From a virus, in IMG/VR virus record IMGVR_UViG_3300010354_000301, positions 1-33,877 of that record: a DNA stretch of 33,877 bases; one strand, written 5' to 3'. Of this stretch, positions 1-33,877 are shown piece by piece. Position numbers and translations under genes: made by a program. Each line of letters opens with the position of its first letter. The first letter of the stretch is position 1. Under the pieces are notes generated by a model. The model ran no database searches. It saw only the letters and a list, made by a program, of their open reading frames with translations, and had not been told where the DNA came from.

Positions 1-2
1 CC

Positions 3-80
3 ATCGTTCTCGACGGCGATGGGCAATCGTTCGAAGCGGTCGCGGCCGAACGGGGCATCGAGATCGACGATGCAGCGTGA
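3..80 (+). CDS. C-terminal end of an unidentified upstream phage gene (partial)
   Basis: An open frame enters from the left edge and ends at the TGA at 78-80, giving a 25-residue acidic tail that ends EIDDAA. The next gene's ATG at 70 lies inside it, the same overlap style seen throughout the window. It precedes a ParB-like gene and the portal gene, where Mu-type phages carry terminase genes, so a packaging protein is possible. The fragment is too short to assign to a family. Confidence 0.45.
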   Translation: MVLDGDGQSFEAVAAERGIEIDDAA

Positions 81-420
81 CACAATCCAAATCGAGCAGT
101 GGCCCTTGGATCGGCTATTGCCCTATGCGGCCAACGCCCGAACGCATCCGGATGAGCAGGTTGCCCAGATCGCTGGATCGATCGCGGAATTCGGCTTCAA
201 CGTTCCGTGCCTCGTCGACGAGCGCGGGGTGCTGGTTGCCGGTCATGGCCGCCTGCTCGCCGCCCAGCGTCTCGGACTTTCACAGGTTCCGGTCATTCGG
301 CTCGACCATCTGAGCGACGCGCAGGCGCGCGCCGCGGAGGCGTTGGCGTCCATCTCGCGCCTCGCCGCTGACTCGGCCGGCGTCTCCCGCCGTGTCGACG
401 ACGACGAGCGGGTGTGGTAG
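70..420 (+). CDS. ParB/Srx-type N-terminal domain protein, lone domain
   Basis: A 116-aa protein from the ATG at 70. An in-frame ATG at 19 is also possible, but 70 gives a short overlap with the upstream stop. Residues 7-90 match the ParB-like nuclease fold seen next to phage methyltransferases: LLPYAANARTHPDEQ, then a SIAEFGFNVP segment and the VAGHGRLLAAQRLG box (GHGR motif), then VPVI. Family members usually continue into an ADN-containing linker and often a methyltransferase domain. Here the sequence diverges after AQARA and stops about 25 residues later, overlapping the portal start. It may be a DNA-binding or CTP/nucleotide-binding remnant, or a small adaptor of the packaging cassette; its exact role is unknown. 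Confidence 0.75.
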   Translation: MQRDTIQIEQWPLDRLLPYAANARTHPDEQVAQIAGSIAEFGFNVPCLVDERGVLVAGHGRLLAAQRLGLSQVPVIRLDHLSDAQARAAEALASISRLAADSAGVSRRVDDDERVW

Positions 421-1940
421 TGGCGCGCCCCGACTACAAGGCGGTCTATCCCGAGCTGATCCTCCCGGTCTTCACGCAGTGGGCGAAGGTCGGGAGCATC
501 ACCCAGATCTTGGCCGACCTCGAGCAGGGCAATTTCCACAACGCCGCCCTGCTCGCTGACCAGATGATGCGCGACGACCGGATCAACGCAGTCCTGTCGG
601 TGCGGGTCAACGCGGTGCTGTCGCAGCCGTGGGCCTTCGCCCCGGGCAAGGACACTGCCACCGGCCGCCGCGCCTGCGAAGAGGCCGAGGCGTCGTGGTG
701 GGAGATGGTGCCCCGCGCCGAGCTCGCGCTGTTGCTGCGCTGGGGCCTGCTGCTCGGCGTCGGCCTTGCGCGCCTGTCGTGGCGCCGCGATGCGGGCGAG
801 TGGGTGCCGTCGCTCAAGGTCTATCACCCGGGCGCGCTTTGGTACAACCTCGCCAAAGATCAGTACCACCTCAACTACCAGGGCGGCGTCGAGCCGATCG
901 ACCCCGACGACCCCAACTGGATCGTCTTTACCCCCTACGGCTACAAATACGGCCGCACCAACGGCCTGCTGCGCGCCCTCGCCATGCCCTATCTGGCGCG
1001 GCAGTGGGCGTTCCGCGACCGCGCCCGCCACTCGGAGCGCCACGGCCAGCCCTTTCTGCAGGGCGTGGCCCCAGCGCAGGCCGACGACGACGAGAAGAAG
1101 TCATTCAAGCGCGCATTGGCCGCGCTCGGCTCGGAGACGGTGGTGGTCACGCCGCAGGGCGAGCCCGGCAACCAGTGGGACATCGAGCTGATCGAGGCCA
1201 AGTCAAACAGCCACGAGGTCTTTTCCGCGCAGATTGACCACCTCGACAAGGCCATCGCCATCCTGGTGCTCGGACAATCGATGTCCACCGAGGGCGTCTC
1301 GGGCCTCGGCAGCCAAGAGAAGGCCGGCGACCTGGTGCGCCGCGACCTGATGCGCTCGGACGCCGCGCACCTCTCCGACATTGCCCGGGCGGTGCTCTCG
1401 CCGTGGGCGCTCTACACCTACGGCTCGCGAGACCTGGCGCCAACGGTCTCGGTCACGGTCGACCCGCCGATCAATGCGCTGCAGCGAGCGCAGGCGCTGG
1501 CCCAGCTCGCCAGCTCCATGGCCGCGCTTGAGGGTCTGGGTGTCGATCCGGTGGCCCTGCTCGCCGAGCAGGATGTGCCCATGGTCGACGCGGACAAGCT
1601 GGCGGCGCTCTCCGAGCTCCGCTGGCGCGACGTGTTGCGCGCCCACGAGCAGAGCGAAACGCCGAGCGAAGAGGCCGCCGAGTCGCCGACCGTGCAGCAG
1701 GTCGAGGCCGAGGCCGGCGTCGAGGCGGCACCCGAGGCCGAAGGCACAGGCGAGCCCGACGAGGCCCCCGAAGAAGAGAAGGCCGAGGAGGAGCCGGTGC
1801 AGAAGAAGCTCGACGCTGCGGCGCTCTCTCTAGTTGCCGCGTCGCTCAAGACCTTGCGCGAGGCAGGCGCGGTGGTCGACCTCGAGCAGCTGCGCGCCCT
1901 GTTCCCCACCCTGCCTGTCGCTTCGATCTACGAGGACTGA
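414..1940 (+). CDS. Portal protein, DUF935 / Mu gp29-like
   Basis: A 508-aa protein that would form the dodecameric portal through which DNA is packaged and to which the tail attaches. The N-terminal half has DUF935 features: an early DD-RI-AVLSVRVNAVLS segment and a central KYGRTNGLLRALAMPYLARQ region. The diagnostic helical stretch LGQSMSTEGVSGLGSQEKAG lies at about residues 285-305. After the core comes an acidic, low-complexity tail (about residues 410-460, rich in E, A and P) and a leucine-rich end. The start is GTG at 414 or GTG at 420; both overlap the ParB stop. The position before the protease and capsid genes fits the Mu order. Confidence 0.9.
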   Translation: MVVARPDYKAVYPELILPVFTQWAKVGSITQILADLEQGNFHNAALLADQMMRDDRINAVLSVRVNAVLSQPWAFAPGKDTATGRRACEEAEASWWEMVPRAELALLLRWGLLLGVGLARLSWRRDAGEWVPSLKVYHPGALWYNLAKDQYHLNYQGGVEPIDPDDPNWIVFTPYGYKYGRTNGLLRALAMPYLARQWAFRDRARHSERHGQPFLQGVAPAQADDDEKKSFKRALAALGSETVVVTPQGEPGNQWDIELIEAKSNSHEVFSAQIDHLDKAIAILVLGQSMSTEGVSGLGSQEKAGDLVRRDLMRSDAAHLSDIARAVLSPWALYTYGSRDLAPTVSVTVDPPINALQRAQALAQLASSMAALEGLGVDPVALLAEQDVPMVDADKLAALSELRWRDVLRAHEQSETPSEEAAESPTVQQVEAEAGVEAAPEAEGTGEPDEAPEEEKAEEEPVQKKLDAAALSLVAASLKTLREAGAVVDLEQLRALFPTLPVASIYED

Positions 1941-1946
1941 TCAACC

Positions 1947-2351
1947 ATGGCCAATGCACTGTACGACCTCGGGCGCCAGGCGTTCCTCGAGGGCTCCATC
2001 GCCTACCTCACCGACAACATCAAGGCGGTGCTGGTCTCGAGCGGCTATACGCCGTCGCTGACCACCCACCAGTTCCTCTCCGACATTCCGCTCGGCTCGC
2101 GGGTGGCCACTTCGGGCAACCTTTCGGGCAAGACCTCGACGGCGGGTGTAGCCAATGCGTCGTCGGTGACGTTCACTGCGGTGACGGGCTCGCAGTGCGT
2201 CTATCTGGCGCTGTACAAAGACACCGGCACCGCCTCCACGTCGCCGCTGATCGCGCTGTTCGACACGGCCACTGGGCTGCCGGTGACGCCGTCGGGTGGT
2301 GACATCACCATCACCTGGGACACCGGCGCCAACAAGATCTTCAAGCTGTAG
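1947..2351 (+). CDS. Conserved phage virion-type protein (decoration-like)
   Basis: A 134-aa protein of the type starting ALYDLGRQAFLEGSI, with a central SDIPLGSRVATSGNLSGKT segment and a C-terminal GGDITITWDTGANKIFKL. From memory, this family is widespread in myo- and siphophage structural clusters, commonly near head genes, and is predicted to be beta-rich. Its molecular role is not established. It lies 6 bp after the portal stop, and codon usage matches its neighbours. A decoration or cement role is an inference from context. Confidence 0.75.
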   Translation: MANALYDLGRQAFLEGSIAYLTDNIKAVLVSSGYTPSLTTHQFLSDIPLGSRVATSGNLSGKTSTAGVANASSVTFTAVTGSQCVYLALYKDTGTASTSPLIALFDTATGLPVTPSGGDITITWDTGANKIFKL

Positions 2352-2355
2352 CCGC

Positions 2356-2523
2356 ATGCGCTGCGCAGACTGTCAGGGCACCGGACAGCACCCCGCAGAC
2401 GTGCAGTGCCCACGATGCGCTGGGCGCGGGCACGACGGCAGCGGCACGGGCTGGCCCGACTCGCCCGAGGATGACTCTTCGATGGCGTGGAGCCCGCCCA
2501 CGACAGACCCGATACAGGAGTAG
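2356..2523 (+). CDS. Small DnaJ-type zinc-finger protein (55 aa)
   Basis: Reading from the ATG at 2356, the protein has two CxxCxGxG-like motifs, CADCQGTG at residues 3-10 and CPRCAGRG at 18-25. This is the spacing used for one zinc site in DnaJ-type zinc fingers. The C-terminal half is polar and unstructured. It starts 4 bp after the upstream stop and ends 3 bp before the next ATG, with an AGGAG-type site at its 3' end (2516-2520) that would serve the next gene. The function is unknown; a morphogenesis chaperone-like role is speculation. Confidence 0.65.
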   Translation: MRCADCQGTGQHPADVQCPRCAGRGHDGSGTGWPDSPEDDSSMAWSPPTTDPIQE

Positions 2524-2526
2524 CCC

Positions 2527-3327
2527 ATGGCGATCACAACTCGCGACGGACTGATCGCGGCCATGACTGCAGGGCAGGACATCGCGTGGTTCAAGTCAGC
2601 ATCGCGCACTACCGTGGCCGGCATCTGGTTTTCGCTGTTTGAGCTGGCGGGCAATCCTGGCGCGGGCACGCTGGCTGGCACCTCGACGACGGCGGGCGTA
2701 GTCCCTGACGATACGACGGCCGGATTCCCGCTGATCACGGCCTTCGCCGGCGGAGCAACGGGGTACATCAGCGCGCTCGACTTCGGATCCTCGGTCGCCT
2801 CGCGTTTTCGCGTTTACGACTGCCTCTGGAAGGGTGGCGCTTATGCGTTCAACGCAAACGTCACGCTGTCAGCGCAACCCTCCTATGCGGCACGCATCCC
2901 TAATGGCGACTATACCGGGACGCAGATCTGGCTGGAAACGGTCACTGCCTTTACGGGCAACCAGTCCATCGCCATCACCTACACCAACCAGAGCGGCGTG
3001 ACTGGTCGCACCACCGGCACGGTGGCTACTGGCGTCGCTCCGACGCTAGGCCGTCTGTTTCAGATGCCGCTGCAGGCCGGCGACACCGGCGTGCAGAAGA
3101 TCGAAAGCGTCATCTCGACGGTGAGCACCGTGGGCACGTTTAATGTGCTGGTGCTGCGTCCGCTGGTCGGCGCGCGAGTGCGCATTGCAAACGATGGCGG
3201 CACTAAAGGCCCTGACTTGACGGGCCTGCCCGTGGTCTACGCAACTTCTGCGCTCTATGTCGCAGTCGCCGCTGATGGCACGTCTTCGGGCGTGCCGGAG
3301 ATGTTAATCAGCGTGATCAACGGGTAG
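2527..3327 (+). CDS. Putative virion protein, unknown function (266 aa)
   Basis: A well-preceded ATG (CAGGAGTAGCCC upstream) opens a 266-aa protein rich in G, A, T and V, with an expected beta-rich composition and no transmembrane segment. Recognisable stretches include IAWFKSASRTTVAGIWFSLF near the N-terminus and FQMPLQAGDTGVQKIESV around residue 180. Similar proteins occur in phage structural regions from memory, but no function is known. Its place between the portal and the protease suggests a head-associated or decoration protein (inference). Confidence 0.7.
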   Translation: MAITTRDGLIAAMTAGQDIAWFKSASRTTVAGIWFSLFELAGNPGAGTLAGTSTTAGVVPDDTTAGFPLITAFAGGATGYISALDFGSSVASRFRVYDCLWKGGAYAFNANVTLSAQPSYAARIPNGDYTGTQIWLETVTAFTGNQSIAITYTNQSGVTGRTTGTVATGVAPTLGRLFQMPLQAGDTGVQKIESVISTVSTVGTFNVLVLRPLVGARVRIANDGGTKGPDLTGLPVVYATSALYVAVAADGTSSGVPEMLISVING

Positions 3328-3331
3328 CGGC

Positions 3332-4594
3332 GTGGCGCTCTACTATCGCGCACCAAACAGTCTCGGCGGCAACCTCGACAACGTGTCGAAGGTGCTGCTC
3401 GACCTTGACGGGTTTGCGCCAGTAGTTGACAGCGAGCTCCTCGCTCCGGCTTCGATCAGCATCCTACCGGCAGGCATTGACTCCGCGTTTGCCGCGGGGG
3501 CGTTTAGCGTAACGCTAGGCGTTGCCCCGGTGGGCATTGCATCTGCGGAGGCGCTGGGCACGCCCAGTGTCGGCACCGGGGTCAGCATCCTACCGGCGGG
3601 CATCGCTTCGGCCTTCGCCGCAGGAACCTTCCGCACCACGCTTGGCGTGGCTCCGGGCGGCATCGCCAGCGCCTTTGCCGCGGGGACGCTGCGCACGGCT
3701 CTGGGCGTGGTTCCCAGCGGCATCGCCTCGGCTTTTGCCGCGGGCGCGGCCCGTCTCGCCTTTGCGGTGGTGCCGTCGGGCATCTCAAGCGCCTTTGCCG
3801 CGGGGACGCTCAGCGTCGGTCTCGGCGTGGCTCCGAGCGGGGTGGCCTCGGGCTTCGCTGCGGGTACCGCGCGCCTGGCGTTGGGCGTTGCCCCGGCCGG
3901 CGTTGCCTCCTCGTTTGTTTCGGGGACCGCCGCCGTCAGCCTTGCCGTTTCGCCCAGCGGCATCGCCTCGGCGGCGGCTCTCGGTTCACCCACAGTCACC
4001 AAGGCGGCGCAGACCATCGCGCCCGCTGGGATCGCCTCGGCCGCTGGCCTGGGGATGCCCACCGTGCAGGGTGGCGTCACCACCGCGCCAGTGCTCACCG
4101 GTGGCGGAGGTTGGGTCGACGCCAAGCCCAAGAAGCGCCCCAAGCCAGCGCCGCGCCAGTTGGCGGCCTTTGGCATCGCCTCGGAGGAGCGCGTCGGATA
4201 CCCGGCCGTCGAGGTCGAGGCGCTTCCTGCGGTGGCGCAGCAGCTCGAGATTGGCGGTATTGCCTCGGGCGAGGAGCTGGCTGCGCCTGCGCTGCCGCGC
4301 GACCTGGTCGCCGCCAGCATCGCCTCTGTGGAAGATCTGAGCGCGCGGGTGCTGGTGCTGCGCCAGGACACGCACAGCGCCGAGCTCGAGCGCCTGCGGC
4401 GGGAGCTCGACGCCGCCTCGACGCGCCTCTCGGTCGAGTGGTACGAGCGCGCGCAGCAGCTGCTCGCCTCTCCTGCCGGTCTCTCCGCAGTGGCCGAGCT
4501 GCTCTCACGCCAGAGCGCGCCAGAGGCGCAGCGGCAAGTGGTCGCGCGGGTGGGCCGGGTGACCCGGGTGCGCCGCGCTCCGCGTGCGGCCTGA
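3332..4594 (+). CDS. Tandem-repeat virion protein with GIAS repeats
   Basis: A 420-aa protein from the GTG at 3332. About 13 copies of a motif GIASAFAAGT followed by a variable LGVAPxx stretch occupy residues 45-345. Most units are 20 residues, two are 22, and the last three are degenerate. The final ~75 residues form a charged coiled coil (ELERLRRELDAASTRLSVEW) ending in an Arg-rich tail. The alternating short hydrophobic strand and GxxS turn suggest a solenoid or elongated fibrous domain. Similar GIASAEAFG-type repeats occur in other phage proteins from memory. Its position in the head cluster suggests a capsid-surface or fibre-like accessory. The Arg-rich tail overlaps the next gene's start by 11 bp. 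Confidence 0.75.
   Translation: MALYYRAPNSLGGNLDNVSKVLLDLDGFAPVVDSELLAPASISILPAGIDSAFAAGAFSVTLGVAPVGIASAEALGTPSVGTGVSILPAGIASAFAAGTFRTTLGVAPGGIASAFAAGTLRTALGVVPSGIASAFAAGAARLAFAVVPSGISSAFAAGTLSVGLGVAPSGVASGFAAGTARLALGVAPAGVASSFVSGTAAVSLAVSPSGIASAAALGSPTVTKAAQTIAPAGIASAAGLGMPTVQGGVTTAPVLTGGGGWVDAKPKKRPKPAPRQLAAFGIASEERVGYPAVEVEALPAVAQQLEIGGIASGEELAAPALPRDLVAASIASVEDLSARVLVLRQDTHSAELERLRRELDAASTRLSVEWYERAQQLLASPAGLSAVAELLSRQSAPEAQRQVVARVGRVTRVRRAPRAA
3473..4087 (+). repeat. Tandem 60-bp coding repeats (GIAS units)
   Basis: Successive units begin with GGCATCGC-like sequence at about 3598, 3658, 3718, 3778, 3838, 3898 and 3958. This is an exact 60-bp period, with 66-bp units on either side. Units have diverged in sequence but keep their length, so unit number could change by recombination without breaking the frame. 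Confidence 0.85.
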
Positions 4595-5687
4595 CCCTGC
4601 GGTGACTCTTTCCGCGCGCGCGTGCGGTAATGGTCGCGTGCAAGTCGTCAAAGCAGCTTTTGGGACGTTTGAGCAGGTCGGCAGCGCCGCTGCAGTGCCG
4701 TCGGAGTTCTGCCTGCTGCGCGCAGGCTGGAATGACTACGTGGGCGACCGGCTGCTGTTTGACGAGCAGGCCGCCGCCTCAGTGATGGAGCGCTACGCCG
4801 CGCGCGGGCTGCAGCTCACCGCCGACTATGAGCACCAGTCGCTAGCGCAGCCACCGGTCATTGCCCCTGCCTCGGCAAAAAAGTGGATTCCTGAGATGCG
4901 CAACGGCGAGCTCTGGGCCACTCAGATCGCCTGGACCGAGCGGGCGCGCGCCATGATCGCCGCTGGCGAGTATCGGTATTTCAGCATCGCCTGCAAGGTC
5001 GACCCCGAGTCGGCGCGGGTGATGGAGCTGATCAATTTTGCGCTGACCAACCTACCAGCGGCCGACGGGATCGCGCCACTGATGGCAGCGCGTGCAACCC
5101 CCGGCGCAGCGCCGGGCAACCAGGAGAGCGGTATGAGCAAGACCGTGATCGTGGCGCTCGGACTGAGCGCCGAAACCGTCGAGACCGACGCCGCACTCGA
5201 GGCGGCCCGGCTCGTCGAGTTCCGTCGGGACGTGCTGGCCCTGACGGCTAAGAGCAGCGCCGGCGAGGCGCTGGGCGTGCTGCGCGCGATGCAGCAGAGC
5301 CATGAGCGCGAGCAGGTGGCGCTGAAGCGCCTCGGCGAGCTCGAGGCCGAGCGCCGCACCGAGCGTTTCGATGCGCTGGTCGCCGATGGGCTCTCTGACG
5401 GCAAGCTGTCGCCGGCAATGTCCAAGAGCGAGTGGGTGGCGCAGATGCGTGCCCGCGAGGACGGCGTCGAGACGCTGCGCGCCTTCCTCGCCTCGGCGCC
5501 CAAGCTGGTGCAGACCGAGGCAGAGCAGCCCAAGGTGGCCGCTGAGCCGGCTCCTGCCGCCGGAGACGAGCTCACCGCCGATGAAATCGCCGTCGCCAAG
5601 ACCATGGCCGGCCCAGACCGCGAGGCGTTCAAGCGCCGCCTCGAGGCTCTCCGTGCACAGAAGCGCGCTGACAAGGACATGGCCTAA
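4584..5687 (+). CDS. Prohead protease with C-terminal scaffold, Mu gpI-like
   Basis: A 367-aa protein. The N-terminal ~160 residues resemble Mu I-type prohead proteases: LLFDEQAAASVMERYAARG, then LTADYEHQSL with the DYEHQ box, KKWIPEMRNGELWA, the EYRYFSIACKV segment with its serine, and FALTNLPAADGI. The remainder is a charged helical scaffold with an A/E/P-rich linker near residues 305-330. The enzyme would assemble inside the procapsid and cleave scaffold during maturation. The start is uncertain: GTG at 4584 overlaps the upstream gene by 11 bp, while GTG at 4638 gives a protein beginning MQVVKAAFG, which fits the usual family start better. Confidence 0.85.
   Translation: MRPDPAVTLSARACGNGRVQVVKAAFGTFEQVGSAAAVPSEFCLLRAGWNDYVGDRLLFDEQAAASVMERYAARGLQLTADYEHQSLAQPPVIAPASAKKWIPEMRNGELWATQIAWTERARAMIAAGEYRYFSIACKVDPESARVMELINFALTNLPAADGIAPLMAARATPGAAPGNQESGMSKTVIVALGLSAETVETDAALEAARLVEFRRDVLALTAKSSAGEALGVLRAMQQSHEREQVALKRLGELEAERRTERFDALVADGLSDGKLSPAMSKSEWVAQMRAREDGVETLRAFLASAPKLVQTEAEQPKVAAEPAPAAGDELTADEIAVAKTMAGPDREAFKRRLEALRAQKRADKDMA
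5133..5687 (+). CDS. Nested in-frame scaffold protein (internal start in the protease gene)
   Basis: Inside the protease gene an in-frame ATG at 5133 is preceded by AGGAGA at 5122-5127, a strong ribosome site at good spacing. It would make a 184-aa protein starting MSKTVIVALGL that contains only the coiled-coil scaffold part. Nested scaffolds of this kind are established in phages (lambda C/Nu3, Mu I/Z). Translation from the site is inferred, not shown. Confidence 0.65.
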   Translation: MSKTVIVALGLSAETVETDAALEAARLVEFRRDVLALTAKSSAGEALGVLRAMQQSHEREQVALKRLGELEAERRTERFDALVADGLSDGKLSPAMSKSEWVAQMRAREDGVETLRAFLASAPKLVQTEAEQPKVAAEPAPAAGDELTADEIAVAKTMAGPDREAFKRRLEALRAQKRADKDMA

Positions 5688-5702
5688 GGGCCGGAGGAAA
5701 CC

Positions 5703-6161
5703 ATGGCTGCACTCTCCGCAGAGCGTTCCATCTCGCGAAAGGGGGCCGAGGCAACCGCCGTCGTCCCCGTCATCACCGTGCCCCTCAAGGCCAACGCGGT
5801 CATCTACAAGGGCGGCATCGTCGCCATCGACCGCGGCTCGGGCTACGCCGTCTCCGGCTCGTCGCTGGCGGCGAACAACGTCGTCGTGGTCGGCATCGCG
5901 CTAAAGAGCGTGAACAACACCGGCGGCTCCAACGGCGCGCTGAGCGTCGACTGCATCCGGGGCCTGTTCCCGTTTGCCAACCTCGGCGCCGATGCCGTGG
6001 CCGCTGCCGACGTGGGCATCGCGGTCTACGTCGAGGACGACCAGACGATCCGCAAGACCTCCAACACCTCTACTCGCTCGGTCGCTGGCTTCTTCTGGGG
6101 CTTCGACGAGAACAGCCTGCCGCTCGTCGAGATCGGCATCCGCTCGGCAACCGGCGTCTAA
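5703..6161 (+). CDS. Capsid cement/decoration protein (DUF2190-like)
   Basis: A 152-aa protein with a good GGAGG site upstream of the ATG. It contains a beta-rich pattern typical of small cement proteins: KANAVIYKGGIVAIDRGSGY, then VVVVGIALKSV, a GADAVAAADVGIAVYVEDDQ segment and VAGFFWGF. Members coat the capsid and stabilise it, and are usually encoded directly before the major capsid gene, as here. The exact subfamily is not certain. Confidence 0.75.
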   Translation: MAALSAERSISRKGAEATAVVPVITVPLKANAVIYKGGIVAIDRGSGYAVSGSSLAANNVVVVGIALKSVNNTGGSNGALSVDCIRGLFPFANLGADAVAAADVGIAVYVEDDQTIRKTSNTSTRSVAGFFWGFDENSLPLVEIGIRSATGV

Positions 6162-6170
6162 GGAGCCACC

Positions 6171-7100
6171 ATGGACATCACGCCATCTTCTCTCTCTGCG
6201 TTTTTCTCAAACCTTCGCACCGACTTCCAGGCGGGCCTCACCGAGGCGCCGACCTTCTACGAGCAGTTCTGCACCGTGCTCCCCTCGTCGAGCGAGCAAA
6301 ACATCTACGGCTGGATGGACTTCGTCCCCCAGCTGCGCCAGTGGGTCGGCGAGCGCTACGTTCGCAACGTCGTCTCCCGCTCAGTGACTGCGGTCAACCT
6401 CCTCTTCGAGGACACGCTCGAGGTGGCCCGCACCAAGCTCGAGGACGACCAGTACGCGCTCTACGGCGCCTGGGCGAAGATGCTTGGCCGCGCCGCCAAG
6501 ATCTGGCCCGACGCGCAGGTGGTCTCGCTCCTGACCAGCAACCCGACCGCCTACGACGGCGTCTCATTCTTCTCGGCCTCGCACCCCAAGGACCCGAGCG
6601 GCGAGATCAGCGGCACGCAGTCCAACGACCTGAGCCTTGCGCTCTCGTCGGCCAACTTCGTCTCCGCTCTCGCAGCCGGAAAGGGCTTCGTCGGTCGCGA
6701 TGGCGCGCCCATCGGCGTCTTCAACTACGGCCGCCCGATCCTCATGGTCGGCCCGGCCCTCGAGAAGACGGCACGCGACATCGTCGCTGCCAACTTCCTC
6801 TCTCCGACCGCAATCAGCGGCGCGGCGGCCGCCTCGGCCCCGAGCTCCAACGTGCTCATGGGCATGGCGGAGATCATCGTCAACCCGTTCATCACCTCGG
6901 CAACGGCCTGGTACCTCATCGATACGTCGATGCCGATCCGGCCCATCATCTGGCAGCTGCGTGCGGCGCCGAACATGGTCACGCGCTTCGGCGAGAACGA
7001 CCCGAACGTGTTTGAGCGCGACGTGTACCAGATGGGCGTCCGCGCCCGTGGCTGCGCGGTCCCCGGCCTCTGGTTCGGCATGATCCGAGGCAACTCGTAG
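6171..7100 (+). CDS. Major capsid protein, Mu gpT-like (HK97 fold)
   Basis: A 309-aa protein with an AGGAG site before its ATG. Features of Mu gpT-type major head subunits are visible: FFSNLRTDFQAGLTEAPTFY at the N-terminus, then YGWMDFVPQLRQWVGERYVR. The middle holds DDQYALYGAWAKMLGRAAK, FFSASHPKDPS at about residues 130-140, and a C-terminal WYLIDTSMPIRPIIWQLR followed by RDVYQMGVRARG. Its length is typical of the family. It would build the icosahedral shell with the cement protein upstream. Confidence 0.92.
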   Translation: MDITPSSLSAFFSNLRTDFQAGLTEAPTFYEQFCTVLPSSSEQNIYGWMDFVPQLRQWVGERYVRNVVSRSVTAVNLLFEDTLEVARTKLEDDQYALYGAWAKMLGRAAKIWPDAQVVSLLTSNPTAYDGVSFFSASHPKDPSGEISGTQSNDLSLALSSANFVSALAAGKGFVGRDGAPIGVFNYGRPILMVGPALEKTARDIVAANFLSPTAISGAAAASAPSSNVLMGMAEIIVNPFITSATAWYLIDTSMPIRPIIWQLRAAPNMVTRFGENDPNVFERDVYQMGVRARGCAVPGLWFGMIRGNS

Positions 7101-7315
7101 TGCTCGAACTCACGCACATCCACGCAGTGGCGCTCAAGGACGAGGCCAGGCTCCTGGGCTTCGTCCTGCGTGCCCATCAGCAGATCGACCTTGATCTGCT
7201 GGCTGAGCAGCTGCCGCTTGTTCAGGCCGCGGTGGACGCCGGCGACGTGGCGGTGGCGGGCATGACGCCCTCCGCCGCCGAGCCGCCAGCGCCTGCCAAG
7301 AAGGGCAAGGGGTAA
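7100..7315 (+). CDS. Small hypothetical head-tail region protein (71 aa)
   Basis: The GTG at 7100 overlaps the last base of the capsid stop. The protein has a helical N-terminal half (DEARLLGFVLRAHQQIDLDL) and a P/A/K-rich tail ending KKGKG. Mu-type phages carry a small gene of similar size (gp35) between capsid and gp36, so it may be an equivalent; sequence similarity cannot be judged here. Confidence 0.6.
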   Translation: MLELTHIHAVALKDEARLLGFVLRAHQQIDLDLLAEQLPLVQAAVDAGDVAVAGMTPSAAEPPAPAKKGKG

Positions 7316-7318
7316 CCT

Positions 7319-7816
7319 ATGCCCGTCGTCGCTGGGACTCAGTACGCCACGCGCACCGACCTTGCCAACCTTGGCCTGGTCGCGGGCGCGCTGGCCAACG
7401 TGACCACGACGACGCAGGACGCGGCGCTGGTGGCGGCCTCGGCGGTAGCGGACAGCTACCTGCAGAGCCGCTACCAGCTGCCGCTACTGCAGTGGGGCCA
7501 AGATCTTTCACGCGCGGTTGCCATCATCGCCGCTTATGACCTCTTGACCTCGCGCGGATACAACCCGCAGAGCTCGGCTGACCAGAATGTGCGGCAGCGC
7601 TACCTCGACGCGCTGGCCTGGCTGGACTCAATCAGCAAGGGGGCCTCCACGCCCTCTTATGTCACCGACTCCTCCGCCCCCACTGGCACCACCGACGGCT
7701 CGACAAGCACCGAGACCGACGGCGCGTTTCAGATGGTGACTTCCTCAGTGCGCGGCTGGACCTCGCGGGGCTACTCCTCGGGGTGGGGCTCAGACACTGG
7801 CTCGGGTAACTGGTAG
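7319..7816 (+). CDS. Head-tail connector, DUF1320 / Mu gp36-like
   Basis: A 165-aa protein. The first ~115 residues match the helical DUF1320 pattern: YATRTDLANLG, ALVAASAVADSYLQSRYQLP, LSRAVAIIAAYDLLTSRGYN and VRQRYLDALAWLDSISKG. The C-terminal 40 residues are S/G/T/W-rich and probably flexible. Family members act as the first head-tail adaptor below the portal. The gene order (capsid, small gene, DUF1320, gpG-like) supports the call. Confidence 0.85.
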   Translation: MPVVAGTQYATRTDLANLGLVAGALANVTTTTQDAALVAASAVADSYLQSRYQLPLLQWGQDLSRAVAIIAAYDLLTSRGYNPQSSADQNVRQRYLDALAWLDSISKGASTPSYVTDSSAPTGTTDGSTSTETDGAFQMVTSSVRGWTSRGYSSGWGSDTGSGNW

Positions 7817-8229
7817 TGGACGCCCTCTTGCGAAACATCCAGCGGGCGCGCTACCTCGCCTCGCCGCGGTTCCTGCAGGGCGTCTCCCAGCACATGGGGG
7901 CACGCTCGCAGGAGCTGGTCGATGAGGGCTATGCCAACCGCCGCGACCCGGACGGCGCAGCCTGGCTGCCGACCAAGCAGCGCAATCCAATCCTTGAGCG
8001 CACCGGAGCCTATCGCGCCTCCTGGCAGCTCGCCTTTGGGCGCAACTCGTTTGTGCTCACCGCTGCGGGCATTCCCTACGCCCGCTTCCACGAGTACGGC
8101 ACTGCGCGCCTCCCGCGTCGTCGCACCATCCCCGTCGGCGGCCGTCCGCTGCCGCCCCGCTGGTCACAGCGACTGACCGAGGGCGTCAATGCCGACTTTC
8201 GTTACGCGCTCCGCGGCGGGTGGCTCTAG
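7816..8229 (+). CDS. Virion morphogenesis protein, Mu gpG / P2 gpS-like
   Basis: A 137-aa protein starting at a GTG that overlaps the previous TAG. The family hallmarks are a helical N-terminus with SPRFLQGVSQHMGARSQELV, a WLPTKQRNPILERTGAYRAS segment, and IPYARFHEYGTARLPRR followed by a basic proline-rich stretch. Members act in tail completion or head-tail joining. In Mu itself gpG lies before the protease gene, while here it follows the gp36-like gene, as in many Mu-related prophages. Confidence 0.82.
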   Translation: MDALLRNIQRARYLASPRFLQGVSQHMGARSQELVDEGYANRRDPDGAAWLPTKQRNPILERTGAYRASWQLAFGRNSFVLTAAGIPYARFHEYGTARLPRRRTIPVGGRPLPPRWSQRLTEGVNADFRYALRGGWL

Positions 8230-8759
8230 TGGGCGTCTACGGTACCTTGGTGACGATGCTCTCGGGCGCGGCGCCGCTCGCCGGCGTCAACGTGCGCTTT
8301 GGCGAGGAGGCCATCGCCGACGAGTCGAGCGCTGACCCGCGCGTGGTCATCGTCCCGACCGGCGGCGCGGTCAACTCCTTCGGCTATCAGCAGGCAGGCG
8401 ACCCAGACGACGAAAACCGCTGGTCCATCGTCGAGCAGTGCGACCTTTGGTGCGGCGCCTGGAGCTCGAGCGTGGGTGCGCAGCCGGTTGACCACGCCGA
8501 CGCCGTCGACGACCTGCGCCGCCGCGTCCTCTCGGCGCTGGCCATCCAGCGACTTTCAGAAAACCCGGCCACCGGCGCAGTCGATGGTGGCCTTTGTTGG
8601 ACCCCAGTATCGGGGCGCTGGGAGCGTTTTGGCGATTCCGTCATGCGCTACGGCCGCGCTTACGTGCTCACCGTCCAGGTCGAGCTCACTGTCACCGACT
8701 ACACCACGTTTGCCGACGCCACCGTCTCCTCGGTGGCGCTTTCACACTCTGTGACCTAG
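8229..8759 (+). CDS. Tail completion / neck protein, Mu gp37-like position
   Basis: The GTG at 8229 overlaps the upstream TAG, giving a 176-aa protein; an in-frame GTG at 8220 is less likely. The sequence shows a conserved-looking WSIVEQCDLWCGAWSSS stretch, HADAVDDLRRRVLSAL, WERFGDSVMRYGRAYVLTVQ and VELTVTDYTTF. This is typical of tail terminator or neck proteins that precede the sheath gene. Assignment rests mainly on position and overall pattern. Confidence 0.6.
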   Translation: MGVYGTLVTMLSGAAPLAGVNVRFGEEAIADESSADPRVVIVPTGGAVNSFGYQQAGDPDDENRWSIVEQCDLWCGAWSSSVGAQPVDHADAVDDLRRRVLSALAIQRLSENPATGAVDGGLCWTPVSGRWERFGDSVMRYGRAYVLTVQVELTVTDYTTFADATVSSVALSHSVT

Positions 8760-8771
8760 CGAGGGAGATCT

Positions 8772-10520
8772 ATGCCACTTCCAGGCGTGTCAATTAACGT
8801 TCTCGACGGCAACCTGGGCCTGCAGCCCGCGTCTACGTCGCAGACCATGCTGTGGCTGGGGTGCTGCACCGACCTCACGCCGAACACCCTGTCCTATTAC
8901 GGCGACTCGGCCACCCTGGCCAGCGCACTCGGCGCGGGCGAGCTGCTCGAGGCCGCCAGCTACGGCCTCAAGGTCGCCGGCGGCGTGCTGGGTGTCATGC
9001 CGCTGAACCCGTCGACGCGCGGCGGCGTCTCCTCGGTGACCAAGGTAGGCACCGGCGCCGAAACGCTGGCGGTGACCATTGCCCCGCACAAGGCGATCAC
9101 CATCACCTGCACCACCGCGGGCGCTCTGGGCACGGCCGCTTTCACCTTCCAGCTCGGCTCGGCGGCGGCCTCGCAGCCGGTCACCTCGGCGGCTTCTTGG
9201 TCGACCACGGGCTACCTCATCCCTGGCACGTACTGCACGGTGGTCTTCACCGCTGGCAGCTACATCGCCGGCGGCACGCCTGACACCTACACGATCTCCA
9301 CGGCCGGCGTGATTGCGCACCCCACCGGCGCGGGTCCAGCCTCGCCCACTTTCACCGCCTCGCCCATCGACTACTACGCGGTCAAGGTTTCCATCATCCT
9401 GGGCGGCGCGCTCGGCACGATGCAGTTCACCTACTCGCTCGACGGCAGCGCGGCCAACACCTCGGCGGCCATCGTCTCCGCGGCAGGTGGTGTCTATGCC
9501 ATCCCCGGCACCGGCCTGGTGCTCACCTTCTCGGGTAGCTCGACGGCGGGCGACTACTTCACCTTCTCGTCGGCTGGTCCGACCTACACCTCAACCGACC
9601 TCACCAACGCCATGACGGCGCTGCAGACCACCTATCTCGCCTCCGCGCAGTACAGCATGGCGACGGTGGTGGGCTCGGTGGCCTCGGCCTCGGCCTTCGC
9701 CACTCAGGCTGGATCGCTGGAAACGGCGTCTACCACGCTGTTCAACAACGGCGTCTACGTCCGCTTCTTCCTCGGCTGCCCCACGGTCGGCACGGTGCTT
9801 CCCAACGCGGGCAGCGTCACCGTCGACTCGGCTGACACCGATGCTGTGGTCATCGCCGCACGCCAGGGCATGTCGACGCCGCACGTCGTCCCCTGCGCGG
9901 GCGACTTCGCCCTGACCTCTCCGGTCTCGGGCCTGTCGCTGCGCCGCAACGCGGTGCTGGCCGCGGCCGCGCGCGCCTCCGACGTGGAAGCCTCGCAGAA
10001 TCTCGGCTGGGTGCAGGCGGGCGGCATCCTCTCGGCCACTTCGCTCTACCGCGATGAGAACGCCACTCCGGGCTTCGACGCCGCGGGCCTCACCTGCCTG
10101 CGCACCTTTTCCGGCGCAGGCGCCAACGGCATCTACTTGGCCGACGCGCACACCGGCGCGGCTTCAACGAGCGACTACTACCCGGTCACCAACGCTCGCG
10201 TGATTGACCGCGCCTGCGGCATCGCGCGCCTCAACGCCCTGCCGCTGGTCAACTCCAAGGTGCCGACGACGACGCGCAACGGCCTGCCTGGCGTTATCAC
10301 CGAGAAGAAGGCGCAGCAGATCGAGCAGCGGATCAACGCCGCGCTGCGCGGCGCGCTGGTCGACGGCTCGCCGCAGGATGCAGTGGCCACCTCGGTGGTG
10401 GTCAACCGCACCAACAACGTCCTTTCCACTGGCCAGCTGATCATCGCCGTCGCCGTGCAGCCCTTCGGCTACGCGCGCACGGTCACGGTCAACATCGGCA
10501 TGACGATCAGCGCGAGCTGA
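8772..10520 (+). CDS. Contractile tail sheath protein
   Basis: A 582-aa protein with a GAGGGAG site before the ATG. The N-terminus (LPGVSINVLDGNLG) and the C-terminal ~150 residues (ARVIDRACGIARLNALPLVN, then ITEKKAQQIEQRINAALRGA and GYARTVTVNIGM) match Mu-type sheath proteins. Two related beta-rich insert modules lie at residues 105-178 and 202-270, each with a G-ALGT...FTF/Y core, a PGT turn and a DTYT/DYFTFS end. The inserts probably decorate the outside of the sheath. The tube gene follows directly. Confidence 0.85.
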   Translation: MPLPGVSINVLDGNLGLQPASTSQTMLWLGCCTDLTPNTLSYYGDSATLASALGAGELLEAASYGLKVAGGVLGVMPLNPSTRGGVSSVTKVGTGAETLAVTIAPHKAITITCTTAGALGTAAFTFQLGSAAASQPVTSAASWSTTGYLIPGTYCTVVFTAGSYIAGGTPDTYTISTAGVIAHPTGAGPASPTFTASPIDYYAVKVSIILGGALGTMQFTYSLDGSAANTSAAIVSAAGGVYAIPGTGLVLTFSGSSTAGDYFTFSSAGPTYTSTDLTNAMTALQTTYLASAQYSMATVVGSVASASAFATQAGSLETASTTLFNNGVYVRFFLGCPTVGTVLPNAGSVTVDSADTDAVVIAARQGMSTPHVVPCAGDFALTSPVSGLSLRRNAVLAAAARASDVEASQNLGWVQAGGILSATSLYRDENATPGFDAAGLTCLRTFSGAGANGIYLADAHTGAASTSDYYPVTNARVIDRACGIARLNALPLVNSKVPTTTRNGLPGVITEKKAQQIEQRINAALRGALVDGSPQDAVATSVVVNRTNNVLSTGQLIIAVAVQPFGYARTVTVNIGMTISAS

Positions 10521-10532
10521 TAGGAGCTCACC

Positions 10533-11012
10533 ATGGCCCAGCAGACTGCAATCAACGGCAATCGATATGACTTCACCTCGCTGTCTTGCGAGGCGTCGTC
10601 GTCGGGAGCGTTCTACGCTCCATCCAAGGGCGTCATGGAGTCGATCAACTACGACGCGACGCAGGAGCCCGGCATCGTCCAGGGCAACAGCATCGTGATG
10701 GTTGGTCGCACCGCAGGCTACGGCGTCGGATCCGGTTCGTTTTCCATCTTGGCCTCGGAGTTTGATGACTTCGCGGCCCAGCTCACCGGAAACGGTGCGG
10801 TGCCACTGATGGCCGTCGACTTCACCTGGACGGTCAGCTTTAGCGTCAACGGCGTCGACGTGCGCACTGACACGCTGCGTGGCTGCCGTATCACCAAAGT
10901 TTCGTCGCCCAACCAGAAGGGCAACGAGGCCAAGGCCATCCAGTGCGACATGTCCATCGCGCGCATCGCGCTCAACGGCATCGAAATGTTCGCCGATCCG
11001 GCCAATAGCTGA
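10533..11012 (+). CDS. Tail tube protein
   Basis: A 159-aa protein with a clear AGGAG site. Its length, its position immediately after the sheath and beta-rich segments such as GNRYDFTSLSCEASSSGAF and DTLRGCRITKVSSPNQKGN fit the inner tube of contractile tails (Mu gpM-type). The C-terminal AIQCDMSIARIALNGIEMF is the usual last strand pattern. The stop overlaps the next ATG. Confidence 0.8.
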   Translation: MAQQTAINGNRYDFTSLSCEASSSGAFYAPSKGVMESINYDATQEPGIVQGNSIVMVGRTAGYGVGSGSFSILASEFDDFAAQLTGNGAVPLMAVDFTWTVSFSVNGVDVRTDTLRGCRITKVSSPNQKGNEAKAIQCDMSIARIALNGIEMFADPANS

Positions 11013-11359
11013 TGGACGCGCCGAGCCCCGAGAAGGTCAACGAGATCAAGGCCAAACTCCCTGGGCGCGTGCTGCGCCTGGTGGAGCTGGTCGATGGTGA
11101 CGAGTCGTTTTTCTTTGTCATCACCGGCCCCAACCGCGAGGAGTACAAGAAGTTCCGCCACGACCTGGTCGAGGCGGGCGACAACGCGGAAAAACTGCAC
11201 GACGCGGCCGAAAAGGCGGCGCTGGCGCAGATTCGGTGGCCTGACCGCGAGTCGGTGCGCGAGCTGTTCGACGCACATCCGGCGTTTCCCATGTCGTTTG
11301 CCAGCGAGCTTACCAAGGCCGCTGGCGCGCACGTCGAGGTCCGCGCAAAAAACTTGTGA
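11012..11359 (+). CDS. Tail assembly chaperone (short form)
   Basis: A 115-aa acidic, mainly helical protein between the tube and tape-measure genes, the fixed place of tail assembly chaperones. It contains RVLRLVELVDGDESFFFVIT and EEYKKFRHDLVEAGDNAEKL. The last codons before the stop read GCA AAA AAC TTG TGA and include the slippery heptamer A AAA AAC in the correct phase. This product would bind the tape measure protein during tail assembly. Confidence 0.78.
   Translation: MDAPSPEKVNEIKAKLPGRVLRLVELVDGDESFFFVITGPNREEYKKFRHDLVEAGDNAEKLHDAAEKAALAQIRWPDRESVRELFDAHPAFPMSFASELTKAAGAHVEVRAKNL
11347..11353 (+). promoter_or_regulatory. -1 programmed frameshift site, A AAA AAC
   Basis: The heptamer lies six bases before the short-form stop. 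Zero-frame codons are AAA at 11348-11350 and AAC at 11351-11353, so both tRNAs can re-pair after a -1 slip. The -1 frame is open from there to 11547. This is the established place and type of frameshift for dsDNA phage tail chaperones. No downstream stem-loop was checked. Confidence 0.7.
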
Positions 11360-11547
11360 GCCTTTGGGAGACCGCCTCGCAGCGTGGGGAGGTCTCGCCA
11401 AAGGCGCGCTGTTTGGCCGCTGCGCTTCGCGGGGCTGACGCCCTCGAGGCGCAGGAGCTGACGGTCGAGGAAGAGGTTGGTTTCGCACTCCTGGCTGACG
11501 GCCTCGAGTGCCTGCAGCACCTGAGGGAGGCATACAGCAAGCGCTGA
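11356..11547 (+). CDS. Tail assembly chaperone, second part (frameshift extension)
   Basis: A 63-codon helical ORF in the -1 frame relative to the gene before it. It can be made as a fusion of about 178 residues through the slippery site at 11347-11353 (junction reading RAK, then LVSLWETASQRG). Alternatively, it could be made alone from the GTG at 11356, which overlaps the upstream TGA. Its E/L-rich sequence (ALEAQELTVEEEVGFALLAD) and its stop overlapping the tape measure ATG match the T part of G/GT chaperone pairs. Confidence 0.75.
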   Translation: MSLWETASQRGEVSPKARCLAAALRGADALEAQELTVEEEVGFALLADGLECLQHLREAYSKR

Positions 11548-13232
11548 TGGAAAACGTAGCCTTCTCAGTCGAGCTCAAGGACTCGGTCACCCAGCCCGCC
11601 ACCGACATCGCTGCGGCGCTGCGGGCGCTGGCCTCTGCGGCCAAGGCCGCTGGCAAGGCGGTGCCTGCGATCCAGCTGCCTGCTCTCAACGCAGGCGGCG
11701 TGCAGGCGGCGGCGGCCGCCATGGCCAACCTGACCAACGCCGCTAAGAGCGCACGGGCGGCCGGTGGCGGCAACCCCATGCAAGGCGCCGTCAACGGCGT
11801 GCGCGACTTCTCAGCCGAGATCAAGAAGGCGCAGGCGCAGCTCTCCAAGCTCCGCGCTGACCCGGCCGGCTACAAAAAGATGCTCGACCTGCAGAAGCAG
11901 CTGAACAGCGAGCGCGCCAAGATTCGCGGCGACAAACCCCAGGGGCTGTGGAGCAGCTTTACCGACAAGCTGCCGTTTCGCACGGTGGCTCAGTACACCC
12001 AGGCGGAGTTTGCCGGGTCCATGCTCGCCGGCGGCGCTTCGGCGGTGGCCAACCTGGCCATGAGGGCGGTTGATCTGTGGGTCACCGGCGTCCGCAAGTC
12101 TGTAGAGCTGGTCGCTGAAGGCTTCCAGAAGGCCATTGAGGTCGGCTCACGCGCCGAGGTCTTGGCGCTGGGCGAGGAGTCGACCCTGGGCAAGGCGGGC
12201 GCGGCACAGTTCCGCGACGACGCCAGCCGCTTTGCCAGCCAGACCGGCCTCGACGACGACCAGATCCGCGAGATGTTGCTGCCGCTGCGCAACTCGGGCT
12301 TTTCGCAGGACGCGGCGCGCTCAGCTTTCGCTGCCGCCTCCGACGTGGCGGTGATGCGTGGCAAGGGCGGCGATGTGGGCAGCATCCAAGATGCCCTCAC
12401 TGCCTTTGAGACGATCATGCTCAAGGGAGGCATCGGCGAGAAGCAGCTCGTGGGCCTGCACACCAATCCCAAGGAGGTCTATGAGTCGGTGGCCAAGGAT
12501 ACGGGCGTCTCCCTCGACTCGGCTAAAAAGATGGTCCACGAGGGCGGCATGTCCGATCCGCTCAAGATCATCAACGCCATCGAGCGCTCCATCGCCAAGC
12601 GCGAGGGCGGCACGCTCGGGACGGCCACTGACAAATACTCCACTTCGATGCAGGCGCAGCTCGCCATGCTGCGCAACCTGCCAGATCAGTACCTCAAGAC
12701 AGTGGCCGAGTCGCCCGCCTGGCGCCGCCTGACCGACGCAGTGGGGCGCGCCGTTAGCCGCCTCGACCCGTCGACGCCAGAGGGAAAGAAGATTGTCGAG
12801 AAGCTCGGCGGAATCTTTGAGCGCATCGCCGACTGGATCGGCCAGCTTGCCTCCGATGAAGGGCTGACCAGGGTGCAGGCAGCAATCGACACCATGCTGA
12901 CCGGCGCCAATCTACTGGTCTCCGCAGTGCAGGCATTTGTCGACGTGCTCAAGGTGGCGCTCGACAACCCGTTTATGCGCCTTGGCGCTAAGATCGGATC
13001 TAACGTCATGGATGCACGCGATCTAGCTGCCGCGTCAAATATGCCTCTAGCGTCTGCTGCGACCAATGTGTCGCGCGCCCAGCCGGTGGCCATGAACGCA
13101 CCCACCACGGTCAACGTCTACAACGCCACCCCGAGCAACGCCCAACAGATCGGCGCCGGCATCGGCCGCGGCGTGGTGGGCACAGTGTTGCCCGCCTTTG
13201 AGCGTGCAGTGGCAGAAGGAGCCGCAGGCTAA
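11547..13232 (+). CDS. Tape measure protein
   Basis: A 561-aa protein from the ATG at 11547 (TGATG overlap), starting MENVAFSVELKDSVTQPA. It has an Ala-rich helical N-terminal third with AAALRALASAAKAAGKAV and a coiled coil around KKAQAQLSKLRADPAGYKK. A weakly hydrophobic segment follows near residues 150-180 (MLAGGASAVANLAMRAVDLW), then a helical C-terminal half. At roughly 1.5 angstrom per residue it predicts a short tail of about 80 nm (family rule, inference). No lytic or peptidase domain was recognised. Confidence 0.82.
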   Translation: MENVAFSVELKDSVTQPATDIAAALRALASAAKAAGKAVPAIQLPALNAGGVQAAAAAMANLTNAAKSARAAGGGNPMQGAVNGVRDFSAEIKKAQAQLSKLRADPAGYKKMLDLQKQLNSERAKIRGDKPQGLWSSFTDKLPFRTVAQYTQAEFAGSMLAGGASAVANLAMRAVDLWVTGVRKSVELVAEGFQKAIEVGSRAEVLALGEESTLGKAGAAQFRDDASRFASQTGLDDDQIREMLLPLRNSGFSQDAARSAFAAASDVAVMRGKGGDVGSIQDALTAFETIMLKGGIGEKQLVGLHTNPKEVYESVAKDTGVSLDSAKKMVHEGGMSDPLKIINAIERSIAKREGGTLGTATDKYSTSMQAQLAMLRNLPDQYLKTVAESPAWRRLTDAVGRAVSRLDPSTPEGKKIVEKLGGIFERIADWIGQLASDEGLTRVQAAIDTMLTGANLLVSAVQAFVDVLKVALDNPFMRLGAKIGSNVMDARDLAAASNMPLASAATNVSRAQPVAMNAPTTVNVYNATPSNAQQIGAGIGRGVVGTVLPAFERAVAEGAAG

Positions 13233-13873
13233 TGGCCGAGACACCATACGCCGGCGTCACGCCAACGGGGCGAGGCTTGTTCTGGGGCGCGCCAGTGTTG
13301 CGCCGCTCGGATGGCGAGCTCTACTGCCCCGGCTTCTCCGGCGAAACTTACTCACGCAACCAGTGGGACTACGTCGGGTTTGGCCCCATCCTCATCTCTC
13401 CCGGATTGGCCGACGTAAAGGTGGTCAAGTCTCAGGAGAGCGACATTAAGCAGGCCGCTGGACGTGACGGCGCCACGGTAACCACCCACGGCGTGCGCCC
13501 CGCCGAGATCACCGTCACGCTGCGCATCTGGACGCCGCAGCAGCTCGAGGAAATGTACGACCTCTGGGCGGTGATTATGCCCAAGGCGAACAAGAACACC
13601 GCAACCGCCTTCGACGTGTCACATCCGGTATTTACCCTGCACGACATCAAGTCGATGATCGTGCTGCGCGGCGAAGGACCAATTGACGGCCCGGCGCCCA
13701 AGGTCAAGCTGTTTACCATCACCGGCATCGAGTTTGTGGCGCGTCCCAAGGCGCAGCGCTCGGCAACCAAGACGCTGGCTAAGGCCGAGCCATCCACGCT
13801 TGACCCTAACGCCACCGTGGCGGCCTCGGCGCCCGCCACGCCGGGCACCAATCGCCGGAACACCGGCCCATGA
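13232..13873 (+). CDS. Tail/baseplate protein of unknown type (213 aa)
   Basis: The ATG overlaps the tape measure stop by one base. The core is beta-rich with AEITVTLRIWTPQQLEEMYD, a long helix around LWAVIMPKANKN, and a VKLFTITGIEFVARPK strand pair. The last 40 residues are A/T/P-rich. Proteins of this size after the tape measure often link it to the baseplate hub (LysM/gp53-like adaptors, Mu gpN position), but no LysM motif is seen. The role is inferred from position. Confidence 0.55.
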   Translation: MAETPYAGVTPTGRGLFWGAPVLRRSDGELYCPGFSGETYSRNQWDYVGFGPILISPGLADVKVVKSQESDIKQAAGRDGATVTTHGVRPAEITVTLRIWTPQQLEEMYDLWAVIMPKANKNTATAFDVSHPVFTLHDIKSMIVLRGEGPIDGPAPKVKLFTITGIEFVARPKAQRSATKTLAKAEPSTLDPNATVAASAPATPGTNRRNTGP

Positions 13874-14982
13874 GCCTCGTAACCGCCAACGAGGTCGACG
13901 TGCTGAGCGGCTCGATCTCCATGCCGCTTGAGGGCGTCTGGTCGGCCGACCTGGTCCTGGACCAGCCCGACGGCTCCGGCTTCTCGGCCGGCACGCAGGT
14001 CTCGATCAGCGCCGGTGGCCTCTCGCTCTCCGGGGTGGTGGCTCCTGACCGCACCGGCTCCTTCCTTGACGCCGTGCACGTTCGCATCCTAGGCGGCCGG
14101 GGCGGCCTCTCCGGGCTCGCCACGCCGCGGGCCTACGTCCAGCCGGGGGCCTATGTCCGAGACGTGCTCTCGGGCCTCCTGGGCGCCGCTGGCGAGACAC
14201 TGGCCGCGTCCTCTGATGCCACGTTCCAGGCCACCAACCTGCTCGCCTGGTCGGTCTTTCGCGTGCCGGTATCGCAGGCGCTTGAGGCGCTGATCGGCGC
14301 AGTGTCGCCGGGCCTGCATTGGCGCGTCTTGGCCGATGGCACGGTGTGGGTGGGCGCGGAGAGCTGGCCCGCCGCGGCCTACGACTACGAGCTCCTGGTA
14401 CACGACCCGGCACAGCAGACCTACGAGCTCGGCGTGGAGTCGCCGGCCATCGTTCCCGGCGTGACCATTGACGGCCTCGGCCAGGTCTCGCGCGTCGAGC
14501 ACCTCATTGAGGCCAACTCTATGCGCGCGCGCGTCTACGTCTCCGACGCCGACCGCTCGATCAAGGCGGCGGTCTACTCGCTGGCCCGCCAGGCGGTAGC
14601 CGGGGTCGACTACTTCGCGCTCTACGACGCCAAGGTGATCAGCCAGTCGGGCAGCTCTCTTGACCTGCAGCCGCTCGACTCGCGCTTGCCAGGGTTCGGC
14701 GGCGTTCCGCTCCGCATCGGCATCCCCGGCGTGACCGCCACCGTGCAACCGGGCTGCGTGGTGCGCCTTGGCTGGGACCGCGGCGATCCGCAGCGCCCCT
14801 TCTGCTGCCTCTTTGACGCCTCGGCCACTGCGCTCTCGCTGTCGCTAAGCGCCCACTCGATCACGCTGAACAACGGCACTCTGCCAGTGGCCCGTCAGAC
14901 GGACACGGTTACCGGCCAGGCTGGCCCATACACGCTGGCCAATGGCATGGTTGCCAGCGGCAACTCGACGGTGAAGGCGTAG
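13870..14982 (+). CDS. Baseplate hub / spike protein
   Basis: A 370-aa protein with an ATGA overlap. The first ~200 residues look like a hub (gpD/gpP-type) with YVRDVLSGLLGAAGETLAAS and FRVPVSQALEALIGAVSPGL, then HWRVLADGTVWVGAESW. The last ~150 residues look like an OB-fold spike segment (Mu gp45/gpV-type) with GVTATVQPGCVVRLGWDRGD followed by PQRPFCCLFD, then a short strand-rich tail. A hub-spike fusion would account for the lack of separate genes for the two parts; this is an inference. Confidence 0.6.
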   Translation: MSLVTANEVDVLSGSISMPLEGVWSADLVLDQPDGSGFSAGTQVSISAGGLSLSGVVAPDRTGSFLDAVHVRILGGRGGLSGLATPRAYVQPGAYVRDVLSGLLGAAGETLAASSDATFQATNLLAWSVFRVPVSQALEALIGAVSPGLHWRVLADGTVWVGAESWPAAAYDYELLVHDPAQQTYELGVESPAIVPGVTIDGLGQVSRVEHLIEANSMRARVYVSDADRSIKAAVYSLARQAVAGVDYFALYDAKVISQSGSSLDLQPLDSRLPGFGGVPLRIGIPGVTATVQPGCVVRLGWDRGDPQRPFCCLFDASATALSLSLSAHSITLNNGTLPVARQTDTVTGQAGPYTLANGMVASGNSTVKA

Positions 14983-14983
14983 C

Positions 14984-15601
14984 ATGGCCTACAGCTACCC
15001 GACCAAGATCACCAACGTCAGCGCCGACGTGGACAACGTGGCGACGGCGCTAGCGCAGCGCCAGAGCGACAGTGCGAGCGCCAACGGCGGGATTCTTGCC
15101 TCGGGCGGCTCGGCTGCAGTGCCGCAGCTCGGGGCCGACGCCGCGGGGCTCGGAGCGGCCTACATGGCGGCGATTGCCGACGTGACCATGGCTGCCTGCG
15201 GCGTGCAGGTGTGTGACGATGCCGCAGCCCTGGGCACGGTGAGCACCACCTCGGCGACGCTAGTTGACGCCAACGGAGCCTACTCAGACTTGGTTTTTGT
15301 GGCGCCCATCGCCAAGCGCTACCTGGTCCACGTCGATGCCACCTGCTACCTCTCGGCGGGCACCCCGAGCGCTTGCAACGCCTACATCGCGCTAAAAAAC
15401 AACACTCGCGGCGTGGTCTACGAGATGACCGGCAGTCGTGCCAACTTCACCGCGCTGTCGTCGTCGGTGCTAATTTCGTTTCGCTGCCTGGTGCTTATGA
15501 ACGCCGGCAGCAACACACTGCGTCTGCAGTGGCGCGTCACCGGCGGCGGCACGCTGACCGCCAACGTCGCGTGCGGGCGCACCATCACGGTGAGCGGCTA
15601 A
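14984..15601 (+). CDS. Virion-associated protein of unknown function (205 aa)
   Basis: An A/S/T-rich protein whose C-terminal ~110 residues have a strand pattern (YLVHVDATCYLSAGTPSACN, NTLRLQWRVTGGGTLTANVA). This pattern suggests a jelly-roll or C1q/TNF-like trimerising head. It lies between hub/spike and gp25-like genes, so it may sit on the spike or baseplate. No family was recognised. The stop TAA overlaps the next ATG. Confidence 0.6.
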   Translation: MAYSYPTKITNVSADVDNVATALAQRQSDSASANGGILASGGSAAVPQLGADAAGLGAAYMAAIADVTMAACGVQVCDDAAALGTVSTTSATLVDANGAYSDLVFVAPIAKRYLVHVDATCYLSAGTPSACNAYIALKNNTRGVVYEMTGSRANFTALSSSVLISFRCLVLMNAGSNTLRLQWRVTGGGTLTANVACGRTITVSG

Positions 15602-15996
15602 TGGCAACCCTCTATGGCACCGACACCTACTGCGTCAGCGACCTGCCCCTGGTTGACGTGCAGGTTACCGACCCCAAGCAGCTCATCGGGCAGCGCCTGG
15701 CGCGGCGCCTTATCACGCCGCGGGGCGCGCTCGGGCTGATTGGCGACGACCCAGACGCAGGGTTGGATGTGCGGCAGTTTCTCAACGCCGCGCTGTCGCC
15801 GCGGCAGATCTCAGCCATCGGCCAGGCGGTCGAGGCAGAGGTGCTCAAGGACGAGCAAGTGGCGAGTTCCTCGGCGGCGGTGACCTTTGCTGCGGGCGCG
15901 CTGACAATAGCGCTCAAGGTGTCGAGCTCGGTGGGTCCGTTTCAACTGACGCTTTCGGTCTCGGCGCTTAACACCTTGCTCATCTTCGGGAGCTGA
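15601..15996 (+). CDS. Baseplate wedge protein, gp25/gpW-like
   Basis: The TAATG junction sets the start, giving a 131-aa protein. It contains LIGQRLARRLITPRGALGLI, DPDAGLDVRQFLNAALSPRQ and an AEVLKDEQVASSS segment with EVL, followed by alternating strands. This matches the short wedge proteins encoded just before the J-like gene in Mu (gp46) and P2 (gpW). It would nucleate baseplate wedges. Confidence 0.75.
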   Translation: MATLYGTDTYCVSDLPLVDVQVTDPKQLIGQRLARRLITPRGALGLIGDDPDAGLDVRQFLNAALSPRQISAIGQAVEAEVLKDEQVASSSAAVTFAAGALTIALKVSSSVGPFQLTLSVSALNTLLIFGS

Positions 15997-15997
15997 C

Positions 15998-17404
15998 ATG
16001 GCGGCGCTCTCAGACCTTTTGACCACCCAGACCGCACAGCAGATCTTCTCGACGCTGCTCGGCTACTACCAGGCCGCGGGCTTTCCCACCACGGCCTGGC
16101 AGCCGATGGGCGTGGAGCGCACGCGGCTGATGGCCTTCTCCACGGCGCTGGCCGACGTGAGCGCCAACTACATCCCGACCATTGCCGGCGGCGGCTACGT
16201 CGACACCGCCAGCGGTGACTGGCTGCGCCTTTTGGCTGCCCAGATGTATGGCCTCGACTACATCCCGGCCGGCTTCACCGTCGGGACCATGGTGCTGAGT
16301 TCGAGCGCCGCGGCGCCCACCTACAACATCCAGGCCGGCGACCTAGTCGCGGTGGTGGCGGCAACCGGGAATCGCTACATCAACTCCACCGGCGGCACGC
16401 TGGCGCCGTCGTCGACGCTGTCGCTCGCCTTCAAGGCTGAGTTTGCCGGCTCCAAGTACGCGGACGCCAGCAGCAGCGCGATCACCCTGGTCTCGCCGCT
16501 GCCCGGAGTGACCATCTCCAACCCCTCTACTGTCTTTTCGACGGTGGGCAAGGTGGGATCAGGCACCGGCACGGTCACGCCTTCGGGCACTCCAGTGGGC
16601 AGCCACCAGGTGGTGGTGCTGATCACCGCTTCGGGAACGGCTACTAGCTGCACCTGGTCCTACTCGCTCGACGGGTCGCCTTACGTCGCGGTCGGGTCGG
16701 CGGGCGCGTACACCATCTCTTCGATTGGCGTGACCGTGACGATGAACAACGGCGCCACTGGCACCTCGTTCGTCGCCGGCGATACGTTCACCTTCTCCTG
16801 CCCGGGAAGCTGGGTGAGCACCCAGGGCAATGACATCGAAAGCGACGCCGCGCTGGCCGCACGCTGCCGCGCCCGCTGGGCGTCGCTGTCGGCTATTCCC
16901 ACGTCCAACTTTTACTATCTATTAGCCACCGCCACTCCGACGGTGGGCTCGCAGATCACCCAGGTCATCGTCTCGCCTGACGCGGTGATCAGCTCTCAAG
17001 TCAACGTGGTCATCGCCGGCCCCACTGGGGCGCTGGCCCCGGCGACGATCACTGCCGTACAGAGCTACATGACGCCGCGGGTGCCGACGACGGAGCGAGT
17101 GGTAGTGTCGACGCCGTCAAGTCAGTACATTAACCTGGCCGGCACGGTGACCGTCAGCGCTGCGTCGCTGGCGACGGCACAGACAGGCATCTCAGGCGCG
17201 CTCAACAGCTACGTGGCCTCGGTGGGCATCAACGGCACAGTGCGCCTCGCTGCAATCATTGAGCAGATCATGGCGGTCAGCGGCGTTATCGACTGCTCCG
17301 GCGTGACGATCAACGGCTCAGCGGCAAACCTTGTTCTGGGCAGCCTAACAACGTTTGTCGTGCCGGAGTCGCCAACCCTGTCTCTGACCTACGCGACGGT
17401 CTAG
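15998..17404 (+). CDS. Baseplate J-like protein (Mu gp47 type)
   Basis: A 468-aa wedge protein. Family features include the N-terminal SGDWLRLLAAQMYGLDYIPA (residues 72-91), IQAGDLVAVVAATGNRYI, and an inter-domain GNDIESDAALAARCRARW at about 278-295. A late TERVVVSTPSSQYINLAGTV and AAIIEQIMAVSGVIDCSGV complete the set. Residues 190-270 form an inserted module (WSYSLDGSPYV ... YTI ... GDTFTFSC) absent from the simplest J proteins. That module resembles the two inserts in the sheath encoded at 8772. Confidence 0.85.
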   Translation: MAALSDLLTTQTAQQIFSTLLGYYQAAGFPTTAWQPMGVERTRLMAFSTALADVSANYIPTIAGGGYVDTASGDWLRLLAAQMYGLDYIPAGFTVGTMVLSSSAAAPTYNIQAGDLVAVVAATGNRYINSTGGTLAPSSTLSLAFKAEFAGSKYADASSSAITLVSPLPGVTISNPSTVFSTVGKVGSGTGTVTPSGTPVGSHQVVVLITASGTATSCTWSYSLDGSPYVAVGSAGAYTISSIGVTVTMNNGATGTSFVAGDTFTFSCPGSWVSTQGNDIESDAALAARCRARWASLSAIPTSNFYYLLATATPTVGSQITQVIVSPDAVISSQVNVVIAGPTGALAPATITAVQSYMTPRVPTTERVVVSTPSSQYINLAGTVTVSAASLATAQTGISGALNSYVASVGINGTVRLAAIIEQIMAVSGVIDCSGVTINGSAANLVLGSLTTFVVPESPTLSLTYATV

Positions 17405-17406
17405 CC

Positions 17407-18417
17407 ATGAGCGCACAAGAGCCGAACTCCATTGTCGAGTGGCTGCAGGGTTTACCCATTCCCTGGCTGGTCGGGGAAGCCAACGGCAAAGCTGAGGTTA
17501 CAGCCTACGGTGGCGTGATGGACACCCAGGTGGCGGCGCACAAGGCAGCCACCAAGGCGCGTTTTCCTGACTACGCGCCCGATGCCAGCGCATTGACGCA
17601 CCTGGGGGCCGAGCGCCTAATCGTGCGTGGTCCCAACGAGACCGACGCCAGCTTTGCCACGCGACTGCGCACGGTCTGGGACTCCTGGTCGCGGGCCGGC
17701 GCGCCCGCGGAGCTGCTGGCACAGCTGTGGTTTGCCGGCTGGGACAATGCAGTGATCATCACGCAGAACGGCTTGGCGCTGACTCTCAGTGCGGCACCGA
17801 CGCCGGGCGCAGACCCGACCTCGTTGCTCTCGGTGACTTCGCCCAACTACCTCGCCACGGCGCTCACCTCGGGCACGACGCCAGGCCAAGCGCCCATACC
17901 TGCGTCGTCGCCTTGGTACGTCTTCGACGGCAATATCTCGCTAGGCAATCGGTTTGCCTTGCTGTTTCCGCAAAGCAGCACGCAGCTGCAGACCTTCGCT
18001 ACGGTATCGTTTTCAAACTCAACCACGGGAACGGCGACATGGAACAAGCCGCCGGTCAACGTCAACTCCTACCTCATCTCGGCTCCGGTAATTTCTGACG
18101 GAGCAGGGTCAGTGGCGGTCTGGCGCGGAGCGGTAGACGCTAGTTTTGCGTGGACGTTTCTCGCGTCCGCGCCATTTACGGGCTCAGTCACGGTTTGGGC
18201 GTTTGCGGCCAGCGCCAACCCGTTTGCCAACTACTCGCTTGACGCTCTCGGAGCGCTCGGCTTTATCGTGCGCACGTGGCGTCCTGCTAGAGCGCAGTGC
18301 GTAGGGGCAGTGGTGCCAGTTTTTGGCCAACTGTGGGGCTGGCCCTCGTCGACGTGGGGCGCCCGCGGCAAGTGGGGGCCTTGCGAGGCGGTGACTCTTC
18401 CCGTGGCGTGGACGTAG
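17407..18417 (+). CDS. Tail protein, gpI / Mu gp48-like position
   Basis: A 336-aa protein directly after the J-like gene. The N-terminal ~110 residues carry an ARFPDYAPDASALTHLGAER segment and a FATRLRTVWDSWSRAGAPAE segment typical of proteins that join fibres to the baseplate. The C-terminal part is aromatic and glycine-rich (WGWPSSTWGARGKWGPCEAV). It probably corresponds to the tail protein I slot. Assignment rests on order and general pattern. Confidence 0.65.
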   Translation: MSAQEPNSIVEWLQGLPIPWLVGEANGKAEVTAYGGVMDTQVAAHKAATKARFPDYAPDASALTHLGAERLIVRGPNETDASFATRLRTVWDSWSRAGAPAELLAQLWFAGWDNAVIITQNGLALTLSAAPTPGADPTSLLSVTSPNYLATALTSGTTPGQAPIPASSPWYVFDGNISLGNRFALLFPQSSTQLQTFATVSFSNSTTGTATWNKPPVNVNSYLISAPVISDGAGSVAVWRGAVDASFAWTFLASAPFTGSVTVWAFAASANPFANYSLDALGALGFIVRTWRPARAQCVGAVVPVFGQLWGWPSSTWGARGKWGPCEAVTLPVAWT

Positions 18418-18426
18418 GCTAACACC

Positions 18427-19500
18427 ATGCCGAGCAACTATACCGGCTCGTCTACGTCGACGCAGAGCCCCGCAGCAGCCCCAGCGCCCGGAGTGGCGCC
18501 TATCCTGTCGCTCCCGGTCGACACGGACACCGCCAACTCGGCCTCCATTTACCAGCCGCTCAAGGTGCTGGCCGACTATGTCACCTATTCGACGCTGGCC
18601 GTCGGTGGTGGCTTGTTTGGCGACGGTTCCGACGGCAACGTGGTGATGACTACCGGGGGAGTCTCCGGCGGCACGTCGTGGGGAACGCTGATCGCAGGCG
18701 TGCAGTACAAGCTCACCCGAGATGTCTATTTTGAGTCGCTGTCGATCACGGGCGCGGCGCTCAACGAGGTAGGCATTTACGCAAACGGCTTCCGCGTGTT
18801 TGTTCGCTCGTCTCTGACCATCAACAACTACGGATGGATCACGGCGTCTGGGTGGTACCCAGGCATCTCCGGCGCGTCTTCGGTGACCGCGGGCACCATT
18901 CTAAACGGCGCATTGGGATCAAGCGGCGCCACTGGCGCGCCGGCGGCAGGAGTAGCAGCGCCAGGCGCACTGTCGCTCAGTGGCTCCGGCGGAGCACCTG
19001 GCGCCGGCTCCATCGGTGGATCAGCAAGCGGGGGTGCCGTCACCGCCCCCGCTTCGGCGCAGCAAGTAGTGCGCAGCTACGCGCCCTCGACCTTTGGTTA
19101 CCTCCTGTCAGTCAACGGCTCTGCATCGGCCACTGCTCCAACCTTTTACACGCTGGGCGGCGGCGGCTCGGGCGGCGGCGGCGGCGGCGACAGCACCAAC
19201 GCCGGCGGCGCAGGCGGCAACGGCGGCGGCGTGCTCTGCGTGGCCGCCCGCACCGTGTCACTGTTTGATCCCTCTTGCCTTTCCGCCCCAGGCCAGAAGG
19301 GCTCCAACGCCCTCGCGGGCAACGCCGGCGGTGGCGGTGGAGGCGGCGGCGGCACAGTGCTGCTTGCGGCCAGCTCCTGCAACGCCACCCTGACCGCTAC
19401 CTCTTGCTGTCCCGGTGGCACCGGAGGAACAAAGACCGGCACCGGAGCGAACGGAGCCGCAGGCAGCAACGGCACCGCCCTCTGGATCAAGGTGCTCTGA
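18427..19500 (+). CDS. Glycine-rich tail fibre/tip adhesin candidate
   Basis: A 357-aa protein. The N-terminus (about 1-70) contains a STSTQSPAAAPAPG linker and a conserved-looking NSASIYQPLKVLADYVTYS. The middle has repeated strand segments with right-handed-helix character (VNIN-like SLTINNYGWITASGWY). Residues ~240-345 hold runs of 4-9 glycines separated by short strands. Glycine-rich blocks of this sort form polyglycine-II sheets in phage tip adhesins such as the S16 gp38 class (established knowledge). Four Cys-containing strands (VLCVAA, SSCNATLTATSCC) are also present. It is a likely receptor-binding element. Confidence 0.6.
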   Translation: MPSNYTGSSTSTQSPAAAPAPGVAPILSLPVDTDTANSASIYQPLKVLADYVTYSTLAVGGGLFGDGSDGNVVMTTGGVSGGTSWGTLIAGVQYKLTRDVYFESLSITGAALNEVGIYANGFRVFVRSSLTINNYGWITASGWYPGISGASSVTAGTILNGALGSSGATGAPAAGVAAPGALSLSGSGGAPGAGSIGGSASGGAVTAPASAQQVVRSYAPSTFGYLLSVNGSASATAPTFYTLGGGGSGGGGGGDSTNAGGAGGNGGGVLCVAARTVSLFDPSCLSAPGQKGSNALAGNAGGGGGGGGGTVLLAASSCNATLTATSCCPGGTGGTKTGTGANGAAGSNGTALWIKVL

Positions 19501-19730
19501 TGGCCGTAGTCAACTTTTCGGTCACCTTCACCGGCTCGCAGGATACCGTCGCGGCAGTCTGGGCGGCTCGGCCTGGTAACTACGCCGTCTTATTGTCCGC
19601 TCCTTGGATTACCGACCTTGGCGGCGCGGTGTCGCTGTGGCTTACCGGAGTGACCAGCTCCGGGGCAACCGTAAACACCTCGGAGAGGTTCTCGGGGATC
19701 GTATCTGGCGTGGTGGTAGATACCCCATGA
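19500..19730 (+). CDS. Small tail-fibre-associated protein (76 aa)
   Basis: The ATG overlaps the upstream TGA. The protein is one compact beta-rich unit (VNFSVTFTGSQDTVAAVWAA, then YAVLLSAPWITDLGG). It sits between two fibre genes and overlaps the next by ATGA. It may be a fibre subunit or chaperone; no family was recognised. Confidence 0.6.
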   Translation: MAVVNFSVTFTGSQDTVAAVWAARPGNYAVLLSAPWITDLGGAVSLWLTGVTSSGATVNTSERFSGIVSGVVVDTP

Positions 19731-19918
19731 GCAGCGACGCCATCAGCCGGGAGGATGCCTTGACCTTGCGCCTGGCGCAGCTCGAGGCCGAGCTCGCGCA
19801 AGAGCGCGCCGCCCGAGTGCAGCTCGAGCTGCGCTTGCGCTACGGCCTTGCCGAAAGCGATGGCGTGGACATGCAGACACTACAGATCGTGCGCGCTGCC
19901 GCACCCAAGGTTGACTGA
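19727..19918 (+). CDS. Small coiled-coil protein (63 aa)
   Basis: The ATGA overlap sets the start. Residues 8-45 form a heptad-like helix (LRLAQLEAELAQERAARVQL). Short coiled-coil genes next to fibre genes often encode trimerisation or assembly helpers, which is only an inference here. Confidence 0.6.
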   Translation: MSSDAISREDALTLRLAQLEAELAQERAARVQLELRLRYGLAESDGVDMQTLQIVRAAAPKVD

Positions 19919-21078
19919 TGCCGATCTCAGCGTTTCGCGCCACCGCGGTCCAGGTTTCTGGGCAATCCTCCTGTCCTATCGGGGCAGGGCTAAATGGCAT
20001 CTGGGTCGATTCTGCGGTGCCAAATGTGCTTAGGTTTCGCAAAACCGACGGCACTGACACTGCATTAGGAGGAGGCGGCGGCAGCTCGACGCTGTCTGGC
20101 GCATACGGGACGGGGGCGGGCCAGTCTGATAGCACGCTGTCGCTCGACAGCACGAGGCTAGGCCTGGTGCTCAAAGACGCCGCTTCGTCTATCGGCAACC
20201 TCTTAAAAATACAAGACAACGCGGGCGCTGCAAACTACCTGCTAGTCCCCGGAAACGCTGCAATCGAGATTCGCTCTGCGACGGCAAATGGCGCATCTGC
20301 GGTGGGCACCGTCCTAGACAGCGTCAGCAGCTTGTCCAATGCCACCGCCAAAACAGTCAGCGTCCGCAATGCGGGCACCGAGCTCTGGTACTATTCGCCA
20401 TCGGCGCAAGGAACCGCAAATAAGGGCAAGTTCAAGGCGTCAACCGCTGATGACTTTTGGTTTGAAAGCTCCGACGGACTGGCAAAGCTCAAAGTTTCCA
20501 CCACGGCGGGCACAGCCTTGCTGTACAACACCTGCCAGCTGCTGGTCGGCAACTCCGTTGTTGTTTCAGGGGCGGCCGGGCTGTCGACGCCGCATTTTAC
20601 GATTGGCGGATCAGCGGTCTCTTCCGGCGTTCCATGCCTGCAGCTCAACGCCGCTACGCACAAGACCTATTTTGCGATGGGCACCGGAAACAGCGATGTT
20701 ACCGCGGCAATTGTCGAGGAATACGTAGCGTCAGGCACAGTGACCGCCGGCGAGGTGGTGGTGTGGTCGGGCACGACGACTGCGAAGACCGTGGCCACCG
20801 CCGCCGCGTCCGCCAACCTCACGACCATTGCCGGCGTGGCCATCACCACCGCCACTAACGCCAACGTTCAGGTGGTCACCTTTGGCCGTTGCAAGGCCAA
20901 GTGTGCTGCGAGCTTCGCCCCGACCGCGGGGCAGCTGCTCGGCACCTCGGGCACTACCGCTGGACAGGTCACCAACGGCACTCCAGGCGCTGGCGCAATT
21001 ATCGGCCGCGCGCTGACTGGCGACAATACAGCCTCATCGGGTGCCGGCTTTTGCTGGATCCAAGTTGCCCTCTCATAG
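19918..21078 (+). CDS. Tail fibre / spike protein
   Basis: A 386-aa protein starting at a TGATG junction. The N-terminal ~50 residues form a likely attachment domain, followed by GGGGGSS, then a long S/T/A/N-rich region with shaft-like strands (LKIQDNAGAANYLLVPG, FWFESSDGLAKLKVSTTAG). The C-terminal ~110 residues (TAGEVVVWSGTTTAKTV, then CAASFAPTAGQLLGTSGTTAG) resemble small cement-type beta domains. No chaperone or endosialidase motif was recognised. Confidence 0.65.
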   Translation: MPISAFRATAVQVSGQSSCPIGAGLNGIWVDSAVPNVLRFRKTDGTDTALGGGGGSSTLSGAYGTGAGQSDSTLSLDSTRLGLVLKDAASSIGNLLKIQDNAGAANYLLVPGNAAIEIRSATANGASAVGTVLDSVSSLSNATAKTVSVRNAGTELWYYSPSAQGTANKGKFKASTADDFWFESSDGLAKLKVSTTAGTALLYNTCQLLVGNSVVVSGAAGLSTPHFTIGGSAVSSGVPCLQLNAATHKTYFAMGTGNSDVTAAIVEEYVASGTVTAGEVVVWSGTTTAKTVATAAASANLTTIAGVAITTATNANVQVVTFGRCKAKCAASFAPTAGQLLGTSGTTAGQVTNGTPGAGAIIGRALTGDNTASSGAGFCWIQVALS

Positions 21079-21087
21079 GAGCGTTTT

Positions 21088-21372
21088 GTGACCACCAACA
21101 ACGGCACATTGAAGCTGCGGATCGGCGTAGGCTCCCTTTCTGAGGCCGGAGACCTGACGCTTAACCTGTACTATTCGCGCGTGGACAACGAGCGCTTTAT
21201 GATCATGCGACCGTTGCACGTTCCGGGTAGCGGACAGGCCATCACCGACGGTGACGGGCAAGAGATCGTCGCCGAGGTGCCCAGCGACCTCCACCAGGCG
21301 CAGGTCGACTTTTCACACGAGCTCGTGCTCGCCATCGGAGACCTGGCGGCCTCTGGGGAGCTCGACCTGTGA
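21088..21372 (+). CDS. Hypothetical late protein (94 aa)
   Basis: The GTG at 21088 has an AGGAG site at ideal spacing. The protein has a strand-rich core (LKLRIGVGSLSEAGDLTLNL and YYSRVDNERFMIM) and an acidic C-terminus. No family was recognised. It lies between the fibre gene and the lysis cassette. Confidence 0.6.
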   Translation: MTTNNGTLKLRIGVGSLSEAGDLTLNLYYSRVDNERFMIMRPLHVPGSGQAITDGDGQEIVAEVPSDLHQAQVDFSHELVLAIGDLAASGELDL

Positions 21373-21545
21373 TTGCTCCACCAATGCCAGCACTAATTGC
21401 GCCGGCGCCTGACCGCGCACCCGTCGAACGCCAACGGCGCGAAGAGCGCACTCTGCGCCTTGAGCAGTTGCGGCAGAGTCTCGACGCGGCCAAGCAGGAG
21501 CGCGCCAATCTCCTCGCCGCCGCGGCCGCCCTGCGCGCGCGCTAA
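21369..21545 (+). CDS. Very small coiled-coil protein (58 aa)
   Basis: The GTG at 21369 overlaps the upstream stop; an in-frame ATG lies at 21384. After a proline-rich start, residues 20-58 form a charged helix (VERQRREERTLRLEQLRQSL). The stop directly abuts the next ATG. Context and overlap style support translation. Confidence 0.55.
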   Translation: MIAPPMPALIAPAPDRAPVERQRREERTLRLEQLRQSLDAAKQERANLLAAAAALRAR

Positions 21546-21866
21546 ATGCGCCCCATCCAAAACGGCGTGCGCCCGACGCGCGACCGGCTGACCGTTCTCG
21601 AGACGCGCCTCGACATGCTCGAGGACCAGCTCGACGACCTGTCGACCATCGGCCAACGCCTGCAGGACAGCGCCGCCGCTGACCGGGCCATGGTCGCGCA
21701 GGTGGTCTCCGACGTGGCCACGCAGCTCCCCTCGCTGCGCGCCGACGTGACGCGCCCGTGGGTTGACCTCGCCGCGTTCGGCCGCTTGCCGCGCGGCTCG
21801 CAATTGCTCGTCGCCGGCGTGGCCGCTCTGTGCCTGCTCGGCTGGCTGCTCCATCTCTGGAGGTGA
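21546..21866 (+). CDS. Coiled-coil protein with C-terminal membrane anchor (106 aa)
   Basis: Residues 12-60 form a coiled coil (LETRLDMLEDQLDDLSTIGQ) and residues 86-104 a single membrane segment (LLVAGVAALCLLGWLLHLW). A tail-anchored coiled coil at the head of a lysis cassette could be a holin partner or spanin-like protein. The usual inner-membrane spanin has an N-terminal anchor, so the topology would be reversed. Its role is unproven. Confidence 0.6.
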   Translation: MRPIQNGVRPTRDRLTVLETRLDMLEDQLDDLSTIGQRLQDSAAADRAMVAQVVSDVATQLPSLRADVTRPWVDLAAFGRLPRGSQLLVAGVAALCLLGWLLHLWR

Positions 21867-21868
21867 TC

Positions 21869-22075
21869 GTGTCCTCTCTCGTCGCATTCCTGCAGGCGGG
21901 CGACCCGCCGCACTACCTGTTCCTCGTCGGCGGTGCACTGCTCATCGTCGAGGACGCCATCGCCCGCTCGCCGCTGAAGGCCAACAGCAGCATCCAGCTG
22001 GTCTTCGGGCTCCTCGGCGCCCTTCCCGGTCTCGGGCCGGTGCTCCGCATCCTCGGCCCTCGGGAGCCGCAGTGA
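21869..22075 (+). CDS. Putative holin (68 aa)
   Basis: The GTG at 21869 is 6 bp after TGGAGG; a GTG at 21863 overlaps the upstream stop and is the alternative. The protein carries two hydrophobic stretches (YLFLVGGALLIVEDAIA and IQLVFGLLGALPGLGPVLRI) separated by a charged turn. This size and layout suit a small class II-like holin, and an endolysin lies three genes downstream. The call is inferred from topology and position. Confidence 0.5.
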   Translation: MSSLVAFLQAGDPPHYLFLVGGALLIVEDAIARSPLKANSSIQLVFGLLGALPGLGPVLRILGPREPQ

Positions 22076-22449
22076 GGGCCGGCCTGCTGGCGCTGGCGCT
22101 TGCTGCCGGCTGTTCGGTCTCGCACTCCTACGGGGCACTGACCGTGCTCTCCGGGGCCGCAGAGTCGGCCGCCCATGCCCTCCCGGCCGCCTGTCGCGCC
22201 CGCGAGCTCGCCGCGGTCGAAGCGGCGCACGTCCGGGCCGAGGCGGTGGCCGAGGTGGAGCGGGTCCACCGCCAGTGCCAGTCGGCAGCCGCCGCGCTCG
22301 AGGGGACGGTCGGCGCGCTGCGCCTTGCCCGTGACGGGGTCGCGCAGGGCTCCCAGGCGCCCGCCGACCTGGCGGCGTGGGTCAGTCTGGCCACTCGCTC
22401 CTGGGCCGAGCTGCAGCCCGTGCTGCGCGCGCTGGGGGTGGCGCTGTGA
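22072..22449 (+). CDS. Predicted lipoprotein of the lysis cassette (spanin-like)
   Basis: The GTG at 22072 makes a GTGA overlap with the upstream stop. The N-terminus MRAGLLALALAAGCS is a short lipoprotein signal with a lipobox LAAGC, so Cys14 would be lipidated. The rest is an Ala-rich helix (AAVEAAHVRAEAVAEVERVH). A periplasmic helix anchored by lipid in a lysis operon recalls outer-membrane spanins (Rz1 type), but this one is longer and not proline-rich. It implies a diderm host. Confidence 0.55.
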   Translation: MRAGLLALALAAGCSVSHSYGALTVLSGAAESAAHALPAACRARELAAVEAAHVRAEAVAEVERVHRQCQSAAAALEGTVGALRLARDGVAQGSQAPADLAAWVSLATRSWAELQPVLRALGVAL

Positions 22450-22667
22450 GCGCGCTCGAGCTCGCCCTGCAGCTGGCCGCCGAGGGCGCCAAGCTAGTGT
22501 CAGCCGCCATCGAGGCCGCGCACCAGCGCGATGAGGCGGCGGCGCTGGCCAAGCTCAACCAGGCGCTGGCCGCGGCGCAGGAGGTGGTGGGCGGCCTGCA
22601 CGGGGCGCTCTCCCGGGTGCGCGCCGAGGTCGACCAGGCCATCAACGCCAAGTTCGGGCCGGGCTGA
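22446..22667 (+). CDS. Small helical protein of the lysis cassette (73 aa)
   Basis: The GTGA overlap sets the start at 22446. The sequence is an amphipathic, Ala-rich helix with no clear membrane segment (LAAEGAKLVSAAIEAAHQRD, then LNQALAAAQEVVGGLHGALS). Its stop overlaps the endolysin ATG, so the two are probably translationally coupled. Function unknown. Confidence 0.55.
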   Translation: MSALELALQLAAEGAKLVSAAIEAAHQRDEAAALAKLNQALAAAQEVVGGLHGALSRVRAEVDQAINAKFGPG

Positions 22668-23164
22668 TGGCCGGCCCTCCCCGCGGCCTAAGCGCGATCC
22701 GCGCCGCCTACGGCGAGGTCAAGATCATGCGCGACCCTCGCGGCGGCTGGCGAATCTATGAGCCGCTCAACTGGGAGTCGCAGAGCTGCGTTGCCCTGCC
22801 GCTGCCCACTCTCAAGCGAAGGCTCTACGTTCATCGGCTCATCGCCGGGCCGCTGCTTGAGGCGCTCGAGCGGGCGCAGCGGGCGACGCCGGACTACGCG
22901 ATCAAAACCATCGGCTGCTTCTGTCCGCGGCCCAAGCGCACCGTCTCGCAGCCAGGCGCGGTGATCGGCTGGGACTCGGGGCTGTCCATCCACAGCGTGG
23001 CCGCGGCAGTCGACCTCAACTCCGCCACCAATCCGATGCGCAAGCCACTGCAGACCGACATGCCGCCGGCGTTCATTGATGCTTGGAAAGCGGTGGGCTG
23101 GACCTGGGGCGGCGACTTCCCCACGCCGGACCCTATGCACTTTCAGTGGGCTTCGGGCTACTAG
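22667..23164 (+). CDS. Endolysin, M15-family peptidase (VanY-like)
   Basis: A 165-aa zinc peptidase predicted to cut peptidoglycan stem peptides (L-Ala-D-Glu or D-Ala-D-Ala type). The M15 metal site is visible: SIHSVAAAVDLN supplies His109 and Asp116, and PDPMHFQW supplies His158 with Asp155 just before it, the usual position of the catalytic acid region. No signal peptide is present, so export would depend on the holin. There is no separate cell-wall binding domain. It is the last gene of the late operon. Confidence 0.88.
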   Translation: MAGPPRGLSAIRAAYGEVKIMRDPRGGWRIYEPLNWESQSCVALPLPTLKRRLYVHRLIAGPLLEALERAQRATPDYAIKTIGCFCPRPKRTVSQPGAVIGWDSGLSIHSVAAAVDLNSATNPMRKPLQTDMPPAFIDAWKAVGWTWGGDFPTPDPMHFQWASGY

Positions 23165-23190
23165 GCGCGTCGACGGAGCACAACGGCCCG

Positions 23191-24801
23191 TCAGCGGTGC
23201 TTTGCCGTCGCTGCCACGGTCAGCGGGATGGCGCAGTTGCTCGCCTGTTCGTCGGAGTAACCAACAGTGGTACGAGGTGCAACGGCGGCCGCTAGCAGCA
23301 GCGAGCCGCGGAGGGTGCCGTCGGCCTCGAGGATGGCGCCCCGCTCACCGCCTGCTGTCAACAGAGCTGCGACGATGGCGCGCCGCTCGGCCTGCGTAGC
23401 GCGCTTCATGCGGTGACGCAGGGCGGCCAGGAGGTCGCGCGCCACGCGGGTCTGCTCCTGGTCGCGGTCGGCGGCCTCGACCTGCGCGCGGGCGGCGGCC
23501 ACCTGTCGCTCAAGCAATGTTCGGCGCTTCTTGGTGGTCGCCAAGAGCTCGCGGTAGGCGCTCTCCGCGACGACTCCGCTGACGTAGTCGGCCATGATCT
23601 GAGCGTCTCGCTTGTCGAAGCGCTCGATCTGGCGCTGAGCGGCGACCAGGTCGCGGCGGTAGGCGGCGACTGACTGCTGGCGCTCGCCGCGGGCTTCGAT
23701 GCTGCGCTCAAGGAGGTCAGGGCGAGAGGCCAAGCGCTCAATCTCGGCCCATGCCGCCGCGTCCAGCTCCTCTGCGCGAAACATGGGCAGGGAGCAGGGC
23801 TGACCGAGGTGAGGGTCGGAGTGAGCTCGGCGGCGGCTGCTGCAGTAGTACCAGACCTTCTTCTCCTCGCCTACTGACGGGCGGCCGGTGTAGTGGAGCC
23901 CGACCCCAGCCCCGCAGACGCCGCAGGTCATCAGCCCTTGCAGCAGGCGCTCCTCGCCGTGGCGCTGGCGGCCGCGGCCGGTGCCGCGCAGGCGCAGTGC
24001 CTGGTCGGTGCGACGCCACTCCTCCTCGCTGATAAAGGTCGGCACCGTCACGGTCAGCTTGCGGCGCTTGTCGGCCACCCACTGGCCGTCGACGAGATGG
24101 CGCTGCTTGGCGATGCTCCAGACGCGGGCGCGGGTCCAGGCGCCGGAGCGCGGGCGGCCCACGCCGCGCGCCTGCAGGTCGGCGGCGATTCCCTGGCAAG
24201 TGTCGTCCCCGGCGAGCCGGGCGAAGATCTCGCGGACGATGGCGGACTGCTCGGGGTCGATGCTCCACGTCTTCGTGGCGCGGTCGTAGTGGTAGCCGTA
24301 GGGGGTCGGGCCGGCGGGCTTGCCACCGCGCCTGATGGTTTCCTCCTTGCCGCGGACGATGCGCTCGCGATGCTTCCGCAGCCAGCCCGCCGACTGCATG
24401 TTGCCGACGCCGAGCAGCAAGTCGCCGGTGTCGGTGCCCCACTCGATCAGCGACCCGGTCGAGGCCACTGCGATCTTGACGCCGTGACGCTGGAGCGGCC
24501 CATAGACGGCGCCGCGCTCGTCCAGGTACTCAGAGCGGGTGAAGCGGTCCACATCGACCACGGCGACCACGTCGAGCTCGCCCCGGGCGGCCGCGGCGTG
24601 GAGCTGGCGCAGGCCGTCGCGAGCGGCCAAGAGTTCGGCGCCGTCCTTGGCGCTCTTGCCGTCGTCAATGAAGGTCGCCACCACGTCCCAGCCCTGCCGC
24701 TTGCAGTAGTCGGGCAGCGTCGAGAGCTGAGAGGCGATGGTTTGGGCGTCCTTCTGCTTTGCCGAGGACACGCGGGCGTAGATGGCTGCTCGGGTGCGCA
24801 T
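23191..24801 (-). CDS. Large serine recombinase (phage integrase)
   Basis: A 536-aa site-specific recombinase. The N-terminal catalytic domain begins AIYARVSSAKQKD with nucleophile Ser12 and Arg10, and has DVDRFTRSEYLD at about residues 83-94. The recombinase domain follows (GKPAGPTPYGYHYD, about 160-173). A zinc ribbon uses Cys293, Cys296, Cys320 and Cys336, and a long coiled coil spans about 370-470. This order and length are typical of large serine integrases that insert phage DNA without host factors. It is the last gene of the leftward operon and converges on the endolysin gene with a 26-bp gap. Confidence 0.93.
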   Translation of the reverse strand: MRTRAAIYARVSSAKQKDAQTIASQLSTLPDYCKRQGWDVVATFIDDGKSAKDGAELLAARDGLRQLHAAAARGELDVVAVVDVDRFTRSEYLDERGAVYGPLQRHGVKIAVASTGSLIEWGTDTGDLLLGVGNMQSAGWLRKHRERIVRGKEETIRRGGKPAGPTPYGYHYDRATKTWSIDPEQSAIVREIFARLAGDDTCQGIAADLQARGVGRPRSGAWTRARVWSIAKQRHLVDGQWVADKRRKLTVTVPTFISEEEWRRTDQALRLRGTGRGRQRHGEERLLQGLMTCGVCGAGVGLHYTGRPSVGEEKKVWYYCSSRRRAHSDPHLGQPCSLPMFRAEELDAAAWAEIERLASRPDLLERSIEARGERQQSVAAYRRDLVAAQRQIERFDKRDAQIMADYVSGVVAESAYRELLATTKKRRTLLERQVAAARAQVEAADRDQEQTRVARDLLAALRHRMKRATQAERRAIVAALLTAGGERGAILEADGTLRGSLLLAAAVAPRTTVGYSDEQASNCAIPLTVAATAKHR

Positions 24802-24805
24802 GGGT

Positions 24806-24949
24806 CTAAGTTTGGCGCGGCTCGGCGTCGTCGAGTAGTCGGGCGAGGATGCGGATCAGCTTTTCCACGGCGACCGGGTCATCCGTCTCTGCCGGCGTCA
24901 GCTCGACGCGGACCTGTCGTGGCTCTCGTCGCTTACGCTTCACGGTCAC
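24806..24949 (-). CDS. Small basic-acidic protein upstream of the integrase (47 aa)
   Basis: The GTG at 24949 overlaps the upstream TGA (GTGA), and the stop lies 4 bp before the integrase ATG. The protein starts VTVKRKRREPRQVRVELTP, a strongly basic stretch, and ends with an amphipathic helix (VEKLIRILARLLDD). Its tight link to the serine integrase makes an accessory such as a directionality factor conceivable, but there is no motif evidence. Confidence 0.55.
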   Translation of the reverse strand: MTVKRKRREPRQVRVELTPAETDDPVAVEKLIRILARLLDDAEPRQT

Positions 24950-25503
24950 ACCTCCAGCCAGTCGAGACGGCCGGCGCCGTCGAAAATGAACCAGGCGTAT
25001 TCGCTGGCGTCGCTCTTGCCGTCGCTGGTGAACGATGGGCGCCGCGGCGAGACCAGCACTGACGGACGCAGCTCGCGCCACATGGACAGGCGCGAACGCC
25101 CGGCAAGCATTCCGAGGCGCAGCAGCATCGCCACCACGCCGTAGGGATACAGGCGCTCGAGCGCGCGCCAAACAAACCGCTCAGCCTGCTTGTAGGGCGG
25201 GTTGGTGATGATCAGGTGGTACTGCTGAGACCACCCGGGGTCGGTGATCCAGCAGCGGGCCTCGGCGCGGCCGACCATCGCGCCCCGCGGCTCGAGGTCG
25301 ACGGCGTCGACGGTGGCCCGCTCGCCCCAGGCGCTCTCGAGCACGCGCACGATAGCCCCATCCCCGCAGGCCGGCTCGAGCACGCGCAGTCGACCTGGCG
25401 GCAGGCGCTGCTCGAGGTGCGGCAGCACCGCCTCGACCAGCCAGGCCGGCGTGCGGTAGTAGTCGCGCGGAGCTCGCACCGCGCTGCGGCCGGTGGCGCT
25501 CAT
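24946..25503 (-). CDS. Adenine-specific-type DNA methyltransferase (class I)
   Basis: A 185-aa SAM-dependent methyltransferase. Motif I is VLEPACGDGAIVRVLES (about residues 41-57) and the catalytic motif IV is NPPY (101-104), the form used by N6-adenine enzymes. The C-terminal RPSFTSDGKSDASEYAWFIF is typical of small phage Dam-like enzymes. The start at 25503 is favoured because GGAGG lies 8 bp upstream and its ATG overlaps the upstream TGA in ATGA form; an in-frame ATG at 25518 is the alternative. No target-recognition domain or restriction partner is visible. Confidence 0.8.
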   Translation of the reverse strand: MSATGRSAVRAPRDYYRTPAWLVEAVLPHLEQRLPPGRLRVLEPACGDGAIVRVLESAWGERATVDAVDLEPRGAMVGRAEARCWITDPGWSQQYHLIITNPPYKQAERFVWRALERLYPYGVVAMLLRLGMLAGRSRLSMWRELRPSVLVSPRRPSFTSDGKSDASEYAWFIFDGAGRLDWLEV

Positions 25504-26144
25504 GCTAACGTCCTCCATGCGAGGCGCACCACTGCTGGAACCTGTCCATTGCCAATGGCCCTAAGTCGGTCCACCCGAGAGGCCACCCCATGAGCCATTC
25601 GACCCACATCGGGTTCAGCGGGCCACCAACCTCGGCATTCAGCGGTGTGGGGCACATTTTCGCCGGTGGGGTCCACAGCGGGCTTTTTCCTTGAATTGCC
25701 GTCGAAAGACACATGGGAAATCGGTTTTTTAACATCGATCGATGAAGCTCTTTGTCCGCGCTCGCTTGGCGAAGGCTTGACGTTTGCGCCATTTGCACCG
25801 TCGGTGTAGGCCACAGGTTGAACCGCGCCATCGCGCCTAGTGTCGGGCGCAGACTCGCTCCCGGCGATGAACTTAGATTGAAACGACTCCCCGAGTCGAT
25901 CGTGCATGGCGTCGGGTAGGTGGGCGAGGATCCAGATCCGATCGCGCTTGTGCGGAGCGCCGACTTCGTGCGCTCCCAGCACGCCCCATCGCGCGTCATA
26001 CCCCAGCGAGGCAAGATCACCGATGACTCGGGCAAGTCCTCGTCGAACAAGAGCCGGTGAGTTTTCCACGAGGACGTAGCGCGGTCGAACCTCACTGACG
26101 ATGCGCGCCATGTGCCGCCACATGCCGCTGCGCGATCCGTCGAT
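25500..26144 (-). CDS. C5 cytosine methyltransferase, C-terminal part in the second frame (motifs VI-X)
   Basis: Immediately after the G9 tract this frame reads IDGSRSGMWRHMARIVSEVR, then motif VI VLVENSPALV, motif VIII GAPHKRDRIWILAH and motif X DRLRAIGNGQVPAVV. This is what a normal C5 enzyme needs after motif IV. Its TGA overlaps the next gene's ATG as ATGA, the operon's standard junction. Adding one G to the tract joins both parts into a 302-aa enzyme from 26407 to 25500 (909 nt). As read, expression needs a -1 ribosomal shift, transcriptional slippage or a tract-length change. Confidence 0.75.
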   Translation of the reverse strand: MDGSRSGMWRHMARIVSEVRPRYVLVENSPALVRRGLARVIGDLASLGYDARWGVLGAHEVGAPHKRDRIWILAHLPDAMHDRLGESFQSKFIAGSESAPDTRRDGAVQPVAYTDGANGANVKPSPSERGQRASSIDVKKPISHVSFDGNSRKKPAVDPTGENVPHTAECRGWWPAEPDVGRMAHGVASRVDRLRAIGNGQVPAVVRLAWRTLA

Positions 26145-26407
26145 CCCCCCCCCTTGCCTGCGACGGAAATGTCCTGGCAAGGGAAGCCGCCCGAAACCAC
26201 GTCAACAACTCCTCGCCAGGAATATCCGTCGAAGGTCTGAACGTCATCCCAGACCGGGAAAGGCGGGAGAGCTCCGTCATTTTGTCGGGCGAGCAATACG
26301 CCTGCGGCGTAGGCGTCCCACTCGACGGCGCAGACTGTCCTCCAGCCGAGGAGGTGGCCTCCGAGTATGCCTCCACCAGCGCCCGCGAAAAGAGCCAGCT
26401 CACGCAT
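25505..26407 (-). CDS. C5 cytosine methyltransferase, zero-frame product (motifs I-IV)
   Basis: From the ATG at 26407 (GTG at 26410 also possible) this frame encodes motif I (LFAGAGGGILGGHLLGW) and motif IV GGFPCQDISVAGKG with catalytic Cys78. It then runs into a G9 tract (C9 at 26145-26153 on the + strand). After the tract the canonical motifs VI, VIII and X are in another frame. The zero frame nevertheless stays open for ~210 more residues, with SSWKTHRLLFDEDLPESSV and NPMWVEWLMGWPLGWTDL, which I recall from other phage methyltransferase-like proteins (unverified). Without motifs VI-X this product should not be an active C5 enzyme. Confidence 0.75.
   Translation of the reverse strand: MRELALFAGAGGGILGGHLLGWRTVCAVEWDAYAAGVLLARQNDGALPPFPVWDDVQTFDGYSWRGVVDVVSGGFPCQDISVAGKGGGSTDRAAACGGTWRASSVRFDRATSSWKTHRLLFDEDLPESSVILPRWGMTRDGACWERTKSALRTSAIGSGSSPTYPTPCTIDSGSRFNLSSSPGASLRPTLGAMARFNLWPTPTVQMAQTSSLRQASADKELHRSMLKNRFPMCLSTAIQGKSPLWTPPAKMCPTPLNAEVGGPLNPMWVEWLMGWPLGWTDLGPLAMDRFQQWCASHGGR
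26145..26153 (-). repeat. G9 homopolymer at the methyltransferase frame junction
   Basis: Nine C on the + strand give AAG GGG GGG GGA on the coding strand, directly after the SVAGK codons. Tracts of this length are prone to slipped-strand change and to sequencing error. The tract marks the exact point where motif content switches frame. Confidence 0.85.
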
Positions 26408-26410
26408 CAC

Positions 26411-26800
26411 CTAGAACGGGTAGTCGTCATCGGAGTGCATGGCCGCCGTGCGCCCAGGCTCTGTGGGCATCGTCGTTTGCCGCGGCTGCGATGGGCCGCT
26501 GAAGAACTGCGCGCGCTCGTCGCGGCGCGGAGGCGCAGCCGACGGCGCCGGGCGGCTGTAGCCGCCCTGCTGCCCTTTCGGCGGCAGCGGCTCGACGACC
26601 AGCTGCACCGGCTGGGTCAACTCTTCGCCCTGCGCGCTGGCGACGACCCAGACCTTGAAATCGGGGTCACGCTCGCCGCTCTTGTGGCGGTTCGGAAAGA
26701 TCATCAGCCGGGCGTCGCCGAGGCTGCACGTCAGGTACTCGGCGCCGTTTTTCGAGGTGCGCTTCCACAGGGCGGACAGGCGTTGCGTTGTCGTGGTCAT
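26411..26800 (-). CDS. DUF736-like protein with SSB-type acidic tip, ssDNA-binding candidate
   Basis: A 129-aa protein from the ATG at 26800, with AGGAGA upstream and an ATGA overlap. Residues 8-55 (RLSALWKRTSKNGAEYLTCS, then ARLMIFPNRHK and DPDFKVWVVA) resemble the small beta-rich DUF736 family. A proline/glycine-rich linker (about 70-120) leads to the last residues DDDYPF. An acidic stretch ending in Pro-Phe is the hallmark of bacterial SSB C-termini, which recruit replication and repair proteins. OB-like core, flexible linker and tip together suggest a phage SSB substitute (inference). Confidence 0.65.
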   Translation of the reverse strand: MTTTTQRLSALWKRTSKNGAEYLTCSLGDARLMIFPNRHKSGERDPDFKVWVVASAQGEELTQPVQLVVEPLPPKGQQGGYSRPAPSAAPPRRDERAQFFSGPSQPRQTTMPTEPGRTAAMHSDDDYPF

Positions 26801-26976
26801 GGGGTCTCCTTGAGCATTTCGATTCGAGCGGCGGCCACGCGCACCTCGGCCGCCGCGGAGTAGTAGCGGCCGCGGAGCTCGTCGCCAAGCTCGGGCCGTG
26901 CACGCGCCTGCGCCGCCAGGTAGTCGGCGAGGGCGTGGAGCTGAATGCGCCAGTATTCGAGGGCGTGGGCGCTCAC
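26797..26976 (-). CDS. Small helical protein (59 aa)
   Basis: The GTG at 26976 forms a GTGA overlap with the upstream stop, and its own TGA overlaps the next ATG. The protein is one or two Ala/Arg-rich helices (EYWRIQLHALADYLAAQARA and YYSAAAEVRVAAARIEMLKE). No family recognised. Confidence 0.6.
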   Translation of the reverse strand: MSAHALEYWRIQLHALADYLAAQARARPELGDELRGRYYSAAAEVRVAAARIEMLKETP

Positions 26977-27605
26977 GGCTTCTCCTCTCCCGGCAGCGGC
27001 AGGGCGCGGATAGATTGCGCCTTTCCAGACGCACAAAAGTCGGCCACCCACTGTGCCGCCGCCTCGCGCATCGCCTCGGCACCTTCCCGACGGGCAGCCT
27101 CTACCGACAGATGAAGCGACTCGTACTCGTCAAGCGCGATAGCTGCCAAGGCGTTGCGGAGCCGCTCGGCCTCGGCGCGGGCCTCGTCGCGGGCGAGCAA
27201 AAGTTCGCGCACGCTGGGCAAGCCTGCGTTGAGCGCGGCGCAGGCATTGTCGCGTTCGTCTTTCAGCCGCGCGGCCTCAGCGCGGGCTTCATCGCGCTCA
27301 ATCTCAAGCTGCCGCAGCGCCGCGTCGAAGTCGACGCTGCCGAGGTAGGTGCCGCCTGTCGTCACGACGAGTCGTCGCGCCTTCGCGTCGTGCCGCAGAG
27401 ACACCAACTCCTTGGCCATAGCCACCACGTCGCGGACCCGTTCTCCACTAAACAGCGCCGACAGGCGCTCGCACAGCGCGCAGGTTTCCATGTCAGTCCC
27501 CTCGCACCGCTCGCAGTCGGCGTGGCCGCCAACGCACACCGTGCAGGGCAGCGCGCCGCGCCCTTCGCAGTCTGGGCACCACGGATACATGCCGGTGTAG
27601 CTCAT
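26973..27605 (-). CDS. Zinc-finger plus coiled-coil protein (210 aa)
   Basis: The N-terminus has four CxxC pairs: Cys10/13 (CPDCEGRG), 21/24, 31/34 (CERCEGT) and 42/45. This is a DnaJ-like arrangement able to bind two zinc ions. Residues 95-190 form a long coiled coil (QLEIERDEARAEAARLKDER, LLLARDEARAEAERLRNALA). Similar phage early proteins have no known function from memory. The start ATG has an ATGA overlap with the upstream gene. Confidence 0.65.
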   Translation of the reverse strand: MSYTGMYPWCPDCEGRGALPCTVCVGGHADCERCEGTDMETCALCERLSALFSGERVRDVVAMAKELVSLRHDAKARRLVVTTGGTYLGSVDFDAALRQLEIERDEARAEAARLKDERDNACAALNAGLPSVRELLLARDEARAEAERLRNALAAIALDEYESLHLSVEAARREGAEAMREAAAQWVADFCASGKAQSIRALPLPGEEKP

Positions 27606-27796
27606 GCAGCACCGCCCGTGCGCGCGATGTGACGCACTTTCGCCTGGTACGTGTAGGACCGGCAGGCGGCGCAGGACCGGTGGTCAGCGTCGGGAGTCCC
27701 GCCGCAGCGGCCGCATTTACCGGCTGCGCGATGCTTCGCGTAGCGCGCGCGCATCCGCTCTGCCTCTTTCATTGCGAAGTCGCTCATGCCGCTCAT
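27602..27796 (-). CDS. Small zinc-ribbon protein (64 aa)
   Basis: It starts at the ATG at 27796 with an ATGA overlap. A basic helix (KEAERMRARYAKHRAAGK) precedes a treble-clef-like pattern CGRCGGTPDADHRSCAACRS with two CxxC pairs, then a Tyr/Lys/Arg-rich end. Such small proteins are common in phage early regions and may bind nucleic acid. No exact function. Confidence 0.6.
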   Translation of the reverse strand: MSGMSDFAMKEAERMRARYAKHRAAGKCGRCGGTPDADHRSCAACRSYTYQAKVRHIARTGGAA

Positions 27797-27990
27797 CGCA
27801 TCCCCCACGCGCCGAGCACGTACAGCGCAGCCACCGCCACCACCCAAGCGGCGCGCTGACCGGAGGTCTCCCGGGGCTGCGGCAACTCCAGGCGCTGCAT
27901 CGGCTGCCCAGCTGACAGTGCATGGGCCAACACATGCGGCCAGCTCTCGCCGGCGTTGCGCGTCGCCTGGTCTACGTGTCTGGGCAGCAT
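27793..27990 (-). CDS. Small single-pass membrane protein (65 aa)
   Basis: The ATG at 27990 overlaps the upstream TAA by one base. The N-terminal 45 residues are polar (MLPRHVDQATRNAGESW), and residues 47-63 (AAWVVAVAALYVLGAWG) form a C-terminal membrane segment. It may be an early membrane-directed effector, for example for host takeover or exclusion, without direct evidence. Confidence 0.55.
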   Translation of the reverse strand: MLPRHVDQATRNAGESWPHVLAHALSAGQPMQRLELPQPRETSGQRAAWVVAVAALYVLGAWGMR

Positions 27991-28151
27991 TAGTGCACCG
28001 CCCTCGAGATGCGCCCGCCGCCGCTCCACATCCGCGCCCGGCACCACGCGCACGTCACCGCGCGCCACACCTCGACCACAAACGCCCCTTGTGCCACCGC
28101 CCCGCAGTAGGGGCGGCCGTCGTGCTCCCAGTGCTTCTCTGCGTGTCTCAT
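27990..28151 (-). CDS. Small Cys/His-containing protein (53 aa)
   Basis: A perfect AGGAGG site 7 bp upstream and an ATGA overlap support the ATG at 28151. The protein has HxxxHxxH at residues 3-10, Cys16, and CAWC at 34-37, so a small zinc site is possible. No family recognised. Confidence 0.55.
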   Translation of the reverse strand: MRHAEKHWEHDGRPYCGAVAQGAFVVEVWRAVTCAWCRARMWSGGGRISRAVH

Positions 28152-28348
28152 CGTCCCGCCTCCTGTGCATCAATCAGCGCCTGCGCGTCCTCGATCTGCT
28201 GCAGCGCTCGCTGGCGCATCGGCTCAAGCCCCGGTCGGTGAAGCGGGTGCGCCGACTCGATCAAGAGCTCGACGGCGTCGAGGTGCGCCTGCGCCGAGAT
28301 CCAGACGTGGCGCGCGCGCCGCCAGGTCGAATTGCTGGCCGCGGTCAC
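28148..28348 (-). CDS. Small helical protein (66 aa)
   Basis: The GTG at 28348 overlaps the nuclease TGA (GTGA), and the stop overlaps the next ATG. The sequence is two helices (ISAQAHLDAVELLIESAH and EPMRQRALQQIEDAQALIDA) around a HRPG turn. Function unknown. Confidence 0.55.
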   Translation of the reverse strand: MTAASNSTWRRARHVWISAQAHLDAVELLIESAHPLHRPGLEPMRQRALQQIEDAQALIDAQEAGR

Positions 28349-29562
28349 TTGGCCACCAGCCGCGTGTACTGCTTGGAGCTCATGGCTCCGCGCCGGCGCA
28401 GCTCGGCCAGCACTTCGCCGGCCTGCTTGCCCAGCTGCCGCTTCACGTCGGCCTGCGTGACCGATACCGAGCGCTTGACGATGCGCTGCGCGGTCTCGCT
28501 GCCCACCAGCTCCTGCAACATCTGCTCGGCGACCTCGCCCACGATGAACTCCCGCGACTGCACCTGCATCGCCACCTGGCGGCCATCGGGCAGCGCCAGC
28601 GGCGCCTCGGAGGCCATCGCCTCGAGCTCGCGGCGCAGCTGCTCGGCGGCCTCCTCTAGGCGCTCGAGCAGTACCCATGCCGCCCCGGCGGTCTCGCGGC
28701 TGAGCTCGACCGGTCCCTGGCTGCCCTGCTCCATTGTCGCTCGGAGGAGCGAGGTGCGCGTCGGGCAGTGGAGCCGCGAGGGGCACCGAGCGCAGTGCGG
28801 ACCGGTGCGCAGGTCTGGTGCGGCACCATGCGCCAACAGCGCGCGCATCCGGGCGGAGAGGCGCGCAGCCCAGTCGTCGAGGTCTAGCGCATCCAACATA
28901 GCCACGTCCCGGTACCAGGAGCCGTCATCGCGGAGGCGCCACAGCTCCACCTGCACCTCGGCGGCGCGGTAGTAGCGACCGACGGCGAGCGCCAAGAGCG
29001 CCAGCTGGCCGTTGTCCGCGGCTGCGGTCACGTCCGAGCGGCCGGTCTTGTAGTCGATCACCCGGACCCGGCCGGCGCGCTCGAGCACCACCAAGTCAGC
29101 GGTGGCGGCGATGGCGGCGGTCCCTGGCGGGTAGCCGCGGCCAATGTTGTCGCCGAGGTACACGGTCTTGTCGGTCGTCCAGTCCCAGGCATAGGCAGCT
29201 TCGGCGTGGACCTCGGAGTCAGCGGGGAGCTCGGGCAACTCAAGCGCGGCGCACTCCTCGCGGTACTCAAGCGCCGTCTGGGCGAGGGCAATCTCCCGTC
29301 CCTCGACGACCGCGGCGCGCATGTACTCATGGATGGCCACGCCGCGCTGCGCCGCCTCGCCGCCCTCGTCAACGACGCGCGGTAGAGCCGACGGCCCAAG
29401 GCAGGCGAGAAACAGCTCGATCTGTGATCCGGTGGGTGCTCGTAGCATGGGGCGCCTCATTCTCAGTACGTCGTCGCGGGCAGCGGCCTCGGCGAGGGCG
29501 CGGGGCAGGCCGCCCAGGTGCTCCCTGATCGCGGCGCGCTCCTCGTAGTCCTCGTCGGTCAC
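28345..29562 (-). CDS. PD-(D/E)XK exonuclease with Cas4/AddB-type Fe-S cysteines
   Basis: A 405-aa nuclease starting at a GTGA junction. The RecB-type core has GVAIHEYM with His79, an ATADLVVLE aspartate (Asp156), VIDYKTG with Asp170 and Lys172, and a following Gln186 helix. Cysteines at 257, 260 and 266 give the C-x2-C-x5-C of Cas4/AddB Fe-S nucleases, and Cys54 in SQIELFLACLG fits the distant fourth ligand. The C-terminal ~130 residues are helical. Beside an annealing-protein candidate it probably makes single-stranded DNA for recombination. Confidence 0.82.
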   Translation of the reverse strand: MTDEDYEERAAIREHLGGLPRALAEAAARDDVLRMRRPMLRAPTGSQIELFLACLGPSALPRVVDEGGEAAQRGVAIHEYMRAAVVEGREIALAQTALEYREECAALELPELPADSEVHAEAAYAWDWTTDKTVYLGDNIGRGYPPGTAAIAATADLVVLERAGRVRVIDYKTGRSDVTAAADNGQLALLALAVGRYYRAAEVQVELWRLRDDGSWYRDVAMLDALDLDDWAARLSARMRALLAHGAAPDLRTGPHCARCPSRLHCPTRTSLLRATMEQGSQGPVELSRETAGAAWVLLERLEEAAEQLRRELEAMASEAPLALPDGRQVAMQVQSREFIVGEVAEQMLQELVGSETAQRIVKRSVSVTQADVKRQLGKQAGEVLAELRRRGAMSSKQYTRLVAK

Positions 29563-29789
29563 TTCGGGGATGGCAGGTGGTGCTCGCGGACCTCGACCAG
29601 CTGGCTGACCAGTCGCGACCAGCGCATGAGCGCCTCGGTGTCGCCGGCCGCGGAGAGGGCGGCGTGGACCTGGTCGGCGGTGAGCAGCGCGATGGCGGTG
29701 GCTGCAGCGCGGCCCCGCTCGGGCTCAGGCGGCGGCCCATCGAGCGCGGCCAGCGCAGCGCGGGCCGGGTTGTCCGCGGCGAGGGCCAT
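29559..29789 (-). CDS. Small early protein between annealing protein and nuclease (76 aa)
   Basis: The ATG at 29789 sits in a TGATG overlap, 7 bp after GGAGG; a GTG at 29792 is possible. The protein is mainly helical with a P/E-rich segment (GPPPEPERGRAA) and an RWSRLVSQLVEVREHHL end. It may assist the recombination pair by position only. Confidence 0.55.
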   Translation of the reverse strand: MALAADNPARAALAALDGPPPEPERGRAAATAIALLTADQVHAALSAAGDTEALMRWSRLVSQLVEVREHHLPSPK

Positions 29790-30589
29790 CACCCCGCCTC
29801 CCGCTGCTGCTCAGCGCGCAGTCGCTGCACCATCGCCCCGTAAGCGGCGCGCACCGCCTGGTTGGCCTTGAGCGCTGGAGCGCCCTGGATGTCGGAGAGG
29901 ATGCCCGACACGTCATCAGGGCCGGCAGTGGCCATGCGCTCAAGCAGCGCATCGAGCGGCGAGGGCGCCGGGCCACCTGCCTCCGGCTCAAGCTGCGTCG
30001 GGGCGTGCTCATGCTGGCGCGCCTGGTCGAAGCGGCGGCGGCGCTCCTCGGCGCCAGGGCGCACTGTCGTCGTGGTGGTCGCCTCGGCCAGGACCGGAGT
30101 GGGCACCGCGTCCAGCGGCACGGCGCCGCGTACCGTGTCGAGCTCGCTCTCGTCCAAGATGCCGAGCCCGCAGATTGACAACGTCACCCGGCGCTTGGCC
30201 TTGGTTAGCGCCTTCATGTGCGCGTTGGCCAGCGCCTCTCCGCGCAGATTGCCCACGACGACGGCGCCGCAGTCCTCGTCCGAGCGACCGTCGCGGGTGG
30301 TAGCGCGCACCGTCACGGTAAGGACGCCGTCAACGGTGGCGCGCTCGAGGACGGTGATAGAGACGCCATTGGACTTGCGCAGCTGGTCAGTGGCGTCCTT
30401 CTTCGCGTAGAGGACGGTCTTTCCCTGGAGCGTCAAAAACTCGAAGGGGCGGGTCAGCGGGTTGAGGCTCAGTGACTCGCAGAGCCGCTGGTAGTACTCG
30501 ACCCGCTCCTCGGGTGACAGCCTGCCCACGTCGCCGGTGGCGAGGAGGGCGTCGATACGGTCAGAAGTCTTGATCAGTGCAGTAGTCAT
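29789..30589 (-). CDS. Putative single-strand annealing / recombination protein
   Basis: A 266-aa protein with a GAGGAGGAG site before its ATG. The conserved core covers residues 25-165: YYQRLCESLSLNPLTRPFEF, then LYAKKDATDQLRKSNGVSI, and ALANAHMKALTKAKRRVTLS followed by ICGLGILDE. From memory this core is widespread in phage recombination modules next to exonucleases or SSB. The variable C-terminal third (T-rich, then P/E-rich) may bind partners. It is probably RecT/Erf-like in role, annealing complementary strands at phage DNA ends; the exact family was not verified. Confidence 0.65.
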   Translation of the reverse strand: MTTALIKTSDRIDALLATGDVGRLSPEERVEYYQRLCESLSLNPLTRPFEFLTLQGKTVLYAKKDATDQLRKSNGVSITVLERATVDGVLTVTVRATTRDGRSDEDCGAVVVGNLRGEALANAHMKALTKAKRRVTLSICGLGILDESELDTVRGAVPLDAVPTPVLAEATTTTTVRPGAEERRRRFDQARQHEHAPTQLEPEAGGPAPSPLDALLERMATAGPDDVSGILSDIQGAPALKANQAVRAAYGAMVQRLRAEQQREAG

Positions 30590-30601
30590 GGGCTCCTCCT
30601 C

Positions 30602-30760
30602 TCACTCACAGAAGTAGGCGACGAGCAGGTGAGCAGTGCCCCACCCTGCGGCGCCCCAGGCAGCGGCCCCCACCAGCCAGCAGCCGGTGGCGTGGACCTG
30701 CTCAAGCAGGTACTGACGCGCCAAGCGCCGCTCGACGTGACGGATCATCTCGGAGCGCAT
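30602..30760 (-). CDS. Small membrane protein (52 aa)
   Basis: It starts at the ATG in a TGATG overlap at 30760. A basic N-terminus (MRSEMIRHVERRLARQYLLE) precedes a hydrophobic helix rich in W, G and A (CWLVGAAAWGAAGWGTAHLL). A single-pass inner-membrane topology with N-in is likely. Function unknown. Confidence 0.55.
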   Translation of the reverse strand: MRSEMIRHVERRLARQYLLEQVHATGCWLVGAAAWGAAGWGTAHLLVAYFCE

Positions 30761-31092
30761 CACTGCGCCTCCGACAGCAGGCACAGACCCGCTGCGATCT
30801 GCTGCCTCGTGAGCAGCCGGCAAGGCGCCGATAGATACTCTTGCGCCCTAATCGCATCCCTGAGGCACGAGAAAGCCCTCTCAGCGCCGTCTACCCAGTC
30901 GGCCAGCGCTGCCGCCTCGCATCCCGCCGGCAGCTCCCACTGCTCATCGGCGTCAGCCGCTTCCATAGACCCTGGAGGACCTACCAAGACTCGGTGCAGA
31001 TCAGCGGAGTACAGCAGCCGCTGTGTCCCGCCGTCGCGAAAAGCGGACAGATCGACCTCGAGCACGTCGTCATTCGGCCACCATCCGCGCAT
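30760..31092 (-). CDS. Hypothetical early protein (110 aa)
   Basis: The ATG at 31092 is in a TGATG overlap. The sequence mixes strands (VLEVDLSAFRDGGTQRLLYS) and helices (AALADWVDGAERAFSCLRDA). It shares a W-rich, acidic character with the gene upstream. No family recognised. Confidence 0.55.
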   Translation of the reverse strand: MRGWWPNDDVLEVDLSAFRDGGTQRLLYSADLHRVLVGPPGSMEAADADEQWELPAGCEAAALADWVDGAERAFSCLRDAIRAQEYLSAPCRLLTRQQIAAGLCLLSEAQ

Positions 31093-31583
31093 CACGACAC
31101 CGCCTGGAGCTGCGGAGCGGCGCACTCGGCGCACTCGCGAAAGCCGTCGAGGACCAGCGCGTGGGTGCGCTGGCAGGTTGGACAGGTCTGCCGGTCGAGC
31201 TGCAGTACCTCGAGCAGCTCGCAGAGATATTCATGCGTCGGCTCGCCACCGGCCAGCACCGCCGCAGTGGCCGGGCTGACGGCGCCGTGGTAGCGGCCGT
31301 TGCGCTCGGCCGCGCGGTCCAGGTAGTCCCACTCCCAGTCGGCCAGGTCGACCTCGCAGACCGCCTCGAGCAGCGCCTCGAGCTCTGCCACGGTGGCCCT
31401 GCGCCATCCCCAGTCGGCGGCCCAGACCGGAGTCTGCGCATCGGAGCAGATGCGACCCACCCAGAGGCTGCGCTCCGAGCGGGGGCACCAGAGATAGGCG
31501 GTGCCCGAAATGCGGTCGAGGTGGAGGAGCAGCTCCTGGCCTGCGTCAGACCAGGCGTCCCAGTGCGGCAGCGTGGTGGTCAT
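31092..31583 (-). CDS. Hypothetical early protein with C-terminal zinc ribbon (163 aa)
   Basis: The first gene of the leftward operon. Its ATG is preceded by GGGAGG at 7 bp spacing. The first ~120 residues are W- and acid-rich (VWAADWGWRRATVAELEALL, VDLADWEWDYLDRA), partly repeating the ADW motif seen in the next gene. The end has CPTC and CAEC pairs about 17 residues apart, a zinc-ribbon layout. No family recognised. Confidence 0.6.
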   Translation of the reverse strand: MTTTLPHWDAWSDAGQELLLHLDRISGTAYLWCPRSERSLWVGRICSDAQTPVWAADWGWRRATVAELEALLEAVCEVDLADWEWDYLDRAAERNGRYHGAVSPATAAVLAGGEPTHEYLCELLEVLQLDRQTCPTCQRTHALVLDGFRECAECAAPQLQAVS

Positions 31584-31759
31584 CGTCTCGCCTCCCGGCG
31601 TTGGTTGATGACCAGTAAGTGCATCGTTTTTCTACACCTGTCAACAACTTTGAATCATTTTTCTTCGCTGCTCGTCGGAGAAAAAGTCAAAAAAAACAAC
31701 CATCGTGTGCAAAACATGCACATAGCAGCCCGTCACACCCCTTGTGTAAGGTTTTGCGC
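31584..31759. promoter_or_regulatory. Divergent control region, AT-rich
   Basis: This 176-bp gene-free, AT-rich stretch lies between the leftward early operon and the rightward receiver-like gene. On the - strand a perfect -35 TTGACA lies at 31644-31639; about 17 bp further the -10 region is poor but overlaps a GTGCAT hexamer (31619-31624). Poly-A/T runs lie at 31625-31695. A perfect 6-bp inverted repeat is at 31706-31722. Promoter activity is inferred. Confidence 0.6.
31706..31722. promoter_or_regulatory. Operator-like inverted repeat TGTGCA-N5-TGCACA
   Basis: TGTGCA AAACA TGCACA is a perfect 6-bp dyad with a 5-bp spacer, 38 bp before the ATG at 31760. Its ATGCAC half matches hexamers at 31619-31624, 32611-32616 and 32683-32688. 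A weaker copy, TGTGTA-N6-TGCGCA, overlaps the downstream gene's start region (about 31744-31761). Confidence 0.55.
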
Positions 31760-32203
31760 ATGGAGCGAGACCTTTTCACTCCGCCGGAGGGAGATGCGGT
31801 GTTGCTGGCGGCCCCGTTCGAGGTGGGGCTGGCCGTCGGTGGCGCCTTGCCGTGGCCGCGCGCCTACTGCGGCCACATCGAGGAACTACTGAGCGCGGCG
31901 CGGCGCTGGCGCTCCACCTGCGTCCTGCTCGACGTGCGCCTCGGCGGGCAGCGCTCGCGGGCCATCGAGTGGGCGCCGCTGCTGGGGGCGTTGCCGCTGG
32001 CTCCGGCGGTCATCGCCCTGGGGTGGCGGGCCAACGAGCTCGAGGCACATGAGGCGCGGCAGTGGGGCTGCGCCGACTACGTCGACCTTAGCGCGGCAAC
32101 TTGGGCGGCCGACCTCGCGGACGCCGTGGGGGCGGCGCTGGCGCTGCGGCGTCGAGATCTGGCCGAGGGGCGGCTGGTGCTACGAAGGGCGCGGGCGCAC
32201 TGA
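31760..32203 (+). CDS. Degenerate receiver (CheY-like) domain protein
   Basis: A 147-aa protein from the ATG at 31760. The pattern resembles a response-regulator receiver: a hydrophobic first strand (AVLLAAPFEVGLAVG), CVLLDVRLGG with Asp58 where the phospho-acceptor would be, PAVIALGWRANE, and GCADYVDLSA followed by a final amphipathic helix. The usual N-terminal acidic pair, the Thr/Ser after strand 4 and the Lys after strand 5 are not seen, so it is probably a pseudo-receiver. It lies alone in the phage control region with no kinase. A non-receiver origin is possible. Confidence 0.5.
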   Translation: MERDLFTPPEGDAVLLAAPFEVGLAVGGALPWPRAYCGHIEELLSAARRWRSTCVLLDVRLGGQRSRAIEWAPLLGALPLAPAVIALGWRANELEAHEARQWGCADYVDLSAATWAADLADAVGAALALRRRDLAEGRLVLRRARAH

Positions 32204-32609
32204 CCCCAAGGCGCCGGAGCTCGCCACTGGCCATGGAGGCCGGCGGCAGCTTGCCCGCTTCAAGGGCTTCGGCCACCAGGCGCAACTGATCGGCCAACGA
32301 CGGCGCTGGCACGACAGGCGGCTGACGAACAGATGGTGGCACGGGGTCCTCTGTGCCTTGCTCCATCAGCAGCGCCATGTCGCGCAGCTCCTCCAACAAC
32401 TGACGCGCCGACAAGCCCAGCCCGTGCCCAAGGTCGCTTAGGGTGTGAACCCACAAGTGACGCTGCCTTGTTGCCGCATCAGGGTACAGGTAGTGCCGAA
32501 AGTGGCCACGATCAGTAAGACCGGCCAGCCGGGTCAACTCCGACCAGTTTCGGGTCCTGGACTGGGCCTCCAGCCACGCACGCACCACATCGTCCAATGT
32601 CACACCCAC
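32088..32609 (-). CDS. HTH regulator with C-terminal AT-hook, repressor candidate
   Basis: A 173-aa protein starting at the GTG at 32609 (GTG at 32603 possible), divergent from a Cro-like gene. Residues 20-75 fit an Xre-like helix-turn-helix: NWSELTRLAGLTDRGHFRHY, then HTLSDLGHGLGLSARQLLEE. A proline-rich linker leads to RRPRGRPPKLPR, whose PRGRP core is the AT-hook minor-groove motif. The layout (leftward regulator, rightward Cro-like gene) suggests the lysogeny repressor. Its last ~38 codons lie antisense to the end of the receiver-like gene. Confidence 0.6.
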   Translation of the reverse strand: MGVTLDDVVRAWLEAQSRTRNWSELTRLAGLTDRGHFRHYLYPDAATRQRHLWVHTLSDLGHGLGLSARQLLEELRDMALLMEQGTEDPVPPSVRQPPVVPAPSLADQLRLVAEALEAGKLPPASMASGELRRLGVSAPAPFVAPAAPRPDLDAAAPAPPPRRPRGRPPKLPR

Positions 32610-32698
32610 AGTGCATAAGCTACTAGCTAACCGACCCGTGCGCTAGCGCCTCAACTTTCACCGTTGACTATGTAGGAAATTGATGCACAGTGGGGCAA
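32610..32698. promoter_or_regulatory. Divergent switch region between repressor candidate and Cro-like gene
   Basis: An 89-bp region. The elements CACAGTGCAT (32607-32616) and ATGCACAGTG (32683-32692) overlap the two divergent start regions. A perfect 10-bp palindrome GCGCTAGCGC lies at 32640-32649, and a TTGACT hexamer at 32664-32669 without a convincing -10. No strong ribosome site precedes either gene, so leaderless or weak initiation is possible. Confidence 0.55.
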
Positions 32699-32920
32699 AT
32701 GAGAAAAACTCACCCGCTGAGGCAGTTTTACCAAGGGCCGCTGCAGGCTAGTCGGGGGCAGATTGCGCAGGCGTTGGGCCTGCACCCTGGCTCCGTTCGG
32801 GCGATTGATAGCGGGTACGCGCGCCCCTCCTGGGATCTGGCCTTCCGCCTCGAGGAGCTGACCGGCTGCTCGGCCAAGATCCTGCGCCAGTGGCCACTCC
32901 GCACGCGGGGTGCCCGATGA
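32699..32920 (+). CDS. Cro-like small HTH protein (73 aa)
   Basis: The ATG at 32699 is preferred; GTG at 32690 lies inside the operator-like element. The helix-turn-helix is clear: LQASRGQIAQALGLHPGSVR, then AIDSGYARPSWDLAFRLEEL and TGCSAKILRQW. It is short like Cro/CII-type proteins and opens the rightward early operon opposite the repressor candidate. The stop overlaps the next ATG. Confidence 0.65.
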   Translation: MRKTHPLRQFYQGPLQASRGQIAQALGLHPGSVRAIDSGYARPSWDLAFRLEELTGCSAKILRQWPLRTRGAR

Positions 32921-33225
32921 GCCGCGCCGCGGAAGTGGTCGACACCCGCACCCTCACCTTCGACTTCTCGGCACCGGCTCGCCGCTCGCAAGAGGCGGCC
33001 CGCATGATCGAAGGCGGCGCCGCCACCCTGCGGGCGCGCGTGCTCGAGCTGCTGCGCGCAGCCGGTCCGCTCACCGACGAAGAGATGCAGGAGCGGTTGC
33101 CGATGCAGCCGAACACCCAGCGGCCGCGGCGGCTCGAGCTGGTGGCCCGGGGCCTGGTCGAGGACTCGGGGACGGTGCGCCCGACCCGCTCTGGCCGCAG
33201 GGCCACCGTCTGGCGCGCCCGATGA
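32917..33225 (+). CDS. Winged-helix DNA-binding protein (102 aa)
   Basis: The ATGA overlap sets the start at 32917. Residues 35-100 are a winged helix: LRARVLELLRAAGPLTDEEM, QERLPMQPNTQRPRRLELVA, then RGLVEDSGTVRPTRSGRRAT with a basic wing. Similar proteins precede RusA and replication genes in other phages from memory. It may regulate early genes or act with replication. Confidence 0.7.
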   Translation: MSRAAEVVDTRTLTFDFSAPARRSQEAARMIEGGAATLRARVLELLRAAGPLTDEEMQERLPMQPNTQRPRRLELVARGLVEDSGTVRPTRSGRRATVWRAR

Positions 33226-33593
33226 CGCTGGTGATCGAAGGCGCTCCGCGGACGAAGAAGAACAGCCAACAGATCGTCCAGGCCGGCGGCCGCCCCCGCC
33301 TCATTCAAAGCGCCCAGCACCGCGCCTGGGAAACCCGCGCCGTGCTCGAGCTCCGGCAGCAGTGGCACCCCCGCGAGCCGCTGCGCGTGCCCGTGCGCCT
33401 TACCGCCACCGTCTACCGGGAGCGCGCGGTGGGCGACCTGCTCAATTACCTCGCCGCCGTCTCGGATGCGCTTGAGCGCGCCCGCGTCGTCGACGACGAC
33501 CGACTAATCCTGAGCCTCGACGGCTCGCGCCTGGCCAAGGACGCCGCGCGCCCCCGTGTCGAGCTGACCCTTGCTCCGATGGAGACCCCATGA
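33222..33593 (+). CDS. rusA: RusA-family Holliday junction resolvase
   Basis: A 123-aa endonuclease that cuts four-way DNA junctions. RusA features are visible: PRTKKNSQQIV near the N-terminus, WETRAVLELRQQW, then GDLLNYLAAVSDALERARVV followed by DDDRLILSLDGSRLAKD. The acidic residues of the GDLLNY and VVDDDR segments supply the metal site. The position in the rightward early operon between a winged-helix gene and a replication gene is usual for lambdoid-style phages. ATGA overlaps on both sides. Confidence 0.88.
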   Translation: MTLVIEGAPRTKKNSQQIVQAGGRPRLIQSAQHRAWETRAVLELRQQWHPREPLRVPVRLTATVYRERAVGDLLNYLAAVSDALERARVVDDDRLILSLDGSRLAKDAARPRVELTLAPMETP

Positions 33594-33877
33594 GGAAGAT
33601 TCGAACCATCAAGCCGGAATTGCTCGAGGACCGCGTCACCGCGTGTCTCTCGCACGAGGCGTTTCGCTTGTTCGTCGGCCTGACGTTGCTTGCCGACGAC
33701 GACGGGTTGGTGCGGGCTGCGCCCGGCTACCTGCTCGGGGCCGTGTTCTGGGGCTCGGCCCCCACAACTCCACTGGCCGAGCTGATTGCCGAGCTCGCCG
33801 CGGCCAGCCTGGCCCAGCCCTACCAGGCAGAGGGCGACGACTACCTGGCGCTCACCCGCTGGCGCCAGCACCAGCGC
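33590..33877 (+). CDS. Phage replisome organiser / helicase-loader N-terminal domain (partial)
   Basis: The first 96 codons are present and the gene continues beyond the window. It starts MRKIRTIKPELLEDRV, followed by RLFVGLTLLADDDGLVRAAP and a YLALTRWRQHQR end. This is the winged-helix N-terminal pattern of phage replication initiator/organiser proteins (KIRTIKPE...LADDxG...KHQR). It would bind the phage origin or load helicase; the C-terminal part needed to decide is missing. Confidence 0.75.
   Translation, partial: MRKIRTIKPELLEDRVTACLSHEAFRLFVGLTLLADDDGLVRAAPGYLLGAVFWGSAPTTPLAELIAELAAASLAQPYQAEGDDYLALTRWRQHQR

Follow-up and report, generated by a model that had tools for sequence, protein, structure and literature searches.

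A gene for a C5 methyltransferase lies on the minus strand of a viral contig (IMG/VR record IMGVR_UViG_3300010354_000301; the whole stretch analysed, 33,877 nt, is referred to here as the window), and its conserved motifs are distributed over two reading frames that meet at a run of nine Gs. The question raised by this locus is whether the run marks an error in the contig, a decaying gene, a site of slippage or one state of a phase-variable gene, and what is encoded by the frame that continues through the break.

The methyltransferase locus in the window

Upstream of the tract, motifs I and IV (LFAGAGGG and GGFPCQDIS) are encoded in the minus-strand frame that starts at GTG 26410 or ATG 26407. 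Motifs VI, VIII and X (ENSPAL, HKRDRIW and IGNGQVP) lie downstream of it, in another frame that is open from 26201 to 25500 (-). All five motifs, including the PCQ of motif IV, are thus present and in order across the two frames, and PF00145 matches the two methyltransferase pieces separately and collinearly (profile positions 2–85 and 82–166); in the window the enzyme does not run in one continuous reading frame. The switch between frames coincides with the G9 tract at 26153..26145 (-), C9 on the plus strand; no other run of G or C in the whole window reaches 7. One additional base at this point generates 303 codons from ATG 26407 and a TGA stop (25502..25500) that overlaps the ATG of the next gene as ATGA. 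A preliminary description of the sequence had proposed both the split at G9 and its repair by one added G; the former is borne out by the frames and the PF00145 pieces, and the latter is confirmed.

That description treated the locus as a single split gene. The split stands, but the second frame also appears to be coding, and two full-length proteins would be broken by the same missing base. The frame that carries motifs I and IV continues past the tract to give 301 codons from GTG 26410 to TAG at 25507..25505, and its part downstream of the tract (SSWKTHRLLFDEDLPESSVILPRWGMTRDG...WPTPT...LNPMWVEWLMGWPLGWTDL) matches nine phage records (tblastn, best E 1e-26) and 555 stretches in viral contigs (tblastn). 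Relatives of the C-terminal part of the methyltransferase are found at several of the contigs that match it. Upstream of the tract, the +1 frame (GTG 26403, 103 codons) is also conserved. The putative product of these two further pieces is referred to as protein A. Apart from G9, the window pieces of both proteins are intact, with no other lesion. The features are as follows (L numbers are our labels for related records).

26154..26410 (-): methyltransferase N-part from GTG 26410 or ATG 26407, with motifs I and IV (PCQ); PF00145 positions 2–85; 84–89% identity to the methyltransferases of L009, L089, L091 and L106
26154..26403 (-): protein A N-part, +1 frame, from GTG 26403 (VSWLFSRALVEAYSE...); 53–68% identity to A of L106, L089, L009 and L091
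26145..26153 (-): G9 tract and frame switch; the same site is G8–G17 in about 150 viral contigs among the matches listed
25500..26144 (-): methyltransferase C-part with motifs VI, VIII and X and the ATGA overlap with the next gene; PF00145 positions 82–166; 50–55% identity to the nearest relatives
25505..26144 (-): protein A C-part (SSWKT...WPTPT...WVEWLMGWPLGWTDL...), here in frame with the methyltransferase N-part; found by tblastn; phrog_1008 at E 7e-14; 45–49% identity to A of the nearest relatives
25505..26410 (-): open chimeric frame, methyltransferase N-part plus A C-part, 301 codons from GTG 26410 (300 from ATG 26407)
26092..26403 (-): A N-part frame as read in the phase of the window, 103 codons and then a stop

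The gene directly downstream (24946-25518 (-)) encodes an NPPY motif (ITNPPYKQAERF) typical of adenine methyltransferases, and no Pfam match was found for it at E 0.001. By its virion genes (Portal_Mu and Mu-like prophage I protein) the window is a Mu-like tailed phage, and a large serine recombinase (Resolvase, Recombinase and zinc ribbon) adjoins the methyltransferase genes; the regions concerned are 23191-24801 (-), 414-1940 (+) and 4584-5687 (+).

Relatives for the scoring of frames, approximately 160, were chosen by similarity. All three pieces of the locus were present in 164 of 167 records tested (two of the 167 are short pieces of the window itself), and the methyltransferase is read in one frame, with A in +1, in 159 of the 162 records scored for frame.

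Length and phase of the G tract

Most relatives have only 2–4 Gs at the junction; among loci selected by similarity, 6 of 215 motif matches have at least 8. A pattern scan for the motif followed by eight Gs identified at least 120 viral contigs, and a second pattern identified 25. Among the long-tract records listed, the N-parts of the methyltransferase and of A are in the expected frames in 146 of 152 (window included), tract length ranges from G8 to G17, and the downstream phase is whole in 99, +1 in 24 and +2 in 22. Other G or C runs of at least 8 number only 20 in the 1.34 Mb of these contigs, which had been chosen for the junction tract. A tract of the tested form was not found in 399 Pseudomonas genomes, nor was one of at least 8 in the motif-bearing Acinetobacter genomes.

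When records were clustered at 95% identity or more over both flanks, tract length differed within 6 of 24 multi-member clusters (95–100% flank identity), the lengths coming from metagenome assemblies, in which G runs are error-prone. The window itself has no near-identical sister in this cluster set. Unequal tracts between flanks that are 100% identical are G15/G13 (L064/L068), G8/G9 (L177/L385), G14/G15 (L278/L372) and G8/G10 (L390/L391). The whole phase is seen in 78 of 109 classifiable clusters, which departs from random phase (p 5e-16); the out-of-phase fraction is about 28%. A recurrent, polymorphic, mostly in-phase tract is what a contingency locus predicts. The comparison of tract length in relatives that had been suggested at the outset thus yields G8–G17 at a single site, with differences between near-identical contigs, and variation of phase by tract length is the best supported of the three explanations offered then (the others being a -1 ribosomal slip and a sequencing or assembly error). 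It had also been anticipated that relatives with unbroken, non-homopolymer codons at this site would speak against it; most relatives do have such codons, but phase variation stands, since many others carry variable tracts.

A sequencing or assembly error in this contig is a serious possibility, though not one that we consider probable. The true tract would then be one base longer, and the phage of the window would make both whole proteins. Long runs of G are known to be prone to errors in sequencing and assembly, neither protein carries any other damage here, and the predominance of the whole phase among tract-bearing clusters is in keeping with such an error. Against this, similar length differences recur between contigs from different samples that are otherwise 95–100% identical, and the tract recurs at one site only. 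If G9 in the window is an assembly error, only the OFF state is false; the dual coding described below stands.

A one-off frameshift in a decaying gene is unlikely. A single base is missing, and some relatives have lost the methyltransferase or A, but neither protein has a second lesion in the window and the lesion sits exactly at the recurrently variable tract.

Slightly less likely again is that ribosomal (-1) or transcriptional slippage on the run yields a whole methyltransferase, and perhaps A, from G9. Long G runs are known to allow slippage in principle, and G GGG GGG is present in the window; however, 159 of the 162 records scored need no shift, and most of them lack the run. A -1 ribosomal slip on G GGG GGG was suggested in the preliminary description; as a conserved mechanism it is rejected: most relatives lack the slippery run that a conserved programmed site would require, and read the methyltransferase in one frame. 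Slippage as leakage in OFF phases is possible.

Evidence for a second protein in the +1 frame

In the relatives inspected, with GC contents as low as 43%, the +1 frame typically opens no more than a few nucleotides from the start of the methyltransferase and stays open almost to its end, some 240–340 codons. Under permutation of synonymous codons, with protein and codon content fixed, 35 stops were observed in the +1 frame of 127 genes compared with 584 expected, an approximately 17-fold depletion. There was no deficit in the +2 frame (1917 observed, 1614 expected) or, by the same permutation, in the antisense frames. A non-redundant gene set gave 17 stops in +1 compared with 612 expected; this set had been picked for an A frame of at least 200 codons and its result is supportive only.

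Substitutions were classified by their effect on the methyltransferase (first letter) and on A (second letter), N denoting a changed and S an unchanged residue. In 42 independent pairs, the values were.074 for NN,.188 for NS,.213 for SN and.717 for SS, giving SN/SS of 0.30 (bootstrap 0.26–0.34) and NN/NS of 0.40. As a control, 28 pairs of neighbouring ORFs treated alike gave.087,.114,.408 and.569, respectively, with ratios of 0.72 and 0.76. All three thirds of the gene show the suppression, and in the last of them A is more constrained than the methyltransferase (SN.163 vs NS.312). These patterns clearly point to purifying selection on both frames and, as sequence evidence, mark A as a protein-coding gene; a single stretch of approximately 0.9 kb is accordingly predicted to encode a C5 methyltransferase together with a second conserved protein, A, whose +1 frame covers virtually the entire stretch and is presumably translated.

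That the +1 frame is a mere shadow of methyltransferase conservation in GC-rich DNA, encoding no protein, is very improbable and was rejected by the codon permutation, the substitution classes and the neighbouring-gene control: high-GC genes often have long spurious frames, and similarity in A does run parallel to that in the methyltransferase, but the A frame is open in relatives at 43–51% GC too, stops are depleted at fixed protein and codon content, changes that are synonymous for the methyltransferase and alter A are suppressed relative to neighbouring genes, and the constraint on A is the stronger in the last third. No close relative was seen in which A had many stops and synonymous change was unrestrained.

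The starts of the two frames are also closely linked. A double start, NTGAATGAG (NTG-A-ATG), is present in 91 of 128 genes; its NTG starts the methyltransferase, and its ATG, 4 nt further on and immediately after a +1 stop (TGA), starts A (MSWLFS...). In 99 of the 128, A has an ATG or GTG located 4 nt downstream of the methyltransferase start. Three loci picked up by a pattern scan, but not by the search for the double start, were left out of the analysis. The window and its nearest relatives have CGTGAG, and the A start is GTG. Shine–Dalgarno-like cores, present in 144 of 197 genes, are mostly 4–5 nt before the methyltransferase start and hence 8–9 nt before that of A, so that a single ribosome-binding site could serve both.

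Both frames are found in hundreds of relatives of the phage of the window. Isolate prophages of Acinetobacter, Pseudomonas, Halomonas, Pantoea and others contain both in intact form, as do 9 of 176 Acinetobacter genomes, Acinetobacter phage ABMM1, Salmonella phage S9-5, Vibrio phage 1.291.O and an E. coli prophage. The A frame starts later in Mycobacterium phage Royals2015 gp75 and Microbacterium phage R1. In L399, L400, L007 and L008 (Royals2015 gp75 and phages of Microbacterium, Stenotrophomonas and Microcystis) the A frame has a later start, or covers only the middle and C-terminal portions of the gene; the N-terminal third of A may therefore be a later extension. The methyltransferase is short and A long in L208, L233 and L248, and the reverse is seen in L049, L095, L144 and L250; each of the two proteins can be lost alone. 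Annotation picks one frame in the records viewed, the methyltransferase in L003, L004 and L402 and A in L005 and L397; L402, a prophage of E. coli PT62, has both frames. In E. coli PCP07014 (L403, 1001-1762), RefSeq classes the prophage methyltransferase as a pseudogene containing an internal stop, and the +1 frame is broken at that position too.

Protein A is mostly 230–360 aa long and matches PHROG 1008 (phrog_1008). It has no PF00145 match, whereas the methyltransferase frame matches PF00145 and phrog_363. The PHROGs label for phrog_1008 is 'DNA methyltransferase', yet this family matches the +1-frame protein and not the enzyme. The PADLOC orphan-methyltransferase profile PDLC03718 matches the N-part of the enzyme at 6-158 and, weakly, the C-part of A at 296-351 (E 0.0018), and may therefore contain in-frame fusions of methyltransferase and A. 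A known domain, fold or solved relative was sought for A and rejected: no Pfam family scored above the cut-off, a PDB sequence search gave nothing below E 0.26, AlphaFold models were not confident (pLDDT 55 and 61, pTM 0.28–0.29), and Foldseek with these models gave nothing below E 9.

Probable phase variation of a dual-coded gene and its relation to known systems

The locus is probably a phase-variable, dual-coded phage gene, caught in the window in one OFF phase. The methyltransferase and A would each be translated from a separate start codon, the two lying 4 nt from each other in most relatives, and the poly-G tract just after the PCQ motif, at a position which we take to code for the active-site loop of the enzyme, would change length by slippage. 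In the first phase, both proteins would be whole. In the second, the state of the window, the methyltransferase N-part would be joined to the A C-part and the A N-part would end early; in the third, the A N-part would be joined to the methyltransferase C-part. Slippage would thus switch both proteins together, and the base missing at G9 would entail the joint loss of both, with production of the methyltransferase-N/A-C chimera. We infer that switching is reversible during phage growth and that G9 in the window is a true OFF phase. If real, such joint switching would suggest that A acts with the methyltransferase, perhaps, as a conjecture, as a partner or regulator. A fuller three-state switch, in which both chimeras (methyltransferase-N/A-C and A-N/methyltransferase-C) have functions of their own and one gene gives three proteomes in a phage population, is doubtful.

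Frame 0 is like that of other phage C5 methyltransferases (PF00145, phrog_363), with motifs I, IV, VI, VIII and X in order. It differs from them in that almost the entire gene codes in two frames and that, in the window, a G tract splits the enzyme. Phase-variable methyltransferases with poly-G tracts have been described in bacteria, namely a type IIG enzyme in Campylobacter (PMC4889913) and a type III enzyme in Helicobacter (PMC12003011). As at the present locus, the tract lies inside the methyltransferase reading frame; its length sets ON and OFF phases, as we propose here from assemblies. In these bacterial enzymes each phase yields one product only, whereas here a phage C5 enzyme is involved, with two coding frames and with chimeras predicted out of phase.

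The Rz1 protein of phage lambda is short and is nested inside Rz. The lambda pair Rz/Rz1 (PMC6139136) resembles the present one in that one same-strand stretch of a tailed phage encodes two proteins in different frames. In contrast, both proteins are some 230–360 aa here, with starts within 4 nt, ends close together and no lysis function. The ShiLan element contains an out-of-frame HNH endonuclease in a phage methylase (PMC11855218), so that there, too, a phage methylase gene conceals a further reading frame; that frame, however, lies within an inserted homing element, whereas the present methyltransferase gene contains no insertion and codes in two frames throughout. None of these systems has both a C5 methyltransferase gene that is dual-coding almost throughout and, inside the overlap, a tract of variable length. 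Among the open-access papers covered we found no earlier description of a dual-coded phage cytosine methyltransferase or of a phase-variable phage methyltransferase, an absence that is not proof of novelty.

Conservation of this almost fully overlapping same-strand pair extends across many tailed phages and prophages of Proteobacteria, and traces of it are seen in actinobacterial phages; the pair provides a large natural data set on how one stretch of DNA evolves while coding for two proteins. With A, a previously hidden family of phage proteins linked to DNA methylation comes into view. A further suggestion is that phages place their own methyltransferases under poly-G contingency loci, in which case protection from host restriction would be switchable.
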